Shown in pieces: positions 1 through 64,000 of a stretch of 64,000 nt of DNA (its first letter is position 1; each line of letters starts with the position of its first letter). The DNA is from Candidatus Wolframiiraptor gerlachensis (GTDB lineage: Archaea > Thermoproteota > Nitrososphaeria_A > Caldarchaeales > Wolframiiraptoraceae). Under the pieces are notes generated by a model. The model saw only the letters and a list, made by a program, of their open reading frames with translations, did not search any database and was not told the origin of the DNA. The DNA is taken from the NCBI GenBank assembly GCA_021323375.2, contig JAJPCT020000023.1, positions 1-64,000 on the forward strand. Direction: 5' to 3'. A program made the position numbers and the translations under genes.

Positions 1-811
1 ATCTGAGGGTGGTGCTGAGCTCTTCGAGGTAGATTACTTTGGGAGGAGGGCTTATCTCAGGCAGGATCCACAGCTTCATAGGCAGCTTCTCATGGTGGCA
101 GGTCTCGACAGGATATATGATCTCGGGCCGAGCTGGAGGGCTGAGCCAAGCCACACCCCGAGGCATCTCTGTGAATACAGGTCATGCGCCGTCGAGCTAT
201 CATTCATAGAGAATGAGAGGGATGTGATGATGGTTGAGGAGGAGCTTGTGGCCGCCGGGATAAAGGAGGTCGTCGAGACATGCGAGGGCGAGCTTAATCT
301 ACTCGGGGTCGAGTTGGAGGTTCCCAAGAGGCCATTTCCTGTCCTCGAGTTCCCGAAGGTCTATGAGATCTTGGAGGACCTTGGGAAGAGGATCCCATGG
401 GGGGAGGATCTCGACCGGGAGGCTGAGAAGCTTCTCGCGGAATACGTGAAGGAGAACTATGACCATGACTTCTTTTTCATCAACAAGTTCCCGTATAGGG
501 TTAAGCCCTTCTACGTGATGAAGGAGGATGGGACCGAGTGGGCGAGGAGCACGGACTTGATAGGCGGCGGCCTCGAGCTGAGCTCCGGCGGGCAGAGGGA
601 GCACCGCTACGAGAGGATAATCCAGCAGATCGGGGAGAAGGGGCTGAATCTAGAAGACTTCAAGTGGTTTACCGAGCACTTTAGATACGGCGCACCCCCT
701 CACGGGGGATTCGCGATCGGGATCGAGAGATTGACTATGGTGATCCTAGGGCTTGAGAATATCAGGGAGGCGACGCCATTCCCGAGAACGCCTGAGAGGC
801 TCCTACCCTGA
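1..811 (+). CDS. aspS: Aspartyl-tRNA synthetase, C-terminal part (cut by window start)
   Basis: Class IIb aminoacyl-tRNA synthetase that attaches aspartate to its tRNA in the cytoplasm. The reading frame is already open at base 2, so the N-terminal anticodon-binding domain and motif 1 lie outside. Visible are GGAELF near the edge, a motif 2 region (RAEPSHTPRHLCEY) and motif 3 (GAPPHGGFAIGIERLTM), followed by LGLENIREATPFPR, the usual C-terminus of archaeal AspRS. The family tail favours AspRS over AsnRS. Whether it also charges tRNA-Asn cannot be judged from this half. Its last 50 bases overlap the convergent methyltransferase gene on the other strand. Confidence 0.9.
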   Translation, partial: SEGGAELFEVDYFGRRAYLRQDPQLHRQLLMVAGLDRIYDLGPSWRAEPSHTPRHLCEYRSCAVELSFIENERDVMMVEEELVAAGIKEVVETCEGELNLLGVELEVPKRPFPVLEFPKVYEILEDLGKRIPWGEDLDREAEKLLAEYVKENYDHDFFFINKFPYRVKPFYVMKEDGTEWARSTDLIGGGLELSSGGQREHRYERIIQQIGEKGLNLEDFKWFTEHFRYGAPPHGGFAIGIERLTMVILGLENIREATPFPRTPERLLP

Positions 812-1373
812 AATCCCCACAATCCTGCTTCACGAGTACATAGATCTCGTCTCTAACATCCTCGGCGACTTGCAGGGACTCGAGATGCCAGTTCTTGAGA
901 TGCTCCCTGAAGAGCCTTAGCATGAGCGGCTTAAGCTCGATCCTCTTCTTCAGGAGTGTTATGATGATTGTGCCTCGTGAGACTCTCGCCATCTCCCTCA
1001 CCGCCCGCTCCGGGTCAAGCAGGTGGATCACAGTGAAGCATGCTGTTAGATCAGCGGCGCCGGATCTTATCGGGAGCGCATGCGCATCAGCCCGTATCAC
1101 CATCGCGCTGGGAGACCTATCCCTTGCAACTCTCAGCCTATCAGCATCCAAGTCTATTCCGATATAGATGTGGCGGAGGCCCAACATCTCCAGAAAGCGG
1201 GTGAGGAGGCCTGTAGCGCAGCCGATATCGAGCACGACTGGAGGCCTCCTAGAAGGCTGGGGAAATCTCCCGAGCGCCGCGGCATATTTCGCGACCTGCT
1301 CCTCGCCATAAAGCTCATCATAGCCCTCCGCTGGCACGTCGTAGAGCGGCTCCCCGCCGCCCATGCCCCCCAA
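762..1373 (-). CDS. Class I SAM-dependent methyltransferase
   Basis: 203-residue Rossmann-fold methyltransferase of unknown substrate. Motif I is VLDIGCATG (residues 47-55). An acidic residue ending strand 2 (GIDLDADRL, 72-80) should bind the ribose of S-adenosylmethionine, and ADAHALPIRSGAADLT (about 95-110) matches the motif II/III region of the UbiE/small-molecule branch. The glycine- and methionine-rich N-terminus allows ATG starts at residues 1 and 4. The 3' end runs 50 bases into aspS on the opposite strand, a longer convergent overlap than usual; the last 17 residues show no family motif. Substrate cannot be predicted. Confidence 0.8.
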   Translation of the reverse strand: MGGMGGGEPLYDVPAEGYDELYGEEQVAKYAAALGRFPQPSRRPPVVLDIGCATGLLTRFLEMLGLRHIYIGIDLDADRLRVARDRSPSAMVIRADAHALPIRSGAADLTACFTVIHLLDPERAVREMARVSRGTIIITLLKKRIELKPLMLRLFREHLKNWHLESLQVAEDVRDEIYVLVKQDCGDFRVGASQAFSGMASPP

Positions 1374-1399
1374 GATAATCGTTAGAGCAAGGATAATAT

Positions 1400-1552
1400 C
1401 TAGGATTTTTCAAGGATATATTGCCGGCGATGATGAGTTTGCCGAGTTCGGAGTGGTGAAGTTAATAGGCCCTGAGCCTCTAATTCCATGATATCTTCAA
1501 ATAAGACAAAGTCCTGAACTCTGGGATTACTATCAATGAGTGCTATTCTTCC
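1400..1552 (-). pseudogene. Possible remnant of a coding sequence, no start codon
   Basis: An open frame of 50 codons ending at TAG (1400-1402) reads like protein (ALIDSNPRVQDFVLF, then EDIMELEAQGLL) but begins directly after a TAA and has no ATG, GTG or TTG before residue 22. A short frame in another phase starts at an ATG about 25 bases upstream and runs into it, so a frameshifted small gene is one explanation. No family is recognised. It follows the two small genes at 1601-1974 on the same strand and could be a decayed third member. Confidence 0.25.
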
Positions 1553-1600
1553 GGCCCCTTATCCTCATCTCCTTACTCTCCCTCCCCTTCCTCGATTTCC

Positions 1601-1831
1601 TTAACCCCCCTTCCTTATCCTCACGAATCTAGCCCTACCCATGTCTTGTATATCCCCTATGATGAGTTTGACATCCTTGGTCTTGATAGTCTCTTCTTCT
1701 AAATCTTCATCCACCACCTGAACCCCGACACATGTGAATTTAGGATCACCCGGATCATCCAGATTAATGGCAAATCTTCCGTCATCAAGCTCCTCAACCC
1801 ACAGTTCCCCATGCTTAACCGGAATATTCAA
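1601..1831 (-). CDS. Small hypothetical protein, 76 residues
   Basis: Unrecognised acidic protein with no membrane segment, signal peptide or cysteine pair. The sequence alternates short strands and acidic turns (DDGRFAINLDDPGD; VVDEDLEEETIKTKDVKL), suggesting a small beta-rich domain, and ends in a basic RFVRIRKGG tail. Start codon is TTG; its first two bases overlap the TGA of the upstream gene (TTGA), which argues for translational coupling and for both frames being real. The size and pairing recall toxin-antitoxin modules, but no toxin or antitoxin motif is visible, so no function is proposed. Confidence 0.55.
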   Translation of the reverse strand: MNIPVKHGELWVEELDDGRFAINLDDPGDPKFTCVGVQVVDEDLEEETIKTKDVKLIIGDIQDMGRARFVRIRKGG

Positions 1832-1974
1832 AAGCCCGTCAGCCCCTCCTCCTCAAGCTCCGGGATTGAGAACTTCCTCCTGACCTCCCTCTCGACGTAT
1901 TCCTTGATCAGCTTCTCCGGATAAAAGCCATCAACATGAAACCTCAACCTAACAAGATACTCAACCCACTCCAT
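1828..1974 (-). CDS. Very small hypothetical protein, 48 residues
   Basis: ATG-started frame of 48 codons reading MEWVEYLVRLRFHVDG, then an amphipathic helical stretch (YPEKLIKEYVEREVRRKF) and an acidic end. It is directly upstream of, and overlaps by the TTGA arrangement, the 76-residue gene, so the two probably form a bicistron. Codon choice (AGG, GAG, GTT, CTT) matches the surrounding genes. No homologue recognised. Confidence 0.45.
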   Translation of the reverse strand: MEWVEYLVRLRFHVDGFYPEKLIKEYVEREVRRKFSIPELEEEGLTGF

Positions 1975-2654
1975 CCGACCACACCTCAGAATCGAGATAT
2001 CCTAGGTCATGGGGGGCGAGGTCAGGTGTGGGGAGGACGTTCAGAGGATCCTGAGGAGCCCTCTCTAAGGGGTTCGCTGAATCCGCCGAGCCCGAGGGGG
2101 CGAGAGTATGGATGGAGGGAAAAACATGGTTGGTCTAGACCGCTGGAATAAATCCCTTCCCGGCCATTCACATCACCTCGGCCACCGCCAGCAGTAGCGG
2201 CAACAACAGCAATAGCACAATAGCACAATCCACCACAGCAGCGGGTCAACCGGCCTCGGCAACCCCACCCCCTCAAACGCCGCCTCTTCCTCCCTGGGGG
2301 GCTCTGACCTCAGGAGGAGCAAGAAGCCTTTCAGGAGGAGTAGCAAAAACAACGTATGCTGGCCGGCGGGCAGTAAAAGCCGGAGAGCCGGTGGCAGTGA
2401 GACACTACTCGCCACGGGCCCTCCCCGTGGTGGTTAGGGGCAAAGGCCTGCTGGCCGGCTACGATGGCCTGCCGGCCAGCCCCACCCCCCTTTAACCCCA
2501 TTTTTCTCCACGCGAGCCTCCGCTATTAAAACTCCCTTAACTTTAACAAGCCTCTAGCGTCGAGATTCAAGCTATAGCTTACTCAGCCTCTCATAACTGT
2601 TAAGAGTGAAGGTTTTACGGGAAGCCTTTGCCCCAGAAGCCCTGACCACACCTA
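1975..2654. other. Long non-coding stretch between leuB and the small gene pair
   Basis: 680 bases with no convincing gene. About 2000-2340 is low-complexity and GC-rich (runs of GAG, GGG and CAG/CAA), and its open frames translate to poly-Leu or poly-Cys nonsense. 2353-2490 carries structured RNA copy A, followed by C-runs and a T5 at 2501-2505. 2510-2654 is the untranslated region downstream of leuB and shows nothing I can name. Confidence 0.6.
2358..2480 (+). ncRNA. Structured RNA of unknown class, copy A
   Basis: 123-base element with a diverged sister at 12433-12551. The ends pair as GCTGGCCGGC (2358-2367) with GCCGGCCAGC (2471-2480), extendable by four pairs. Inside are the invariant TAAAAGCCGGAGA (2374-2386), a hairpin GTGGC/GCCAC (2391-2395/2411-2415) with inner AGTG/CACT, and a 7-pair hairpin CCACGGG/CCCGTGG (2412-2418/2424-2430). 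The last two share bases 2412-2415 and so exclude each other. GGCTA/TGGCC (2457-2461/2465-2469) is a further small hairpin. GCTGGCCGGC recurs at 2450-2459, so the 3' end has an alternative local partner. G-U pairs favour the plus strand. T5 at 2501-2505 could end transcription. Not tRNA, 5S, SRP or RNase P by motif. Confidence 0.6.
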
Positions 2655-3686
2655 TTAGGCCCGCCTGATCTCCTCCATCATGCCCGCTATTCTCGCTCCA
2701 AGCTCGATAGTCTTGGCCCTGCCCCCGAGATCCGGCGTCAGCACCTTCCCCTCCTCAAGGGTCCTCACAACAGCCTCGTTCACCAGCTTGGAGGCCTCGA
2801 GGCATCTCGCATCACTATATCTCGCCGCGAGCCATTCGAGCATCATCGCGGCCGAGAGTATCATGGAGATCGGATTCGCTATCCCCTTACCAGCTATATC
2901 CGGGGCGCATCCATGGACGGGCTCGAAGATCGCGTATTCATCACCTATGTTTGCGGCTGGCGCTAGGCCAAGGCCGCCTACAACCTGAGCCGACTCATCC
3001 GACAGTATATCCCCAAACACGTTTGTAGTGACTATTACGTCGAATTGCTCGGGCCTTCTTATAAGATCCATCGCCGCGGCATCAACATACATCTCGGAGT
3101 AGGCTACGTCCGGGTAATCCTTGGAAACCTCTCTACACGTCCTAGCGAACAAGCCACATGTAATTCTCATGACATTCGCCTTATGAACCGCTACAACCCT
3201 CCTTCTCCTCCGCCGCGCTAACTCAAACGCGTATCGCGCTACCCGCTCGCACCCCCTCCTAGTTATCAGCCTGATTCCTATCGCGACGCCGTCAAACTCC
3301 CACTCATATCCCTTGTAGAGATCCTCGGTGTTCTCGCGGACTATGACTAGGTCTATGTTGGGCTTGAGGGCCGGGACGTTGGGAAGAGATCTCGCGGGTC
3401 TTACATTCGCGTAGAGGTCGAACATCTGTCTAAGCCTCACTATCACATCAGCAGCCGTCTCGCCGACAGGCCCCTTCAAGCACGCATGAGAGTCTTTTAG
3501 GATTCTTATAGTCTCGTCTGGGAGAGGCGTCCCCGTCTTCTTCATGCACCCGTCTCCAGCCTCTGCATCCACCACCTCCAACTCTAGGCCGAGGAGCTCC
3601 TCAAGCTTGGAGAGGACTAGAAGTGTTGCTTCAGCCTGCTCCGGGCCTATTCCATCACCACGTATCAGGGCTATCCGGTATCTCAT
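2655..3686 (-). CDS. leuB: 3-Isopropylmalate dehydrogenase
   Basis: Oxidative decarboxylation of 3-isopropylmalate in leucine synthesis, cytoplasmic. 343 residues, normal for the archaeal short form. The substrate loop reads AADVIVRLRQMFDLYANVRP (about 78-97), closely resembling the sulfolobal IPMDH type. VRENTEDLY (116-124), HKANVMR (168-174, catalytic lysine), NVFGDILSDESA (222-233, metal aspartates) and FEPVHGCAPDIAGK (254-267, NAD site) are all present. Last gene of ilvC-leuC-leuD-leuB, 12 bases after leuD. The genomic context supports isopropylmalate rather than isocitrate. A second family member lies at 31763-32800. Confidence 0.92.
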   Translation of the reverse strand: MRYRIALIRGDGIGPEQAEATLLVLSKLEELLGLELEVVDAEAGDGCMKKTGTPLPDETIRILKDSHACLKGPVGETAADVIVRLRQMFDLYANVRPARSLPNVPALKPNIDLVIVRENTEDLYKGYEWEFDGVAIGIRLITRRGCERVARYAFELARRRRRRVVAVHKANVMRITCGLFARTCREVSKDYPDVAYSEMYVDAAAMDLIRRPEQFDVIVTTNVFGDILSDESAQVVGGLGLAPAANIGDEYAIFEPVHGCAPDIAGKGIANPISMILSAAMMLEWLAARYSDARCLEASKLVNEAVVRTLEEGKVLTPDLGGRAKTIELGARIAGMMEEIRRA

Positions 3687-3698
3687 GGCAGGCCACCG

Positions 3699-4193
3699 CT
3701 ACTCAAGCCCCAGCTTCTTTCTAACATATCTTGTGAGGCCGCCGGCGCTTATTATCTCAATGGCAAGGGGTGGGAGGGGCTTTGCCTGAACCCTGATCCC
3801 CCTCGTCTTATTCTCTATGACGCCGCTGAGTAGATCTACTGAGAGGAAATCTCCCTCGCTCACCTTATCCCTCAGGCTCGCCTCGAGTATCGGGAGACCG
3901 ATGTTTATCGCGTTTCTATAGAAGATCCTCGCAAATGACTCTGCTATAACACATTTAGTGTTTGCGTACTTCAGCGCTACAGGGGCCTCCTCCCTGCTGG
4001 AGCCGCATCCAAAGTTTCTGCCCGCAACTATTATTACGCCCTCCCTAGCCTTTTCTGGGAAGCTCGGGTCCAGGCCCTCCATCGCGTGCTTCGCCAACTC
4101 TGAGGGCTCCTGCAGGACAAGATATCTCCCGGGGATAATCACATCGGTGTCGATATTGTCTCCATACACGACCGCCCTGCCCTCAATCCTCAT
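3699..4193 (-). CDS. leuD: 3-Isopropylmalate dehydratase small subunit
   Basis: Small swivelling subunit of the LeuC-LeuD isomerase, which converts 2- to 3-isopropylmalate. 164 residues, the compact archaeal form. GDNIDTDVIIPGRYL (11-25) and the substrate loop FGCGSSREEAP (61-71) are intact. It starts 2 bases after leuC ends and is followed 12 bases on by leuB, so the three are co-transcribed. The residues just after NIDTDVI that separate isopropylmalate from homoaconitate specificity cannot be called with certainty by eye; the neighbours favour leucine. Confidence 0.92.
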   Translation of the reverse strand: MRIEGRAVVYGDNIDTDVIIPGRYLVLQEPSELAKHAMEGLDPSFPEKAREGVIIVAGRNFGCGSSREEAPVALKYANTKCVIAESFARIFYRNAINIGLPILEASLRDKVSEGDFLSVDLLSGVIENKTRGIRVQAKPLPPLAIEIISAGGLTRYVRKKLGLE

Positions 4194-4195
4194 CC

Positions 4196-5452
4196 CTAAT
4201 CCACCTCCCTCGGGTCCGTTATCTTGCCCTTTATAGCTGACGCCGCGACCGTTGCCGGCGACGCGAGATATACCTTCGACTTGGGGCTACCCATTCTCCC
4301 GACGAAGTTCCTGTTAGCGGAGCTCACGCAGACCTCGTCATCAGCCAAGACTCCCCTGCTGATCCCGATGCATGGGCCGCATCCGGGGCCGCATATTATC
4401 GCCCCAGCCTTGATGAATATCTCGATCAACCCCTCCTTCAGGGCTTGATCATAGACCTCCTGAGATCCTGGGATTATCACGAGCCTCACGCCCTCCTTCA
4501 CCCTCCTCCCCTTCAGGATCTCGGCGGCGGCCCTGAGATCATCAAGCCTCCCATTAGTGCATGTCCCTATGAAGCCCTGCTGTATCTCTATGTCACCGAC
4601 CTCGCTAACGGGCTTCACATTATCGACTGATGGCGGGATCGCGACCTGGGGCTCCAGCCGCGATACATCTATCTCGTAGACCTTGGCGAACTCGGCATCA
4701 TCATCGCTCCTGATCGGATTTATGGGCTCCCCAGCCCTCTCCCTCACATATTTTATCGTCTTCTCATCGGGCTCGATTATCCCGGCCTTCGCGCCAGCCT
4801 CTATGCTCATGTTGCAGATCGTCGCCCTGCCATCTATTCCGAGATCTCTTATCGTCTGCCCGGAGAAGAGCATGGCCTTATAGTTCGCGCCCTCGGCCCC
4901 GATCATCCCAATTATATGGAGTATAAGGTCCTTCGCATAGACCCGCTTCTGGAGCTTGCCATTCACCTCGAATTTCAGGGTCTCTGGAACCCTAAGCCAT
5001 ATCGAGCCGGTTGCGAGGACCGCGGCCATATCCGTCGCACCTATACCAGTGGCGAAAGCCCCGAGAGCACCATATGTCACCGTATGCGAGTCTGCTCCAA
5101 CTATAAGCTCCCCCGGCTTGACATGGCCCTTCTCAAGCATCACGACATGGCAGACCCCTCCACGCCCTATATCATAGAAGTATCTTATCCCTTGCTCCCT
5201 GACGAAGTTCCTCACCTTCTTCTGAAGCTCGGCGGCCTTTATCGTGGAGGGCGGGACATCATGATCGAATACGACGATTATTCTCTCGGGATCCCAGACC
5301 CTCTTGACGCCGATCTCCCTGAACGAGTCTATCACCCTCGGCCCGGTCAGGTCATGCATCATTGCCTTATCCACCTTGGCATCAACGATCTGGCCCGGTG
5401 AAACCTCCTTCTCACCAGAAGCCCTCGCCAAGATCTTCTCGACAATATTCAA
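4196..5452 (-). CDS. leuC: 3-Isopropylmalate dehydratase large subunit
   Basis: Aconitase-superfamily subunit carrying the 4Fe-4S cluster. Counting from an upstream GTG at 5482, the cluster cysteines are C308 in FIGTCTNGR and C368/C371 in GPGCGPCIG. GADSHTVTYGALGAFATGIG (129-148) and SSANRNFVGRMG (387-398) are also present. I prefer the TTG at 5450-5452 as start (MNIVEKIL, matching the family N-terminus MTIVEKI); the GTG would add ten atypical basic residues. Followed after 2 bases by leuD; preceded by ilvC with a 36- to 66-base gap depending on start. Confidence 0.92.
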   Translation of the reverse strand: MNIVEKILARASGEKEVSPGQIVDAKVDKAMMHDLTGPRVIDSFREIGVKRVWDPERIIVVFDHDVPPSTIKAAELQKKVRNFVREQGIRYFYDIGRGGVCHVVMLEKGHVKPGELIVGADSHTVTYGALGAFATGIGATDMAAVLATGSIWLRVPETLKFEVNGKLQKRVYAKDLILHIIGMIGAEGANYKAMLFSGQTIRDLGIDGRATICNMSIEAGAKAGIIEPDEKTIKYVRERAGEPINPIRSDDDAEFAKVYEIDVSRLEPQVAIPPSVDNVKPVSEVGDIEIQQGFIGTCTNGRLDDLRAAAEILKGRRVKEGVRLVIIPGSQEVYDQALKEGLIEIFIKAGAIICGPGCGPCIGISRGVLADDEVCVSSANRNFVGRMGSPKSKVYLASPATVAASAIKGKITDPREVD

Positions 5453-5518
5453 TCCCTCAATCCCCCGCCTTCCGACCCTCACACGATAATGGTGTTATTT
5501 CTAGTTATTTCTTTCTAG

Positions 5519-6505
5519 TTATCTCTCTAGGCCCGCCATTCTCCTAAGCCTTCTCCCCACAACCTCAAGCGGGTGGTTCTCCACCTGCCTCATGAGTTCC
5601 TCGAGAGTCTTTCTGCCGCTTTCATACTCCTTAATCCACTCCCTAGCGAAGCTCCCATCCTTGACGCGCCTTGCCGCCTCCCTCATATTCTCCTTTACAT
5701 GCTCGTCGATTATCTTCGGGCCGACGGTTAGCCCCCCATACTTCGCCGTATCCGAGACAGCCTTCAGCATCCCAATTAAGCCCCCGCGGTATATCAAGTC
5801 TATGATGAGCTTGGCCTCGTTACACGCCTCGAAGTATGCTAGCTCTGGTGGATAGCCCTCCTCGACTAAGACCTCGAAGCCCTTCTTTATCAGCTCCATC
5901 AACCCTCCGACCAAGACTGTCTGCTCCCCTATCAGATCGCTCTCCGCCTCATCCTTGAATGTGGTCTCGAGGACGCCGACCCTCGTCGCCCCTATCCCCT
6001 TAGCTATCGCGAGAGCCCTCTGCTTAGCCCTCCCCGTATAGTCCTGCTCGACCGCGATTAGCGCTGGGACGCCGCTACCCCTGAGGTAATTCTCCCTGAC
6101 TATTGGGCCGGGCCCCTTCGGCGCCACCATTATCACATCAATATATGGTGGTGGAATAACCTGCTTATAATGCACGCTAAAGCCGTGGGAGAAGCAGAGG
6201 GCCTTTCCTTCCGAGAGATTAGCCCGGATGTATTTCTCGTATATCTCCTTGTGGGCCATATCCGGGATGAGCATGTAGATTATGGTGCCTCTTCTCGCTG
6301 CCTCATCTATGTCATAGACCTCGAAGCCCTCCTCCCTCGCGAGCTTCTCAGACCTCCCGGGCCTGCACCCAATTATCACCCTCAAGCCCGAGTCCCTTAG
6401 ATTTAGTGCCTGATTCCTCCCCTGGCTCCCATAGCCTATCACTGCTATAACCTCGTCCTTTAGAATTGAGAGGTCGGCGTCCTCATCGAGATATACTCGA
6501 GTCAT
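5519..6505 (-). CDS. ilvC: Ketol-acid reductoisomerase (class I)
   Basis: Second step of valine, isoleucine and leucine synthesis: Mg-dependent alkyl migration and NAD(P)H reduction of acetolactate or acetohydroxybutyrate. 328 residues, the short class I form. Nucleotide motif GYGSQG (24-29); cofactor loop CRPGRSE (47-53), whose arginine and serine are compatible with NADPH; metal ligands D190 and E194 in DLIGEQT. C-terminal knotted domain complete. First gene of the ilvC-leuCDB operon. The upstream 47 bases to the DUF106 gene contain AT-rich sequence (aataatattttc) on the 5' side that could hold its TATA box. Confidence 0.95.
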
Positions 6506-6552
6506 GGGTTCTGGACTGTGGAAGGCGACATAATAATATTTTCACCAAGAAA

Positions 6553-7059
6553 TCAGCCCTTTTTCTGGCTCTGGGGGGTCTGTCCCAGGCTGACTTGGAA
6601 CAGCTTGTTTATCGGGAAGTTTATGGCGAAGAGGCATAAAACATACCACATAAGATAATCCAGCTTGTTGCCGACGAAGGGGAGCATCATGTCGCCTGGC
6701 AGCGTCGCCACTACCTCTAGCCCGCCATATAATGGATTCAACACACCCAAGAAGACTATGTAGAATATCGCTATGCTTGCTATGAGGAGTATGATGTTCT
6801 TCTTCCCCACCTCGGCGTCTATCTTCCGATAATAGTCCCGTTTTCGCATCAGCTTCTGGAGCATCTTCTTGTCGCCCTTCCTCTGCGCCTCAAGCAGCAT
6901 TCTTCTGAATTTCTGGGACTCGGCCATCTTAGCCATATCCTCGGGCGTTAAGATCCTCCTCCTGAGAATGCTCGTCGTCAAGCTCACCGCGGCCGATATG
7001 AGGAATATCTCAAGCATAGGCTGCACCATGATTACCTCGATCACATTAGGGCTCTTCAA
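6553..7059 (-). CDS. DUF106 / EMC3-like membrane insertase of the Oxa1 superfamily
   Basis: 168-residue membrane protein with three hydrophobic segments (about 12-31, 86-105, 135-155). A charged, probably coiled-coil region (40-80; RRMLLEAQRKGDKKMLQKLM) lies between the first two. This is the layout of archaeal DUF106 proteins, homologous to eukaryotic EMC3 and to Oxa1/YidC insertases. It sits 31 bases downstream of secY, as in many archaea, consistent with a role beside the Sec channel in inserting membrane proteins. The adenylate kinase gene that often follows secY in archaea is absent here. Confidence 0.88.
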   Translation of the reverse strand: MKSPNVIEVIMVQPMLEIFLISAAVSLTTSILRRRILTPEDMAKMAESQKFRRMLLEAQRKGDKKMLQKLMRKRDYYRKIDAEVGKKNIILLIASIAIFYIVFLGVLNPLYGGLEVVATLPGDMMLPFVGNKLDYLMWYVLCLFAINFPINKLFQVSLGQTPQSQKKG

Positions 7060-7090
7060 GACAATATATTCTTTCCCGAGACCTCGGCAG

Positions 7091-8506
7091 CTATTCCCCG
7101 AGCAGCCTTCTGAAGACCGGGCTCATCTCCTCAAGCCTCTCCCTCAATAACAGCTCGTAGTATTGCATGAGGATCCCTGTCATTAGTAGTATTCCTATTC
7201 CCCCACCGTAGACGTTGAAGTAGTCTCCGAGGACCGCGATGAGGCCTACTATGATTGCGCTGAGGATCGTCAGCGTCCGGATATATCTCTCGAGCATTCG
7301 GGCGATCACGGCGGGCGCCCTCCTGAATCCCGGGACCTGCATTCCCGCCTTCACGAGCTGGTCGGCGATCCGATCTGGAGATAATCCTCCAACCTCAACC
7401 CAGAACTTCGCGAAGAGGACGCAGAACCCGAGCATTATTAACGCGTATATTACTGCTCTTAGCGGGTCCGCCGCCGCACCCTCAATGCCTCCGGGAGAGG
7501 TTACATAGTATGCTAGGCCTCCAAGCGGGACTAGGCCATGGTCTGTCGCGTTAAACGACCCGATCAGGTTCAGTATCGGGTCCTGGTTCGCGGGGTTGAA
7601 CCTGCTCCAGATTATCGTGGAGAAGAAGTAGATGTTCGTGAAGATGACAGATGTGAAGATCACGGGAATGTTGGAGACATAGAGGAACTTTATCGGATAC
7701 CTGGCAACATATCCCGAGACGCGGGCATGCTGAATCGGCACCTCGATCCTAAGCGATTCCAGGTATATTATGAGAAGGAGTATTGCTATTGTTGATATGA
7801 GGCCCATTAGGCCCGGGAAATGCCCCCTATGGAAGAGGTCCCCTATCGAGCCGTGGCCGGCTGCTGCTTGGCCGAGCGCTAGGATTATCCCCTGATAATA
7901 GCCGTCCGGCAGCATTATGGGGGAGAAGAGGTTCGTGAATATCGTCTCTGCGACTCCAGCCGCTATGAAGAGGCTCACGCCACTCCCAAGGCCCCAACCC
8001 TTCTGTATCAGCTCATCCATGAAGACTATCAGCATCGTCGCGGCCACTAGCTGGATGAAGACTATTGCCTGGATTGGTGGTTCGAGGTGTCCAAGCATCC
8101 CGGATACGGTGTAGACAGCCGCCTCCACGATTATCACGGCGATCGTGAAGAGCTTGCTCAGGGCTGTGAAGGTTGTTCTATCCTCGTGCTTTGAGAGGTC
8201 GAGTCTTATTATCTGTGCTCCGACAAGGAGCTGGAGTATAAGCCCGGCCGTCACGATGGGGCCTATGCCGAGGGTTGTGAGCGTGCCGATCCTCTGGGCG
8301 AAGATTATGCTCATGATTAGGGGGCTCTGGCCCGCGAGCCCAGCCGCCTGGGGGACTCCATACAACATCGTATGGCCCATGAGAGTGTAGATTACGAGGA
8401 CTAGGGCTGTCCAGATGAGCCTCTCTCCTAGGCTCGGCCTCTTAATGGGCCTTTTGACCTCGGGGAGATATTTCGCGATGCTCTCGACCACTTGTCTTAG
8501 GCTCAA
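7091..8506 (-). CDS. secY: Protein translocase subunit SecY
   Basis: Pore-forming subunit of the Sec translocon (Sec61-alpha homologue). 471 residues with ten hydrophobic segments. The plug/TM2 region (VPQAAGLAGQSPLI), TM3 with LGIGPIVTAGLILQL, and the cytoplasmic loop EVPIQHARVSGYVARYPIKF after TM6 (basic, ribosome-docking) are all recognisable. The start overlaps the end of rpl15 by 4 bases, so the two are translationally coupled. Last but one gene of the ribosomal superoperon. Confidence 0.95.
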   Translation of the reverse strand: MSLRQVVESIAKYLPEVKRPIKRPSLGERLIWTALVLVIYTLMGHTMLYGVPQAAGLAGQSPLIMSIIFAQRIGTLTTLGIGPIVTAGLILQLLVGAQIIRLDLSKHEDRTTFTALSKLFTIAVIIVEAAVYTVSGMLGHLEPPIQAIVFIQLVAATMLIVFMDELIQKGWGLGSGVSLFIAAGVAETIFTNLFSPIMLPDGYYQGIILALGQAAAGHGSIGDLFHRGHFPGLMGLISTIAILLLIIYLESLRIEVPIQHARVSGYVARYPIKFLYVSNIPVIFTSVIFTNIYFFSTIIWSRFNPANQDPILNLIGSFNATDHGLVPLGGLAYYVTSPGGIEGAAADPLRAVIYALIMLGFCVLFAKFWVEVGGLSPDRIADQLVKAGMQVPGFRRAPAVIARMLERYIRTLTILSAIIVGLIAVLGDYFNVYGGGIGILLMTGILMQYYELLLRERLEEMSPVFRRLLGE

Positions 8507-8967
8507 GCGGCTACACCCTCAATCTCGCTGGGCTTGAGAAGCTTTCCACCAGCCTCTCTTACCGCTTTCTCGGCGCGCTCGGTCCAGCTATCCACGATGA
8601 CCACGAACCCTCTATCCAGCTTTCCCCTGCCAACAAGCTTCCCGACCCCGAGGGCGGAGAGATCAATCACCGGCATGCCATCCATGAGCTTAAGCTCACC
8701 CCTCCGCTCCAAGTTCTCCACGAGCGTCGAGAGCTGGATCAAGTTCATAGACCTGATCTCGCGCTTGTTCGGCCTATAGAAGCCGTGCTTCCCGAAGTAG
8801 TCCGGGTCATATCTGAGAACCCAAGTCCACTTATGCTTATGCATGCCAGCGTGGCCATGTCCGCCCCTAGAGCCAGATTTTCTATGCTGGCCTATTTGGC
8901 CCCAGCCACATGTCCTACTACCTCTACGCTTCCTGCTCTTCCGATGCCGCGTTCCCATGGACTTCAC
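8503..8967 (-). CDS. rpl15: Large ribosomal subunit protein L15 (uL15)
   Basis: Assembly protein of the large subunit core. The N-terminus has the expected basic Gly-rich tail (RHRKSRKRRGSRTCGWG, then HRKSGSRGGHGHAG) that threads into 23S rRNA, followed by the globular part ending VREAGGKLLKPSEI. 154 residues from a GTG start; an ATG at 8958 would give a 151-residue form whose N-terminus looks equally normal. A TATA-like element on this strand (9013-9020) in the gap after L30 suggests an internal promoter for rpl15-secY-DUF106. Confidence 0.93.
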   Translation of the reverse strand: MKSMGTRHRKSRKRRGSRTCGWGQIGQHRKSGSRGGHGHAGMHKHKWTWVLRYDPDYFGKHGFYRPNKREIRSMNLIQLSTLVENLERRGELKLMDGMPVIDLSALGVGKLVGRGKLDRGFVVIVDSWTERAEKAVREAGGKLLKPSEIEGVAA

Positions 8968-9012
8968 GCACCCCTTCAGTGAGCACTTTCCGGAGACAGC
9001 CAGCCTCCTGCC

Positions 9013-9020
9013 TTAATATA
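9013..9020 (-). promoter_or_regulatory. Probable internal promoter (TATA box) before rpl15
   Basis: The 65-base gap between rpl30 and rpl15 reads TATATTAA on the minus strand, flanked by GGAAAAGG upstream. Transcription starting about 25 bases downstream would give a leader of roughly 20-30 bases before the L15 start. Nearly all other joints in the operon are overlaps, so this gap is a plausible place for a second start. Confidence 0.45.
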
Positions 9021-9032
9021 CCTTTTCCAGCC

Positions 9033-9521
9033 CTATACCCCAGCCATTCTGACGAAGAGCTCGTTTATCTTCTCGCCGCGGTAGCCATACTCGCCGCCCA
9101 TGGAGAAGTGTTTCTTGATCGTCTTCTTGAATCCACCCTTTGGCGGGTGGAGCCTCGCGTAGGGCTTCACACCCTTCTCCTTTAGCGAGCTAAGGGTTAC
9201 CTCGGCGTTGTAAAGCTTCCTCGCCAAGTCTTCGAGGGACTCGAAGCCAAGCTTCCTCGCATACTCGTCATCCAGCGTTCCATCGCCCATAATCTCCACC
9301 CTCCTGAGGAATGTCTTGATCGTTTTGAGGTTCGGCTCACCCCAAGTTATCATGTGCTCGACCTTCCTCAGCATCCCCTCATAGCTCGGAGTTCTCGGGA
9401 CTATCGTTGCCCAGTTAGCCCTACTAAGATTCAGCATCTTGAGTGTGTCAAGGTGGTCCTTCCTCGCCTTGACGCTCCCCTTAATCCTTATCACGAGATA
9501 GCATTTGGCCTCCTCGGACAA
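9033..9521 (-). CDS. rpl30: Large ribosomal subunit protein L30 (uL30)
   Basis: 162 residues, the long archaeal/eukaryotic form. The opening strand CYLVIRIKGSVKARKDHLDTL and helix NLSRANWATIVPRTPSYEGML are diagnostic. The C-terminal extension (PPKGGFKKTIKKHFSMGGEYGYRG is split here as PPKGGFKKTIKKHF and MGGEYGYRG) matches archaeal L30. Six bases after rps5. Binds 23S and 5S rRNA regions on the large subunit. Confidence 0.94.
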   Translation of the reverse strand: MSEEAKCYLVIRIKGSVKARKDHLDTLKMLNLSRANWATIVPRTPSYEGMLRKVEHMITWGEPNLKTIKTFLRRVEIMGDGTLDDEYARKLGFESLEDLARKLYNAEVTLSSLKEKGVKPYARLHPPKGGFKKTIKKHFSMGGEYGYRGEKINELFVRMAGV

Positions 9522-9527
9522 GGCTCA

Positions 9528-10139
9528 TCACCACATGGTCGGGAGAACTATCTTGTTCGTGTTTCTAAGGGCCTCGATGACTGCTCCGGCGAATGACAGC
9601 GTTGTTCTAGTCTCGCCGAATGTTCGCGTCCAGACATCCTCGACCCCCGCGAGCTCGAGGACTATTCTCGCGGCCTCGCCGGCGACTATGCCCAAGCCCC
9701 TCGGCCCGGGTATCAGCTCGATCCTCACGCTCCCGCGCTTGCCCTCAACCTTCGTCAAGAGGCTGTGAGGCTGTCCACACGCGCACTCCCAACTCCCGCA
9801 ACCCCTCCTCACGGGGATGATATTCATCTTCGCGTTCTTCACGGCTTTCTCTATCGCAGAGACCACGTGAACAGCCTTACCAGTCCCCAGCCCGACATAT
9901 CCATCCCTGTTGCCCACGATCACTATAGCCCTGAACCTCGATCGCTCCCCAGCCGCCGTCTGCTTCTGGACAAGATTAATATCCAAGACCTCCTGCTCCA
10001 AGTTCGGCAGCAAGTAGTCCACGATCTCGGGCTCCGTGATCTTAAGGTTCTGCGCGAATAGCTCAGCTATCGAGGTTATCCTGCCCTCCTTAACCATCCT
10101 GCCAACTCTTGTTTTAGGAGACCATTCCTCCGCGCTCAT
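9528..10139 (-). CDS. rps5: Small ribosomal subunit protein S5 (uS5)
   Basis: 203 residues, with the archaeal N-terminal extension ([20 protein letters not shown]), the double-stranded-RNA-binding motif ([21 protein letters not shown], shown here by its core [14 protein letters not shown]) and the C-terminal domain ([20 protein letters not shown]). Acts in decoding accuracy near the mRNA entry. ATG start overlaps the L18 stop by 4 bases. Confidence 0.95.
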
Positions 10140-10711
10140 ACTCCACTCAACTCCTTTAGAATCCTATTCTTAACCTCCTCGAAATGCTTCTCCAAGTTCA
10201 TGTAAATGAACTCATCACTCTTTGAGAACTGGGTTGTCTGCAAGCCCGACTCACGAATCATCCTATAATACTCGGATATGTGTTTTCCAGAAATCCTATC
10301 CTCGTCGGGCAGTATCTCCTCCCCGAGGGGTATCTCGATCCCGGCATCCCTGAAGCCTAGCGCGGCCGCGAAGATCTTTGACCCCCTACTAGGAGTCTGT
10401 AGCCCTATATCCAAGATCGCCTTCTCGACCTTGTCCTTTACTAGGAGACCGGCTAGCAGGCCTGTCAAGTAGGCCGCGGGCGTATTCTTCAAGCTCGCCC
10501 TCCACCCATAATCCCTTAACTTCTTCGATGTTACAGTCAGGATGGTCTCATCGCCGCCGAGCTTCGATCTTATCACCTGGACGATTATCTGGTTGTTAGT
10601 TTTCCTGACGACGAGCCTTGGCAGGCCCGACTTTACGAGCTTCAGCCTCTTCCGGTAATCTGTGAGGCCGAGCCTCCTCCGCTTGGGAGGCATTCGCTTT
10701 AATAGGCTCAT
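10136..10711 (-). CDS. rpl18: Large ribosomal subunit protein L18 (uL18)
   Basis: 5S rRNA-binding protein of the central protuberance. 191 residues. [19 protein letters not shown] and [16 protein letters not shown] form the 5S-binding N-terminus, and [12 protein letters not shown] plus [20 protein letters not shown] are the conserved middle. The archaeal C-terminal extension is present. Overlaps rpl19e by 4 bases upstream and rps5 by 4 downstream. Confidence 0.95.
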
Positions 10712-11160
10712 AGTAGCGGCCTCCTGATCAGGTTATTCTGTGTAAGATACTCCATCATAGATGCAACGGACTTGAATGCGCCGGCCTTAACCATCATGTA
10801 GACCTTCCTATACGTTGTCCTCGTTATGAGGCCGCGATCTCTCAGCTCCTTCAGCTTCCTCCTCTGAGCTCTCACCCTAATCATCCACTGCTCCTTCCTC
10901 GAGAGCCTGCTATATTTTCCGCCTTCCTTGCTCCCGGGCCCCCTGCTCTTCTTGCGCTTTCTTGCTCTTACCCGCGCCCGGCTTATCCCCTTCTCCTGCT
11001 CCTTCCAGATAACGCCATCCTTTATCAGCCTCCTAATATCCTCACGGGTTATCGCCTCAGAGACCTCCTCAAGCTTCTCCGGATCAAGCTTCACCCTATG
11101 GATTCCACATTTCAAGAGGTCTGCTGCCAACCTCTTCTGAAGTGTGAGTTTAAAGCCCAT
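10708..11160 (-). CDS. rpl19e: Large ribosomal subunit protein L19e (eL19)
   Basis: Archaeal/eukaryote-specific protein. 150 residues. Starts LTLQKRLAADLLKCGIHRV, with the basic central stretch ISRARVRARKRKKSRGPGS and helix RRKLKELRDRGLITRTTYR. Its 5' end overlaps the 3' end of rpl32e by 11 bases. Co-transcribed with its neighbours. Confidence 0.95.
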   Translation of the reverse strand: MGFKLTLQKRLAADLLKCGIHRVKLDPEKLEEVSEAITREDIRRLIKDGVIWKEQEKGISRARVRARKRKKSRGPGSKEGGKYSRLSRKEQWMIRVRAQRRKLKELRDRGLITRTTYRKVYMMVKAGAFKSVASMMEYLTQNNLIRRPLL

Positions 11161-11608
11161 TTTCCTTCACCTCCTGTGAGAGCTCCTCTATCTCGGGCCT
11201 AACCACTTCCACCTCCTCAACCTCCTCCATTAGCCTCGGAGGGTTGAGTATCTTCAGCCCGAGCTTCCTTGCCTCCTCCACTATGAGCAGCCTCTTCCTC
11301 ATCCCGACGGAGCCGGCTATCCTAATCGCGTGGACTTCAGGGTTGAGGCCTTGGAGATCCTCGGGCCTATACACTAAGACCTCCTTATAGCCGCTGGGAT
11401 GCAGATCCCTGTAATCTTTCGGGGTCCTGTATCCGATCTTGACTAGTGGGGGCCATCCCTTAACTTGGAGCCTCATCTTGCTATCCTTCCCCTTCGGCCT
11501 CCTCCAGTTAGGCTTAATCCTCACATATCTCCAGCTCTCCTGCCTGACGAACTCCGGCCTCTTGAGCTTCAGCTCTTTAACCCATCTCGGGATCTTTATC
11601 GGGCTCAT
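11150..11608 (-). CDS. rpl32e: Large ribosomal subunit protein L32e (eL32)
   Basis: 152 residues. Conserved core KRPEFVRQESWRYVRIKPNW, WRRPKGKDSKMRLQ, GYRTPKDYRDLHPSG and the C-terminal Rossmann-like part (AIRIAGSVGMRKRLLIVEEA). The end has an acidic tail (EEVEEVEVVRPEIEE) typical of thermophilic archaea. The frame begins at the base next to the rpl6 stop. Confidence 0.95.
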   Translation of the reverse strand: MSPIKIPRWVKELKLKRPEFVRQESWRYVRIKPNWRRPKGKDSKMRLQVKGWPPLVKIGYRTPKDYRDLHPSGYKEVLVYRPEDLQGLNPEVHAIRIAGSVGMRKRLLIVEEARKLGLKILNPPRLMEEVEEVEVVRPEIEELSQEVKENGL

Positions 11609-12160
11609 CTACTCCATCCCCACCTTCTTCTCGTAAATGTATATTCCGTCGAGGAACTTTCTCGGATCCTTTCTCCTCACCTTCGTCGCCTGCTCTATGT
11701 TTGCCGCCGTCTGGCCGACCGCCTCCTTATCCACGCCCTTCACTATCACATCATCACCCCTTACTTCGACCCTCGTCCCCTCGCCAACAATCTTCGCTAT
11801 CCTTGGAGACCTCTCACCGATGAAGTTCTCTATGTAGACCGTATCTCCCTGAACCTTGACGGTTATGGGGAAGTGGGATGCGACGATCTTCATCTTGTAT
11901 GTGAAGCCTTGGGTAACGCCCACAATCATGTTCTCGATTATGCTCCTTATCGTCCCTATGAGTGCCTTGGCCCGCCTACCCCTTCCCACGAGCTTCACGA
12001 GAATCTTGTTCGAGGCGAGCTCAAGCTTCACATTAGCGTGAGAAAGATCCTTCACGACCTGGCCAAGCTTACCCTTCACCCTAATCCTGCTAGAACCCTC
12101 TATCTCGACCACAACGCCCTCCGGAACCTCTATCTCCTCAACATACTCCTGCAGGGGCAT
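11609..12160 (-). CDS. rpl6: Large ribosomal subunit protein L6 (uL6)
   Basis: Binds the base of the L7/L12 stalk. Two repeated L6 domains are visible: the first contains EIEVPEGVVVEIEGSSRIRV, the second GFTYKMKIVASHFPITVKV and NFIGERSPRIAKIVGEGTRV. I chose the ATG at 12160 (MPLQEYVEEIEVPEG) because it is preceded by a G-rich ribosome-binding stretch (ttgggggtc) and gives the usual 183 residues; a start at 12190 would add ten residues. Unusually, 0.45 kb of non-coding DNA separates it from rps8. Confidence 0.93.
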   Translation of the reverse strand: MPLQEYVEEIEVPEGVVVEIEGSSRIRVKGKLGQVVKDLSHANVKLELASNKILVKLVGRGRRAKALIGTIRSIIENMIVGVTQGFTYKMKIVASHFPITVKVQGDTVYIENFIGERSPRIAKIVGEGTRVEVRGDDVIVKGVDKEAVGQTAANIEQATKVRRKDPRKFLDGIYIYEKKVGME

Positions 12161-12613
12161 GACCCCCAATTCACCTGCCACGAGCCTCATCCTTTAACCC
12201 CGATCTTCCAGCGAATCTGATCCACCCGCCGCTATATTGCTATTTAAAAATTCCGGGCGCCGAAAAATCCCGCAAGAAGCTATGCTTAGAAGAGGCTGCA
12301 GCCCCAAACTTATGGCTCGAGATAGTCGGGGGATAATGAGAGGCTCTTCGATAGATTGAAAGAAATGCTAGGCCTAATACTGCGTAGACCTAATTAGGAA
12401 GTTTATCACCTAGTAGGGCACTTTTACGTACTGCTGGCCAGTGAGCGATAAAAGCCGGAGAACCTGTGGTAAGGATACGTTCCTGCCATGACCTCCTATG
12501 GTAGTTTCAATAGACTCCCGCCGGGCCAGCTACAATAGCTCGCCGGTCAGCCCACCACCCAACTTTCATTATCTACTGTATTGTTTGAAGCATAAACATA
12601 AAAATTGAGGAGG
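12161..12613. other. Non-coding block inserted between rps8 and rpl6
   Basis: About 450 bases without a gene in a place where archaeal operons normally have almost no gap. 12191-12360 shows no clear structure. 12374-12399 contains CCTAAT and ATTAGG, which could pair. TTTATC at 12402-12407 could be a plus-strand TATA box. 12433-12551 is structured RNA copy B. 12560-12613 is AT-rich. The L6 5' leader lies within 12161-12190 and must either be transcribed through this block or have its own promoter. Confidence 0.6.
12433..12551 (+). ncRNA. Structured RNA of unknown class, copy B
   Basis: 119-base sister of the element at 2358-2480. Shared: TAAAAGCCGGAGA (12449-12461), preceding acgta and the GCTGGCC start, and a CCCACC-type 3' flank. 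Ends pair as GCTGGCCAGTGAGC with GCTCGCCGGTCAGC (12433-12446/12538-12551), 13 of 14 positions including wobbles. Hairpin GTGGT/GCCAT (12466-12470/12485-12489) with inner AGGA/TCCT (12472-12475/12481-12484); competing hairpin CCATG/TATGG (12485-12490/12497-12501 region); AGCTA/TAGCT (12528-12532/12536-12540). Five G-U pairs on the plus strand would be A-C on the minus strand, so plus is the likely sense. TTTATC at 12402-12407 is placed about 26 bases before the element. Confidence 0.6.
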
Positions 12614-13000
12614 CTAATACACATATCCTAGCAGCTTTCCTCCAAGACCTTTTGCCTTCGCCTCCTTATGGGACATCACTCCCTGGCTTGTCGTGACTAT
12701 GAGTATCCCAATATCCTTGCTGGGGAGATACTGCTGCTCCCACTTCTCATACTCATCCTTCTTCACGCTGAATCTAGGCCTGATGGGCGCCGCCCTGTTT
12801 ATCCTGCCGAGAAGCTGTATCCTGAACTTTCCTCCCCTGCCATCCTCGATATACTCTATTGCGCCTATGTAACCATGCCTCTGAAGAGTCTTCAATATCT
12901 CGCCTATCAGCTTGGAGGCATAGTATACGCACTCCCTATTCCTGACCATCTCATTATTCTGGAGTGTCGTGAAGAGACCCGAGACCAAGTCCTTGCTCAT
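12614..13000 (-). CDS. rps8: Small ribosomal subunit protein S8 (uS8)
   Basis: 128 residues, normal archaeal length. Contains VRNRECVYYASKLIGEILKTLQRHGYIGAIEYIEDGRGG in segments (for example KLIGEILKTLQRHGYIGAIE) and the RNA-binding C-terminus GILIVTTSQGVMSHKEAKAKGLGG. Binds the central domain of 16S rRNA and can regulate its own operon in bacteria. Start ATG follows ggggag directly. The 50-base gap to rps14 contains TTATTAA on this strand, a possible internal promoter. Confidence 0.95.
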   Translation of the reverse strand: MSKDLVSGLFTTLQNNEMVRNRECVYYASKLIGEILKTLQRHGYIGAIEYIEDGRGGKFRIQLLGRINRAAPIRPRFSVKKDEYEKWEQQYLPSKDIGILIVTTSQGVMSHKEAKAKGLGGKLLGYVY

Positions 13001-13050
13001 CTCCCCATAGTGAGGCGGGTTATGATAATCCGTTAATAAGTGTTTTTCAG

Positions 13051-13215
13051 CTACTCATACACCTTGAAGCCCAAGAGGGGGGCAACTTCGTTAATGCACC
13101 TCCTACAGATGTATAGCTTATACTTCCTGATAACACCATCAGTAGTCCCACATCTCCTACACTTGACCACGCCCTTCCCGAACTTCCGCTCCTTCGGCGG
13201 CTTCTGCTTCGCCAT
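13051..13215 (-). CDS. rps14: Small ribosomal subunit protein S14 (uS14), zinc form
   Basis: 54-residue zinc-binding S14. The ligands are two CxxC pairs, CRRCG and CRRC, with the spacer GTTDGVIRKYKLYI between them. I use the ATG at 13215 (MAKQKPPKERKFGKG), the normal archaeal N-terminus, preceded by gcgaggt. A start at 13242 would add nine unusual residues. Located between rpl5 and rps8 as in other archaea. Confidence 0.94.
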   Translation of the reverse strand: MAKQKPPKERKFGKGVVKCRRCGTTDGVIRKYKLYICRRCINEVAPLLGFKVYE

Positions 13216-13271
13216 ACCTCGCTTCAAACGACACCTCTCCACGGGATAATTTTAAGATTATTCGAGGACAG

Positions 13272-13829
13272 CTACTCCTCAACTATCCTTACGCCGAACT
13301 CACTTCTCATGAACTCCATCGCCTCTTCCCTCGTTATCCTATGGCTTTTCGGTATGCTTCTTCTACCCCTTCTTCTGAGGGAAACTCTTAACCCAGGCCT
13401 AGAGAGGTGGACGCAGACATCCATGCCAATTATCCCGAGCTCAGGATCATATTTCGTGCCCGGGATATCCAAGTGCTCCCTGATGCCGAATGAGAAGTTT
13501 CCCTGATCATCGAAGCTTGAGGCCTTCAAGGTGTTGTTCACGGCTTGCAGCGCCTTCCTGAGAAACTCGATCGCCCTCTCCTTCCTGAGGGTTACCCTGA
13601 CGGCTATGGGCTGCCCCTTATAGATCCCGAACCCCTTGATCGTCTTCTTCGCCTTCCGTAGCTCTGGCTTCTGCCCCGTCAGCATCTCGATTATCTTTGC
13701 GGCCCTCTCAAGCCTCTGGGGGCTCGCCCCTATACAAGAGTTCACGACAACTTTCTCCACCCTAATCCTCCTCATCGGGTTCTCTTCTTTCTTCGCTGGC
13801 CGCGCCTCTATCATGGTAGCTTGATCCAT
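13272..13829 (-). CDS. rpl5: Large ribosomal subunit protein L5 (uL5)
   Basis: 5S rRNA-associated protein. The conserved body starts near residue 19 (NPMRRIRVEKVVVNSCIGAS) and includes RLERAAKIIEMLTGQKPELRKAKKTI (core TGQKPELRKAKKTI) and FGIREHLDIPGTKYDPELGI. The first 18 residues are a variable extension; ATG at residue 6 or 19 are alternatives. The 5' end overlaps the end of rps4e by 19 bases, or less with a later start. Confidence 0.94.
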   Translation of the reverse strand: MDQATMIEARPAKKEENPMRRIRVEKVVVNSCIGASPQRLERAAKIIEMLTGQKPELRKAKKTIKGFGIYKGQPIAVRVTLRKERAIEFLRKALQAVNNTLKASSFDDQGNFSFGIREHLDIPGTKYDPELGIIGMDVCVHLSRPGLRVSLRRRGRRSIPKSHRITREEAMEFMRSEFGVRIVEE

Positions 13830-14530
13830 GGCTCCTCCTCCCCAACAACCATCACGTAGTCGAGTAGCGAGCTTACCTCGCCTATGCTTGATTTTAGCCT
13901 TACGATGGGCTTCGCGGGATATGTTACATCACGCCTAATCTCGATAATCTCGCCATGCAGCCCCTGCTTCGGCCCCTTAACCAATAGACCATACCTGCCC
14001 TCCTCAAGCCTTAGATATCCCAGGATAACTTGGCTTGGAACAGAGATCTTCACAGTATCCCTTGTATTATATTGCCTAACCTCCTCGGTTACATCCCTGA
14101 ATCTTATGTTTCTGCCATCATGGAGGGTTATCTGGAGATGGCCTCCAGGAACATGCATCTTCCTGATGATCCTCCCAAGCTTGAAGCCCGACTCCTCTCT
14201 CGGTATCTCGACTAGGTCTAGGCCGCGCCTGTATATGGGTAGCACCCTATAATTCTCGCCTGTCTCAGGTATTGAGACCACATCCATTAGGCCCACCGGG
14301 AACTTGTAATCCTTCACAGGCCTACCATCCACGAGGATCTTGCCCGCGCCTATAATCTTTCTAGCCTCCTCAGCCCTCTCCGCATACCTCAGGTAATCCC
14401 TGACTATTAGGAGAAGAGGTATGCACTCATATTTTGGATGTGGGCCTGGTGATGGGCAGACCGTGAAGACGGCTTCTTTGACGGAGATTTTGAGATGTGG
14501 TGGCGCTGCGAGGCGCTTAAGATGCCCCAT
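13811..14530 (-). CDS. rps4e: Small ribosomal subunit protein S4e (eS4)
   Basis: Archaeal/eukaryotic protein of 239 residues. [19 protein letters not shown] start, S4-like RNA-binding region (EEARKIIGAGKILVDGRPVKD), central S4e domain (VDVVSIPETGENYRVLPI region reads MDVVSIPETGENYRVLP) and a KOW-like C-terminus. Its ATG shares one base with the end of rpl24. Confidence 0.95.
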   Translation of the reverse strand: MGHLKRLAAPPHLKISVKEAVFTVCPSPGPHPKYECIPLLLIVRDYLRYAERAEEARKIIGAGKILVDGRPVKDYKFPVGLMDVVSIPETGENYRVLPIYRRGLDLVEIPREESGFKLGRIIRKMHVPGGHLQITLHDGRNIRFRDVTEEVRQYNTRDTVKISVPSQVILGYLRLEEGRYGLLVKGPKQGLHGEIIEIRRDVTYPAKPIVRLKSSIGEVSSLLDYVMVVGEEEPWIKLP

Positions 14531-14904
14531 TAGGCCTCAACCTCCTTTCCTCTGAGTAATGCTCTCTTCCGATACTCGTCATCGAGATTAAGCTCGGTTA
14601 TCATCACATTCGAGACATGTATGGGTCTTGGGACATTTGAGCCATCAGCCTTCTTAATCGTCACGTTCTCGACATAGATCATCTGCCTCTCCCTATCAAC
14701 ACCGGTGACCTTTCCCTCGATGCCCTTAAACTCTCCTCTCAATATCTTCACCTTATCTCCGACTCTCACGGGAAATGATCTCCGCTTATACTTCTCCCTC
14801 AGCTCTGGTGAGAGGTGAGCTGATAGGAGCTTCGGGAGCCTATGCTTGGGAGCGTTGTAGAGGAACCTACGCTGCTTCCTAGGCTGATATGATACCCTAG
14901 CCAT
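14530..14904 (-). CDS. rpl24: Large ribosomal subunit protein L24 (uL24)
   Basis: 124 residues with the KOW motif ([19 protein letters not shown]) and the archaeal N-terminal extension ([18 protein letters not shown]). An assembly initiator of the large subunit. Upstream, gggtgat lies 7 bases before ATG, and CTTTAATAC (minus strand, near 14970) is a possible TATA box. The gene order L14-L24 seen in most archaea is broken here: the next upstream gene is rps30e. Confidence 0.95.
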
Positions 14905-14996
14905 GAATAATCACCCGGTCCATTGCATGCACTTTGTTCTTCAAGGTCTTGATGCCGCTGTCTCTCCCTAGTATTAAAGGTATTCCAAGGGAGAGC

Positions 14997-15149
14997 TTAG
15001 ACAACCTGCTGGCCTACAGTTATAACCCTCTTCTCGAAGTTGAATCTATTCCTGATTCTGGGAACTGGACTTCTCTTCGGCTTAGCCTCTATCTTCGGTG
15101 TCTGGGACCTGACTTTACCCGCCTTCGTGATTGAGCCATGGCTCGGCAT
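14997..15149 (-). CDS. rps30e: Small ribosomal subunit protein S30e (eS30)
   Basis: A 50-residue basic protein found by reading the minus strand directly. It begins [20 protein letters not shown], the diagnostic S30e opening, continues with [20 protein letters not shown] and ends [10 protein letters not shown]. It sits near the 16S rRNA shoulder and decoding region in ribosome structures of the family. It occupies the place upstream of rpl24 where rpl14 and rps17 would be expected, separated from rpl24 by 92 bases. A TATA-like CTTAAACCTTAAAT precedes it (15177-15190). Confidence 0.9.
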
Positions 15150-15176
15150 GTCCGCTGAGAGACTGGAGGACCCTGC

Positions 15177-15190
15177 ATTTAAGGTTTAAG
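15177..15190 (-). promoter_or_regulatory. Probable promoter of rps30e
   Basis: On the minus strand the sequence reads CTTAAACCTTAAAT, about 30-40 bases before the S30e ATG, the spacing expected for a TATA box with a short leader. The gap between nitroreductase and rps30e is only 72 bases and holds no other candidate. Confidence 0.5.
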
Positions 15191-15221
15191 CTAATAGGTC
15201 TGGCGAGCGCGAATCTGGGGG

Positions 15222-15719
15222 CTACTCGTATGTATCGTAGCGGACCAGCTCCTCTAGGCTCTTCTTGGGTCTCGGCTTTGGCCTCTCAGCCGGGTATCCA
15301 AGGGTTATCATGGCCACGACCTTCATGTGCTCCGGTATCTTGAGGGCCCTCTTCGCCTCATCCTCGGTGAAGTGCCCTATCCAGCATGTTCCGAGGCCGA
15401 GAGCCTCTGCAGCTATCACCATGTTCTGGAGGGCTATCACCACGTCGACGATCGCCCACTTCGCCCTAGAGTCGCCGCATCCGACAATGACTATGGGCGC
15501 CTCCTCGATGAACCTATTCCACTCTGAGAAGACTAGCTTTTTCTTCAGCTCCGGGTCTCGGACTACTATGAAGCAGTAGGGCTGGAGATTTCTGGCGCTT
15601 GGAGCCTGCCGCCCAGCCTCAAGAATAGCCCTAAGAACATCATCCGGCACAGGTCTCCTCTCATACTTCCTCACGCTCCTCCGATTGTATATTATCCTCA
15701 GAAGCTCTTGGGAGCTCAT
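15222..15719 (-). CDS. Nitroreductase-family FMN oxidoreductase
   Basis: 165-residue nitroreductase-fold protein, expected to bind FMN as a homodimer and reduce an unknown electrophile with NAD(P)H. RRSVRKYERRPVPDD (13-27) gives the FMN phosphate arginines; GRQAPSARNLQPYCFIVV (36-53) is the second FMN region; ALGLGTCWIGHFTEDE is the third. It is a compact member lacking long insertions. It is transcribed toward rps30e from a promoter region shared with the divergent dehydrogenase at 15822. Substrate unknown. Confidence 0.85.
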   Translation of the reverse strand: MSSQELLRIIYNRRSVRKYERRPVPDDVLRAILEAGRQAPSARNLQPYCFIVVRDPELKKKLVFSEWNRFIEEAPIVIVGCGDSRAKWAIVDVVIALQNMVIAAEALGLGTCWIGHFTEDEAKRALKIPEHMKVVAMITLGYPAERPKPRPKKSLEELVRYDTYE

Positions 15720-15821
15720 GCCTCACGCCCTCCAAGCGCATCATTTCCTCGAACATGATGCTGATTAGGATTATCCTGCCTCGGGAAAAGTTATGCCCGC
15801 GGCGCTAGCACCGACATGATC

Positions 15822-16823
15822 ATGGGGCTGAGGATAGCGATTTATGGTTTCGGCGAGATTGGTAGGCTGATTGCGCGAGTAGCCCTAAGCAGGGGCCATG
15901 AGATTATCGGCGCTGTGGATATTAATCCGGAGATCATCGGGAGGGATGTTGGCAAGATTCTCGGTCTCGGCGATCTTGGCGTAAAGGTTACTAGAGATGT
16001 TGAGGAAGCCGTGAAGGAGTGTGATGTAGCTCTGCATGCTACGGGATCCTATCTGCCCAAGATCTATGATCAGATAACGTCCGTGGTGATGCTTGGTAAG
16101 CCTGTCATCTCGACATGCGAGACGCTTGCATATCCATATTACAGGTATCCCATCCTCGCCCGCAAGCTGGATGAGCTTGCGAGGACTCATGGCTCGACTA
16201 TTCTCGGCTCGGGGATAAACCCGGGATTCCTCCTCGACACACTAGTCATCGTTGCCTCAGCCACAGTTCCCATTATCAAGAAGATCAGGGCAAAGAGATG
16301 CCTCGATGCCTCGAGGAGAAGGGATTCCTTCAGGAGAAAGATCGGGCTTGGGCTTGAGCCTAGTGAAGTGGCTGAGGGGCTGAGATCCGGGAAATACTCC
16401 GGCCACGTGGGATATGCGGAGTCGGTCTGCTTGATAGCTGATGCCGCTGGCATAAACCTCTCTAGGGTTGAGGAGGGCCAGGAGCCCGTCATAGCTGATC
16501 AAGACGTAAAGGCCGGGAGCATGATTATAGGGAGGGGGAGGGTTAAGGGGGTTAAGGGCTATGGAGCTGGCTATGTTAATGGCGTGGAAAGGATTAGGGT
16601 TGAGTTCGAGGCGGTTGCCGGCGCTCAAGAATATGAGGAGATCGTTATCGAGGGCGAGGAATACTCGATTGCTTGGAGGAGTAGTGGGACGCCCGGGGAT
16701 CTTGGAACGGCATCAGTGATCCTTAGCCTCGCTGAAAGGGTTGATCGGATGCCCTATGGCCTGTTAACCATGGTCGACATAATACCCTTCGGCATCAGGT
16801 TCGTGGGGGCGGCGAAACTCTAA
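15822..16823 (+). CDS. DapB-fold dehydrogenase resembling 2,4-diaminopentanoate dehydrogenase
   Basis: 333-residue NAD(P)-dependent protein. The Rossmann motif is YGFGEIGR near residue 8. TGSYLPKI and ISTCETLAYPYYR follow, then GSGINPGFLLDTLVI, LDASRRRDSFRRKIGLGL and GHVGYAESVCLIADA. The last three blocks are characteristic of the 2,4-diaminopentanoate dehydrogenase/dihydrodipicolinate-reductase-like family rather than true DapB. In clostridia that enzyme belongs to ornithine fermentation; none of the partner genes are here, although argF lies 1.3 kb downstream. ATG at 15822 chosen; 15816 is also possible. Exact substrate unproven. Confidence 0.72.
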   Translation: MGLRIAIYGFGEIGRLIARVALSRGHEIIGAVDINPEIIGRDVGKILGLGDLGVKVTRDVEEAVKECDVALHATGSYLPKIYDQITSVVMLGKPVISTCETLAYPYYRYPILARKLDELARTHGSTILGSGINPGFLLDTLVIVASATVPIIKKIRAKRCLDASRRRDSFRRKIGLGLEPSEVAEGLRSGKYSGHVGYAESVCLIADAAGINLSRVEEGQEPVIADQDVKAGSMIIGRGRVKGVKGYGAGYVNGVERIRVEFEAVAGAQEYEEIVIEGEEYSIAWRSSGTPGDLGTASVILSLAERVDRMPYGLLTMVDIIPFGIRFVGAAKL

Positions 16824-16852
16824 TTAGGTCAGCATGTGCTTAAATAACGTCC

Positions 16853-18064
16853 ATGAGCGCGAAGCCGGCCATCTTGGTCGCCAGCCCATTAGCCGTGATC
16901 GGTTTATCGGATAACGAGGTAATTGTCGCAAAGGTTTATCCAAGGGATCTTGAGGCGAGGGCTGAGGCCTTTTCAAAGGTGAAGAGGGGGGAGCTTATAG
17001 GAGAGGTTAGGGAGGCTGTCTCGAAGCTTGCCTCAAGCGGCTTCAAGAGGATACAGGTCTCACCTCCAAGCCTCCTTCCCGCTCTCGTTAGGGAGTTTGG
17101 GGATCTTGAGTTAGGTGAGCTTGATAGGCCTGTTGATCTCGAGAGCTTCTTCGTCAAGAGCGGGCTCGTTGGAAGCATCGAGGAGTATCGGAGGGAAGTG
17201 AAGAGTGTTCTGGACAAGCTTGTGGAGGAGGAGTTGAAGGAGGCTGTCGCGAGAAGGGATATGATGATAGTTCACGCGGTGCATGTGTTGGAGGACTTGG
17301 ATAAGCAGATTAACATGGTCTATACGAGGTGTAGGGAGTGGTATGGCCTACACTTCCCCGAGCTGGCCGAGATCGTGGATGATCTAGAGGATTATCTGAG
17401 GATCGTGGCCGAAATAGGTGCGAGGAGGAATTTTGACGAGGAGAGGCTTGAGAGAATTGTCGGGCCGAAGCTCGCTGCACAGATTATGGAGAGGGTTAGA
17501 AACTCTGTTGGAGCCGACCTTAGCCCGGAGGATGAGGAGAGGGTGAAGGATGTTGCGAGGGAGGGGCTTAGGCTAATCCAGCTCAGGAAGGAGCAGGAGA
17601 GGTATATCGAGGAGCTTATGTCGGCTGAGGCCCCAAATCTCTCGGCGGTCGCAGGCCCGATACTCGGGGCCAAGCTCATCTCCATGGCCGGCGGACTGGA
17701 GAAGCTCGCAAGGCTCCCAGCGAGCACAATCCAAGTTCTCGGGGCTGAGAAGGCCCTCTTCAGGTTCTTCAGAACCGGGAGAGGGGCGCCGAAGCATGGC
17801 ATAATATTCCAGAGCCCCCTAATCCATGGCTCCCCAAAGCATCTCAGGGGAAAGATTGCTAGAGCCCTAGCAGCCACGATAGCGATCGCGGCGAAAATAG
17901 ACTATTTCACGCGAGAGGATAGGGGCGCCGAGCTCAGGGAGAAGCTTGAGAAGAGGCTCCAAGAGATAAGGGAGAAATATAAAAAGCCGCCGGCAAAGAA
18001 GCCTGTGCCGAAAGAGAAGCCTAGAAGGCCCGAGAGACCCAAGAAGCCCATGAAAAAGAAGTAG
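16853..18064 (+). CDS. nop5: Nop5/Nop56/58-like box C/D RNP core protein
   Basis: Scaffold of the box C/D small ribonucleoprotein that places fibrillarin for guided 2'-O-methylation of rRNA and tRNA. 403 residues: N-terminal fibrillarin-binding domain (1-100), coiled-coil dimerisation region (about 110-250), Nop domain with APNLSAVAGPILGAKLI and SMAGGLEKLARLPASTIQVLG, GAEKALFRFFRTG and GIIFQSPLI, and a Lys/Pro-rich tail (residues 375-403) typical of thermophiles. It starts 29 bases after the dehydrogenase. The usual partner gene for fibrillarin (flpA) is not adjacent; argF follows instead. Confidence 0.93.
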   Translation: MSAKPAILVASPLAVIGLSDNEVIVAKVYPRDLEARAEAFSKVKRGELIGEVREAVSKLASSGFKRIQVSPPSLLPALVREFGDLELGELDRPVDLESFFVKSGLVGSIEEYRREVKSVLDKLVEEELKEAVARRDMMIVHAVHVLEDLDKQINMVYTRCREWYGLHFPELAEIVDDLEDYLRIVAEIGARRNFDEERLERIVGPKLAAQIMERVRNSVGADLSPEDEERVKDVAREGLRLIQLRKEQERYIEELMSAEAPNLSAVAGPILGAKLISMAGGLEKLARLPASTIQVLGAEKALFRFFRTGRGAPKHGIIFQSPLIHGSPKHLRGKIARALAATIAIAAKIDYFTREDRGAELREKLEKRLQEIREKYKKPPAKKPVPKEKPRRPERPKKPMKKK

Positions 18065-18118
18065 CCGTTCCCCCTAATGGCCGCGTGAGATATTTTAGCT
18101 GGCTGAGCCGCTGTCTGG

Positions 18119-19054
18119 ATGATCGTCGAGTCCCTTCGAGGTAGAGATCTTCTAACTCTTCAGGATCTTGAGCCAGAGGAGATAATGGGGCTGATAAGGC
18201 TCTCGGCCGAGCTAAAGCGTGATAGAAGGCTGTTCTCCGGGAGGCTCTCTGGCAGGAGCGTCGCGATGATCTTCGAGAAGCCCTCGACGAGGACTAGGGT
18301 TTCCCTAGATGTCGCGGTGAGCGAGCTCGGTGGAAGGCCGATATACCTGAGGTTCGACGAGCTTCAGCTGGGCAGGGGCGAGACCATAGCGGACACGGCC
18401 AAGGTGCTCTCGAGATACGTGGATCTTATAACTGCTAGAGTTAGGAGGCATGATGACCTCGTGGAGCTGGCTAGATGGGCGGATAAGCCCGTGGTAAACA
18501 CTCTATCAGATCTGGATCACCCGCTCCAGACGCTCGCGGATCTGCTCACGCTCTGGGAGAGGTTTGGCAGGATTCAGGGAGTCAAGGTAGCTTGGGTGGG
18601 TGATGGCAATAATGTCTGCAACTCTATACTGATAGGCGTGACGAAGCTCGGCGCCCACATCACGATAGCATGTCCGAGAGGCTATGAGCCGAATAAGAGG
18701 TATCTCGAGTGGGCGATGGAGAACTCGAGGAGGAGTGGATCTAAGGTGGAGGTTGTAGAGGATCCGGAGGAGGCTGTTAGGGGCGCGGATGTCGTGATGA
18801 CCGATGTCTTTGTTAGTATGGGGATGGAGGCTGAGAGGGAGAAGAGGATGCGGGACTTCCTGCCGAGATACCAAGTCTCCGAGAGGCTTATGAGGCTCGC
18901 TAAGCCCGGCGCCATCTTCATGCACCCGCTCCCGGCTAAGAGGGGTGAAGAGGTCTCGCCCGAGGTGATTGATGGAGAATGGTCGGTGGTCTGGGATCAG
19001 GCGGAGAACAGGCTTCACACGGCGAAGGCCGTCCTACTCTCGATCCTCGGATAA
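18119..19054 (+). CDS. argF: Ornithine carbamoyltransferase
   Basis: Makes citrulline from ornithine and carbamoyl phosphate in arginine synthesis. 311 residues. Carbamoyl-phosphate loop FEKPSTRTR (53-61) and ornithine loop DVFVSMG are intact. Two signature sites differ from the textbook form: HPxQ reads DHPLQTLAD (classic HPCQ) and the HCLP motif reads MHPLPAKRGEEV, with Pro for Cys. The PAKRGEEV continuation is OTCase-like, not aspartate-transcarbamylase-like. A TATA-like GATATTTTAG lies about 30 bases before the ATG, so the message is nearly leaderless. Ends in a 21-base convergent overlap with the radical SAM gene. Confidence 0.85.
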   Translation: MIVESLRGRDLLTLQDLEPEEIMGLIRLSAELKRDRRLFSGRLSGRSVAMIFEKPSTRTRVSLDVAVSELGGRPIYLRFDELQLGRGETIADTAKVLSRYVDLITARVRRHDDLVELARWADKPVVNTLSDLDHPLQTLADLLTLWERFGRIQGVKVAWVGDGNNVCNSILIGVTKLGAHITIACPRGYEPNKRYLEWAMENSRRSGSKVEVVEDPEEAVRGADVVMTDVFVSMGMEAEREKRMRDFLPRYQVSERLMRLAKPGAIFMHPLPAKRGEEVSPEVIDGEWSVVWDQAENRLHTAKAVLLSILG

Positions 19055-19924
19055 ATATGGCCTCGCTGGTATCAGGTGGCTCCCGTCACAGCTAGCGCCT
19101 GTATTCAGCTCCACAAAGCCCTCCCTGCAACAGGCGAAGGTTAGGCCGAGTTCCCGGCATCCATCCGCAATCATCTTCATGAGCCTGAACCTCATCGGCC
19201 TCGGGAGATAGCGGCTTCTCCCAATCCGCTCACCATCCTGAAAATAGAGGGGCCTAAGCCTCTCAGCGACATCCGGGAAAACCATCCCAATTCTCGCCCA
19301 AGAATCAGGCCTCGGCTTAAATGTGCTAGAGGTTACATGAATAGCGCCAGCATCCCTAATCTCCTTCAGGAGATCCATAAGCCCCTCATCATTCAGGTAT
19401 GGGATTATTGGGTCTACGCGGACGCCGACCATGATCCCCTCGGAGCTGAGCTTCTCCACGGCATCAAGCCTCCTCGAGGGCGGAGGCGCGCCGGGCTCAA
19501 GCTTACGAGCAAGATCATCATCAAGAGTGGTTATCGTCAGCGTCACAGCGCATCTAAGCCCCCTGAGAAGATCCAGATCCCTGAGAACAAGATCGCTCTT
19601 AGTTATGACTAGGATTCTCAGGTTCCTCCCTTGGAACTCTTCTAGACAGCGCCTCGTAAGCCGCATATCCTGCTCCATCGGCGGATAGGGATCAGAGCTA
19701 TTCGACATGGAGATAAGCGCGTTATCAGGTAACCGGGCCACATCGCCCCTAACGAGCCTTAGGAGATCCCTCTTAGGTCTACACTCATGAAACCTCCTAA
19801 CATATGATGAGGCATAGCAGTAGAGGCAACCATGTTCGCATCCAGTATAAGGATCGAAGGAGAACTTCGATGGGCATGTACAAAGTCTGCCCCTCCAAGG
19901 ATCAAAGGGCCTTATGATGATCAT
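19034..19924 (-). CDS. Radical SAM protein of the SplB/Rv2578c-like group
   Basis: The cluster motif CEHGCLYC (CxxxCxxC) follows SFDPYTG near residue 29, and the body contains SMSNSSDPYPPMEQDM and LRILVITKSDLVLRDLDLL. Both are typical of the photolyase-like radical SAM group (COG1533), whose members are mostly uncharacterised. The late cysteines (CTC at the N-terminus and CCREGF plus ASCDG near the C-terminus) could bind a second metal site. Start: ATG 19924 chosen over GTG at 19942. Overlaps the argF 3' end by 21 bases. Confidence 0.8.
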   Translation of the reverse strand: MIIIRPFDPWRGRLCTCPSKFSFDPYTGCEHGCLYCYASSYVRRFHECRPKRDLLRLVRGDVARLPDNALISMSNSSDPYPPMEQDMRLTRRCLEEFQGRNLRILVITKSDLVLRDLDLLRGLRCAVTLTITTLDDDLARKLEPGAPPPSRRLDAVEKLSSEGIMVGVRVDPIIPYLNDEGLMDLLKEIRDAGAIHVTSSTFKPRPDSWARIGMVFPDVAERLRPLYFQDGERIGRSRYLPRPMRFRLMKMIADGCRELGLTFACCREGFVELNTGASCDGSHLIPARPYLSEDRE

Positions 19925-20011
19925 TCTCACGGCCCAGCGCACTCGATATCTTCATGTCATGCGGCTAGCTAAATAGATGGAGCATCCTTTTTAGCGTTCT
20001 GCAGCTTTAGG

Positions 20012-20019
20012 TATAAATA
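20012..20019 (+). promoter_or_regulatory. TATA box upstream of the radical SAM/SPASM gene
   Basis: TATAAATA, a near-perfect archaeal TATA element, in a 150-base gene-free gap. Transcription would start about 25 bases downstream, giving a leader of about 35 bases before the TTG start, with ggtgag as ribosome-binding site. Suggests strong, separate transcription of this gene. Confidence 0.65.
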
Positions 20020-20075
20020 ATGCTCGGCGGAGATAAGTGTTAGAGCCTCTCTTCTAAGGAGCTAGCGGTGAGAGC

Positions 20076-21107
20076 TTGAGTAGTGGTGTTATGATTCCTC
20101 AAGCGGTTATATGGATAATTAGTGGAGCATGTAATCTCAGTTGCATTCATTGTTATGCAAGTAGGTTTATGGATGTTGAGGAGCTCAAGCTCGAGGAGAA
20201 GCTCAGGTTGATTGATGAGCTTGCAGAGTGTGGTGTATCATATATAGGGATAACTGGGGGAGAACCTCTGATAAACCCGGATCTAGAGCCATGTCTAAAG
20301 CGAGTACATGATTATGGTATTGAATGTAGCATTAACACTAATGTGCAATGCTTGAATGAGAGGACTGCCGAGATTCTCGGGAGATATGATGTCTACCTGT
20401 TTATTAGTGTGGATGGATCGTGTAGGGAGGTTCATGAGCGCATTAGGGGTCCGGGGACTTGGAGTAGGCTGATGAGGGGGGTTGAGGCTGTTAGAAGGGC
20501 CGGCCTCAGCTTTTCGACCGTCATGACGATAAATAGCTTGAATTATTTAGATGCTGCAGGGTATGTTGAGCTGGCTGAGAGGCTTGGAGCCGATGATGCT
20601 TGCATGATACCGGTGATGCCCGTTGGGAGGGCTGGCCGGGAGATTGCGCCAAGCACAGGCCAGCTTATTACGGCGTTAAAGCTTGCCGAGTCCGCTGCGA
20701 AGAGCATCGGATTCTGGATCAATGTCTGGTGCTATGTCCCCGGAAAGCTGATCATAGACCCCAGATACATCTCCATTTGGGCTGACTGTAGAAGGGGTAA
20801 GGTGGTCGATATAGATCCGGCTGGAAGCCTCCTCCTCTGCGATATTCTAGATATAGGGCTCAGTAATGTGAGGAGGGGATTTAGGCAGGCTATCGGAGAA
20901 TACTTCCAGAGCAGGGAGATGAACGAGGTGATGAATCCAAGGCTGAGAGAGCCCTGCAAATCATGTAGTATAAGAGAATCATGCATGGGAGGATGCTATG
21001 CTAGATCATACCTCATATTCAAGAGCTTCAATGGGCCCGACCCATACTGCCCACGCGCCAACATAGACCTGCATACAAAGGTAATTGGCCAGGCTCAGAG
21101 GAATTGA
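20076..21107 (+). CDS. Radical SAM protein with SPASM-type C-terminus
   Basis: 343 residues. The radical SAM motif CNLSCIHCYA has cysteines 19, 23 and 26; GITGGEPLINPDL (59-71) and FISVDGSCREVHERIRG follow. The C-terminal third has a SPASM-like auxiliary cluster region: LLLCDI, then CKSCSIRESCMGGCYAR and YCPRA. Members of this group modify peptides (RiPP or enzyme maturases) or make heme in archaea (AhbC/AhbD). No precursor peptide, partner protein or heme gene is adjacent, so the substrate is open. Its codon use includes more TGT, TTA and GTT than neighbouring genes. It has its own strong promoter. Confidence 0.78.
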   Translation: MSSGVMIPQAVIWIISGACNLSCIHCYASRFMDVEELKLEEKLRLIDELAECGVSYIGITGGEPLINPDLEPCLKRVHDYGIECSINTNVQCLNERTAEILGRYDVYLFISVDGSCREVHERIRGPGTWSRLMRGVEAVRRAGLSFSTVMTINSLNYLDAAGYVELAERLGADDACMIPVMPVGRAGREIAPSTGQLITALKLAESAAKSIGFWINVWCYVPGKLIIDPRYISIWADCRRGKVVDIDPAGSLLLCDILDIGLSNVRRGFRQAIGEYFQSREMNEVMNPRLREPCKSCSIRESCMGGCYARSYLIFKSFNGPDPYCPRANIDLHTKVIGQAQRN

Positions 21108-21158
21108 ACTAATCTCGTGAAAAGGACGTTTTGCCAGTTTATTTGACGCTAAAGAGAT

Positions 21159-22490
21159 CTATAATGTGGCTTTACTGCCCTCGCTTTCCGCTTTACCTGA
21201 TCCTATCTCCGGCTTCGGCTCAGATGCCTTCCTCTCGACAGGCTTTATTATTATCGAGCCATTTCCATAGTCGATTTCTACTAGGTCGCCTTCCTTTATC
21301 CCGAGCCGCGCCGCTGCATCACTCGGTATCGTGACTCTTCTTCCTGAGAGTATTTTCTGGATCTTTTTCTCCCCATTACCCTCCTCCGTCACCTCGGGTG
21401 ATCTGGGTTTCTTGACTAGCTTCTTGGATAGTATCGCGTAGATTCCTAGGCCCGCCGCGACCGCCGCTGTCTGGGCGAAGAGGATGTTCTTTGTTAGCGA
21501 GCTCTCGCCAAGGGTTGCCTCATAGACCCTGTTGAGGTAGCTGTAGTCTTCCTCTAGGTCGGCGAGCTTTTGCCTTAGCTGGGCCGCCTCGGCTATCAGT
21601 GCATCATGTCTAGACCTTAGATCATCATGCCTAGCCTTCAGATCATCATACATCGACTTATACGTCCTGAGCTCGGATAATGCTGACTCATAATCTCTGA
21701 GAAGGGAGCTATACTGCTCCTCCAGCTTGTTGAACTGCCTCGTGAGGGAGTCATAGAGCGCCCTCATCCTCTCCAAGTCTATGAGGGTTGATTGATGCTT
21801 ACTGCTCAACGATTCATAAGAGTTCTGCAGCCTCGAGTAATCCTCCTGAAGCTTCTGATAATCATCCTTCAGATTTTGGTATGATTCCTTTAGGGATAGG
21901 TAGCTGGCGAGGAGCTGGTTATAATCGTCCTTTAGCTTGCTTAGCTCTTGGCGCTTCTGGTCAAGCTCTTTCTCGAGAGCACTTATCTTGCTCTCCAGAT
22001 TAGAGACCTTGCTCCGCAGAGTACTCACCTGAAACTCTAGCTCGGCATAGGTTTCAGCCCTCACAATAGACATGTAGAACTCGTGCGAGAGCCTTCTGCT
22101 ACCATTATAGTAGAACTCTATCTCAGCTCTCAGATATGGGTCAACGGGCCTCGCCCCTGGGAGGCATATGGATATCGATTTTGATATTGTGGAGCCGGTC
22201 CCGAGAGTGTCAACGCTTATGATTGTGTCGCTGTAAAGCGTTCTAACGCCTGAGTCCTCGTGGTAGAATATGGAGAATGAAACTCTGAGATCTGTTAGGG
22301 TTTTATGAGCCTTCATCCAGAAGTTTATCGTGAAGCATGTGCTCGTCTTGACCTCGACCGGGTAATCAAGCCTATACTCTAGATCGTTCTCGACCGTTGA
22401 GAAGCCTTGGGCTGATAGGGGCGTGGTAAGTGAGGCTATCAAGACCATTAGGGAGATAAGCCAGATTAGCCTGATGGCTCTCATGGCCAT
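21159..22490 (-). CDS. Membrane protein with extracellular coiled coil and cytoplasmic AbrB/SpoVT domain
   Basis: About 443 residues from the ATG at 22490 (second ATG at 22484), which follows cgggggaac; a longer frame upstream has no sensible N-terminus. Order: signal or anchor helix (IRLIWLISLMVLIASL), a beta-rich extracytoplasmic domain of about 120 residues, a long coiled coil (about 150-340; repeats such as YQNLKDDYQKLQEDYSRLQ), one membrane helix (NILFAQTAAVAAGLGIYAIL), then a C-terminal AbrB/MazE/SpoVT fold (ILSGRRVTIPSDAAARLGI, then EGDLVEIDYGNGSIIIKP). AbrB folds bind DNA as dimers, which suggests a membrane-tethered regulator with an external sensor. Function is inference. Confidence 0.7.
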   Translation of the reverse strand: MAMRAIRLIWLISLMVLIASLTTPLSAQGFSTVENDLEYRLDYPVEVKTSTCFTINFWMKAHKTLTDLRVSFSIFYHEDSGVRTLYSDTIISVDTLGTGSTISKSISICLPGARPVDPYLRAEIEFYYNGSRRLSHEFYMSIVRAETYAELEFQVSTLRSKVSNLESKISALEKELDQKRQELSKLKDDYNQLLASYLSLKESYQNLKDDYQKLQEDYSRLQNSYESLSSKHQSTLIDLERMRALYDSLTRQFNKLEEQYSSLLRDYESALSELRTYKSMYDDLKARHDDLRSRHDALIAEAAQLRQKLADLEEDYSYLNRVYEATLGESSLTKNILFAQTAAVAAGLGIYAILSKKLVKKPRSPEVTEEGNGEKKIQKILSGRRVTIPSDAAARLGIKEGDLVEIDYGNGSIIIKPVERKASEPKPEIGSGKAESEGSKATL

Positions 22491-22668
22491 GTTCCCCCGT
22501 ATTAAGAGAGGAGGATCTGGGTAATAAGTTACTCCATACATGAGTGCTACAGTGCTGGATGTAGCGGCATGTAGCGCCGGAGGGAGGATTATGTGCATGA
22601 AAGGCTGGAGAGGGTATTCTATTAAGCAGACGAACTCACTAAAAGTAAAATAGTGTGTGGTTTCCCTC

Positions 22669-24069
22669 CTACACAATCACGGTTTTTATACCGAGCAATT
22701 TGCAAGCCTCAGCTATAGGCTCAACATAGTCCCCGTGAATTAGGCTTGCATGATGTACGAATCCCTCCTCTATCAGCGTTCTATAGAGCTTATCTAAGTC
22801 AGAGACTCTCACCCAGACCCAGCTTCCCCTGAACTCCGCCTCCTCCTCGGTTGCTTCTCCACGAGTTATAAGCATCTTAAACTCTCCCCGATACTCGACA
22901 AGCCTGCATATTGTTACCGGCCCCGGCTTAAGCCTGAACTCAGCAGTTCCATAGGATTTCTCAACTCCAACATCACGATACATGATGCTATGGTATCTTA
23001 AGGCTGCTGGGCATCCTGTGCAGACAAGCCCCGGCGGGGCATTTCCACAATGCCATGCTAGGAAGACATTTGGATCCTTCGGATGCTGAATAGTCCAGTC
23101 TATGAAGTGCGGTGGAGTGGTTTCTAGGGATGCCTCATATTGAACTAGCATCGTGAGGGCCCCATAGATATCGACCTCGCAGGAGCACATTATGCCGGAC
23201 TGGGTAAGCCTTCCCATGACAAAGCATGGGCTTATGCCATAGTATTTCTGGATCTCCGTCCAGCATCGAATACCCATCCCTGAGAGCCTCCGATCCTTGG
23301 CAAGCCTTCTCAAAACAACCTCCAGCTTCGCCATCTTCAGTAGCGCCTCGGAGGATATCTGGGAGACGTTTATCATGCGCCTCATATCCTCGAGGATACT
23401 CTTCACATCCGGGTCATCATCCTTCAGGGCCCTAGCCTCCTCGATGACGCCGAAAAGCGATTCATGAACCACCCTCTGCTTAAATCTCCTGACCATCTCC
23501 GCCTCATTAAATGTGACAGTCTCGAACCTCTCGGGCCTCGGGCCCACGAGACCAATTCTAGCCCCTATGAACCTGCTCACTATCGCCGCAGCTCTAGCAA
23601 ATGTCTCAACCCTCTTCTTGAAGCCATCCTCCTCCGGGAAGAAGATGCCTAGGAAGGTGAAGGGTATCATCCTACGATAGAGGCCTGATGCGAGGGATAG
23701 AGTTCCACAGAAGGAGTCTGACCGCCTAAAGCCTCCCGGTAGAAGCTCTGGCTCTTTAGTCCCGAAGACCGCGATCGGGTATCCCCTGAACTCCTCAGCC
23801 ACCCTCACTCCTGCAAGCTCATCCCCAAAGGTCATCGTCCCTATTAGCAGCCCATCAATATTCTCGCGCCTAAACAGCTCTATCACCTTCTCAGCGTCAT
23901 CATCATCCCATACGAGGCCCATCTTCGTTAAATCCTCGCTGGGGTAAACTAGCTGGATGCCAAGAATTCTTGACACACTTTCAATAACCCTGCGCCTTAT
24001 CTCAACACCCCACTTCTCATCAAAGGGATATCTATGAAGGGGGACAAAACCTAGCCTAACAGTCCTCAT
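22669..24069 (-). CDS. L-fucose/L-arabinose isomerase-like protein
   Basis: 466-residue protein of the FucI/AraA C-terminal-domain superfamily. The N-terminal half has a Rossmann-like layout (VRLGFVPLHRYPF; IDGLLIGTMTFGDE), the middle contains IRCWTEIQKYYGISPCFVMG and CSCEVDIYGALTMLVQYEAS, and the end has WVRVSDLDKLYRTLIEEGFVHH (core EEGFVHHASLIHG). WTEIQ, SCEVDIYGAL and the final HHASLIHGDY match the metal- and substrate-binding regions of fucose-isomerase-like proteins. The true substrate (hexose, pentose or sulfo-sugar) is unknown. It lies between a membrane regulator and rpe, suggesting a sugar route with ribulose/xylulose phosphate intermediates. Confidence 0.7.
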   Translation of the reverse strand: MRTVRLGFVPLHRYPFDEKWGVEIRRRVIESVSRILGIQLVYPSEDLTKMGLVWDDDDAEKVIELFRRENIDGLLIGTMTFGDELAGVRVAEEFRGYPIAVFGTKEPELLPGGFRRSDSFCGTLSLASGLYRRMIPFTFLGIFFPEEDGFKKRVETFARAAAIVSRFIGARIGLVGPRPERFETVTFNEAEMVRRFKQRVVHESLFGVIEEARALKDDDPDVKSILEDMRRMINVSQISSEALLKMAKLEVVLRRLAKDRRLSGMGIRCWTEIQKYYGISPCFVMGRLTQSGIMCSCEVDIYGALTMLVQYEASLETTPPHFIDWTIQHPKDPNVFLAWHCGNAPPGLVCTGCPAALRYHSIMYRDVGVEKSYGTAEFRLKPGPVTICRLVEYRGEFKMLITRGEATEEEAEFRGSWVWVRVSDLDKLYRTLIEEGFVHHASLIHGDYVEPIAEACKLLGIKTVIV

Positions 24070-24113
24070 CGAATAATAATGTGGATATCAGTTGCTTAAA
24101 TAAGTTTCACAAG

Positions 24114-24854
24114 CTATGGTTTTACCCTAAAACTCTCAGACCCCTGTTCTATAAGCGTGTTATAAGCTTCTAGGGCGATCATCTTCAGCTTTTTAACCGC
24201 CTCCTCTATAGCACTTTGCCCAAATGTGCTTGTTCCCGCGATAAGCACATTTGCCCCGGCATGTACTATCTGAGGGGCATTGTTGAAATCCACACCACCA
24301 TCAACGGCTATATCTTTCCGCAGCCCTTGCTTGATCATAAGGCTCCTCAGGCTTCTAATCTTATCCATCATTTCCGGAATGAATACCTGTCCCCCGAATC
24401 CGGGTTCCACCGTCATCAGCAGGATCATGTCGACGTATTTCACAACATACTTTATAGTCGAGAGCGGCGTTGTGGGATTTAGAGCAATGCCCACGCCAAC
24501 ACCCCTCCTCCTGAGGTGATCTATCAGCCGGAGCGGGTAGCGGCAGGCTTCTATATGAAATATTACAATATTACCGCCAGCACTTATAACTGGCTCGACA
24601 AAATCCTCAGGCTTCTCAACCATTAAATGGGCGATGAAGGGAAGATTTGACTCGCTCCTCAGGGCCTTCATTATCATCGGGCCGAAGCTTATGTTTGGGA
24701 CAAAATGCCCATCCATAATATCGAAGTGAAGCATATCAGCTCCACCTTTCTCGGCCTTTCTCACTTCCTCCCCAAGCCTCCTGAAATCAGCGGAGAGAAT
24801 AGAGGGAACAATCTTCGGAGGAGGGATTAGAAAGGCATCATGCCTCAAGGTCAT
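24114..24854 (-). CDS. rpe: Ribulose-phosphate 3-epimerase family protein
   Basis: 246-residue TIM-barrel epimerase expected to interconvert ribulose 5-phosphate and xylulose 5-phosphate. IVPSILSADFRRLGEE (strand 1), HFDIMDGHFVPNISFGP (metal His, catalytic Asp), HLMVEKPEDF, MTVEPGFGGQVF and VDGGVDFNNAP (catalytic Asp) are all present. The phosphate loop reads LIAGTSTFGQ instead of the common AGSAIF, so a related sugar phosphate such as allulose 6-phosphate is possible. Many archaea lack this enzyme. Start uncertain: the first 12 residues before PKIVPSIL are non-conserved. Confidence 0.83.
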   Translation of the reverse strand: MTLRHDAFLIPPPKIVPSILSADFRRLGEEVRKAEKGGADMLHFDIMDGHFVPNISFGPMIMKALRSESNLPFIAHLMVEKPEDFVEPVISAGGNIVIFHIEACRYPLRLIDHLRRRGVGVGIALNPTTPLSTIKYVVKYVDMILLMTVEPGFGGQVFIPEMMDKIRSLRSLMIKQGLRKDIAVDGGVDFNNAPQIVHAGANVLIAGTSTFGQSAIEEAVKKLKMIALEAYNTLIEQGSESFRVKP

Positions 24855-24944
24855 ATAACTCAGCCTAAAGGTTGATAATAGCTCTTTTTCTAAAGCTTAC
24901 ATCAAAAAGAGGGGAAAGCAAGGAAAGTAGAGGGATTAGCGGCT

Positions 24945-26045
24945 TCAGAATATTGTTCTCTCGGTCTTAGCATCGAAGATATGAATCTTATCCATTAAAA
25001 ATCCGACCCAGACCTTACCTCCGATCGGAGGAAGCCTCGTGGTCGCTGGCGTTATTGCCTTGAGGAGGTATTCTCCAGCTTTTAGGTCCACGACATAGCT
25101 GGACCCCATGGGCTCAACTACATAGACATCTGCTTGGAACACGGAGTCCGGAGTTCTTTCTATCGATAATGTCATGTATTCGGGCCTGAACCCTATCACT
25201 ACCTTGTCGCTCGTTGCACCCTCCTTAACAAGTCTAGCTAAGTCCCGTGGAAGTGGGAGCTCAAATACCCCAGCATCAAGTATTATCTGTGAGTCCCTCT
25301 CAACTATCGTCGCATCGACGAAGTTCATGGGCGGGCTCCCGAGGAAGCCTGCGACGAATATATTCGCAGGCTTCTCATAGACCACGTGTGGCTCATCATA
25401 TTGGAGGATCTTGCCCTTATCCATTACCGCGATCCTATCTCCCATGGCCATAGCCTCGGCCTGATCATGCGTTACATAGATCGTCGTTATCCCCAAGTCT
25501 TTTTGGAGCTTCTTGAGCTCAGCCCTCATGTAGACCCTCAGCTTGGCATCCAAGTTGCTCAGGGGCTCATCCATAAGCCATACCTGTGGGTTCCTCACAA
25601 GAGCCCTTCCCAATGCTACTCGCTGCTGCTGGCCTCCGCTAAGTTGCCTCGGCTTCCTATCCAACAGATCCTCGATCCTGAGAAGCCGGGCAACCTCCTT
25701 AACCCTCTTATCAATCTCATCCTTCGGATACTTCCTCATCTTAAGCGGAAAGGCGAGATTATCATATACGGTCATATGCGGATATAGGGCGTAGCTCTGG
25801 AACACCATCGCAATATCCCTATCCTTCGGCGGAAGATCATTCACAAGCCTATCCCCTATGTAGATCTCGCCCTCATCAGGTGTCTCAAGCCCCGCGATGC
25901 ACCTGAGAGTCGTCGTCTTACCACATCCTGACGGCCCTAGCAGAATCACGAATTCACCATCCTTCACCTCGAAACTAACACCATCAACAGCAACAGTCTT
26001 CTTGTCAAAGACCTTGCGAAGCCCAACAACCCTCACACCAGCCAA
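24945..26045 (-). CDS. Sugar ABC transporter ATP-binding protein (MalK/UgpC type)
   Basis: 366 residues. ATPase domain: Walker A GPSGCGKTT (38-46), Q-loop MVFQSYALYPHMTV, signature LSGGQQQRVALGRAL, Walker B VWLMDEPLSNLDAK, switch His in YVTHDQAEAM. The C-terminal MalK-like OB/TOBE domain (from about residue 235; VVIGFRPEYM) marks the carbohydrate-uptake CUT1 group. No permease or binding protein is adjacent, so it probably energises one or more transporters encoded elsewhere, as known for shared MsiK/MalK ATPases. TTG start with gggggtt upstream. TATA box at 26081-26095. Confidence 0.9.
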   Translation of the reverse strand: MAGVRVVGLRKVFDKKTVAVDGVSFEVKDGEFVILLGPSGCGKTTTLRCIAGLETPDEGEIYIGDRLVNDLPPKDRDIAMVFQSYALYPHMTVYDNLAFPLKMRKYPKDEIDKRVKEVARLLRIEDLLDRKPRQLSGGQQQRVALGRALVRNPQVWLMDEPLSNLDAKLRVYMRAELKKLQKDLGITTIYVTHDQAEAMAMGDRIAVMDKGKILQYDEPHVVYEKPANIFVAGFLGSPPMNFVDATIVERDSQIILDAGVFELPLPRDLARLVKEGATSDKVVIGFRPEYMTLSIERTPDSVFQADVYVVEPMGSSYVVDLKAGEYLLKAITPATTRLPPIGGKVWVGFLMDKIHIFDAKTERTIF

Positions 26046-26080
26046 ATAACTTAACCCCCTAAGATATTTGCGGAAAGACG

Positions 26081-26095
26081 TATTATATAAATATA
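26081..26095 (-). promoter_or_regulatory. TATA region of the ABC ATPase gene
   Basis: On the minus strand the sequence reads TATATTTATATAATA. A start about 25 bases downstream (near 26060) leaves a short leader containing agggggttaa before the TTG at 26045. It lies back to back with the promoter of the phosphofructokinase gene, making 26046-26262 a divergent control region. Confidence 0.55.
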
Positions 26096-26218
26096 ATTGT
26101 CTCTGGAACCTTATAACAAGACAAGAAATAAGAAGAAATAAGTCAGCACGACCTTGATACAGCTACATAAACAGGTCGAGGCTTCACCGTTCATGTTTTC
26201 TGCGATAAAAGCTTAACG

Positions 26219-26227
26219 TATATATAA
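26219..26227 (+). promoter_or_regulatory. TATA box of the phosphofructokinase gene
   Basis: TATATATAA, followed about 25 bases later by the expected start of transcription near 26246-26250, then ggaggga (26251-26257) and TTG (26263-26265). Because the box ends only two bases before the GTG at 26230, that GTG cannot be in the transcript, which decides the start of the gene. Confidence 0.65.
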
Positions 26228-26262
26228 TTGTGAATCAGGTTTTAGAGACTGGAGGGAGGATT

Positions 26263-27294
26263 TTGAGGATAGGGGTTTTGACTGGTGGAGGTGATTGTCC
26301 GGGGCTTAACTCGGTTATCCAAGCTATTGTCTTAAGGGCGGCTCGTTACGGGTTCGAGGTCTGGGGTATCGAGGATGGCTATAAGGGGTTGATTGAGGGG
26401 AGGGCTAGACCGCTGAGGAATGAGGATGTAAAGGGTATACACTTTGTTGGCGGCACTATTCTGGGGACCTCGAGGAAGAATCCTGCAAAGTCTGAGGAGG
26501 ATATGACTAAGGTCATGGATAATGTGAGGAAGCTTGGGCTCGATGCTCTGATAGCGATCGGCGGCGATGATACGCTTGGAGCTGCTCTCAAGCTCTATCA
26601 GCGGGGCCTCCCGATAGTCGGTGTCCCAAAGACAATAGATAATGATCTATCCGCGACGGATTACTCGATAGGCTTCTGGACTGCTGTTGAGACTATTGCT
26701 GATGCCTTGGAGAAGCTTCATACGACGGCTAGGTCGCATAAGCGGGTTATCATAGCTGAGATCATGGGAAGGTATGCTGGATGGCTCGCGCTTATGGGCG
26801 GGCTTGCCGGCGGCGCACACGTGATCCTGATACCGGAGAAGCCGTTTGACATAGATGAGGTCTGCAGGGTTATCAAGGAGAGGGATAAGAAGGGTGAGGG
26901 ATACACACTGATAGCTGTGGCTGAGGGTGTTAAGATCCCTGAGACCGGCGAGCTCGCGGTAGCCGCGGCCGAGAAGGATGAGTTCGGGCACGTGAGGCTC
27001 GGGGGCATAGCGAAGTTCCTTGAGGAGGAGATTAAGAGGAGGACTGGTAGAGAGGTTAGATCGACGATCCTCGGGTATATTCAGAGGGGAGGATCTCCGT
27101 CCGCGTTTGACAGGGTTCTCGGGGTGAGGCTTGGCATTAAGGCTGTTGACCTAGTGAAGGAGAAGAAGTTCGGCTACGCGGTCGTCCTCCGGGGGACAGA
27201 GATCGTGCCCGTGAAGCTTGAGGAAGTTGTCGGCCGCCCGAGATACGTTCCAGAAGAGCTCTTCGAATACACCGATATCTTCCAAGAAAGCTAG
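26263..27294 (+). CDS. pfp: 6-Phosphofructokinase, pyrophosphate-dependent type
   Basis: PFK-A superfamily enzyme, about 343 residues, phosphorylating fructose 6-phosphate. Two diagnostic positions are of the PPi-using type: GGDDT (Asp where ATP enzymes have Gly, residues about 100-104) and PKTIDND (Lys where ATP enzymes have Gly/Ala, about 122-128). MGRYAGWLAL, EGVKIPETG and GYIQRGGSPSAFDR complete the family pattern. Reversible PPi-PFK is known in Thermoproteus tenax. The TTG start is set by the TATA box and ribosome-binding site; it gives MRIGVLTGGGDCPG, the usual N-terminus. A T-rich tract (27311-27341) follows the gene. Confidence 0.9.
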   Translation: MRIGVLTGGGDCPGLNSVIQAIVLRAARYGFEVWGIEDGYKGLIEGRARPLRNEDVKGIHFVGGTILGTSRKNPAKSEEDMTKVMDNVRKLGLDALIAIGGDDTLGAALKLYQRGLPIVGVPKTIDNDLSATDYSIGFWTAVETIADALEKLHTTARSHKRVIIAEIMGRYAGWLALMGGLAGGAHVILIPEKPFDIDEVCRVIKERDKKGEGYTLIAVAEGVKIPETGELAVAAAEKDEFGHVRLGGIAKFLEEEIKRRTGREVRSTILGYIQRGGSPSAFDRVLGVRLGIKAVDLVKEKKFGYAVVLRGTEIVPVKLEEVVGRPRYVPEELFEYTDIFQES

Positions 27295-27310
27295 CCCCAA
27301 TCCCATCTTC

Positions 27311-27341
27311 CAGATCTCTTTCCTCTTTTTCTTGATTTTGT
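27311..27341 (+). terminator. T-rich tract after the phosphofructokinase gene
   Basis: Runs ctctttcctctttttcttg and attttgttt directly behind the stop codon resemble archaeal oligo-T terminators. No hairpin is needed. It separates pfp from the P-type ATPase gene, which has TTTAAGG-like sequence of its own upstream. Confidence 0.45.
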
Positions 27342-27396
27342 TTCAAGTGTTTAAGGTTTTAAGGTTGTTGAGTTTCCCGGCTATGGGGGTTTCCTC

Positions 27397-30159
27397 GTGG
27401 AGCTCAAGGATGCTCATGCGCTTCCAGTCGACGAGGTTTTGCGGAGGCTTGGAACGGGCCCTAATGGATTAAGCGATGATGAGGCTCGCAGGAGGCTTGA
27501 AGTTTATGGTTATAATGAGATTAGGGAGGAGAAGCGCGTCTCAGCATTCTTCATCTGGCTAGAGCAGTTTAAGAACCCCCTTATCCTGATACTCCTTGCC
27601 GCGACCGCCATCTCCTATGTCGTCTCGGTTATAGAGGGGGAGTTTCCTGTTGATAGCATATTGATCTTCGCGATCGTGATAGCGGCCTCAACCCTCGGCT
27701 TCGTCCAGGAGTATAGGGCTGAGAGGGCGATAGAGGCGCTTAAGAGGATGCTTACTCCTATGGCTAAGGTTATCAGGAGTGGTGTTGAGAAAATTATTTC
27801 CGCTAGGGAGGTTGTTCCAGGAGATCTTCTAGTTGTCTCAGCTGGAGATAAGGTTGCTGCTGACTGCAGGATCGTGGAGTGTTATGATCTCCAGGTTGAT
27901 GAAGCTCCTCTCACAGGCGAGTCTACTCCCGTCTCTAAGCGGGTTGAGCCCGTCCCAGCGGAGGCTTCTCTCCCGGATCGTGTGAATATGCTCTATGCTG
28001 GGACTACTGTTACTTATGGTAAGGGCAAGGCTGTTGTGGTCGCCACAGGCATGAGGACGGAGCTTGGGAAGATCGCTGGCGAGGTCGCGGCCATAGAGAT
28101 ATCTGAGACGCCTCTTGAGAGGAGGATGAGGGAGCTTGGGAGTGCTCTGGGAAAGCTGGTGATAATAATCTGCATAGTGATCGCCTTGGCCCTTCTCCTC
28201 GAAGATCTACTGGTGGTGGGCAGTGTATCTACCGGCACGATAATCGAGGTGATGCTCTTCTCGATAGCTCTCGCAGTCGCTGTGATCCCGGAGGCCCTGC
28301 CCGCGATAGTCACGGGGACGCTGGCGATAGGGATGAGGGAGATGGCGAGGAGGAATGCTTTGGTGCGGAGGATGCCTGCTGTCGAGACCCTTGGATGCGT
28401 TACTGTGATCTGCTCCGACAAGACAGGGACTCTGACGAAGGGCGAGATGACGGTTAAGAGAATCTACGTGGATGATAGACTGTATGATGTTACTGGAGTT
28501 GGCTATGAGCCTAGGGGCGAGATAGTGGGCGATCCCAATAGCAGAGCCTTCGAGCTCCTAATGCTGGGTGCGATACTATGTAATGATGCCAAGCTTGTTA
28601 GGGGGGAGAAGGGGTGGAGCATTGAGGGTGATCCGACGGAGGCCGCACTACTAGTCGTCGCGGAGAAGACTGGATTCAGGCATGAGGAGATTAGGCTGAA
28701 GTATCCGAGGCTTGACGAGATCCCGTTTAGCTCCGAGCGCAAGAGGATGACGACGATCCATGAGGTTGATGGGCTTGGCCGCGTGGCCTTCATGAAGGGC
28801 GCTGTCGAGATCGTCCTCGATAGATGCAAGTATATTCAGGTTGGCGACGAGGTTAGAGAACTCACAGGCGAGATAAAAGAGAGGATTCTAAGGGTCAATG
28901 AGGAGCTGGCCTCGAATGCTCTCAGGAATCTCGCCTTCGCCTATAAGCGATTGGATGAATCCGCATCATACTCGCCAAATGATATGGAGCGGGACATGAT
29001 ATTCCTCGGGATAATGGGGATGATTGACCCGCCGAGGGAGGAGGCTGTTGAGGCCGTGAAAATCTGTAAGAGGGTTGGTATAAGGGTGGTGATGATTACC
29101 GGCGACCATAAGCTCACGGCGGTCGCGATAGCCCGTGAGATGGGGATCTACAAAGAGGGCGACATAGTCCTGACCGGCGAGGAGCTGGATAGGATGAGCG
29201 AGGAGGAGCTTGAAAAGATAGTTGATAGGGTTACAGTCTATGCGAGGGTCTCGCCGATGCATAAGCTCAAGATAGTTAGGGCCTGGAAGAGGAGAGGTGA
29301 GATAGTCGCGATGACGGGTGATGGCGTAAATGACGCGCCAGCTGTGAAGCAGGCCGACATAGGCATCGCGATGGGCATCACGGGAACCGAGGTGACGAAG
29401 GAGGCCTCAGACATGATCCTCCTCGACGACAACTTCGCCACAATAGTCAAGGCGATAGAACTCGGCCGATGGATCTACGATAACATCAAGAAGTATCTCG
29501 TCTACCTCTTGGAGAGCAATATTGTTGAGATAGCTATGCTAACAGTCGCGGCCATAGTGGGCACATATATCTTTAAGGAGCTCTCACTGCCGCTTCTTCC
29601 GATCCATATACTTTACATAAACTTGGCAACCGATGGTCTGCCGGCACTCGCTCTCGGAGTCGCTCCACCCGACCCAGACGTAATGAAAAGGCCTCCAAGA
29701 GATCCTAAGGAGTCCGTTTTCAGCGGAGAAGTTATGCCATTTTTAATAATGATACCGGCCATCAACACGCCAGTGCTACTCGCGATATACTTCATCGAAT
29801 ATTTCACGGCAGGTCATGCTAGGGCCATGACTATGGTATTCTTGACATTCGTCTTCCTAGAGCTCTTCGTCGCAATAAATTGCAGATCACTCAGGTTTAC
29901 GATGATTAAAGCACCCCCACATAAGCTATTGATACTCGCAGTACTATGGGAGGCGATCCTAATAACCGTCTTAACACTCATCCCGGCCACTCGCGAAGCT
30001 CTCCAAATAACTCTGCCAACACTTCAAGATATCTTATTTATCACCTTAATCTGCATCTCGACATTCGTGATACGTGAGGCGATAAAGATATTCATCGTAC
30101 CGAGAAAACTCCGATGGGCCGGCGAACATTCGGAGATACCTTCTTACACTAATACATGA
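27397..30159 (+). CDS. P-type cation ATPase, Ca2+-transporting (P2A-like)
   Basis: 920-residue ion pump. Cation_ATPase_N region at the start (RLGTGPNGLSDDEARRRLEVYGYNE, core LSDDEARRRLEVYGYNE), actuator motif LTGEST, phosphorylation site D341 in CSDKTGTLTKGE, nucleotide domain with FMKGAVE, hinge MTGDGVNDAPAVKQADIGIA. Membrane ligand motifs: PEALP in helix 4, ESNIVEIA in helix 5, and NLATDGLPALALGVAPPDPD in helix 6. The NLxTDGxPA pattern is that of calcium pumps (SERCA/PMR1-like) rather than proton or sodium/potassium pumps. GTG start. Probably exports Ca2+; Mn2+ or another cation is possible. Confidence 0.88.
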   Translation: MELKDAHALPVDEVLRRLGTGPNGLSDDEARRRLEVYGYNEIREEKRVSAFFIWLEQFKNPLILILLAATAISYVVSVIEGEFPVDSILIFAIVIAASTLGFVQEYRAERAIEALKRMLTPMAKVIRSGVEKIISAREVVPGDLLVVSAGDKVAADCRIVECYDLQVDEAPLTGESTPVSKRVEPVPAEASLPDRVNMLYAGTTVTYGKGKAVVVATGMRTELGKIAGEVAAIEISETPLERRMRELGSALGKLVIIICIVIALALLLEDLLVVGSVSTGTIIEVMLFSIALAVAVIPEALPAIVTGTLAIGMREMARRNALVRRMPAVETLGCVTVICSDKTGTLTKGEMTVKRIYVDDRLYDVTGVGYEPRGEIVGDPNSRAFELLMLGAILCNDAKLVRGEKGWSIEGDPTEAALLVVAEKTGFRHEEIRLKYPRLDEIPFSSERKRMTTIHEVDGLGRVAFMKGAVEIVLDRCKYIQVGDEVRELTGEIKERILRVNEELASNALRNLAFAYKRLDESASYSPNDMERDMIFLGIMGMIDPPREEAVEAVKICKRVGIRVVMITGDHKLTAVAIAREMGIYKEGDIVLTGEELDRMSEEELEKIVDRVTVYARVSPMHKLKIVRAWKRRGEIVAMTGDGVNDAPAVKQADIGIAMGITGTEVTKEASDMILLDDNFATIVKAIELGRWIYDNIKKYLVYLLESNIVEIAMLTVAAIVGTYIFKELSLPLLPIHILYINLATDGLPALALGVAPPDPDVMKRPPRDPKESVFSGEVMPFLIMIPAINTPVLLAIYFIEYFTAGHARAMTMVFLTFVFLELFVAINCRSLRFTMIKAPPHKLLILAVLWEAILITVLTLIPATREALQITLPTLQDILFITLICISTFVIREAIKIFIVPRKLRWAGEHSEIPSYTNT

Positions 30160-30400
30160 CCTTTAAAGACAATCCTCCCAAATGAATTGTCTTCATGTAG
30201 GGGGCCTCATTGCCGAATCCGGATATCATGAGTTAAGCCATTTGAGATTTTTCTGATTAGAGGTCATTGGAGATCCTAATATCAGTAGTCCAGCAGATCT
30301 TTGCATTTTTATGAAAACTTGCTTACAGCTCGAAAGCTGTCGTATTTCCTGCGTTTTTCGTTAAAACATTAATTAGGATCGATGTTTATGAGGGCTGGAA
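30160..30400 (+). promoter_or_regulatory. Gene-free interval with promoter of the DRE-TIM synthase
   Basis: 241 bases with a lower G+C than the flanking genes. Near the 3' end AAAACATTAATTAGG is the best TATA candidate, about 35 bases before the ATG at 30401. CAGCTCGAAAGCTG (30326-30339 region) is a short inverted repeat, CAGCT/AGCTG, that could be an operator. No RNA or gene is apparent. Confidence 0.4.
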
Positions 30401-31714
30401 ATGTGGAAGCAGGAGCTAAGGGCTCTCGAGGAGGAGAGGAGGAGGGTTCTTGAGAGGATAATGGGGCTCTCGAGCTTTGAGGGCTTCGATGCGGAGAAGT
30501 GGGAGGAGCTTAAGAGGCTCGTCTATGAGCCCCTACCACTCAGCGTGGACGTAATTATTGATGATACTACGCTGAGGGAGGGCTTCCAAATGGCCGGTCT
30601 GCTGAACCCTAGGCCGGAGGAGTATCTGAGGATAGCTATGATGCTCAGGGAGATCGGGATAGAGAGGCTGGAGATAATGATGTATACGAAGACGGATAGG
30701 GAGGCTATAAAGCTAATGAAGAATGAGGGGCTTACGCCGCTCCTCGCCGGGTGGTGTAGGGCGAATAGGGCGGATATAGACATGGCGCTAGAGCTGGATC
30801 TACAGCAGGTGGGGATCTCGCACCCAGTCTCCTACATACACTTCAGCAAGTGGCCAGACATACCCTTAGAGGATCTCGTGAACAGGGTTGTAGACGCTGT
30901 CACATACGCGAGGGAGCATGGCCTCAGGGTCTTCGTGCATGGAGAGGATAGCACTAGAGCTGACTGGAGGTTCGAGAGGATATTCATTAATGCGGTCGCG
31001 GAGGCCGGCGCCGAGGTCTACAGGATCTGCGATACCGTTGGGTGCGGCGTATCAGATCCACGTGCACCGCTCCCGAGGGGGATACCAGAGAAGATTAGGA
31101 GAATCAAGGCCGAGACCAAGATACCATACGTGGAGATACATGCGCATGATGATCTTGGAAACGCTGTGGAGAACACGATGGCGGCGATAAAGGCCGCTGA
31201 CGGGCTCTATGACAAGGTATATGTCAGCACGACATTCTTGGGTCTGGGGGATAGGGCTGGAAACGCCGAGACAGAGAAGATTATCATGAACTGCTACATG
31301 CATTATGACGTCAGGAAATGGAACTTGAAACCTCTAAGAGAGCTCGCGGTCTATATAGCCTCGGCTCTCGGGTACCACCTCCCGATAAACAAGGCCATAG
31401 TAGGAGATGGTGTCTTCGCCCACGAGTCCGGCATACACCTCCACGGGATATCGAAGCTGCCCCTAACATATGAGCCATTCCCACCTGAGCTGGTGGGCCA
31501 GAGAAGATCAATAGTGATCGGGAGGAGATCCGGGAAGCATGGAATAAAGCTCAAGCTCGAGGAGATCCTCGGGAGGAAGGTGGATGAGAACGATCCAAGG
31601 CTCATGAACCTTGTCGAGATGATAACCAACGAGTTCTCGGCGCGGGAGAGGAGATATCCAATAGGTGAGCAGGAGTTCAGGTTGTTCGCGAAGAGGGCTG
31701 GATTCGAGGTCTAA
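30401..31714 (+). CDS. DRE-TIM synthase, candidate Re-type citrate synthase
   Basis: 437-residue member of the isopropylmalate/homocitrate synthase superfamily. The DRE motif lies at DDTTLREGFQ (54-63) after a 50-residue N-terminal extension. HGEDSTRAD (180-188), CDTVGCGVSDPRAPLPR (210-226) and the metal HAHDDLGNA (247-255) follow. The pattern EDxTRAD, CDTxGxGVxxPxAxLPR and FLGLGDRAGN resembles Re-citrate synthase of clostridia more than LeuA (usually PDTVGY) or homocitrate synthase. The gene pairs with an isocitrate-dehydrogenase homologue 48 bases downstream, which fits citrate formation for 2-oxoglutarate. Alternatives are citramalate, homocitrate or isopropylmalate synthase; the family is certain, the acceptor is not. 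Confidence 0.6.
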   Translation: MWKQELRALEEERRRVLERIMGLSSFEGFDAEKWEELKRLVYEPLPLSVDVIIDDTTLREGFQMAGLLNPRPEEYLRIAMMLREIGIERLEIMMYTKTDREAIKLMKNEGLTPLLAGWCRANRADIDMALELDLQQVGISHPVSYIHFSKWPDIPLEDLVNRVVDAVTYAREHGLRVFVHGEDSTRADWRFERIFINAVAEAGAEVYRICDTVGCGVSDPRAPLPRGIPEKIRRIKAETKIPYVEIHAHDDLGNAVENTMAAIKAADGLYDKVYVSTTFLGLGDRAGNAETEKIIMNCYMHYDVRKWNLKPLRELAVYIASALGYHLPINKAIVGDGVFAHESGIHLHGISKLPLTYEPFPPELVGQRRSIVIGRRSGKHGIKLKLEEILGRKVDENDPRLMNLVEMITNEFSARERRYPIGEQEFRLFAKRAGFEV

Positions 31715-31762
31715 GTAGGGTAATGGTAAAATTGGTGCATAAATCCGGGTCGGGTGATTGAT

Positions 31763-32800
31763 ATGGGTAAGAGGGCTGCGCTCATACGTGGAGATGGTGT
31801 CGGCCCTGAGCTGGCTGAAGCAGTTATGATGATCCATGAGGCTGTGGGCAGCGAGGTCGAGATAATACCGGTCGAGGCGGGCTATGAGTGGTGGCTGAAG
31901 CATGGCGGGGACTCCCTGATACCGAGGGAGACTTGGGAGGTTCTCGAGCAGTCGAATGCGGTTCTCAAGTGTCCGACCACGACGCCGCCGGAGATAAAGC
32001 ATCTGAGAAGCGTGGCGGTGAGCATTAGGCAGAGATTCGACCTATACGCGAATATCAGGCCCATTAAGACCTTGGGCGGGATCAAGGGAAGGCTCGGGCC
32101 AGTCGATTTAATATGCGTCAGGGAGGCCACGGAGGGGCTCTACGCCGGGATAGATGTAAGACTCTCGCCCGACGTCGCAATCGCGATCAGGAAGATAAGT
32201 AAGAGGCAGTCGCTAAGAGTTGCTAGAAAGGCATTCGAGATAGCGAGGGAGAATGGCTGGAGTAAGGTCGTCGTGGTCACCAAAAGGAATATCCTGAAGG
32301 AGACGGATGGTCTCTTCATAGAGGCGATTCAAGAGGTTGCGAAGGATTATCCTGAGATAGCTTGGGAGGAGTATTTTATAGATAATCTTGCTCAGCAGCT
32401 CGTCAAGAATCATGAGCGATTTAACCAGACCGTGATCCTAGGGACGAATCTCTTCATGGATATAATAAGTGAGGAGGCCTCAGCCCTTGTCGCAAGCATA
32501 GGTATGGTCTATTCCGCGAACATGGGCGATAACTATGCCATGTTCGAGCCAGCGCATGGAAGCGCTCCAAAATACAAGGGACAGTATAAGGTGAACCCCA
32601 CGGCCACGATACTCTCCTATGCTTGGATGATCGGATACCTTGGCGAAAAGGAGAAGATGAACGTCATATTCAGGGCGACGGAGGATGTTATAGCCGAGGG
32701 AAGACATGTAACATATGATCTCGGCGGAAATGCCTCGACGCTTGAGATGACAGAGGCTATAGCTGGAAGAATAAAGACGTTGCTCGAGAAGGGCTATTAA
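31763..32800 (+). CDS. Isocitrate/homoisocitrate dehydrogenase family protein
   Basis: Beta-decarboxylating dehydrogenase, 345 residues from the ATG at 31763 (preceded by gggtgattgat). The substrate loop reads HLRSVAVSIRQRFDLYANIRP (cut here as LRSVAVSIRQRFDLYANIRP), with the Ser of isocitrate enzymes but Ala where isocitrate dehydrogenase has Asn. TKRNILKETDGLF carries the catalytic Lys, LGTNLFMDIISEEAS the metal Asp, and FEPAHGSAPKYKGQ the nucleotide loop, with Lys-Tyr-Lys where NAD enzymes have Asp-Ile. It differs clearly from leuB at 2655. With its neighbour it could make 2-oxoglutarate; homoisocitrate is the main alternative. Confidence 0.72.
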   Translation: MGKRAALIRGDGVGPELAEAVMMIHEAVGSEVEIIPVEAGYEWWLKHGGDSLIPRETWEVLEQSNAVLKCPTTTPPEIKHLRSVAVSIRQRFDLYANIRPIKTLGGIKGRLGPVDLICVREATEGLYAGIDVRLSPDVAIAIRKISKRQSLRVARKAFEIARENGWSKVVVVTKRNILKETDGLFIEAIQEVAKDYPEIAWEEYFIDNLAQQLVKNHERFNQTVILGTNLFMDIISEEASALVASIGMVYSANMGDNYAMFEPAHGSAPKYKGQYKVNPTATILSYAWMIGYLGEKEKMNVIFRATEDVIAEGRHVTYDLGGNASTLEMTEAIAGRIKTLLEKGY

Positions 32801-32805
32801 CAGAT

Positions 32806-33186
32806 CTATCTTTTCTCTATGCTTACCCTGATTAGCTCCCCATCAGACACTTCTTTCAAGCGGTTCAAGCCCTCGACAACTCTACCGAGGGGCTTAACCT
32901 TGCTATAGGCGACCGGCCGCTCATCCTTGCTTATCGGGGTTGGGCCGAAGAATATGCAGAGGCAATTTCCATCGGGCCAATAAGCCACCTCACCAACCTC
33001 CATCAACGTCCTCTCACCTTTGAGCCCAAGCTTCACCGGCAGCTCGAAATACACCTCATCACCCCATCTCTCAGCCTCAGCCTCGAATGGCGAGCTCTCT
33101 AGAAGCTTCTCTAGCTCCGGCTCATCCACCAGCTCACAAACCACCCTAACACCAGAACTAAAATCAAGGCTAACTATGTAAGGCAT
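32806..33186 (-). CDS. Cyclophilin-like domain protein (TM1367/DUF369 type)
   Basis: 126 residues. ERWGDEVYFELPVKLG (40-55), EVGEVAYWPDGNCLCIFFGPTPIS (core VAYWPDGNCLCIFFGPTP) and KPLGRVVEGLNRLKEV match the cyclophilin-like fold of Thermotoga TM1367. In that family most isomerase active-site residues are missing and no activity is established. It converges on the isocitrate dehydrogenase homologue with a 5-base gap and lies downstream of deoC on the same strand, but 99 bases away. Confidence 0.75.
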   Translation of the reverse strand: MPYIVSLDFSSGVRVVCELVDEPELEKLLESSPFEAEAERWGDEVYFELPVKLGLKGERTLMEVGEVAYWPDGNCLCIFFGPTPISKDERPVAYSKVKPLGRVVEGLNRLKEVSDGELIRVSIEKR

Positions 33187-33285
33187 GCCTACTCAAAATA
33201 AGCGAAGACAACCGCGCTAAATACCTTATAGCAGGCCAGAATCTTCAGCCCGATGAAAAGCTTGGGAAGAATGATTAGTAGGTGT

Positions 33286-33972
33286 TCATCGCTCCAGCAT
33301 CCACTTTAGCTCCTCGATTATCCTTGTCCCGGAGCTTGTTCCAATCCTATCAGCCCCGGCCTCTAGAAAGCTGAGAGCCTGCTCCCCGGTTCTTATGCCG
33401 CCAGCCGCCTTTATCTTAACATGCGGCGGCAACACGCTTCTCAGGAGCTTCACATCCTCTATCTTAGCCCCGGAGGGCCCAAAGCCCGTCGAGGTCTTGA
33501 CGAAGTCCGCGCCAGCCCTCTCGATGATCCTCGCCGCGGCAATCTTCTCCTCATCAGTCAGATAACAGCACTCTATGATTACCTTCAGGATATTGTCTCC
33601 TATCGCCCTCTTAATCTCCCTGATCTCCTCCTCAACATAGTCATATCTCCTCGACTTAAGCATCGGCAGACTTATCACCATGTCGACCTCGGATGCGCCC
33701 TCCTCCACCGCGCGACTAGCCTCCTCCACCTTCACCTCCTTAAACGTCGAGCCAAGCGGAAAGCCCACAACAGTGCAAACATTAACACCAGATCCACTTA
33801 AAAGCCGATACGCCATCGGGACATATATCGGGTTAATACAAACCGCGGCAAACCCATATTGAACAGCTTCATCGCATAATCTCCGAATATCATCTTCCGT
33901 AGCATGGGGCTGAAGCATGGTATGATCTATCGCTTTAGCAACCAGTTCAATAGTCCGCTTGTTTTTCTTCAT
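33286..33972 (-). CDS. deoC: Deoxyribose-phosphate aldolase
   Basis: Class I aldolase splitting 2-deoxyribose 5-phosphate into glyceraldehyde 3-phosphate and acetaldehyde. 228 residues, the compact archaeal size. IDHTMLQPHATEDDI (15-29), VCTVVGFPLGS, EVDMVIS, the Schiff-base lysine in FVKTSTGFGPSGA and the second lysine in KIKAAGGIRTGEQA are all present. Works in nucleoside breakdown. It is the last gene before the AT-rich island; its own 5' end is already richer in AAA and ATA codons. Confidence 0.92.
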   Translation of the reverse strand: MKKNKRTIELVAKAIDHTMLQPHATEDDIRRLCDEAVQYGFAAVCINPIYVPMAYRLLSGSGVNVCTVVGFPLGSTFKEVKVEEASRAVEEGASEVDMVISLPMLKSRRYDYVEEEIREIKRAIGDNILKVIIECCYLTDEEKIAAARIIERAGADFVKTSTGFGPSGAKIEDVKLLRSVLPPHVKIKAAGGIRTGEQALSFLEAGADRIGTSSGTRIIEELKWMLER

Positions 33973-34254
33973 AATGGTTAGAATCCTGTTTCATGCTTTA
34001 TAAGCCTTATGCACTATAAGCTTTCTAAAAAGAAAAACACAATTTTCAAAATTTAAGCAAGCTTAAGCGATCTTAAAAAGGAGTAAAGCCTGTTTAGCAT
34101 TCCAAAATGTATCCATGTGTGAAATTTAAAAACCACAAACACGAAAGTATTCTCACCATTACTTTTAATTATCCACACTGCTTAAAAATCAAATCTTAGA
34201 AAACAACACTTTAATACTCCAAGTCAAATTCCTAATTAGATGTAGGTGCATTCA
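33973..34254. other. AT-rich gene-free interval at the island edge
   Basis: A region of very low G+C (15 of 60 bases in 34021-34080 by direct count) with no gene, separating divergent deoC and the xylulokinase. CTTTAATAC near 34209-34217 is a possible TATA box for the kinase, with its transcript starting near 34240 and taggtg as ribosome-binding site before ATG 34255. On the other strand ATAAAGCATG near 33990-34005 may serve deoC. Confidence 0.45.
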
Positions 34255-35796
34255 ATGGGGCCCTATTTCATTGGTGTGGATATTGGTACTGCTGGAACGA
34301 AGGCAGCCATTGTGGACGTTAATGGAATAGTTTTAGCAACGGCTTATGAGGAGTCAAGATTATACTATCCTAAGGTTGGTTGGGTTGAGCAGGAGCCTGA
34401 AGATTTTATCGCATCATCCATTAACACTATTAAAGAAGTGTTAAAGAAATCAAAAATCAATCCAAAAGAAGTTGCCTCGCTGTCTTTCAGCGGCCAAATG
34501 GCTGGAATTCTGGCTATTGACAAAGATTGGAATCCCATCATAAGTTATGATTCATGGCTTGATATACGCTGCAAGGACTATGTCAATTACCTCAGCAAAC
34601 ATTACGCCGACATGTTAATTGAGATTGGCGGCGTTCCACCAACGATAAACCATTTGCCTAAAATGATGTGATGGAGGAATAATGAACCAGAAATATTCAG
34701 GAGAATATACAAGTTTACGGTTCCGGCGGTTTATGTTGCTGGGAAATTCGCGGGATTAAAGGGGGATGACGCATTTTATGATTACACTTACACCACTTTC
34801 ACCGGAATGTTCGATATCCGTAAAATGAGATGGTCGGAAGAAATAGCTGATGTTCTGAATCTTCCACTAGATAAGCTTCCAAGAATAGTTAAGCCATGGG
34901 ATATCATTGGGGAGCTAACACAAGATATCGCCGAAAAATGCGGATTAGTTACGGGCATACCAATAGCAGCTGGCGCAGGCGATTATACAGCCTCAAGCCT
35001 TGGAACAGGATTAACAAGGCCAGGTTTATGCATAGATGTCGCAGGCACCGCATCCGTCTTGGCGGTTTCTACAACCGACATAACCCCTGACAAGAAATAT
35101 AGAACCCTTCTTTATGTCAAGTCTATTGTGCCGGAGTTATGGCAGGTGGGAGCTTACATAAATGGAGGAGGGCTCTGCTTAAGATGGTTCCGTGATGAGT
35201 TCGGCAAATACGAAAAGGAAAGGGCCAAGGAGATTAACGTAGATCCATACAAGCTTTTGGATGAAGAAGCCTCAAAAGTTCCAGAGGGCTCAGAAGGGCT
35301 GATATTCATACCACACCTAGGCGGGCGGGCATACCCGAATCAACCGGATATTAAAGGAATCTGGTTTGGCTTCACATGGAAGCATACGGTAGGGCACTTC
35401 TTTAGGTCAATAATGGAGGGAATAGCATACGAGTACTACCACTATATGAAGATAGCAAAAAGCCTGTTTAGGGATCTGCAACTCGAAGAGATTAGAAGAA
35501 TAGGTGGGGGTAGCAAGAGTAGGATATGGGCCCAAATAAAAGCAGAGACACTAAATATCCCGTATGTCTTGCTAGATAAAGAAGAGTATGCGGCGTTAGC
35601 GCTAGCTGTTATTGGCGGTTATGCTGTTGGGGCCATCAAAGATTACAAGCAAGCTATTGATAAATGGGTAAAACCTGTCGCAAGAATAGAGCCGCAACCG
35701 AAAAAGCATAAGATGTACAAGAGATATGCGGAATTCTACGAACATTTATTATACTTCACCAACAACATATTCAACGAACATGCAAGACTATTTTAG
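34255..35796 (+). pseudogene. Xylulokinase-like FGGY kinase interrupted by one in-frame TGA
   Basis: FGGY carbohydrate kinase, 513 codons from ATG 34255. The first part has IGVDIGTAGTKAAIVD, GWVEQEPEDF and FSGQMAGILA (substrate region). After the TGA at 34669-34671 the same frame continues without loss: NNEPEIFRRIYKF, AGAGDYTASSLGTGL, NGGGLCLRWFRDEFG and GGGSKSRIWAQIKAE (ATP site). The stop lies in PKMM-stop-WRNNEPE, where the family has a Trp (PKLLWWKENEPE-like), so one G-to-A change from TGG explains it. Either a recent pseudogene, a sequencing error, or a decoded UGA. Sugar could be xylulose or ribulose. No promoter or frame damage elsewhere. Confidence 0.75.
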
Positions 35797-35868
35797 CTTA
35801 ACTCTGTTAAATCCTTTTTCAAGAATTGTAAAAAGCAAGTTAAGATGGATAAAATATTTGATTGAATT

Positions 35869-36645
35869 TCAGAATCTCTCGACAGCTGTTATCGTCATTC
35901 CTCCATCAACGATTATTGCTTGTCCAGTAACGTAACTTGCCTCATCACTTGCTAGGTAGATTGCTGCGCCAGCTATGTCCTCTGGCTTCGCGAGCCTTCC
36001 GAGAATACATCTTGACGCCATTCGTTTCCGCTCATTTTCATCCGTCACCGCGTAAAGGAGGGGTGTCTCAGTTGGCCCTGGACATATAGCATTCACCCTA
36101 ATATTATATGGTGCTAGCTCAACAGCCATCGCCCTAGTAAGCGCTAAGACGGCGCCCTTTGACGCGGAATATGCTGCGTGCCCAGGCTCCCCTACTATAG
36201 CAGCCTTTGATGATATGTTGATTATGACTCCACTTCTTCTCTCGACCATATGAGGCACGACTACTTGGGATGGGATTACCACTCCTAGAACATTAACCTT
36301 AAAGAGTATTTCCCAGAACTCTAATGGCTCTTCCCAAAATGGTTTCCCTCGGTAAATACCAACATTATTCACCAAGATGTCTATTTTCCCATACCTCTTG
36401 AGCAGTTCGGAGACTATTTCCTGGATCCTATCACGTGATGTTACATCACCTTGAAAACCTATAGCTTCTCCACCACTTTCCCGTATCCTTTTAGCAGCCT
36501 CTTCCACTCTATCGCCAGCAATATCGATTATTACAACTTTGGCTCCCTCACTCGCGAACTTTGAGGATATCGCAAACCCTATCCCACTTGCTCCGCCAGT
36601 CACTATAGCGACCCTATCCTTCAGTCTCATATGTCTTATAATCAA
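35869..36645 (-). CDS. Short-chain dehydrogenase/reductase (SDR)
   Basis: 258-residue classical SDR. Cofactor motif TGGASGIG (16-23), acidic DIAGDR after strand 2 (NAD preference), NNVGIY, catalytic Ser in INISSKA, YSASKGAVLALTRAMA with the catalytic Tyr and Lys, and CPGPTETPL. C-terminus ITGQAIIVDGG-type (reads VTGQAIIVDGGMTIT). Likely oxidises or reduces a sugar or polyol, judging by the kinase and MocA-type neighbours. Converges on the kinase gene with a 72-base gap. AT-richer than the rest of the window. Confidence 0.88.
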   Translation of the reverse strand: MIIRHMRLKDRVAIVTGGASGIGFAISSKFASEGAKVVIIDIAGDRVEEAAKRIRESGGEAIGFQGDVTSRDRIQEIVSELLKRYGKIDILVNNVGIYRGKPFWEEPLEFWEILFKVNVLGVVIPSQVVVPHMVERRSGVIINISSKAAIVGEPGHAAYSASKGAVLALTRAMAVELAPYNIRVNAICPGPTETPLLYAVTDENERKRMASRCILGRLAKPEDIAGAAIYLASDEASYVTGQAIIVDGGMTITAVERF

Positions 36646-36754
36646 ATCAGAGTAACTTAAATCTTTGCTCTATGACGTTTTCAAGTCCTAGAAACCAAAG
36701 AGGATATGACTTAATTGGGGAAAATGGAATTATTGTAAAACAGTGAGTGCTGGG

Positions 36755-37777
36755 TCACTCTATTGGTAACTCTACTGGCTTATGTTCTTTTATCGACTTT
36801 ATGGCGGCTAGCGTTGCCTCTAAAGCTTTTTTACCATCTTCACCTGTCACTTCAGGTTCTCGATCCTCAATTATCGACTTTATGAAGCTCTCGGCTTCAG
36901 CTATGTAAGCTTCTCTGAATCTATCTCTCCAGCTGTGGAATGGCTCTGTCGTTATTTTTTGATCCTTGTGGCAGACTAATAGGCTTGTCCCTTGAACCTC
37001 GCCTATCGTTATTAAACCTTCTGTCCCAAGTACTTCGACTCTAGCATCATATGCATAGTTGACTGGGCAGCCGCCGTCAATTATTCCAAATCCGCCCTTT
37101 TGGAATCTAGCTATAACAGCAACGATGTCGTGAAATCCGGGGAATTCTTCAGCTACATCCGGCCTTAGCAACGCCGCCGCGTCAGCGTAAATAGTTTTGA
37201 ATTCATCGTTCATAAACCATCTAAGCGTGTCGAAATCGTGGCTATTGACCTCTGCGACCATGCCTAAGCCCATCTTCGGATCTAAGGCCCATCTTGGAGG
37301 GAGCCCAGGGCCCCTCCCAATGGACTTCACTAAAACCGGCTTCCCTATTACTCCTTCATCAATTAATGATTTGGCCCTTCTGAATTCTGGGTCAAATCTA
37401 CGCATGAAGCCTATCTGAAGCTTTACATTATTCCTCTTAGTGACCGAGATCATCTCATCTGCTTCTTTTAACGTCAGAGCCATGGGTTTCTCACAGAAAA
37501 CATGTTTCCCTGCCTCAGCCGCCTCGACTGTCAAAGAATGGTGCATAAATGTTGGAGTGGTTATAAAGACCGCATCAAAATCCTCCTTTCTTATAGCATC
37601 CGTAAGAGTTTCATAATAATTTATACCGCCGAGAAGGCTTGCTAAGTTCTTCGCGGCCTCCAAGTTCGTGTCAACGACTGCTACAACCTCTGCCATGGAG
37701 ATTCTAAAGGCTAAGTTTGTCCCATGAACTTGTCCTGTTCTACCAGCTCCAATAATACAGACTTTAACTTTCCTCGT
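36755..37777 (-). CDS. Gfo/Idh/MocA-family oxidoreductase with an ACG at the expected start
   Basis: NAD(P)-dependent sugar or inositol dehydrogenase-like protein. The Rossmann motif VKVCIIGAGRTGQVHG is encoded at about 37718-37765, before the first ATG (37696), so that ATG would drop the cofactor site. Reading upstream, no ATG/GTG/TTG occurs before a TAA at 37796. Instead ggggtgat (37784-37791) is followed after six bases by ACG-AGG-AAA-GTT, exactly where ATG would be expected. Downstream: EKPMALTLKEADEMI (Lys in EKP), PKMGLGMVAEVNSHDFD. The protein would be 340 residues. It may start inefficiently at ACG or be inactive. Transcribed from AAATAATATTTTTA at 37814-37828. Confidence 0.7.
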   Translation of the reverse strand, partial: TRKVKVCIIGAGRTGQVHGTNLAFRISMAEVVAVVDTNLEAAKNLASLLGGINYYETLTDAIRKEDFDAVFITTPTFMHHSLTVEAAEAGKHVFCEKPMALTLKEADEMISVTKRNNVKLQIGFMRRFDPEFRRAKSLIDEGVIGKPVLVKSIGRGPGLPPRWALDPKMGLGMVAEVNSHDFDTLRWFMNDEFKTIYADAAALLRPDVAEEFPGFHDIVAVIARFQKGGFGIIDGGCPVNYAYDARVEVLGTEGLITIGEVQGTSLLVCHKDQKITTEPFHSWRDRFREAYIAEAESFIKSIIEDREPEVTGEDGKKALEATLAAIKSIKEHKPVELPIE

Positions 37778-37919
37778 TTCTATATCACCCCGGCATTATG
37801 TTTAGGCACATGCTTAAAAATATTATTTATGCAGAGAGCTTTACAAATGCTGCTTGCTCATTTGAGCCCCTGCTACTTCCGGAAAACTTTATGATCTAAT
37901 TTAGCTAATTTAGCCAAGT

Positions 37920-38525
37920 ATGCATGCTGAATTGTCTAGAGAAGGTCTTCTCGAGAAATTAAGAAAGAAGGTCGAGAATTGTAGGAAGTGTGATTTGTGG
38001 AGGACTAGGAATAGGCCTGTTTTCGGTGAGGGACCTGTTGATGCGGGGATAATAATTGTTGGCTTAGGGCCTGGGAGGCAGGAGGATCTTCAGGGAAGGC
38101 CTTTTGTCGGTGCCGCTGGCAGGTTTCTGGATCAGCTTCTGGCTGAGGCTGGCTTGAGCAGGAGCGGTATCTATATCACGAATATTATCAAGTGTTTTCT
38201 GCCCGAGAATAGGGCGACTGAGGATCAGATCAAGTCCTGCACCCCGTACCTCGATCAGCAGATCGAGGTTATTCAGCCGAGGCTGATAATAGCCTTGGGG
38301 AATGTTGCGGCGTGTTATCTGCTTGAGAAGTTTGGCTTGAGATGCGAGCCCATGGAGAGGGTTCATGGGAGGGTTTATGAGGTTTCAAGCCTGACTTTGA
38401 GCCTCCGCATAGTCCCCATGTATCATCCGGCCTCAGCTCTTAGAAATCCCGAGCTTCGAGGCAGGCTTATCGAGGATTGGAGGGAGCTTGGTAGGATTAT
38501 CAGGGATCTCGGGCTGGCGGGTTAA
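37920..38525 (+). CDS. Uracil-DNA glycosylase, family 4-like
   Basis: Removes uracil from DNA in base-excision repair, needed where cytosine deaminates at high temperature. 201 residues. Cluster cysteines CRKC (21-24) and CFLPENRATEDQIKSC form the 4Fe-4S pattern of families 4 and 5. Motif A is GLGPGRQEDLQGRPFVGAAG with a Glu-Asp pair, close to family 4 (usually GEAPG); the end has MYHPASALRNP (His in motif B). The reading GLGPG leaves some doubt about which family. A TTTATGAT box at 37888-37895 puts the transcript start at the ATG itself, so the message is probably leaderless. Confidence 0.85.
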   Translation: MHAELSREGLLEKLRKKVENCRKCDLWRTRNRPVFGEGPVDAGIIIVGLGPGRQEDLQGRPFVGAAGRFLDQLLAEAGLSRSGIYITNIIKCFLPENRATEDQIKSCTPYLDQQIEVIQPRLIIALGNVAACYLLEKFGLRCEPMERVHGRVYEVSSLTLSLRIVPMYHPASALRNPELRGRLIEDWRELGRIIRDLGLAG

Positions 38526-38558
38526 CCTTAATACCTCGACCAGCATATTTCAATATTG

Positions 38559-38843
38559 ATGAGGGTTAAGGTGAAGTACTTCGCTTCGATGAGGGAGCTT
38601 TTCGGCGTTAGCGAGGAGGAGTATGAGATTGAGGAAGGAGCTAAGCTCGTGGACCTACTGCTCAATCACATTCCAAGGAGGCATGTACATGTGGCCGATA
38701 TTTGGAGGAGTAAGGTGGAGGGCTTCATGAAGGGCGAGGAGGCGAGCTACATAGTTATCGTGAATGGTGATAGGGCTGGGCTTGACCAGGAGCTAAAAGA
38801 TGGAGACGTGGTCGCGGTTCTCCCGCCGGTCGGCGGGGGCTGA
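38559..38843 (+). CDS. moaD: Molybdopterin synthase sulfur carrier subunit MoaD
   Basis: Ubiquitin-like small subunit whose C-terminal glycine becomes a thiocarboxylate for molybdopterin synthesis. 94 residues: VKVKYFASMRELFGVSEEEY start, IVNGDRAGLDQELKDGDVVAVLPPV end (core DGDVVAVLPPV) and a final Gly-Gly-Gly, one glycine more than the usual pair. The ATG at 38559 directly follows a TTG that could also start. It converges on moaE with a 3-base gap, so both halves of molybdopterin synthase meet tail to tail. Confidence 0.88.
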   Translation: MRVKVKYFASMRELFGVSEEEYEIEEGAKLVDLLLNHIPRRHVHVADIWRSKVEGFMKGEEASYIVIVNGDRAGLDQELKDGDVVAVLPPVGGG

Positions 38844-38846
38844 GAA

Positions 38847-39284
38847 CTACCCCCCGGAAACCCAGTACTCCCCCTCATCAGTTATCTCCTTCTTCCATAT
38901 TGCCGCCTCTCTCTTCATCCTCTCGACCGCGTCTCTCAGCGTATTGAAAACCTCTTCTCTATGGGCTCCAGCCACCACGATGTAGACTATGTCCTCTCCA
39001 ACTGAGAGTTCTCCTACTATGTGATGTATTCTTACATCCACGATTCCAGGCCTCTCGAGTAGTTCTCGCGCGATGCGTTTTAGGCTCTTCTCGGCCTCCT
39101 CACGGTATGCCTCGAGGACCAGCTTTCTAACCCTCCCACCTCTCATGCCTCTGCATCTGACAATTCCTATGAAGCATGCGATTGCTCCCGCCTCGCCAAG
39201 CTCCGGGTTCTCTCTAACCCTCCTAAGTATCTCCACGAGGCTTATCTCGCCCTTCTCATGCACGCCGACGCTATAGGCGCCCAT
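38847..39284 (-). CDS. moaE: Molybdopterin synthase catalytic subunit MoaE
   Basis: 145 residues. FIGIVRCRGMRGGRVRKLVLEAY (core RCRGMRGGRVRKLVLEAY), IHHIVGELSVGEDIVYIVVAGAHREEVF (core VGELSVGEDIVYIVV and AHREEVF) and IWKKEITDEGEYWV contain the conserved Arg, His and Lys residues that bind MoaD and the pterin precursor. Together with MoaD it inserts dithiolene sulfur. Implies tungsten- or molybdenum-pterin enzymes elsewhere in the genome. Confidence 0.92.
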   Translation of the reverse strand: MGAYSVGVHEKGEISLVEILRRVRENPELGEAGAIACFIGIVRCRGMRGGRVRKLVLEAYREEAEKSLKRIARELLERPGIVDVRIHHIVGELSVGEDIVYIVVAGAHREEVFNTLRDAVERMKREAAIWKKEITDEGEYWVSGG

Positions 39285-39399
39285 AACTCCGTCTCTAATG
39301 ATGTCTTGAGCCTCCTAAGAACCTTCCTTAGGCGCTGGCCTAGGGGCTTAAGTGATTCCTTAAATAATAATTGCGTTTGGGATTATCTCAGGGCTTGGT

Positions 39400-39783
39400 T
39401 TGAGGCGTGGTCGCGGGGGCTTAAGCGAGCTTTTATCGGCACTTATCCTCCTCAGCATCTCCATAGCCGTAGCGTTCATTATGGTGTATTATCTGCCCGT
39501 CGTATCGCCTCCCAGCGTTAAGCCTTGGCTAAGGCCAACCCTGATAGCCGCGTTCAAGGACTCAGGTAACGTGAAGATCTATCTCTATAACCCACACTCA
39601 GAGAACATAAAGGTCGTTGAGGTGTGGATCGGCGGCACGAGGCTCACGCCAAGCTGCCCTGATAACGAGTGTATAATCGAGCCGAGAACACATGAGATTG
39701 CAACAATAAGCGTCTTCGGATCGGTGTCTTCCATTCTTCTGAGGTTTGATACTGGCGCTTGGATGGAGGTAAGATTTGGTTGA
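39400..39783 (+). CDS. Type IV pilin-like protein
   Basis: 127 residues. The N-terminus RRGRGGLSELLSALILLSIS is a class III (archaeal prepilin) signal: positive charges, Gly-Gly before the hydrophobic segment, and a Glu soon after. It should be cut by a PibD-type peptidase. The rest is a small beta-rich domain with two cysteines (PSCPDNECII) that could form a disulfide. TTG start. Placed 98 bases before the secretion ATPase, as expected for a pilus or archaellum-like surface filament subunit. Confidence 0.68.
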   Translation: MRRGRGGLSELLSALILLSISIAVAFIMVYYLPVVSPPSVKPWLRPTLIAAFKDSGNVKIYLYNPHSENIKVVEVWIGGTRLTPSCPDNECIIEPRTHEIATISVFGSVSSILLRFDTGAWMEVRFG

Positions 39784-39881
39784 TAGTGGGGAATTTTGAG
39801 GGTATACCTTGCTCACCCCACCCGCCTTACCCAGTTATATCTATCATGTGTTCTATGATATTGTTAGGGGAGGTGTTTTGA

Positions 39882-41219
39882 TTGGCTGAGCTGAGAGGTG
39901 AAAAGGAGGTTTCCAGGGTTTTCGCGGAGTATCACGTTGGTGATGCTGTTGTTAGGCTTAGGCAGCGGGATAACACATTGTTTTATGAGGTTGAGGAGCC
40001 TGCCTTGACGGAGAAGGTTAGGAAGCTCCTGGATCAGGCCATGGATGAGTATGTGAAGAGGGGGATTGAGCCCGAAAAGCTTGCCGAGAAGTATTCAAAG
40101 AGGCTTGGGTCATCCGAGGCCCTCGCATTCAGATATTATCTCTTGAGAGAGCTTAAGGGGTTTTCGAAGCTTCATGTCTTCATGTATGATGATCAGATAG
40201 AGGATTTCACGATAACGATGCCCGGGCCCGTGAGGCTGATCCATAGGCTTGCGCCCCATTATGAGTGGATTGAGAGTAGCGTGGTTATTGAGTCGGATGA
40301 GGAGCTGGATAGGCTAGTCAAGTTGGTGGTCGAGAGGTCTGGTGGGTCGATAACCCCCGCGAACCCTGTTGTCGAGATACTTACGCCGAGTTTTGATAGG
40401 GTTGCGGGTGTCTTGAGGGGCGAGGTCTCATTGCACTCGAGTATAACTGTCAGGAAGTTCCCGAGGCGGCCATATAGCCTTGCGAGGCTGGTGAGGCTTG
40501 GGACTCTGAACTCGGAGGTTGCAGCAGCCCTCTGGCTCGCGGTCGAGCTCAAGTGCAATATAATCATCGCGGGGCTTACTGGAAGCGGTAAGACGACTCT
40601 GCTAAACTCCCTCTTACTCCAGCTCCCCAGAAACTATAAGATCGTGACTATCGAGGAGCATCCCGAGATAAATCTCAAGGATCATCCGGGCTGGCTCCCC
40701 CTCTATGCCAGGCTTCCAACGAGCCCGGCCGCGAAGCAGACCGCCATACCATTGACGCAGCTGTTGAAGGCCGCGCTTAGGCATAGGCCGACAGTAATCG
40801 CTGTCGGTGAGGCTAGGGCTGAGGAGGTTCAGGACATGATCACGGCGGCGTCCGTGGGGCATGGGACCGCCACAACCCTCCACACAGACAACCTCGACCA
40901 CATGTTGAAGAGGCTCACAAGCCATCCCATGAACCTGAGACCCGATCAGGTGGCCCTGATAGACTACGCCGTCTTCATAGTCAGGATGCCCGACGGCAGG
41001 AGGCGTGTAAAAGAGATCTATGAGAACATATCGGGAAATTGGGAGCTCATCTACGACTATGAGAGCAGGAAGTTCAAGCTTCCGGAGAAGATAGGCCAGA
41101 AGCTCGCCACGACCCATCGGGGCCTCGAGCCTTATGAGCTGGCGGCTCTAGAGATTAGGAGGAGGGCTGAGCAGCTTAGGGCTCAGGCTAGGAGGGAGGA
41201 GGTGGTGACGGCTGTTTGA
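39882..41219 (+). CDS. Type II/IV secretion system ATPase (GspE/VirB11 family)
   Basis: Hexameric motor for pilus-like filament assembly on the inner membrane face. 445 residues. N-terminal domain to about 200; Walker A GLTGSGKTTLLNSL (about 231-244); Asp box TIEEHPEINLK; Walker B-region VIAVGEARAEEVQDMITAAS with Glu; His box GHGTATTLHTDNLDHML. TTG start following ggggaggtg. The membrane core gene follows after 37 bases, and the pilin-like gene precedes it. Confidence 0.92.
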   Translation: MAELRGEKEVSRVFAEYHVGDAVVRLRQRDNTLFYEVEEPALTEKVRKLLDQAMDEYVKRGIEPEKLAEKYSKRLGSSEALAFRYYLLRELKGFSKLHVFMYDDQIEDFTITMPGPVRLIHRLAPHYEWIESSVVIESDEELDRLVKLVVERSGGSITPANPVVEILTPSFDRVAGVLRGEVSLHSSITVRKFPRRPYSLARLVRLGTLNSEVAAALWLAVELKCNIIIAGLTGSGKTTLLNSLLLQLPRNYKIVTIEEHPEINLKDHPGWLPLYARLPTSPAAKQTAIPLTQLLKAALRHRPTVIAVGEARAEEVQDMITAASVGHGTATTLHTDNLDHMLKRLTSHPMNLRPDQVALIDYAVFIVRMPDGRRRVKEIYENISGNWELIYDYESRKFKLPEKIGQKLATTHRGLEPYELAALEIRRRAEQLRAQARREEVVTAV

Positions 41220-41256
41220 TCAGCTCCTAGGATACCTGCTCAACATAAACACCTTA

Positions 41257-42624
41257 ATGATTATCGCGTTGGTAGTTCTTCTAGCCCTGCTCCCGATAGC
41301 GTTAAAGAAGGAGAGGGCTGCAAGGCTCGAGGAGGAGCTCCCAATATTCCTGAGCTATCTCTATGCGAGGCTTGAGGCTGGATGGAGCTTAAGGAGGGCT
41401 CTGGAGGCTGCGGCGGCTGAGAAGACGCTCATGCCGACATTCCATGAGGAGGCCGCGAGGATAATCAGGCTGGCTGAAAGGAAGGGTGATTTGCCGGGAG
41501 CTCTACTCGATTACAAGACGCCGAGCCCGAGGGTCACGAATATTCTCAGGTCGATTGGTGAGGAGGCTTTTACAGGCTTCGACCCGGCTACGAGGGTTCA
41601 GGTCCTGCTCTGGGATGAGGAGGAGTATGCCGCCGAGCGGGCTAGGAAGAAGGCTGAGAGCGCGGAGAACTTGGCCGAGGCGAGCCTAACCGTTATGATC
41701 CTCATTCCATTATTCATATCATTCACGGCGTTCTTCGGCGGGAGCCTCGAGCTAATCTTCCCAATAGTCGTGTTATCCTCGATCGCGACATACATAGCCT
41801 CTGTGGCCCTCCAAGGCGTACCGATAGTAATTCTCTCGTCTAAGGTTAGGAGGATTATACCAGCTCAGCTCGCCTTGATAGCCGCCGCGATCGCCATCTC
41901 GATCCCAGTGAGGGGGTTCTCGCTCGCCAATCCGATGATATACCTTGGATTGGGTGCTGGGCTGGTAGTTCTCTCGATACCGGCAAGCCATGAGGTTAGG
42001 AAGGCGATCTCGGAGATGGAGGGTGGGCATCTGCTGGCGCAGGGATTGGCCACGAAGCTCCAGCTCGGCTACCCGGTCGAGAGATCGTTCCAGCTCATCC
42101 GAGATGGGAGGGTTGTGGAGCAGGTTAGGAGGATCTCGCTGGGGATTGAGACCGATCCGAGGAGTAGGCAGCTCCACCTCGTCCTCTCGACGATCAAGGT
42201 TGTGAGGGATAGCGGTGCTGGCGGTAAGGCGCTCGAGATCGTGGCCAGGACTGCTCAGAGGCTCTACCACGCCTACCGGGATCTACGAAGCAGGCTCAGA
42301 TTCTATGAGATAATCAGTATGACAGCCGGCCCTATAGTCCTAGTAATGAGCTTCGCGATAACTAGGCCTCTTAAGGAGTTCTCCGCGAGATATGCTGCCA
42401 CGGCGGCGGAGGGCGGTATGAGCATCCAGCTAGCCCCCCTCTTCGGCGGAGTCGCCCTCGAGAATATTGGATCTCTCCTGCTTCCAGTAAGCATTCTCCT
42501 AGCCCTAATTCTCGGGCTAGCGGTCTCGAAGCTCTGCGACCACACCGTGGCCAGCACTTGGAGGTCTGGGGTCGGCGTTATTGCCACTACCTTGATATAC
42601 CTGGCTTTAGAGCCCTATTGGTGA
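41257..42624 (+). CDS. Type II secretion/type IV pilus membrane core protein (T2SF/TadC-like)
   Basis: 455-residue membrane protein with two T2SF cytoplasmic domains: the first about 24-135 (ELPIFLSYLYARLEAGWSL, RIIRLAERKGDL), the second about 250-350 (ATKLQLGYPVERSFQLI, SGAGGKALEIVARTAQRLYHA). Each is followed by hydrophobic helices (about nine in all). This fused arrangement is that of archaeal pilus and archaellum platforms. The frame is open 15 codons further back to a CTG that overlaps the ATPase stop region (LFDQLLGYLLNINTL), so a non-ATG coupled start is possible; ATG 41257 is used here. Confidence 0.85.
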   Translation: MIIALVVLLALLPIALKKERAARLEEELPIFLSYLYARLEAGWSLRRALEAAAAEKTLMPTFHEEAARIIRLAERKGDLPGALLDYKTPSPRVTNILRSIGEEAFTGFDPATRVQVLLWDEEEYAAERARKKAESAENLAEASLTVMILIPLFISFTAFFGGSLELIFPIVVLSSIATYIASVALQGVPIVILSSKVRRIIPAQLALIAAAIAISIPVRGFSLANPMIYLGLGAGLVVLSIPASHEVRKAISEMEGGHLLAQGLATKLQLGYPVERSFQLIRDGRVVEQVRRISLGIETDPRSRQLHLVLSTIKVVRDSGAGGKALEIVARTAQRLYHAYRDLRSRLRFYEIISMTAGPIVLVMSFAITRPLKEFSARYAATAAEGGMSIQLAPLFGGVALENIGSLLLPVSILLALILGLAVSKLCDHTVASTWRSGVGVIATTLIYLALEPYW

Positions 42625-42646
42625 GATGCGTTAAGGGTAGAGGGAA

Positions 42647-43747
42647 ATGAGTCCAACTAATATCCTCCAACTCCTGCAAAGGCTCGAGGTCCTGATAATC
42701 ATAGCGGCATCCATAGCGGTGATCTTAACCGTGATTATAATGTTGAGGAAGGGGAGGGGTGAAAAGAGGTCGAGCGCCTTTGAGGAGGAGCTGGATTCCA
42801 TTAAGGTGACCTCGGGACTCGAGGAGGCTGTGGGGGAAGAGAAGCCGGCGCCCGTGGAGAAGGGTGCGGGGGAGCTCTCCGAGGAGGAGCTTTCCAAGCT
42901 CGAGGCAAGAGTCATAGAATCTCTGATGATTAGGGGTGCTCTTAGGCCCCTCCCGATCCCTGGCAGCAAGGAGGGTGGCCATTACCCGGAGCTCGCGGGA
43001 GTCTCGGAGAAGGATGCACAGCGCGTGATCAGGGGGCTTCTCGAGAAGGGCCTCGTAATCGAGGCTGAGAGAGAATTCTCGGCAGTCGCCTGCCCAATAT
43101 GCGGCTCATGCATGCAAGTAGCATTCATCTCATGTAGGAACTGCGGCTCATTCAAGGTTGAAGAGACGAGATACTATAGGCATACATGCGGCTACATTGG
43201 GCCCGAGTCAAGCTTCAAGACAAAGCTTGGGTTCATCTGCCCATACTGCAGGGGGACAGAGAACATAGAGGCTTATTATAGGAGGTATCGGTGCCCTGAT
43301 TGTGGGGCCGAGTTCGAGGAGCCTAATATCGCGTTCAGGTGCGGGTCATGCGGCTCACTCTATGATGAGCAAACTATGGAGATCAAGCCCTTCAGGAGGA
43401 TAGAGTCATCGAGGGAGATGCTGGCCGAGTATGAGAAGGTGAGCAATGCTGTCAATAAACAGATCGAGCTCCTGAAGCAGCGGGGATATGAGGTTGAGAG
43501 GCCTGTAAGCCTAGTGGGGGAGTCCGGCGTCATCCACAAGTTCGATGCGGTTGCCAAGAGGGATGATGAGACCATAGCAGTTGTATCATCCCTCGGCGAA
43601 CCCCTGACACAGGTCTTGATAAGGCTTGGCGTGGCTAGAAGCGACCTAAAGCTAAGCAAGATAATTCTCGTGACAAACAATAAGCCAACCGCAACGGAGA
43701 GGGAGTTCGCAAGGAGCCTCGGAATAGAGATCGTGGAGGCGGCTTAG
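42647..43747 (+). CDS. Membrane-anchored zinc-ribbon (TackOD1-like) protein with nuclease-fold C-terminus
   Basis: 366 residues. One N-terminal helix (LEVLIIIAASIAVILTVIIM, 13-32), an acidic linker, a helical stretch resembling a winged helix (about 80-140), then a cysteine-rich block with C149/C152, C163/C166, C181, C198/C201, C216/C219 and C232/C235. RHTCGYIGPESSF and YRCPDCGAEFEEP match the TackOD1 output domain known from TACK archaeal signalling proteins. The end (IHKFDAVAKRDDETIAVVSS) has the D-x(n)-(D/E)-x-x pattern of restriction-endonuclease-like folds. It is the fourth gene of the pilus-like set, 22 bases after the core gene, so a regulatory role is inferred. Confidence 0.65.
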   Translation: MSPTNILQLLQRLEVLIIIAASIAVILTVIIMLRKGRGEKRSSAFEEELDSIKVTSGLEEAVGEEKPAPVEKGAGELSEEELSKLEARVIESLMIRGALRPLPIPGSKEGGHYPELAGVSEKDAQRVIRGLLEKGLVIEAEREFSAVACPICGSCMQVAFISCRNCGSFKVEETRYYRHTCGYIGPESSFKTKLGFICPYCRGTENIEAYYRRYRCPDCGAEFEEPNIAFRCGSCGSLYDEQTMEIKPFRRIESSREMLAEYEKVSNAVNKQIELLKQRGYEVERPVSLVGESGVIHKFDAVAKRDDETIAVVSSLGEPLTQVLIRLGVARSDLKLSKIILVTNNKPTATEREFARSLGIEIVEAA

Positions 43748-43748
43748 G

Positions 43749-46301
43749 CTATTGAGCCTCCATCCTCGCAGAGGCTCTGACCCTTTTAATGATTATTCTC
43801 AGGATTACCGGTATTGCTATCACGGCTGCCAGCGCTGACACGAGTATTATGAAATCTTGGAATGAGAGTATGAGGCCGAGGAGGTTTAAGGCCTCAAGCT
43901 CTATTATAGCGGTCTCTCCTGGGCGGATGATCCTGCTCATCTTTAGCGGGCCATGCCAGACCTCCAGCTGATACACGCCAAGATATGGTATCCCTGAGAA
44001 TACTACAACTCCATCAGGGCCCGATCTCCCCTCACCTAGGATGATGCCTGAGACCTGTAGCCTTGCGGATACTCCGGGGAGCGGGTTCCCGAGCATGTCA
44101 ACCACCTTAATAGCAATCCCCGTCAGCCTAGCCTCAATCTCGATGGGCTCTCCGGCGAATGTAACATTCCCGGAGAATATTGGGATCGTTGCTCCAGGAT
44201 AGTATATCTTCAGGCTATAGTTCGCGAAAGGCATTAGGCTGAAGACTATCATGCCCTGCTTATTCGTGAGGCCCTCAGCCTTCAGGCCGGCGGGGCCCAT
44301 TAACACGACCCTAGCATTGGAGACTGGCGCGCCGCCGCTCCAGAATATTCTAAGCACCATATCTTTCACCGGCAGCTCGATCACATTAATGCCCGCAAGC
44401 TCCTCGATGCTCGTATTCAATGAGCGGAGCGGCAGGTTCCGCTCATCCAAGATCACGAGGCTGCATGAGCCGCGTGGAACAAGCTCTATGGCAATCGAAT
44501 CGGATTGCCGCCTCACCTCATGCTTATGGCCGGATGGGTCTATGAGGATCCAGAATGCAGAGAATGGCCGCCCATCAGCTGTCTTGAGCTCAATCCTGAT
44601 ATTATACACGTCAGCCGTTATGTTCCAAGATCCGGAGCCTGAGACGACTATCCGGTTATCATACACCTCGATACCCTTCCACATTATCTTGACGCGATAC
44701 TCTCCTTCTGGGATGCCTGGGAAACTCACATATCCCCAGCGATCAGCCCTAGCCTCAATGCCGCCAAGCATCACCGAGGCGTTGCCGAGCTCAATACCAT
44801 CCCTTGAGCATATATGAAGTGTTATCGAGTGCAGGGGTAGCTGGAGCTCCGAGAGCCTCCCCGGCTGGAAGACCCCTGAAGCCTCGGCGCATGTCCTGAA
44901 TACAGGGGAGCAGTTTAACGCATGCACATGATAATAGCCCACTACTACCTGGGTTATGTTCAGAAGACCTGAGCTTGAGTACAGCCTCGTCTCGGGCAGC
45001 GCTCCCCGGGGGTCGAGCACCGTGAAGTTCACGGCTAGTGGTGATCCACCACTATCAACAGCCTGAACAAGCAGATCATCAACCGGGAGAATCAGCTTGA
45101 GCTTGGGCTCCTTGATCTCCGGCGAGATCGTCGGGTGATATCCAATCCAAACACATTCATCTAGAAGCTTTACACCCATCCAGTATGCTTGTAGGGAGTG
45201 GTTTCCATTCGGGACTAGCTGATATAATGTTAAGCCGTTCTCGGTAATCACCTCAACCCCATCCAAGACTATCCTCGCGCCATTCAGCGGCCTCTCCCTC
45301 AAATCAAGCACCCTAACCTCTACGTTGAAGAGAAGCGTTCTAACACCCTTTGATGCGAGATCATAAGCCGTATGATGGCCTATGTGCACAAGCGGCGACT
45401 CCTGCAAGAAGAGGCTGCTATTCCAGTATACTCTCACCTCATAATCATCCTCCTTAAGCCTGTAGATTCTTATCGTTCCATTATCTGGGGTGATATACTC
45501 CCTGACATCATAATAGTGCATGAGCCTCCTAATCACGACCCTGGCGCCAGAGATCGGGTTTAAGCCATCATAGTCCGTTACCGTGAGGTTAAAGCTCCTA
45601 TAGGGCTGGATCTCGAAGGGCCCATGAGTTGGGTAAGCCTCGAGGGTGTAATCTATCCACCCGGGATAATGGACCCTCAGATCCATGACCGGCTTGAGAA
45701 GCCGCTCTTCCGGGTATATGTCCGGTGGAATGAATATGTTGAACTCGAGCACTATGGATGATCCGGGGCTACGTCCGTTAAGTATGTAATCTATGGGGTT
45801 GAAGGCCTTAAGCTCAACATTAGCATCAGCCCTAAATGCCCAATCCCTCCCAGGATACTTCTTCCAAGGGAACCAGAGTAAGACATGATAGAGCTTTATG
45901 GACTTTCCTTGGCAAGCTTCTTTTATCGTCAGCTTCGCATCAAAGTACACCTGGCCTCCAAAGCCATAAGCATTCTCTATCTTGTAATCATAATCCTTTA
46001 TCCAGCCGCTTTCGTTCATCTCCTGAGCCCTCTTCAGGATAAGCTCGAGATACTGCTCAGGGATTCCTTTAAACTCTTTTTCGAAGGGTTTATCCGAGGG
46101 CTGCCTTGAGGAGCAATCCATATTCGTTATGTTTGCTTTCAGCTTCCCCCACTCGCCCATGTACAATTCTGCTGGAATGAGCTCGATTGAGAAGTCCCAT
46201 GTTGGCTGCGCGTTTGACGGTGTTATAGCTAGCTGGAGCGCGGAGAGGAGGGAGGATGATACTAGGAGACAGAGGAGGATCATGGAAATGCTGGGGCGCA
46301 T
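43749..46301 (-). CDS. Large surface protein with repeated beta-sandwich domains and C-terminal anchor
   Basis: 850 residues. Signal peptide ISMILLCLLVSSSLLSALQL; a 270-residue N-terminal region of unknown fold; then about six repeats of a carboxypeptidase-regulatory-like/Ig-like domain, each with the pattern small-G-A-R-V-x-L ... G-Y/L ... Y-x-V-x-V/I-x-W/Y (for example PISGARVVIRR, PLNGARIVLDG, PVSNARVVLMG, PLPGVSARLQV). A final membrane helix (ILVSALAAVIAIPVILRIII) and basic tail anchor it, with the body outside the cell. Many N-x-S/T sites suggest N-glycosylation. Converges on the zinc-ribbon gene with a 1-base gap. Specific role unknown. Confidence 0.78.
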   Translation of the reverse strand: MRPSISMILLCLLVSSSLLSALQLAITPSNAQPTWDFSIELIPAELYMGEWGKLKANITNMDCSSRQPSDKPFEKEFKGIPEQYLELILKRAQEMNESGWIKDYDYKIENAYGFGGQVYFDAKLTIKEACQGKSIKLYHVLLWFPWKKYPGRDWAFRADANVELKAFNPIDYILNGRSPGSSIVLEFNIFIPPDIYPEERLLKPVMDLRVHYPGWIDYTLEAYPTHGPFEIQPYRSFNLTVTDYDGLNPISGARVVIRRLMHYYDVREYITPDNGTIRIYRLKEDDYEVRVYWNSSLFLQESPLVHIGHHTAYDLASKGVRTLLFNVEVRVLDLRERPLNGARIVLDGVEVITENGLTLYQLVPNGNHSLQAYWMGVKLLDECVWIGYHPTISPEIKEPKLKLILPVDDLLVQAVDSGGSPLAVNFTVLDPRGALPETRLYSSSGLLNITQVVVGYYHVHALNCSPVFRTCAEASGVFQPGRLSELQLPLHSITLHICSRDGIELGNASVMLGGIEARADRWGYVSFPGIPEGEYRVKIMWKGIEVYDNRIVVSGSGSWNITADVYNIRIELKTADGRPFSAFWILIDPSGHKHEVRRQSDSIAIELVPRGSCSLVILDERNLPLRSLNTSIEELAGINVIELPVKDMVLRIFWSGGAPVSNARVVLMGPAGLKAEGLTNKQGMIVFSLMPFANYSLKIYYPGATIPIFSGNVTFAGEPIEIEARLTGIAIKVVDMLGNPLPGVSARLQVSGIILGEGRSGPDGVVVFSGIPYLGVYQLEVWHGPLKMSRIIRPGETAIIELEALNLLGLILSFQDFIILVSALAAVIAIPVILRIIIKRVRASARMEAQ

Positions 46302-46640
46302 GGCCTTCTAACATGAATATAGCGGCTAGAGATAAGCTTAGCAGTCCGGGATTTCTCGAGCAAATTTTATATATAATCTGCGAGATGATTATCCAAGCGC
46401 TCCAGGGGCGAATAATGATGAACCATGCTGGACATGCTTGCTTGAGCCATTTCAACAGCCTCTGGAGCTACTGGTATTTTGGCTTCTATTATTTTGCCCT
46501 GGCGTAAGGCCAGGGCCCCGTGCATGATTCCTTGGTTCTGGAGGTGTTCTGCATGCCTGGGGTCCACTCTGTAGATCTTCCGGAGTATTGGTTTGGGCTT
46601 GACGCGCCCATAGTTTACATTCTATGGTTTTTGGGAGGTG
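46302..46640. other. Divergent control region between the surface protein and the aro cluster
   Basis: About 340 bases. TTTTATATATAATC (46365-46378) is a strong TATA box for the minus-strand surface protein, giving a leader of about 45 bases. A perfect hairpin, GCCCTGGC and GCCAGGGC around a 5-base loop, occupies 46496-46516. ATAGTTTACA (46608-46617) may be the TATA box of the plus-strand aro cluster, and gggaggtg (46633-46640) is its ribosome-binding site. A minus-strand open frame (46367-46567, GTG start) crosses the interval; I regard it as doubtful. Confidence 0.5.
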
Positions 46641-46646
46641 ATGGGT

Positions 46647-47441
46647 ATGGTTTGGGGGAAGAGGGTTAGATTAAGTAGGATAATGGAGTCGGGCAAGATG
46701 GTTTGTGTGCCGATGGATCATGGAGTCAGTTCTGGGCCATTGAAGGGCATCGATAGGATAAGGGAGATGATAAGGATGCTGGAGTCTGCTGGTGTTACCG
46801 CCATACTGATCCATAAGGGGATTATCAAGAGCTTGGATGAGCCCCCGAGGACGGGCTTGATAATGCATGCCTCTGCTAGCACGAGCCTCTCCACCTCGCC
46901 GAACTGGAAGGTGAGAGTCGCATCCGTCGAGGAGGCCATCAGACTTGGGGCCGACGCCGTCTCAGTCCACGTAAACATCGGGAATAGGGATGAGCAGGAT
47001 ATGCTGAGAAAGCTCGGCGCGATCGCTGATGAGTGCGATGCATGGGGAGTCCCATTGATAGCGATGATGTATCCGCGTGGTGAGAATATCAAGGATCCAA
47101 ATGACCCGCAGGTGATAGCTCATATTGCGAGGGTTGGCGCGGAGCTCGGTGCTGACATAGTCAAGGTGCCGATGCCATCCTTCAACCCAGATGATATTCG
47201 GGTGATAACCGAGAGCTGCCCGGTCCCGGTTGTCGCAGCTGGAGGCCCGAAGATGGATGATGACAGAAAGGTTCTGGAGCTCGCGAAGGCCGTCGTGGAT
47301 GCTGGTGGAGCCGGCGTCACATTCGGGAGAAACGTCTTCCAGCATGAGAGACCGGATGCTATCGCCAGAGCGCTTAGGGCCGTCGTGATCGAAGGCAAGA
47401 GCGTCGAGGATGCCATGATGATTCTGAGGGAGCGGCGATGA
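46647..47441 (+). CDS. aroA': 2-Amino-3,7-dideoxy-D-threo-hept-6-ulosonate synthase
   Basis: FBA class I-like TIM-barrel aldolase that starts the archaeal shikimate route from aspartate semialdehyde and a deoxy-ketohexose phosphate. 264 residues from ATG 46647, chosen because gggaggtg lies six bases upstream; a GTG at 46638 overlaps that site. VPMDHGVSSGPLKGI (catalytic Asp, phosphate region), MMYPRGENI (catalytic Tyr), GADIVKVPMPS (Schiff-base Lys) and VVAAGGPK are conserved. Its neighbour aroB' uses its product, which separates it from a glycolytic fructose-bisphosphate aldolase. First gene of the aro cluster, overlapping aroB' by 4 bases. Confidence 0.9.
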   Translation: MVWGKRVRLSRIMESGKMVCVPMDHGVSSGPLKGIDRIREMIRMLESAGVTAILIHKGIIKSLDEPPRTGLIMHASASTSLSTSPNWKVRVASVEEAIRLGADAVSVHVNIGNRDEQDMLRKLGAIADECDAWGVPLIAMMYPRGENIKDPNDPQVIAHIARVGAELGADIVKVPMPSFNPDDIRVITESCPVPVVAAGGPKMDDDRKVLELAKAVVDAGGAGVTFGRNVFQHERPDAIARALRAVVIEGKSVEDAMMILRERR

Positions 47442-48472
47442 GAAAGGAGATAATCATCGCGCTATCCAAGCCTGATGAGAGGATCCTCGAGAGAGCGGTT
47501 GCAAGAGGCATCAAGGCGGTCTACATCGATCCTGAAAAGATTCCTCAGAGGTTTCGCGGCAAGGTCGAGGTCTATCATGAGTCCGAGTCAGCTGACTGGA
47601 GGGTTGTCAGGGACTTGTCAAGCATCTCGGAAAATGTTGTTCCCGAGATAGTGCTTAGGGGTCCTGAGGATTATGAGAGGATAATTGCGGCGGCGAGAAT
47701 GGGCGCCAAGAGCATTATAGTAAGGGCTGAGGATCTGAGGATAATAGCGCTTGAGAATCTAATAGCTGACTTGGCGCCGCTGGGGACGAGGATTATCGCG
47801 GCCGCGTCGCCGCTTGAGATCGAGACGCTCTCCGGAGTTCTCGAGAAGGGTGTTGATGGCATCATAGTCTCCGTTAACAGTCCGGACGAGGTTGATCTTG
47901 TGGTGGATCAGGTCTTAGCCCCCAGCAGGCTTGAGCTGGGCGAGGCGGAGGTCGTCGAGGTCAGGGATGTTGGGCTGGGCGAGAGGGCATGCATAGATAC
48001 CACGTCAATCCTCAGCGCTGGTGAGGGCATGCTTGTCGGGAGCACGTCAAGCCTGCTAGCCCTCATACATAATGAGAGCCCAGGATCCGCGCTCACGGCT
48101 CCGAGGCCCTTCAGGGTTAATGCTGGTGCGATTCACTCGTATACGCTGGCGCCCGATGGCTCCACCAAGTATCTCTCGGAGCTGAGGGCTGGCGATAGGG
48201 TTCTCATAGTCTCCAAGAGGGGTGCTAGGGTCGTGTCTATCGGAAGGGTGAAGATCGAGCGGAGGCCGCTGCGGCTCATCAGGATCGGGATGGGAGATAT
48301 TGAGGGTTCCGTGATAATCCAGAACGCTGAGACGATAATGCTCCTCGCGCCCGATGAGGCGCTTATACCCGCGACCGAGATCAAGCCGGGTGACAGGATC
48401 CTCGCGCATACACCGAAGGTCAAGGCGAGACACTTTGGGAGAGCTGTGGACGAGTTCATAATCGAGAGGTGA
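47438..48472 (+). CDS. aroB': 3-Dehydroquinate synthase II
   Basis: NAD-dependent oxidative deaminase/cyclase that forms 3-dehydroquinate from the aroA' product in archaea; unrelated to bacterial AroB. 344 residues. DLAPLGTRIIAAASPLEIETL is the mid-region, followed by ACIDTTSILSAGEGMLVGSTS, the strongly conserved AGAIHSYTLAPDGSTKYLSE (reads NAGAIHSYTLAPDGSTKYL) and IIQNAETIMLL. ATG overlaps the previous stop (ATGA). Five bases before aroD. Confidence 0.93.
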   Translation: MRKEIIIALSKPDERILERAVARGIKAVYIDPEKIPQRFRGKVEVYHESESADWRVVRDLSSISENVVPEIVLRGPEDYERIIAAARMGAKSIIVRAEDLRIIALENLIADLAPLGTRIIAAASPLEIETLSGVLEKGVDGIIVSVNSPDEVDLVVDQVLAPSRLELGEAEVVEVRDVGLGERACIDTTSILSAGEGMLVGSTSSLLALIHNESPGSALTAPRPFRVNAGAIHSYTLAPDGSTKYLSELRAGDRVLIVSKRGARVVSIGRVKIERRPLRLIRIGMGDIEGSVIIQNAETIMLLAPDEALIPATEIKPGDRILAHTPKVKARHFGRAVDEFIIER

Positions 48473-48476
48473 TCAA

Positions 48477-49163
48477 ATGTCAAGGCCATTGATATGCGTC
48501 AGCATCATGGGTAGGGATGAAGCTGAGCTTGAGAGGAAGGTGGAGCGGGCGCTGAGCCTCGGCGGAGACCTTGTTGAGCTCAGGCTAGACTTTCTCCTTG
48601 AGCTCGATGTAGGCCGCCTAGGAAACATTATCTCGAGCCTCGCTGACAAGGTCATCATAACGCTTAGGCCGAGCTGGGAGGGGGGCCACTATAGTGGAGG
48701 CGAGGAGGAGAGGATCGAGCTATTGAGAATGTTATCCGACCTGAAGCCCGCCTACATGGATCTCGAGCTCGCGGCAAGGAACCTCGCTGAAATCTCCAGA
48801 GAGCTTAGGAGAAAGTCGCGTCTCATAATATCTTTTCATGATTTCTCTGGAACGCCCCCTGACGAAGAGCTGGCATCACGAGCCCAGGAGGCCCTAAGAT
48901 ATGGTGACATCGCGAAGATCGTGACTCTCTCAAGGGGAATGGATGATAATCTAGGGATTCTGCGGCTTTACCGGCTGGATGGTATATCGGTTGAGAGGCT
49001 GATAGCATTCGCCATGGGTGAGGCTGGTGTGGTGACGAGGATCCTAGCGCCCATCCTAGGGTCGCCGATAGCCTATTCATGTCTCCCAGGTGAAGAGGTT
49101 ACTCCAGGCCAGCTGAACATAATCCATCTTAGGAGGATCTTGGAGTTGGTGATGCCGCGTTGA
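48477..49163 (+). CDS. aroD: 3-Dehydroquinate dehydratase, type I
   Basis: Class I aldolase-fold dehydratase making 3-dehydroshikimate. 228 residues. VELRLDFLLELDVGRL with ELRLDF near residue 35, ITLRPSWEGGHY, the catalytic His in LIISFHDFSGTPPDEEL, the Schiff-base Lys in DIAKIVTLSRG and the end SPIAYSCLPGEEVTPGQLN. Overlaps aroE by 4 bases through TTGA, so translation is coupled. Confidence 0.93.
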   Translation: MSRPLICVSIMGRDEAELERKVERALSLGGDLVELRLDFLLELDVGRLGNIISSLADKVIITLRPSWEGGHYSGGEEERIELLRMLSDLKPAYMDLELAARNLAEISRELRRKSRLIISFHDFSGTPPDEELASRAQEALRYGDIAKIVTLSRGMDDNLGILRLYRLDGISVERLIAFAMGEAGVVTRILAPILGSPIAYSCLPGEEVTPGQLNIIHLRRILELVMPR

Positions 49164-50023
49164 TTAATGCCTCGACAAGGCTCTGCTGTCTTATAGGGCA
49201 TCCGATCGGCCACTCTGTCTCACCCCAGATGCATAATGCCGCCTTCAGGGCTCTTGGGCTAAACTACGTCTACCTCGCGTTCGATGTCTCGCCGAAGATG
49301 CTGGCTGATGCCGTGGCAGGGTTAAGGGCTCTCGGCGTTGCCGGCTTCAACGTGACGATACCCCATAAGGTTGCGGTGATGAGGCTACTCGACGAGCTCG
49401 ATCGCTCGGCGGAGAGGACGGGCGCGGTTAACACTGTAGTGAATCATCATGGAGTCTTAAGGGGCTATAATACTGATCTTCATGGTATTCGGAGGGCGCT
49501 GGAGGGTCGGGGCCCCCCCATCTTGATGCCGGCCCTCGTGATTGGCGCTGGAGGCGCTGCAAGAGCCGCGGTGGTCGCCCTTATAGATCTCGGCTTCCGG
49601 AGAATCCTCATCGCTAATAGGACTATTGAGAAGAGCTTGGCTCTAGCTGAGATTGCACGCTCCCTTGGAGCCTTAGTGGAGGTCTTGGATCTCGATGAAG
49701 GTAGGCGGAGGGCCGTTGAATGCGGGGTTGTGGTGAATGCGACCCCTGTTGGCATGTATCCGGATACTAGCGCCACTCTGCTCATGGCCGAGGAGATGCG
49801 GAGAGGCATGATAGTCCTCGACCTCGTGTATAATCCTCCTAAAACCCGGCTCTTGAAGGAGGCGAAGAGAGCTGGAGCGGTGCCTGTCTCCGGCCTCGAT
49901 GTCCTAGTTTATCAGGGGGCTGAGGCTTTCAAGCTCTGGACCGGCGTGGACCCGCCGATCGAGATTATGAGAAGGGCTGCGATCGAGGCGCTGGAGGGGG
50001 ATCGGGGGGATGAGGGGCGCTAG
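49160..50023 (+). CDS. aroE: Shikimate dehydrogenase
   Basis: NADP-dependent reduction of 3-dehydroshikimate. 287 residues from a TTG that overlaps the aroD stop. LIGHPIGHSVSPQMHNAAF (substrate site), GFNVTIPHKVAVM (catalytic Lys), AVNTVVN, YNTDLHGI (catalytic Asp), VIGAGGAARAAV (cofactor loop), IANRTIEKSLAL (Arg for NADP) and VSGLDVLVYQGAEAF are all present. The end overlaps aroK by 14 bases. Confidence 0.95.
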   Translation: MINASTRLCCLIGHPIGHSVSPQMHNAAFRALGLNYVYLAFDVSPKMLADAVAGLRALGVAGFNVTIPHKVAVMRLLDELDRSAERTGAVNTVVNHHGVLRGYNTDLHGIRRALEGRGPPILMPALVIGAGGAARAAVVALIDLGFRRILIANRTIEKSLALAEIARSLGALVEVLDLDEGRRRAVECGVVVNATPVGMYPDTSATLLMAEEMRRGMIVLDLVYNPPKTRLLKEAKRAGAVPVSGLDVLVYQGAEAFKLWTGVDPPIEIMRRAAIEALEGDRGDEGR

Positions 50024-50873
50024 GGCAGTGGTTCATGGCGCGGTGAGCATCCTAAACGCCATACCAACATGGATTGGAGGGGCTTTAGGAGTGGATCTTT
50101 GGACCGAGGCGGAGGCCTGGATTAGTGATGATCCTGGGAGGATTGAGGCGGAGATACCGGGTGGGGAGGATCCAAGCCTCGTGATCGAGACCGCGAGGAC
50201 CGTCCTTCAGCGGGCTAGAAGAGTTGATCTCGGCCTCCGGCTGAGAACTAGGTCGAATATCCCTATGGGGAGGGGGCTTAAGAGCTCGAGCGCCGCCTCA
50301 GATGCCGTGGCCCTAGCAGTCGCGAGGCTCGTTGGCCTTGAATGCGATGGAGATGAGGTGGTGAGGCTCGCTGTCGAGGCCTCGATCAGGGCGGGCGTTA
50401 CGATCACTGGAGCATACGACGACGCCTACACATGCTATTATGGTGGGATAAATATCACGGATAACAAGTCGAGGAAGGTACTATTGAGGAGGATGGCGCC
50501 GGAGGACGTGGTCGTGGTAATATCCGTGCCCGAGAAGAAGATCTATACAAGGTCTGTGGATGTTGGGAGGCTTAGTGCCTTTAGGGAGGTTTGCCTTAAG
50601 GCGGCGAGGCTCGCGCTCCAGGAAAAATTCTGGGACGCGATGATCTTGAATGGACTGGCGATCGCCTCGGCCCTGGACCTAGATCCATCACCCATCCTCG
50701 ACGCGCTTAGGGCTGGGGCCATAGCCGCTGGGGTTTCCGGAACCGGGCCCGCAATAGCAGCAATCACCTCGCCCAAGAGGGTTGATGATGTTCGAGAGGC
50801 CTTAAGGGATTATGGGGATCTTCTCATATGCGGGGTGAATAATTTCGAGGCTAGCTGGGAGGTGTTTGGATGA
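50010..50873 (+). CDS. aroK: Shikimate kinase, archaeal GHMP type
   Basis: ATP-dependent 3-phosphorylation of shikimate by the archaeal GHMP-superfamily enzyme, unrelated to bacterial AroK. 287 residues. GHMP phosphate loop PMGRGLKSSSAASDA (85-99), GAYDDAYTCYYGGINITDN (with the catalytic Asp) and C-terminal GVSGTGPAIAAIT (motif 3). ATG lies inside the end of aroE; its stop overlaps the aroA ATG by 4 bases. Confidence 0.93.
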   Translation: MRGARAVVHGAVSILNAIPTWIGGALGVDLWTEAEAWISDDPGRIEAEIPGGEDPSLVIETARTVLQRARRVDLGLRLRTRSNIPMGRGLKSSSAASDAVALAVARLVGLECDGDEVVRLAVEASIRAGVTITGAYDDAYTCYYGGINITDNKSRKVLLRRMAPEDVVVVISVPEKKIYTRSVDVGRLSAFREVCLKAARLALQEKFWDAMILNGLAIASALDLDPSPILDALRAGAIAAGVSGTGPAIAAITSPKRVDDVREALRDYGDLLICGVNNFEASWEVFG

Positions 50874-52165
50874 GCAAGATGATACTCGTGAAGCCGTCGG
50901 TGCTTAGGGGCGTGGCTGAGGCTCCTCCGAGCAAGTCCTATACGCATCGGGCTTACGCGGCTGCCCTCCTCTCCGATGGTGTCAGCAAGATCATCAGCCC
51001 CCTCAAATCCCGGGATACAGATGCGACTAGGAGAGCTTGCATTCACTTGGGCGCGGAGATCAAGGAGGAAGAGAACAATGTCCTAGTTAGGGGTGGAGAA
51101 TTTAGGACTCCCGATAATGTTATTGATGTTGAGAATTCCGGGACCACTCTCAGGTTCTTCACGGCGATCTCGGCTCATGCTCCCGGCGGCTACGTGATCT
51201 TGACTGGGGATGACTCGATTAGGAGGAGGCCTATGGAGCCTCTCTTAAAGGCTCTTAGGATGCTTGGTGTCGAGTGCTGGTCGAGCAAGCTGGATGGAAC
51301 GGCGCCGATAATAGTTAGGGGCGGTGGGATAGAGGGAGGCGAGGCCAGAATAGAGGGCTGGATCTCATCCCAGTTCATCTCAGCCCTAATCTATGCGTCG
51401 ACTAGGTCTAGGGGGGGTGCGAGGATAATTGTCGAGGGCGAGATGGTCTCGCGACCATATATCGACGCGAGCCTAGCTGTTCTCGCGAGATTCGGGTTCC
51501 GCGTGGAGCGCGAGGGATACTGCTTCTTCGAGGTTGAGGGCGGGCAGCATGGGGTGACATGCGAGTTCATGGTTCCGGGGGACTTTGGCTCAGCCGCCTT
51601 CCTAACGGCGGGAGCATGCCTGACAGGTGGAGACGTGATCGTGAGAAACCTGAGCTTGGATCTTCCGCAGGCCGACGCCGCGATAATCAACTTCCTGAGG
51701 ATGCTTGGATGCCACGTGGAGATAATGGAGAATGCTGTCAGGGTTTATCGCGCTGGGAGAGCATGTGGAGGAGAATTTGATCTAAGAGACTCGCCGGACC
51801 TCCTCCCGATACTCGCCTGCATCGCTGCCAAGTGCTCAGAGGAAGTGGTCTTGAGAGGTGTCGCTCATGCGAGGTTCAAGGAGAGTGATAGGATCATAGT
51901 CATGGCGCATGAGCTCGCCAAGCTTGGCATCTATGTCGAGCCCCTCCCAGATGGCTTGAGAATACGCGGGAGGGATAGTATCGAGGGAGGATGCGTGCTG
52001 GATCCCCATGGTGATCATCGGGTATTCATGGCTCTCGCGATGCTCGCGGCTTCTACCGAGAGGGGGTGCCTCGTGAAGGATCCGGAGGTTGCTGAGGTCT
52101 CGTATCCCCAGTTCCTCGAGCACGCGATCGGCCTAGGATTGAATGTGGAGGTACTTGAAGGATGA
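50870..52165 (+). CDS. aroA: 3-Phosphoshikimate 1-carboxyvinyltransferase (EPSP synthase)
   Basis: Adds the enolpyruvyl group of PEP to shikimate 3-phosphate. 431 residues. PPSKSYTHRAYAAALLSDG (15-33, PEP/S3P lysine), ENSGTTLRFF (about 85-94), RPMEPLLKALRMLG, SSQFISALIYAS, the PGDFGSAAFL loop, ARFKESDRI and DPHGDHRVFMALAM near the end. The NSGTT region reads NSGTTLRF, so glyphosate-class (I or II) cannot be decided by eye. Coupled by 4-base overlaps to aroK and aroC. Confidence 0.95.
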   Translation: MSKMILVKPSVLRGVAEAPPSKSYTHRAYAAALLSDGVSKIISPLKSRDTDATRRACIHLGAEIKEEENNVLVRGGEFRTPDNVIDVENSGTTLRFFTAISAHAPGGYVILTGDDSIRRRPMEPLLKALRMLGVECWSSKLDGTAPIIVRGGGIEGGEARIEGWISSQFISALIYASTRSRGGARIIVEGEMVSRPYIDASLAVLARFGFRVEREGYCFFEVEGGQHGVTCEFMVPGDFGSAAFLTAGACLTGGDVIVRNLSLDLPQADAAIINFLRMLGCHVEIMENAVRVYRAGRACGGEFDLRDSPDLLPILACIAAKCSEEVVLRGVAHARFKESDRIIVMAHELAKLGIYVEPLPDGLRIRGRDSIEGGCVLDPHGDHRVFMALAMLAASTERGCLVKDPEVAEVSYPQFLEHAIGLGLNVEVLEG

Positions 52166-53268
52166 GGGGCAATATTATCGGCGAGAGGTTCATAGTCCTG
52201 AGCTTCGGCGAGAGCCATGGAAGATGTGTTGGAGCCGTTGTTGATGGTTGCCCCGCCGGCCTATCCCTCCGGGAGGAGGATGTTCAACGTGAGCTGGATT
52301 TGAGGAGGCCCTCGAGTCCGCTTATCTCGACCGAGAGAAGCGAGGAGGATGTTGTCGAAATACTTTCAGGAGTCTTCGAGGGGTATACGACTGGCGCGCC
52401 GATATGCATGCTTACCTGGAATAGAGATGTTAGGAGCGAGGACTACGCGGAGATCAGGTATAAACCTAGGCCGGGCCACGCCGACTATTATGCCCATGTC
52501 AAGTATGGGGGCTTCCATGATTATCGCGGCGGCGGCAGGTTCTCGGGAAGGATAACCGCCGGATTCGTAATGGCTGGAGCCGTCGCGAAGAAGCTCCTGA
52601 GAGATGTCCTAGGCATCAGGATCATCGGATACTCGCTTGAGATCGGTGGTGTGAGGGCTGGCGAGTTCACCTTGGAGGATGCTGAGAGGAACAGGTATGG
52701 AAATGATGTTAGGGCGCCGACCCTGGAGGCTGCTGAGAGGATGAGGGAGAGGATTCTGGAGGCAAGGGAGAGGGGGGATAGCGTCGGCGGGATAGTGGAG
52801 TGCGTAGCTGTGAATGTTCCCATAGGGTTGGGTGAGCCGGTATTTGATGCCTTGGATGCCGATCTCGCGAAGGCCATGATGGCGATTCCCGGGGCGAGGG
52901 GGGTTGAGTTTGGGGCCGGGTTCGCCGCTGCCAGAATGACTGGCTCACAGCACAACGATCCATTAATCGTGAGGAATGGCAGGATAATCTCTGAGAAGAA
53001 TGATGCTGGAGGAGTGATCGGGGGCCTCTCGACGGGCATGCCGATAATCGTCAGGGTTGCTTTCAAGCCGACGAGCTCCATACCCTTGGAGCAGAAGACT
53101 GTTGATCTTAGGGATCTCAGCGAGGCGGGGCTGAGGATGCGCGGCAGGCATGATCCATGCATCGTCCCAAGGGCAGTGGTGGTCGTCGAGGCGATGATGG
53201 CGATAGTGCTCGCCGATCACGCAATTAGAGCCGGATTCATACCACCAGTCCTCAGGCGTGGGGATTAA
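52162..53268 (+). CDS. aroC: Chorismate synthase
   Basis: FMN-dependent formation of chorismate from EPSP. 368 residues. SFGESHGRCVGAVVDGCPAG (13-32), RRPSSPLISTERSEEDVV, GRPGHADYYAHVKYG (reads PRPGHADYYAHVKYG), FHDYRGGGRFSGRITAG, SVGGIVECVAVNVPIGLGEP, GSQHNDPL and HDPCIVPRAVVVVEAM are conserved, including both catalytic histidines. Ends in a 4-base convergent overlap with tyrA. Confidence 0.96.
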   Translation: MRGNIIGERFIVLSFGESHGRCVGAVVDGCPAGLSLREEDVQRELDLRRPSSPLISTERSEEDVVEILSGVFEGYTTGAPICMLTWNRDVRSEDYAEIRYKPRPGHADYYAHVKYGGFHDYRGGGRFSGRITAGFVMAGAVAKKLLRDVLGIRIIGYSLEIGGVRAGEFTLEDAERNRYGNDVRAPTLEAAERMRERILEARERGDSVGGIVECVAVNVPIGLGEPVFDALDADLAKAMMAIPGARGVEFGAGFAAARMTGSQHNDPLIVRNGRIISEKNDAGGVIGGLSTGMPIIVRVAFKPTSSIPLEQKTVDLRDLSEAGLRMRGRHDPCIVPRAVVVVEAMMAIVLADHAIRAGFIPPVLRRGD

Positions 53269-54095
53269 GCCGCCTTCACCGGCAGGATCCTCAGCGCCTC
53301 CTCAACCCTACGCCAAACATCATCGCCGCCGCGGGCAAGCTCGTCAATCGACCTCTTCAGGTCCTCGACAGCCCTCCCAGCATATCGATTCGACTCAGCT
53401 ATCTCCCTAATTACCCTCAAGTTGCCGCGAAGCATCCTTAGCATCTGCATAGTTTTTCTCAGGGATCTGGTCGCGTAGCTCTCCATCAGCTCCGGCCCCC
53501 TATCATGGAGCGTGAGGGCTAGAGCTAGGTAGGAGAGGTGATGGGCGACTTGGACATAGGCCATTATCTCATCATGCTCTTCCGGGGTTGAGAGGGCTAC
53601 CCTCAGCCCAGCATCCTCGAAGATCATCTTAATCATCTCTATATAGGATGAACCCCGAATAGGAATGAGTATTACGCGGTTGCCTGCGAGCTTTCTGGCA
53701 GCAGGCCCGAGGAGCGGGTGGATGCTCAGATACTCGACGCCACTTGGTAGAAGCTCCAGCACCTTCTCGATGACGCCGAGCTTGACTGATGAGATGTCCA
53801 TGAGGAGGGATCCATCCCGGAGGAGGGGCGAGATCTTTCCTACTATTTCCGGGATATGCTGTGATGGCGTCGTCAATATCACCGCATCATATTCTCCGAT
53901 GGACTCTATCGCCGAGCAGCTTACCCCCATCATCCTCGAGAACCTTCTCGCCTTCTCAGGGCTCCTTGATATTATCGCCACCTCCGATACCCTGCCCTTA
54001 AAGATCCTTGTGAGGATCCTCGCCATCCCGCCAGCCCCAATTATCGCGAGCCTCAGATCAAGTGGCTTCTCCAAGATCTCACCCAAGCTCCTCAT
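53265..54095 (-). CDS. tyrA: Prephenate dehydrogenase
   Basis: NAD(P)-dependent oxidative decarboxylation of prephenate toward tyrosine. 276 residues from ATG 54095; a GTG at 54131 would add 12 residues and lengthen the overlap with pheA. LAIIGAGGMARILTRIFKG (cofactor loop), VILTTPSQHIPEI, MDISSVKLGVIEKV, IHPLLGPAARK and VQVAHHLSYLALALTLHDRG (AHHLSY catalytic/structural region). No fused chorismate mutase or ACT domain: the mutase is on PheA upstream, so the pair shares it. Overlaps pheA by 17 bases. Confidence 0.88.
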   Translation of the reverse strand: MRSLGEILEKPLDLRLAIIGAGGMARILTRIFKGRVSEVAIISRSPEKARRFSRMMGVSCSAIESIGEYDAVILTTPSQHIPEIVGKISPLLRDGSLLMDISSVKLGVIEKVLELLPSGVEYLSIHPLLGPAARKLAGNRVILIPIRGSSYIEMIKMIFEDAGLRVALSTPEEHDEIMAYVQVAHHLSYLALALTLHDRGPELMESYATRSLRKTMQMLRMLRGNLRVIREIAESNRYAGRAVEDLKRSIDELARGGDDVWRRVEEALRILPVKAA

Positions 54096-55158
54096 ATGAT
54101 CCAAGGATCTTGAGGAAAAGGGCCTTCTCACCCAACTCCCTCAACGCCTCGATACACCTCTCCTCAGCCTCTCCATCACCCTCAAAATCAACATGGAAGA
54201 GATACTCCCATGGCCTATCCTTCACCGGCCTCGACTCTATCCTCGTCAGGTTAATCTTCTTCGAGGCTAGTATTGAGAGGGCTTCATGGAGCGAGCCGGG
54301 CCTATGCTGAAGCCTGAAAATTATCGAGGTCTTTCTCCTGCCCGAGCCCGCTAGTCGCTCCCGCCCGATTATGAAGAATCTAGTTACATCATCCTTTACA
54401 TCCTGTATATCGCTTGCGAGGATCTCGCCGCCATATACTACCGCGGCCATCTTGGATGCTATCGCGGCCGCGCCATCATGCTCTAGAGCCCTCCTCACGG
54501 CCTCCGCCGTGCTCGGGCAATCCTCAACCCTAACATTTTTCAAGGCTCTGCTCAGGAACCCCCTACACTGCGCTAGAGCGGTTGGATGGCTCATGACAAC
54601 ACGTATGTCCTCGAGCCTCATCCCGGGCTTAGCTATCAAGTTGAGGCTTATCCTAACCTGGACCTCCCCGCATACTCTTAATGGCGTCTCGACGAGTAGG
54701 TCTAGCGTCTCCCTCACCCCTCCCTCGATCGAGTTCTCGACGGGAACAACACCATACTGCGCGTCGCCGGACTCGACAGCCCTAAAGACATCTTTTATCG
54801 TCGGCATGGGATATGGCTCAAGCCCCTTGCTGAGTAGGGCCTTGAAGGCCGCCTCCTCACTGAATGATCCCCTGGGGCCGAGGTAGGATACCCTCCCCGG
54901 GCTCTGCGCCCTCCTGCACATCCCGATGAGCGCTCTAAGCGCGATCAGAGCCAGCTCCTTATCTATCCCGAGAGACTCGGCGAGCTCCCCGCCGCGCCTC
55001 AAGACCTCCTCCTCACGCTCCAAGTCGGCCAGCGGTAACCCGCCAGCCCTCTTCAGCTCACCTATCCTCCGGGCTATCTCGACCCTTCTCGCAACAAGTC
55101 GGAGGATCTCTGAATCCACCTCGTCTATCATCCTCCTCAGCTCATCCAGCTCCGACAT
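54079..55158 (-). CDS. pheA: Bifunctional chorismate mutase/prephenate dehydratase
   Basis: Three domains in 359 residues. AroQ-type chorismate mutase (1-88; ELRRMIDEVDSEILRLVARR, IGELKRAGGLP); prephenate dehydratase (about 91-270; YLGPRGSFSEEAAFKAL, VPVENSIEGGVRETLDLL, VMSHPTALAQCRGFL, and catalytic DVTRFFIIG); ACT domain (about 280-355; TSIIFRLQHRPGSLHEAL, INLTRIESRPVKDRPWEY) with the ESRP motif that binds phenylalanine in feedback inhibition. Transcribed convergent to the plus-strand aro genes with tyrA. Confidence 0.94.
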   Translation of the reverse strand: MSELDELRRMIDEVDSEILRLVARRVEIARRIGELKRAGGLPLADLEREEEVLRRGGELAESLGIDKELALIALRALIGMCRRAQSPGRVSYLGPRGSFSEEAAFKALLSKGLEPYPMPTIKDVFRAVESGDAQYGVVPVENSIEGGVRETLDLLVETPLRVCGEVQVRISLNLIAKPGMRLEDIRVVMSHPTALAQCRGFLSRALKNVRVEDCPSTAEAVRRALEHDGAAAIASKMAAVVYGGEILASDIQDVKDDVTRFFIIGRERLAGSGRRKTSIIFRLQHRPGSLHEALSILASKKINLTRIESRPVKDRPWEYLFHVDFEGDGEAEERCIEALRELGEKALFLKILGSYEELG

Positions 55159-55255
55159 CCCGGCGGATCAAGACTCCAGACGCCGATATATCCTCTTCTC
55201 CACAACCGCTCCCATGGGCCCTAAACCCTAGGGTATGGATCAGCTTGACATCTTC

Positions 55256-56965
55256 TCACGATGAGGTGAATGATATTGCTGATGCGAGCTCCGCTGCCTT
55301 CTCATCAATCCTCTCCACCAGTTTCTTGAATAACCCCTTATACTCGAGGGTCGCCTTCTCAAGAGCCTCCTCATATGTTATCTCACCCTTCTCAATCCTG
55401 CTCATCATCTCCTCGATCCTCCTCCTAGTCTCGGGCGTCACGAGCTTCGGGTCTATTGACTCAAGAACCTCAATCAGCTTCATACCCAGGGGTGTTGGCT
55501 TGAATGCCCCCTTCTCCTTGACGACATATCCCCTCTCCCTGATAAGCTGTGGGAAGCTCGCCCTCGTGGCATCGGTTCCTATCCCATGCTCCTCCATGAG
55601 CCTTAGAAGCTCCGCCTCGGTCAGCCTATCAGGAGGCTTAGTCTTCCCCTCATGAAGCCTGATGGACACTATCCTCAGCCTCTCGCCAACCATGAGCTCC
55701 GGGATCGGGTTATCCTCAGGCCTAAAGTATTCGTATACCTCGAAGAATCCTGGTTCCACCAGCTGGGATCCCGAGGCCTTTAGCTTTATGCCCGCAATGC
55801 TGAGCTCCGCGGACCTCAGCCTCTTCACCGCATCGGTGTAGAACGCATTAGCAAGGAATCTCTTCGCGACATATCTCCAGACCTCCAAGCTGAGGCCTGA
55901 GCCTTTATAGGGGGCTATTGGGTAGATGGGTGTATGAGCGCCGTCATCAAGGCTACCCTGCCTAGGACTTGGCCGAGCAAGAGGAGGCTTCACGCCAAGT
56001 CCCTGAGCCGCTGCACGGAGAGGCTGCTCGAAGTCAAATACAGGCCTGTACCTGTTCGTATCCGTCCTAGGATAGGAGATGTACCCCTCAGCATAGAGGT
56101 TCTCGGCGACTTGGAGTATCTTGGCAGCTGGCTGGCCTGTTATCCTCGACAAGTCCCTCAATAGGTCATCGGTCCGGATCGGCGTCGGTCTCGCAACTTC
56201 CATGATCCTCTCATCAAACTTCTCAACCACCGCGTATCCGGCGCTGGATGCCCTCTCGAATGCTCTCCGCGCCTCGCCATGATCCCAGAACCTATCACTC
56301 TCCGCCTCAAACCTCTCTCCAAGCTCTGTCTCGAGAGCTGCTTTGATCGTCCAGAAGGGCTTAGGCTTGAAGTTTATCCGCTCAAGCTCTCGCTTAACTA
56401 TGAACCAGAGTGTTGGAGCCTGGCAGCTCCCCCAGCTTATCAGCCTCACGCTACGATCATGTTTCCTAGTTGATAGTGTTAGAAGCCTTGTGAATGCTGC
56501 TCCCGCGATTAGGTCGAACCTCTGCCTGAAAAGCGCCTTCATCACCCAGCCCCAGTTCAGGTCATCCTCGAGGCTCTGCCACGCCCTCCTAAGCTCGCCC
56601 AGATCAGTGCTGTTAAACCTCATCCGCTTATATGGAGCAACCCCCCTAACCTCCCTCCAGATCTTCAATATCTCGGCGCCTATCAGCTCGCCCTCCGAGT
56701 CGTTATCCGTGGCTATCACGAGCACATCAGCCTCTTTGAACAGCTTCCTGAGCTCCCTGATGGCCCTCGCATCCCTCACCTCATCCCTAAACTCGCGGAC
56801 ATCAAAGAGCTTGAGCGGGTCGCATCTCCTCCATCCATACTCCTCGGAGAACTCAGAGTCGAGTATATGCCCCCTGACAGAGGTCACTATGACATCGCTC
56901 CTCCTCAGAGCCTCCCTAATCCTCCTCGCGACACTCGGCTTCTCAGCGACCACCACGAACCTCAT
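55256..56965 (-). CDS. DNA topoisomerase IA (topoisomerase III-like)
   Basis: Relaxes or decatenates DNA through a 5'-phosphotyrosyl intermediate. 569 residues. TOPRIM domain: VVAEKPSVARRI with the catalytic Glu (residue 8) and ATDNDSEGELIG (acidic DxDxE). Domain with FNSTDLGELRRAW; RLISWGSCQAPTL; active-site Tyr in AEGYISYPRTDTNRY (about 310); and LMEEHGIGTDATRASF. No C-terminal zinc fingers and no helicase part, so it is a topoisomerase III type rather than bacterial TopA or reverse gyrase. Followed on the same strand, upstream, by the M48 protease gene 45 bases away. Confidence 0.92.
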   Translation of the reverse strand: MRFVVVAEKPSVARRIREALRRSDVIVTSVRGHILDSEFSEEYGWRRCDPLKLFDVREFRDEVRDARAIRELRKLFKEADVLVIATDNDSEGELIGAEILKIWREVRGVAPYKRMRFNSTDLGELRRAWQSLEDDLNWGWVMKALFRQRFDLIAGAAFTRLLTLSTRKHDRSVRLISWGSCQAPTLWFIVKRELERINFKPKPFWTIKAALETELGERFEAESDRFWDHGEARRAFERASSAGYAVVEKFDERIMEVARPTPIRTDDLLRDLSRITGQPAAKILQVAENLYAEGYISYPRTDTNRYRPVFDFEQPLRAAAQGLGVKPPLARPSPRQGSLDDGAHTPIYPIAPYKGSGLSLEVWRYVAKRFLANAFYTDAVKRLRSAELSIAGIKLKASGSQLVEPGFFEVYEYFRPEDNPIPELMVGERLRIVSIRLHEGKTKPPDRLTEAELLRLMEEHGIGTDATRASFPQLIRERGYVVKEKGAFKPTPLGMKLIEVLESIDPKLVTPETRRRIEEMMSRIEKGEITYEEALEKATLEYKGLFKKLVERIDEKAAELASAISFTSS

Positions 56966-57010
56966 CTAGATCTTCTAGAGCCATTAATCCAGAGCCATAA
57001 TTTTATGATT

Positions 57011-57937
57011 CTAGACCTGGCTCCTGCCGCATCTCGGGCAGAAGAGGCTCGACACGGGCTTTGACCCCCTGCAGAACCTGCAGATCGGCGAGATCGCCTT
57101 GGATATGGCCAGCCTCCACTCAACCTTCCCCCTAACAGCCCTATACTCCGGGCTTCGATAAAACTCCAGGATACGGTTGATCCTCTCCTCGTGTGTTGGA
57201 TGTGTGCTTACTGGCTCTAGTGCCGGCTCATCAAGCGCTGGAAGTATCCTCGCAAGCTTTCGTAGAAGGCTTATTGGCTTCGCCGGGTCTCCGGAGACTA
57301 TTAGCGCGGCCCTATCAGCCGATATCTCGGACTCCCTATGCCATGAGAGGAGCATCAGCCGGAGGATGGGCGAGAGCATGTTCAATAATCCCCCGGCGAG
57401 CTCGAGTGAGAACTCAGCTCCCCTGACAAGCATCTCAGCCAGCGTATGATACTTGATATGATGACACTTTACATGGCCGAGCTCATGGCCTAGGACCGCC
57501 TTAACCTCGCCACTGTCGAGGATCTCGAGGAGCCCGGAGCTTATCACGAGAAACTGCTTATCACGCGACCCAAAGGTGAAGGCGGTTGGCGCGCTCGACC
57601 TCAGCAGATATGCCTCTGGAAGTCCTGGGAGGCCGAGGATTATCCCGCACTCCCTTATTATCGAGCCGAGCTCTGATGAATAGTCAATCCTCCTCGAGCA
57701 TCTGCGAAGCCTGGATAGAATCTGATGCACATGGCGCTTGATCATGAGCTCATCGACTATTGGTGAGAGAGCCTCAAAGCCCCTCAGATTCTCCATCGCG
57801 TCGCGATCGGGCGGGTAGATGAAGTCCGATACCTCTAGATCGTAGCTCGTCAGTGGGACAACTCTTCCACCGCATTTCACGCAGAAGACCTTCTCGACCC
57901 CCACAAACGCTCCGCAGCTCGGACAGGCGATCTGCAT
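57011..57937 (-). CDS. M48-family metalloprotease flanked by two zinc ribbons
   Basis: 308 residues. N-terminal ribbon C5/C8...C19/C22 (CPSCGAFVGVEKVFCVKC), peptidase domain with AVLGHELGHVKCHHIKYH (HExxH at 151-155) and third ligand in HRESEISADRAAL, and a C-terminal ribbon C286/C289...C300/C303 (CRFCRGSKPVSSLFCPRC). One or two hydrophobic stretches (GGLLNMLSPILRLMLL) are present, fewer than in HtpX. PTAFTFGSRDKQFLVISSGLL is the family core. Probably membrane-associated quality-control proteolysis; the ribbon pair suggests partner or substrate binding. Role unproven. Confidence 0.85.
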   Translation of the reverse strand: MQIACPSCGAFVGVEKVFCVKCGGRVVPLTSYDLEVSDFIYPPDRDAMENLRGFEALSPIVDELMIKRHVHQILSRLRRCSRRIDYSSELGSIIRECGIILGLPGLPEAYLLRSSAPTAFTFGSRDKQFLVISSGLLEILDSGEVKAVLGHELGHVKCHHIKYHTLAEMLVRGAEFSLELAGGLLNMLSPILRLMLLSWHRESEISADRAALIVSGDPAKPISLLRKLARILPALDEPALEPVSTHPTHEERINRILEFYRSPEYRAVRGKVEWRLAISKAISPICRFCRGSKPVSSLFCPRCGRSQV

Positions 57938-58017
57938 TCGACGCTATAGTGCGTGGATAGGCTTAATGAGTATTTCGATGAGCGCTAGGCTTAATATCTG
58001 CTAGCATACGGCAGCCC

Positions 58018-58935
58018 TTGAGAAGAGCCTTGAAGATAATCCCCCTCCTCGCGCTCTTGCTGCTGGCCTCACAGCCCGCCACGATACTCATCACGATAGA
58101 CTCTAGCGGCATTGTCGAGGCATATCTGAGCCTGAGAACCGTTGAGGGCTTGAACGAGATTAGGCTGCCGGCCGAGCCCATCCCAGAGACTATCGAAGTT
58201 CGCGTTGGCGGCGAATGTGTCGCCGCAATATATGAGGATGGAATTCTCTACTTCTTCTCTCCCGCGCCCGGCGATGCCGAGATAAGCTACATGGTCAACG
58301 TGTCGGCGATGGATAATATCCTCAGCTTCGGCATCGGCGGGGGGGTACTTACGAAGTTGAAGATATCTCCCCAAGTGATCCTGCTAACAGTCCCGAGGAA
58401 CATCGAAGGAATTGAGTATGTTAAGGGTGATCTCGTGATAGAGTTCTATGGCCCGGAGAGGATAGAGTATGCCGTGAGGACTGGAGCGGCCCCGCAGCCA
58501 ACCATAACCACAACCCGGACGGAAACTGTAACATCCATCACAATCACTCAAACATCGAGCACATATGCAACCGAGTCCATCGAGAAGCCTGGAGCCCGGC
58601 TCATCGATCCAACCATAATAGTGGGCTTAATCGTGATCATAATAATCGTGGTCGCGGCACTTCTCGCCTACTCCAAGTCGAGAAGCAGGAGTGTGCCTGG
58701 CGAGGATCATGCTCTAACAAAGCTTGATAAGATGATCTTGGAGGCTATCGAGAATGCGGGCGGCTCTATTCTCCAGGGGGAGCTCCAGGCGGCCCTCGGC
58801 CTCCCGAAGACCACGCTATGGAGGCATGTCAAGAAGCTTGGGAAGCTTGGATACATACAGATCGTGAAGGAGGGGGCCCTGAACAGGCTCATACTCCTCA
58901 AAAAGCCGGGCCGGGGATTCCCGCCGAGTTCCTAG
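58018..58935 (+). CDS. Membrane-anchored winged-helix regulator with external domain
   Basis: 305 residues. Signal/anchor (LKIIPLLALLLLASQPATIL), an external beta-rich domain to about 165, a Thr/Ser-rich stalk (TITTTRTETVTSITITQTSS) likely O-glycosylated, one membrane helix (TIIVGLIVIIIIVVAALLAY), and a cytoplasmic winged helix (about 235-295: LTKLDKMILEAIENAGGSIL, QGELQAALGLPKTTLWRHVK). The last part matches archaeal membrane-bound HTH regulators (IclR/MarR-like). TTG start. Probably senses an envelope signal and acts on transcription; the target is unknown. Divergent from the M48 gene, which it could regulate. Confidence 0.75.
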   Translation: MRRALKIIPLLALLLLASQPATILITIDSSGIVEAYLSLRTVEGLNEIRLPAEPIPETIEVRVGGECVAAIYEDGILYFFSPAPGDAEISYMVNVSAMDNILSFGIGGGVLTKLKISPQVILLTVPRNIEGIEYVKGDLVIEFYGPERIEYAVRTGAAPQPTITTTRTETVTSITITQTSSTYATESIEKPGARLIDPTIIVGLIVIIIIVVAALLAYSKSRSRSVPGEDHALTKLDKMILEAIENAGGSILQGELQAALGLPKTTLWRHVKKLGKLGYIQIVKEGALNRLILLKKPGRGFPPSS

Positions 58936-58994
58936 CAGTGAAACCGTTTGGAACCGGGATTTCCGAGATTCCCTAAAATCATGACCACTACTCT

Positions 58995-60230
58995 ATGATG
59001 TCTGGTGATCATGCGGTGATGGGGACAAGGTTGAGCTTCCAGGCAATCGCCATCGTGCTTCTCCTCCTGCTCGTGGTATCCCCCATTATGGCTGTATATG
59101 GTCAGGCCGCCAGCAAGACGAGCCCCGATGTCCCCAGCAAGGAGCTTGAGAGGCTGAGACTGCGCGCGCATGTCCTCCAGAGGGTTCTGGAGAGGACCGC
59201 GAATATCGCGAACATCTCTGATTCCTTGAGGAGCGAGATCGAGGCGCTTGTCTCCATGGATATTTCAGCATTATCAGAGGAGGAGCTTAGAGCATTCATC
59301 GCGGAGGTTGAGACCCTTTTAACCGAGATCAGGGAATCGATTCCGAGATGTAATACGACTCTTAGCCAGGAGCGAGTCGCCCTTAGGCTTCTCGAGAGGA
59401 TCAGGGAGAGGCTGAATCTGACCTTGATGAGGATGAACTTGACGCCGGGCGAGGCGGAGCAGGTTAGGGAGTGGATCAGGGAAAGGGTTGGGGAGAATTT
59501 GACGGTCAGGGATGTCGCACATCTCATGAAGAGTGTTAGGGAGATGCTGAGACACATGTTTGTAGCGAGGTTCTCCGAAGAGGCGATGAATTATAGCGAG
59601 AGGGTGGCTGGATCCGGCGCCATTTTCGGCCTAATGAATGCCCTGAATGCCTCGAGCAAGGTCCTATTAGTCCTCGAGAGGGTCAAGATGAGGCTCATAG
59701 AGGTTAATGCATCAGAGAGGGCTGTAGAGGTGATAGAGCATAATATAGAGAGGATAGCGGCGGCGAGGGAGGTTCTGAGGCAGCTTATTGAGAGGATGTC
59801 CGCGGGCCATCCACCCGGAAACATCACGCGGGAGAAGGTTAGGGAGGAGCTTGAGTCAATAGTGAGAGAAAGGGCTGAGAGGCTTAATGAGACGATTGAG
59901 GAGTATCTTGGCAGGCTTCAGGAGCTTAGAGATGAGGCTTTGAGGCTGAATCTAACAGATCTCGCGAATGAGATAGAGAGGGAGATTATGGAGCTTGAGG
60001 CGCTTAAGGATAAGCTTGCATCGGGCAACCTGAGCTTGAGCGAGCTGGCCGGCGCCGCTGCCTCGACTAAGGGATTAATCAAGCATGCCGAGAAGCTTAT
60101 CGAGAAAGCATCCGAGAAGATGGGTAAGTATGGCCCGGATAAGATTCCGCCGGGGAGGGAGCTTCAGCGGGGCGAGAAGGAGAGGGGGCCGCCGATAACC
60201 CCGCCGGGCCAATCAAAGATAAAGCCCTGA
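58995..60230 (+). CDS. Secreted helical protein of unknown function
   Basis: 411 residues (ATG at 58995; the second ATG at 58998 and an ATG at residue 9 are alternatives). Signal peptide FQAIAIVLLLLLVVSPIMAVYG, then almost wholly alpha-helical, Glu/Arg/Leu-rich sequence with predicted coiled coils (for example RLQELRDEALRLNLTDLANE) and at least eight N-x-S/T sites (ANISDS, CNTTLS, LNLTLM and others). The tail is Pro/Lys/Gly-rich (GPPITPPGQSKIKP). No membrane anchor after the signal. No family recognised. It follows the membrane winged-helix gene by 59 bases and may be its target or partner. Confidence 0.65.
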   Translation: MMSGDHAVMGTRLSFQAIAIVLLLLLVVSPIMAVYGQAASKTSPDVPSKELERLRLRAHVLQRVLERTANIANISDSLRSEIEALVSMDISALSEEELRAFIAEVETLLTEIRESIPRCNTTLSQERVALRLLERIRERLNLTLMRMNLTPGEAEQVREWIRERVGENLTVRDVAHLMKSVREMLRHMFVARFSEEAMNYSERVAGSGAIFGLMNALNASSKVLLVLERVKMRLIEVNASERAVEVIEHNIERIAAAREVLRQLIERMSAGHPPGNITREKVREELESIVRERAERLNETIEEYLGRLQELRDEALRLNLTDLANEIEREIMELEALKDKLASGNLSLSELAGAAASTKGLIKHAEKLIEKASEKMGKYGPDKIPPGRELQRGEKERGPPITPPGQSKIKP

Positions 60231-60237
60231 GAAGCAG

Positions 60238-61920
60238 CTAATCAATAATACCCTCCCTTTTTCTCCGATTTTCATATGATGCTCTTATGAATTCTATGAA
60301 GAGTGGTGACGGCTTTCGCGGCCTACTTTTGAACTCTGGATGGAATTGGACTCCAACTATCCAAGCGTCCTTGAGCTCTATCCCGCATATCGTTCCATCA
60401 AGCTCATCATATGCCGAGATCATGAGGCCCTTCTCCGCGGCAAGCTCCGCGTATCTTGGGCTTATGTGATACCTGTGCCTAAACCTCTCAATGATCCTCT
60501 CTGATTTGTATGCCTGGTATAGCTTTGTCCCAGCGATTAGTTTCACGGACCTTCCACCGAGCTTCATTGTCCCTCCTTTAAGGATCATCTCCCGCTGCTC
60601 GCTGAGAAGATCCACTACTGGGTGTGGAGTATTTGGATCAACCTCCGTAGAGTGAGCATTTTTCAGCCCTAGGATGAGCCTTGAGAAGGCGACGAAGAGG
60701 AGCTGGGCCCCAAAGCATATCCCGAGTAGGGGTATCTGCTTTCTTATCGCGTGCTCCGCGGCCATGATCATCCCCTCAACGCCCCTAGCGCCGAACCCCG
60801 GCGTGAGGAGAATTCCATCAACATCATCGAGGATTCTAAGCTTCTCGGGATCTCGTTCAAACTCCTCGGTCTCTATTAGGATCGGCTCTGCTTTCAGTCC
60901 AAGCCACGCGGCGGATGACCTGAGAGCCTCGATTATGCTGATGTAGCTATCGGAGATCATGCAATATTTCCCCGGCATAGCTATCCTGACGCGGTCTGAG
61001 GGCTCCTTAAGCCTCCTAACCAGCTCGCTCCACTCGCCCACCGCCCCATCATCCGGCCTTCTCTTCGGGAGTCCTAGGAGGCTACATAGCAGGTCTCCAA
61101 GCCCCTGCCTCTCGAAAATCATGGGAAGCTCGTAGGGAGTCTCGAGATCCGGGTCCGAGATCACGGCATGCCTCGGCACGCTGCAGAAGAGGCTTATCTT
61201 CTCCTTGATCTCCTCCGGGAGCTCTATCCTGCTCCTCCCAACTATGATGTCTGGTTGAAGACCCATGCTCTGAAGGAGCTTCACACTATGCTGGGTCGGC
61301 TTGGTCTTGAGCTGCCCAACAGTCTCGAGATATGGGACTAGCGTGACATGTACGAGTATTATCCTCCCTTTCCCGAACTCGAGCACTAGCTGCCTCAAGG
61401 CTTCTAGGAATGGCATAACCTCGATGTCGCCGACTGTTCCGCCGATCTCGACGAGCAGAACATCTGGCCTAAGCCTCTGCGAGGCCCCGAGTATCCTCCG
61501 CTTTATCTCATCAGTTATATGCGGTATGACTTGTATGGTTTTTCCGAGGAACTCTCCAACTCTCTCCTTTAATATCACGCTCAGATAGACCTGGCCCGAG
61601 GTAATGTTATTCGATGGATGCATGTTCATCTCGAGGAATCGCTCATAAGTCCCGAAGTCCTGATCTATCTCGGCTATCCTGAACCTGTATCCGGGGGCGG
61701 CCTCGAACTCCCAGACATCCTCACAGACAAAGACCTCCCCATGCTCCACGGGGTTGAGCGTCCCCGGATCAACGTTAAGATATGGATCTATCTTTACAGC
61801 ATCAACCGTGTATCCCCTGAATTGGAGGAGCTTTCCTATCGAGGCTGTTACAACGCCCTTTCCCAGGCCACTCAAGACACCGCCAGTGACGAAGATGAAT
61901 CTCGTGTCTGAGCCGTTCAT
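60238..61920 (-). CDS. pyrG: CTP synthase
   Basis: Makes CTP from UTP, ATP and glutamine. 560 residues. Synthase domain: [20 protein letters not shown] (10-29, ATP loop), [39 protein letters not shown] (core GGTVGDIE). Glutaminase domain: [15 protein letters not shown] (oxyanion), [16 protein letters not shown] (catalytic Cys) and the His/Glu pair in [13 protein letters not shown]. Ends 8 bases from the convergent secreted protein. The gap of 27 bases to pyrD supports a pyrC-pyrD-pyrG operon. Confidence 0.96.
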
Positions 61921-61947
61921 AATTCATCCACCTTCCGCGAATGCTCT

Positions 61948-62865
61948 TCATAGTCTCTGAGCATACCCCACCAGCTCCTTGATGGATTTGAATCCTCTCG
62001 AGGCGAGAAAGTCCCTTAATCCCTCGATAATCTCCCTGAATATCTCGAGGTCTTTTCTAGCTATCGCCGAGCCCACTCCGACAGCATTGGCTCCCGCGAG
62101 GATTAGCTCTAGCGCGGCCCTCCAGCCATCCACGCCGCCAACGCCGATTATAGGCACATCCGGGAGTTCCCGCCTAATCTCGTATATGGCCGCGACAGCT
62201 ATGGGCCTGATGCATGGCCCCGAGAGGCCTCCGAAGATGTTGGATAATATCGGCGTCATGGATTCCACACTTATAGCCGCCGCCCGGATCGTGTTTATCG
62301 CCGTCACGCCATCAGCCCCAGAGCCAATATAGCGGGAGACAATATCCGGCCTAGCATAATAGGCCGAGATCTTTGCGAAGACAGGCCTCGACGATATGCT
62401 CCTGATTGATCTTATTATGTTGCATGCGAGTTGGATGTCTGAGCCTATTTCCAGCCCATATCCCCCCACGTGCGGGCATGAGAGGTTGAGCTCGATCGCG
62501 CTGCATCCAGCATCCAGAGCATGCTCCGCGACCTCCATGAACTCTCCCTCATCCCTGCCACCTATGCTCGCGATCACTGGTATCCTGATGTTCTCCGCAG
62601 CTCTTCTCAGCTCCATCTTGAAGGCTGTTATCCCCGGGTTCGGCAGCCCCATCGCGTTGAGATAGCCGAATCCGAGATCCACGAATACCGGGTTTGAGTA
62701 GCCCTCCTTCGGCTCACGCGTGATAGTCTTGGTGGTTATCGCGCCGGCGCCAGCCTCCTCAACCCTCTTTATCAGTCCATAAGATGATCCGAGGATCCCC
62801 GATGCAAGGATTGTCGGGTTCCTCAGCCTGAGCCCAGCGAGCTCCACCTCAAGAGCCGGCGACAT
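61948..62865 (-). CDS. pyrD: Dihydroorotate dehydrogenase (class 1)
   Basis: FMN enzyme oxidising dihydroorotate to orotate. 305 residues from ATG 62865, which follows tttgggaggc; the frame is open 12 codons further but without a better start. LAGLRLRNPTILASGILGSS, TKTITREPKEGYSNPVFVDL (core TREPKEGYSNP), NAMGLPNPGI, ELNLSCPHVGG with Ser/Cys active-site loop (NLSCPH), GADGVTAINTIRA and GGLSGPCIRPIAVAAIYEI are conserved. The cysteine base in the active-site loop marks class 1. The 5' end overlaps pyrC. Confidence 0.94.
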   Translation of the reverse strand: MSPALEVELAGLRLRNPTILASGILGSSYGLIKRVEEAGAGAITTKTITREPKEGYSNPVFVDLGFGYLNAMGLPNPGITAFKMELRRAAENIRIPVIASIGGRDEGEFMEVAEHALDAGCSAIELNLSCPHVGGYGLEIGSDIQLACNIIRSIRSISSRPVFAKISAYYARPDIVSRYIGSGADGVTAINTIRAAAISVESMTPILSNIFGGLSGPCIRPIAVAAIYEIRRELPDVPIIGVGGVDGWRAALELILAGANAVGVGSAIARKDLEIFREIIEGLRDFLASRGFKSIKELVGYAQRL

Positions 62866-64000
62866 GCCTCCCAAACCCCATCCCGACCCTGGGCTCACCA
62901 TCCTCCAGCGCTAAAACGCCGCGTAGGAAAACCATCCTAACTTCAGCCTTCACCATCCAGCCCTCGAATGGAGAATACTTGGCCTTTGAGGCGAACCTCA
63001 ATGGATCTATGACATGTTCTCTTCCAAGCTCGACGATCACCACATCGCCATCCATGCCGGGCTCGAGGGCGCCCTTACGAGCTCCCAAGATCTCCGCAGG
63101 TCTGCGGGAGTAGAGATCCAGAGCCCTGAGCGGCATAACGCCATCCATTATCTGGGTCATGATTAGCGGTAGATAGATCTCTAGGCCGGGGAAACCGGGT
63201 GGAACCTCGTCATAGCTACTGCGGAGCTTTTCCTCAAGCAGGTGCGGCGCGTGATCCGATACTATCGCGTCAACGAGCCCAAGCCGTATTGCATTCAGAA
63301 CAGCATCCGCATCCTCGCTGCTCCTGAGGGGCGGATTCACCTTTGCTACCCCGCCAAATCGCCTTACGGCATCCGATGAGAGGAGTGCATGATGCAGGGT
63401 TGCATCGCATGAGATAGTTGCCCCACGCAGCTTCGATGACGCTATCATCATTATCGAGTCGCTGGTTGTCAGGTGGGTGAGGTGGAGCCTTATACGCCCG
63501 CTCCCAGCGATTCTTAGCATGTTCTCCACGGCTCTTACCTCGGCTATCCTCGGCCTTACCCTCCCATGATCCTCGATTGCCGGCTCGGCAATCATCCTCC
63601 TCTCCCGCATTATCGTCTCTGGATCTTCTGGGTGGATTACAACGAGATTTCCCTCGAGGTGATTGATTATTCTGGGCAGCTTATCATAATCCTCTGGATA
63701 TATCTTGAGGCCGCATGCTATCTTCCTGATCTCAGGTATCTCGCGTGGATCTTTGGGCGCGCCGCAGTAAAGTGCGAAGTCTACGAGGGATTTTCTTGTC
63801 GCGATCTCGAGTTTCTCCATCAGCCTCTCGAGCGAGTCTATGAATGGATCATTGTTCGGCATGTCGGCGACCAGTGTTACGCCTCCACGCAGGGCCGCGA
63901 GCGTTCCGGTGTACCAGTCCTCCTTATATGCTTGGTTAAAGTCTCTTAAATGCACATGCATATCCACCATTCCAGGGAGCATTATCTGGCCCTGCTTCAG
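62849..64000 (-). CDS. pyrC: Dihydroorotase (5' end cut by window)
   Basis: Zinc amidohydrolase closing carbamoyl aspartate to dihydroorotate. The frame stays open to the window end (LKQGQIMLPGMVDMHVHLRD), so about 40 N-terminal residues are missing and the ATG at 63982 is internal. Metal ligands HVHLRD, bridging-lysine region GLKIYPEDY, VVIHPEDPE, HLTHLTTSD and catalytic Asp in AIVSDHAPH are all visible; PPGFPGLEIYLPL is the substrate loop. Its end overlaps pyrD by 17 bases. First visible gene of the pyrimidine operon. Confidence 0.93.
   Translation of the reverse strand: MKQGQIMLPGMVDMHVHLRDFNQAYKEDWYTGTLAALRGGVTLVADMPNNDPFIDSLERLMEKLEIATRKSLVDFALYCGAPKDPREIPEIRKIACGLKIYPEDYDKLPRIINHLEGNLVVIHPEDPETIMRERRMIAEPAIEDHGRVRPRIAEVRAVENMLRIAGSGRIRLHLTHLTTSDSIMMIASSKLRGATISCDATLHHALLSSDAVRRFGGVAKVNPPLRSSEDADAVLNAIRLGLVDAIVSDHAPHLLEEKLRSSYDEVPPGFPGLEIYLPLIMTQIMDGVMPLRALDLYSRRPAEILGARKGALEPGMDGDVVIVELGREHVIDPLRFASKAKYSPFEGWMVKAEVRMVFLRGVLALEDGEPRVGMGFGRHVAGS

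What the first reader, a model, noticed from the sequence alone, without database searches (positions are those of the whole stretch)
2358..12551. Two diverged copies of an unrecognised structured RNA with compensatory base changes
The elements at 2358-2480 and 12433-12551 share TAAAAGCCGGAGA exactly, the GCTGGCC start and the same helix order, yet differ in many helix positions in a paired way. Inner stem AGTG/CACT becomes AGGA/TCCT (two compensated pairs); CCACG/CGTGG becomes CCATG/TATGG (C-G to U-A); GGCTA/TGGCC becomes AGCTA/TAGCT; G2369-C2469 becomes A12444-T12540. Paired changes around an invariant single-stranded core are the classic sign of selection on RNA structure. It does not fit tRNA, 5S, SRP, RNase P, C/D or H/ACA motifs. 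Covariation is seen in the sequence; novelty is inference.
Basis: partly seen in the sequence, partly recalled or inferred. Interest (0 to 1): 0.85.

Follow-up and report, generated by a model that had tools for sequence, protein, structure and literature searches.

The report
Guide RNA of archaeal jumping gene
The two structured RNAs are orphan copies of a guide RNA that normally sits right behind the gene of an unrecognised mobile element in hot-spring archaea; two short stretches of this RNA match the two strands of the DNA site where a copy has inserted, and those stretches change from copy to copy while the rest of the element hardly changes.

Summary
The structured RNA is real, but it is neither stand-alone nor only two copies. 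About 20 related elements lie in this 1.28-Mb genome. In full copies the RNA directly follows a ~300-aa gene and its outer stem overlaps the gene's 3' end; the 'invariant core' TAAAAGC starts at the stop codon. The protein misses Pfam/NCBIfam cut-offs, but a confident AlphaFold model matches only TIGR-Tas and IS110 structures: a RuvC-Nop protein. The IS110 catalytic serine is missing. The RNA is one long hairpin with covarying stems. Its inner loop holds two variable segments matching the two sides of the copy's own insertion site: both sides for C1_51, C4_8, L128, L133; one side for several others; window copy 2358 has an 11-nt match in its leuB flank. Empty sites in sister genomes and 4-6-bp direct repeats show true insertion. 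Guides fit in either orientation and turn over fast (L131/L132: 3.0% divergence elsewhere, 7 of 12 guide bases). Best reading: RNA-guided staggered cleavage used for insertion, a new variant between TIGR-Tas and IS110. The window copies are solo copies without the protein gene.

The parts
2358..2480 (+). Solo guide-RNA element 1, outer stem to outer stem
   Evidence: 84% identical to C16:117098
2358..2370 (+). P1 5' arm (pairs 2468-2480); in full copies it also encodes the C-terminal LAGG of the protein
2374..2380 (+).
2342..2376 (+). Remnant of the tnp 3' end (QKQRMLAGGQ*, after an in-frame TAG)
   Evidence: sequence compared with L012 protein ...WQQRQHMLVGGQ*
2378..2391 (+). P2 5' arm (pairs 2451-2460)
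2392..2411 (+). 5' guide segment with flanking box TGG
   Evidence: nearly the same in C16:117098
2412..2430 (+). P3 apical hairpin
2431..2450 (+). 3' guide segment (TGG TTAGGGGCAAAGG CCTG)
   Evidence: its reverse complement matches 11 nt of the right flank
2461..2467 (+). 3' strand of the conserved outer internal loop (ACGATGG; opposite strand CAGTAAA), possible donor-recognition loop
   Evidence: function inferred
2468..2480 (+). P1 3' arm
2624..2634 (+). GCCTTTGCCCC, reverse complement of the 3' guide, in the leuB-side flank (reverse-orientation target half)
   Evidence: 0 of 342 swapped guides reach 11 nt; the stretch alignable by BLAST to sister genomes starts at 2652
12433..12551 (+). 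Solo guide-RNA element 2, strongly diverged, between rpl6 and rps8
   Evidence: between the aligned flanking blocks G007 has 14 bp and G005 60 bp, without the element
12433..12445 (+). P1 5' arm (pairs 12539-12551)
12467..12485 (+). 5' guide segment
12486..12501 (+). P3 apical hairpin CCATG..TATGG
12502..12520 (+). 3' guide segment
12539..12551 (+). P1 3' arm

Best explanation
The two loci are solo copies of the guide RNA of an unrecognised mobile element of Wolframiiraptoraceae and related archaea. A full element carries a small helical ORF (ORF-A), a ~290-300-aa RuvC-Nop protein and, from its stop codon onward, a ~120-nt hairpin RNA. Shown here: the RNA is conserved and covaries; in several copies its inner loop holds two guides, one matching each strand of the copy's own insertion site; copies are insertions with empty sites in relatives; guides turn over far faster than the rest. 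Inferred: the protein binds the RNA as a dimer through its Nop domain, the two guides pair with opposite target strands, the two RuvC domains make a staggered break a few bases apart, and the element is inserted in either orientation, leaving a 4-6-bp direct repeat. Each copy's guide then recognises empty copies of its own site, which would favour homing. How the element's DNA reaches the break and how guides change are unknown. The window copies lost the protein gene and could act only in trans, or are relics.
For: About 20 copies in the genome with intact and decayed genes; homologues in 17 of 61 genomes searched and in Ca. Geocrenenecus, Nitrososphaerales KUA_Bin06 and Ca. Wolframiiraptor. 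RNA follows the stop codon in own and related copies. Foldseek of the AF2 model (pLDDT 87, pTM 0.85): TasR 3e-7, ISCro4 2e-6, IS621 8e-6; only TIGR-Tas and IS110 structures below E 0.1. Sub-threshold IS110 hits in 6 of 17 homologues, best 4.9e-5; hhalign puts YVD, YIDA and KSDEVDA on the DEDD motifs, E 0.004. Covariation 28 versus 11.3 +- 2.9, 0/500. Empty sites. Guide matches: joint guide-plus-repeat score 22.3 (C1_51) and 19.0 (C4_8) against a null with mean 10.9, sd 1.4, max 14.9; in G024, 6 of 7 copies have a perfect 9-nt match in a near flank, L133 on both sides, L128 9/9 plus 8/9, and L132 and L134 in reverse orientation. Guide turnover L131/L132: 7/12 versus 39/1285. Window copy 2358: 11 nt, 0/342 controls.
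Against: Both guides match both flanks in only four copies; 12 of 19 own-genome copies, including 12433, show no clear match. No expression, binding or cleavage data. AF2 used 7 sequences, and TM-scores to IS621/TasR are only 0.38-0.49. Guide borders were set by eye before testing, and flank windows were widened once. No donor mechanism: element ends are poorly conserved and many copies are 5'-truncated. Searches for intact targets of the two window guides in 22 family genomes found none for 2358 and one hit for 12433 that is no more frequent than the reversed-pattern control.
Confidence: 0.82

Rival explanations
1. A divergent but mechanistically ordinary IS110/IS1111 element: the RNA is a bridge/seekRNA with target and donor loops, and insertion is conservative recombination at a short core.
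For: RNA location downstream of tnp and guide order (5' strand pairs top, 3' strand pairs bottom) are as reported for IS1111 seekRNAs (PMC11187229); fold match to IS621/ISCro4; the conserved outer internal loop could be the donor loop.
Against: The catalytic Ser-Gly of the Tnp domain is not conserved (A2, A3 versus A7); direct repeats differ between sites (GAGCTT, GGTTT, ATGATC), so there is no shared donor core; insertion in both orientations relative to the guides; ends not conserved.
Confidence: 0.25
2. A retro-element: RNA with a fixed 3' end is copied at the guided nick (target-primed reverse transcription), giving 5' truncations and target-site duplications.
For: Many copies are 5'-truncated with the 3' RNA kept; solo copy C1_53 starts 2 nt before P3 and is flanked by a 6-bp repeat.
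Against: No reverse transcriptase (PF00078) in the genome (genome 89% complete).
Confidence: 0.07
3. Stand-alone structured regulatory RNA, as first proposed.
For: Covariation; solo copies in intergenic regions.
Against: Intact copies lie at the 3' end of a mobile gene and several carry site-matching guides.
Confidence: 0.03
4. A palindromic DNA element (MITE) whose hairpin acts as DNA; RNA plays no role.
For: The outer stem is a long inverted repeat; a solo copy inserted.
Against: Guides match the flanks and turn over between copies; the stems lie inside, not at, the insertion ends.
Confidence: 0.05

Closest known systems
TIGR-Tas, TasR (PMC12045711; PDB 9mty)
   Same: Best structural match; RuvC plus Nop protein; two short guides on opposite target strands, each flanked by the same pair of box-like motifs (e.g. 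CACGTC-guide-TAAACGG twice in L127); no serine recombinase residue; staggered cleavage would explain short direct repeats.
   Different: No tandem array: one RNA per gene, directly behind it; a multicopy mobile element with insertion sites; repeats of 4-6 bp against the 8-nt overhangs reported for TasR.
IS110/IS1111 elements with bridge RNA / seekRNA (PMC11208160, PMC11208158, PMC11187229; PDB 8wt6, 9t56)
   Same: Mobile; RuvC with a DEDD-like motif, coiled coil and C-terminal domain; ncRNA next to the gene (3' as in IS1111); internal-loop guides to both target strands.
   Different: Far below family cut-offs; Glu of DEDD is Asp; Ser-Gly replaced, with a Tyr conserved nearby; direct repeats; both orientations; guides replaced between close copies; one coaxial hairpin.
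Box C/D sRNP (Nop5)
   Same: Nop-domain fold superfamily; boxed dual guides in the wider superfamily.
   Different: No canonical C/D boxes recognised; matches DNA insertion sites; mobile element.

Membership tests
IS110/IS1111 | Match to DEDD_Tnp_IS110 / transpos_IS110 above curated cut-off | tested here: not met
   12 bits vs 29 and 14.7 vs 140 for own-genome copies; whole-set best E 4.9e-5
IS110/IS1111 | RuvC, coiled coil and Tnp/Nop fold | tested here: met
   AF2 plus Foldseek
IS110/IS1111 | DEDD catalytic tetrad | tested here: inconclusive
   D-D-D-D: the Glu position is Asp; third Asp lost in deep branches
IS110/IS1111 | Catalytic serine (Ser241-Gly242 of IS621) | tested here: not met
   No conserved Ser in TPxKNxGRYNHRLR; this loop was aligned by motif, not by profile
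IS110/IS1111 | Adjacent ncRNA with target-binding loop | tested here: met
IS110/IS1111 | Donor-binding loop matching joined element ends | tested here: inconclusive
   Outer loop conserved but no match to the ends was seen
IS110/IS1111 | Insertion at a fixed core with set orientation, no target duplication | tested here: not met
   Variable 4-6-bp repeats and two orientations
TIGR-Tas | Nop-domain protein with RuvC (TasR type) | tested here: met
   Foldseek rank 1
TIGR-Tas | Tandem array of dual-guide units next to the gene | tested here: not met
   Single RNA unit behind each gene
TIGR-Tas | Two guides, one per target strand, in boxed units | tested here: met
TIGR-Tas | 8-nt 3' overhang cleavage | not testable with these tools
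   needs biochemistry
MITE | Non-autonomous insertion flanked by direct repeats | tested here: met
   C1_53: 170-bp insertion, repeat ATGATC, empty in G005; not shown for the two window copies
Known Rfam family | Score above gathering threshold | tested here: not met

The most novel reading that the evidence does not exclude
A self-homing mobile element that rewrites its own dual guide at each insertion so that the RNA recognises the site it now occupies (guide capture from the target, or guide diversification before insertion), using an RNA-guided RuvC-Nop nuclease that inserts DNA without the IS110 serine.
Probability: 0.35. Interest if true: 0.95.

Novelty: new variant of a known kind. Interest (0 to 1): 0.86.

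Why it matters
TIGR-Tas, IS110 and box C/D systems have been proposed to share an ancestor, but a mobile TasR-like form with a single bridge-like RNA was not among the forms described in the papers read here. It would show how RNA-guided cleavage and RNA-guided insertion connect, and it comes with built-in data: a copy can carry both a guide and the site that guide chose. If guides are rewritten upon insertion, it would be a natural reprogrammable inserter. It also bears on genome rearrangement in these archaea (leuA and leuB are split in this genome, each now next to an element copy).

Tried and rejected
phmmer/hmmsearch against PDB sequences: no relevant hit. Pfam/PHROGs for ORF-A: nothing. 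Genome contigs with the 17-member alignment failed; a narrower one worked. RT search negative. Wolframiiraptor copy L077: no guide match in its 8.8-kb locus. Intact-target patterns for the window guides: none for 2358; one hit for 12433 in G019, no more frequent than the reversed-pattern control. The first single-guide flank test was only modestly enriched (5-6 of 20 in the top 5%); the joint test and the G024 copies were needed. MAFFT misaligns part of P2 between classes, so only 21 safely aligned pairs were counted. A 10-nt match of C7_3 to a tRNA 5' end was kept as a lead only.

Full report
What was checked. Each folds better than dinucleotide shuffles. Rfam has no match for the window at gathering thresholds, and only chance-level ones when relaxed.

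More than two copies, and a gene. A DNA search of the own genome returned 21 pieces belonging to many elements. The conserved TAAAAGC proved to begin with the stop codon of an open frame: in full copies the RNA follows a 290-300-aa gene ending ...WQQRQHMLVGGQ* (L012) or ...TVKPLAGG* (L011), and the P1 5' arm is coding. In relatives the frame ends earlier (TGA before GCAGTAAAAGC), yet the RNA motif stays, so it is conserved as RNA, not as a stop codon. A protein search found 30 pieces of the gene in the own genome and matches in 17 of 61 genomes of a relatives set that includes the own genome. Named carriers are Ca. Geocrenenecus arthurdayi, a Nitrososphaerales bin and Ca. Wolframiiraptor sinensis. 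A small helical ORF (ORF-A) recurs just upstream.

What the protein is. Family cut-offs are missed, with recurrent weak IS110 hits. AlphaFold2 on seven locus proteins gave pLDDT 87 and pTM 0.85: RNase-H-like strands, a long coiled coil and a C-terminal helical domain. Foldseek against the PDB gave TasR (3e-7), ISCro4 (2e-6) and IS621 (8e-6), then TasH; TM-scores are 0.38-0.49, which is modest. Profile alignment with four real IS110 proteins sets YVD, YIDA and KSDEVDA on the DEDD positions. The IS110 Ser-Gly is absent; a nearby Tyr is present in most homologues. Whether that Tyr matters is unknown.

What the RNA is. One coaxial hairpin: P1 (13 bp), a conserved 7x7 internal loop, P2, a variable internal loop, apical P3. 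On 25 copies P1 and P2 covary strongly. In the variable loop each strand is a guide flanked by repeated motifs: GGTGG-guide-CCCGCC twice in class A, and TATGAC-guide-TTGACG / TATGAC-guide-AAGACG or CACGTC-guide-TAAACGG twice in the G024 relative. In five G024 copies most scaffold columns are invariant and changes concentrate in the guides and P3.

Guides match insertion sites. Empty sites in G001, G003 and G005 bound copy C1_51 at the same place; C4_8, C5 and solo C1_53 are also absent from one or more relatives. The C1_51 3' guide contains CTTAGCCGAG, its left target; the reverse complement of its 5' guide fits GCTTCTTTCTGACCC, its right target, with one wobble. C4_8 does the same with GGGAAATAGGTT and GTTTAAGCCT. 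Joint scores with a direct repeat are 22.3 and 19.0 against a swapped-guide null with mean 10.9, sd 1.4 and maximum 14.9. In G024, predicted 9-nt guides occur in the near flanks of 6 of 7 copies: L133 on both sides, L128 9/9 and 8/9 giving the site AAACTCTTATAGAAG, L130 and L131 on the left, and L132 and L134 in reverse orientation. Off-diagonal matches of 8 or more were few. Window copy 2358 shows an 11-nt reverse-orientation match at 2624-2634, and its partner C16:117098 a 10-nt one; none of 342 swaps reached either. Copy 12433 shows no match and is strongly diverged.

Mechanism. Direct repeats (GAGCTT, GGTTT, ATGATC, TCTT) differ between sites, and copies lie in either orientation relative to the guides. 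A fixed-core IS110 exchange does not predict this; a guided staggered break does, and TasR is reported to make 8-nt 3' overhangs (PMC12045711). That step, and how the donor arrives, are inference. 5'-truncated copies suggested reverse transcription, but no RT was found.

Guide turnover. L131 and L132 differ at 3.0% of 1285 positions but at 7 of 12 guide positions. Either guides change before insertion or they are taken from the site; the present data do not decide.

Rearrangement. leuA and leuB are adjacent in sister genomes; here leuA lies beside the element at C16:117098 and leuB beside the window element 2358, so recombination between two copies is the likely cause of the split.

Limits. 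Guide edges were first drawn by eye, some flank windows were enlarged once, most own-genome copies lack a clear match, and nothing here is experimental.

Noticed in passing
window 2358-2652 and L009 (C16:114000-120500): leuA and leuB, adjacent in sister genomes, are split in this genome; each lies next to a copy of the element, suggesting element-mediated rearrangement.
   Followed up: partly
L012 4503-4787 (-), L017 4416-4805 (-), L062 32-604, L063 3-476: A small fast-evolving helical ORF (ORF-A) recurs upstream of the RuvC-Nop gene; no family match. In G031 and G027 a methyltransferase-like ORF lies between the two.
   Followed up: partly
L084 2362-2811; left flanks of C16_87, C25, C15, C7_29: A recurrent divergent Zn-finger-like ORF lies further upstream of several copies (weak phrog_2834 match); it may be part of the long form of the element.
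   Followed up: no
L011 5711-5880 and L020 3559-3829: Solo copies that start within a few bases of the P3 hairpin, i.e. truncated inside the RNA; L011's is flanked by the repeat ATGATC.
   Followed up: partly
L121 (G001:C7): A footprint-like AGAAGGCAT remains where the own genome has copy C4_8, as if the element had once been there and was lost.
   Followed up: no
L012, L014, L053, L109: Several copies lie close to tRNA-like sequences, and one guide matches a tRNA-like 5' end (C7_3: 10 nt).
   Followed up: no
L129 (G024:C1:1603000-1609000): Right flank contains TTATAGAAG, the right target of copy L128, although L129 carries a different RNA type.
   Followed up: no
window 2358 element and L009 element: The two copies share the 5' guide almost exactly but have unrelated 3' guides, each matching its own right flank.
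   Followed up: partly
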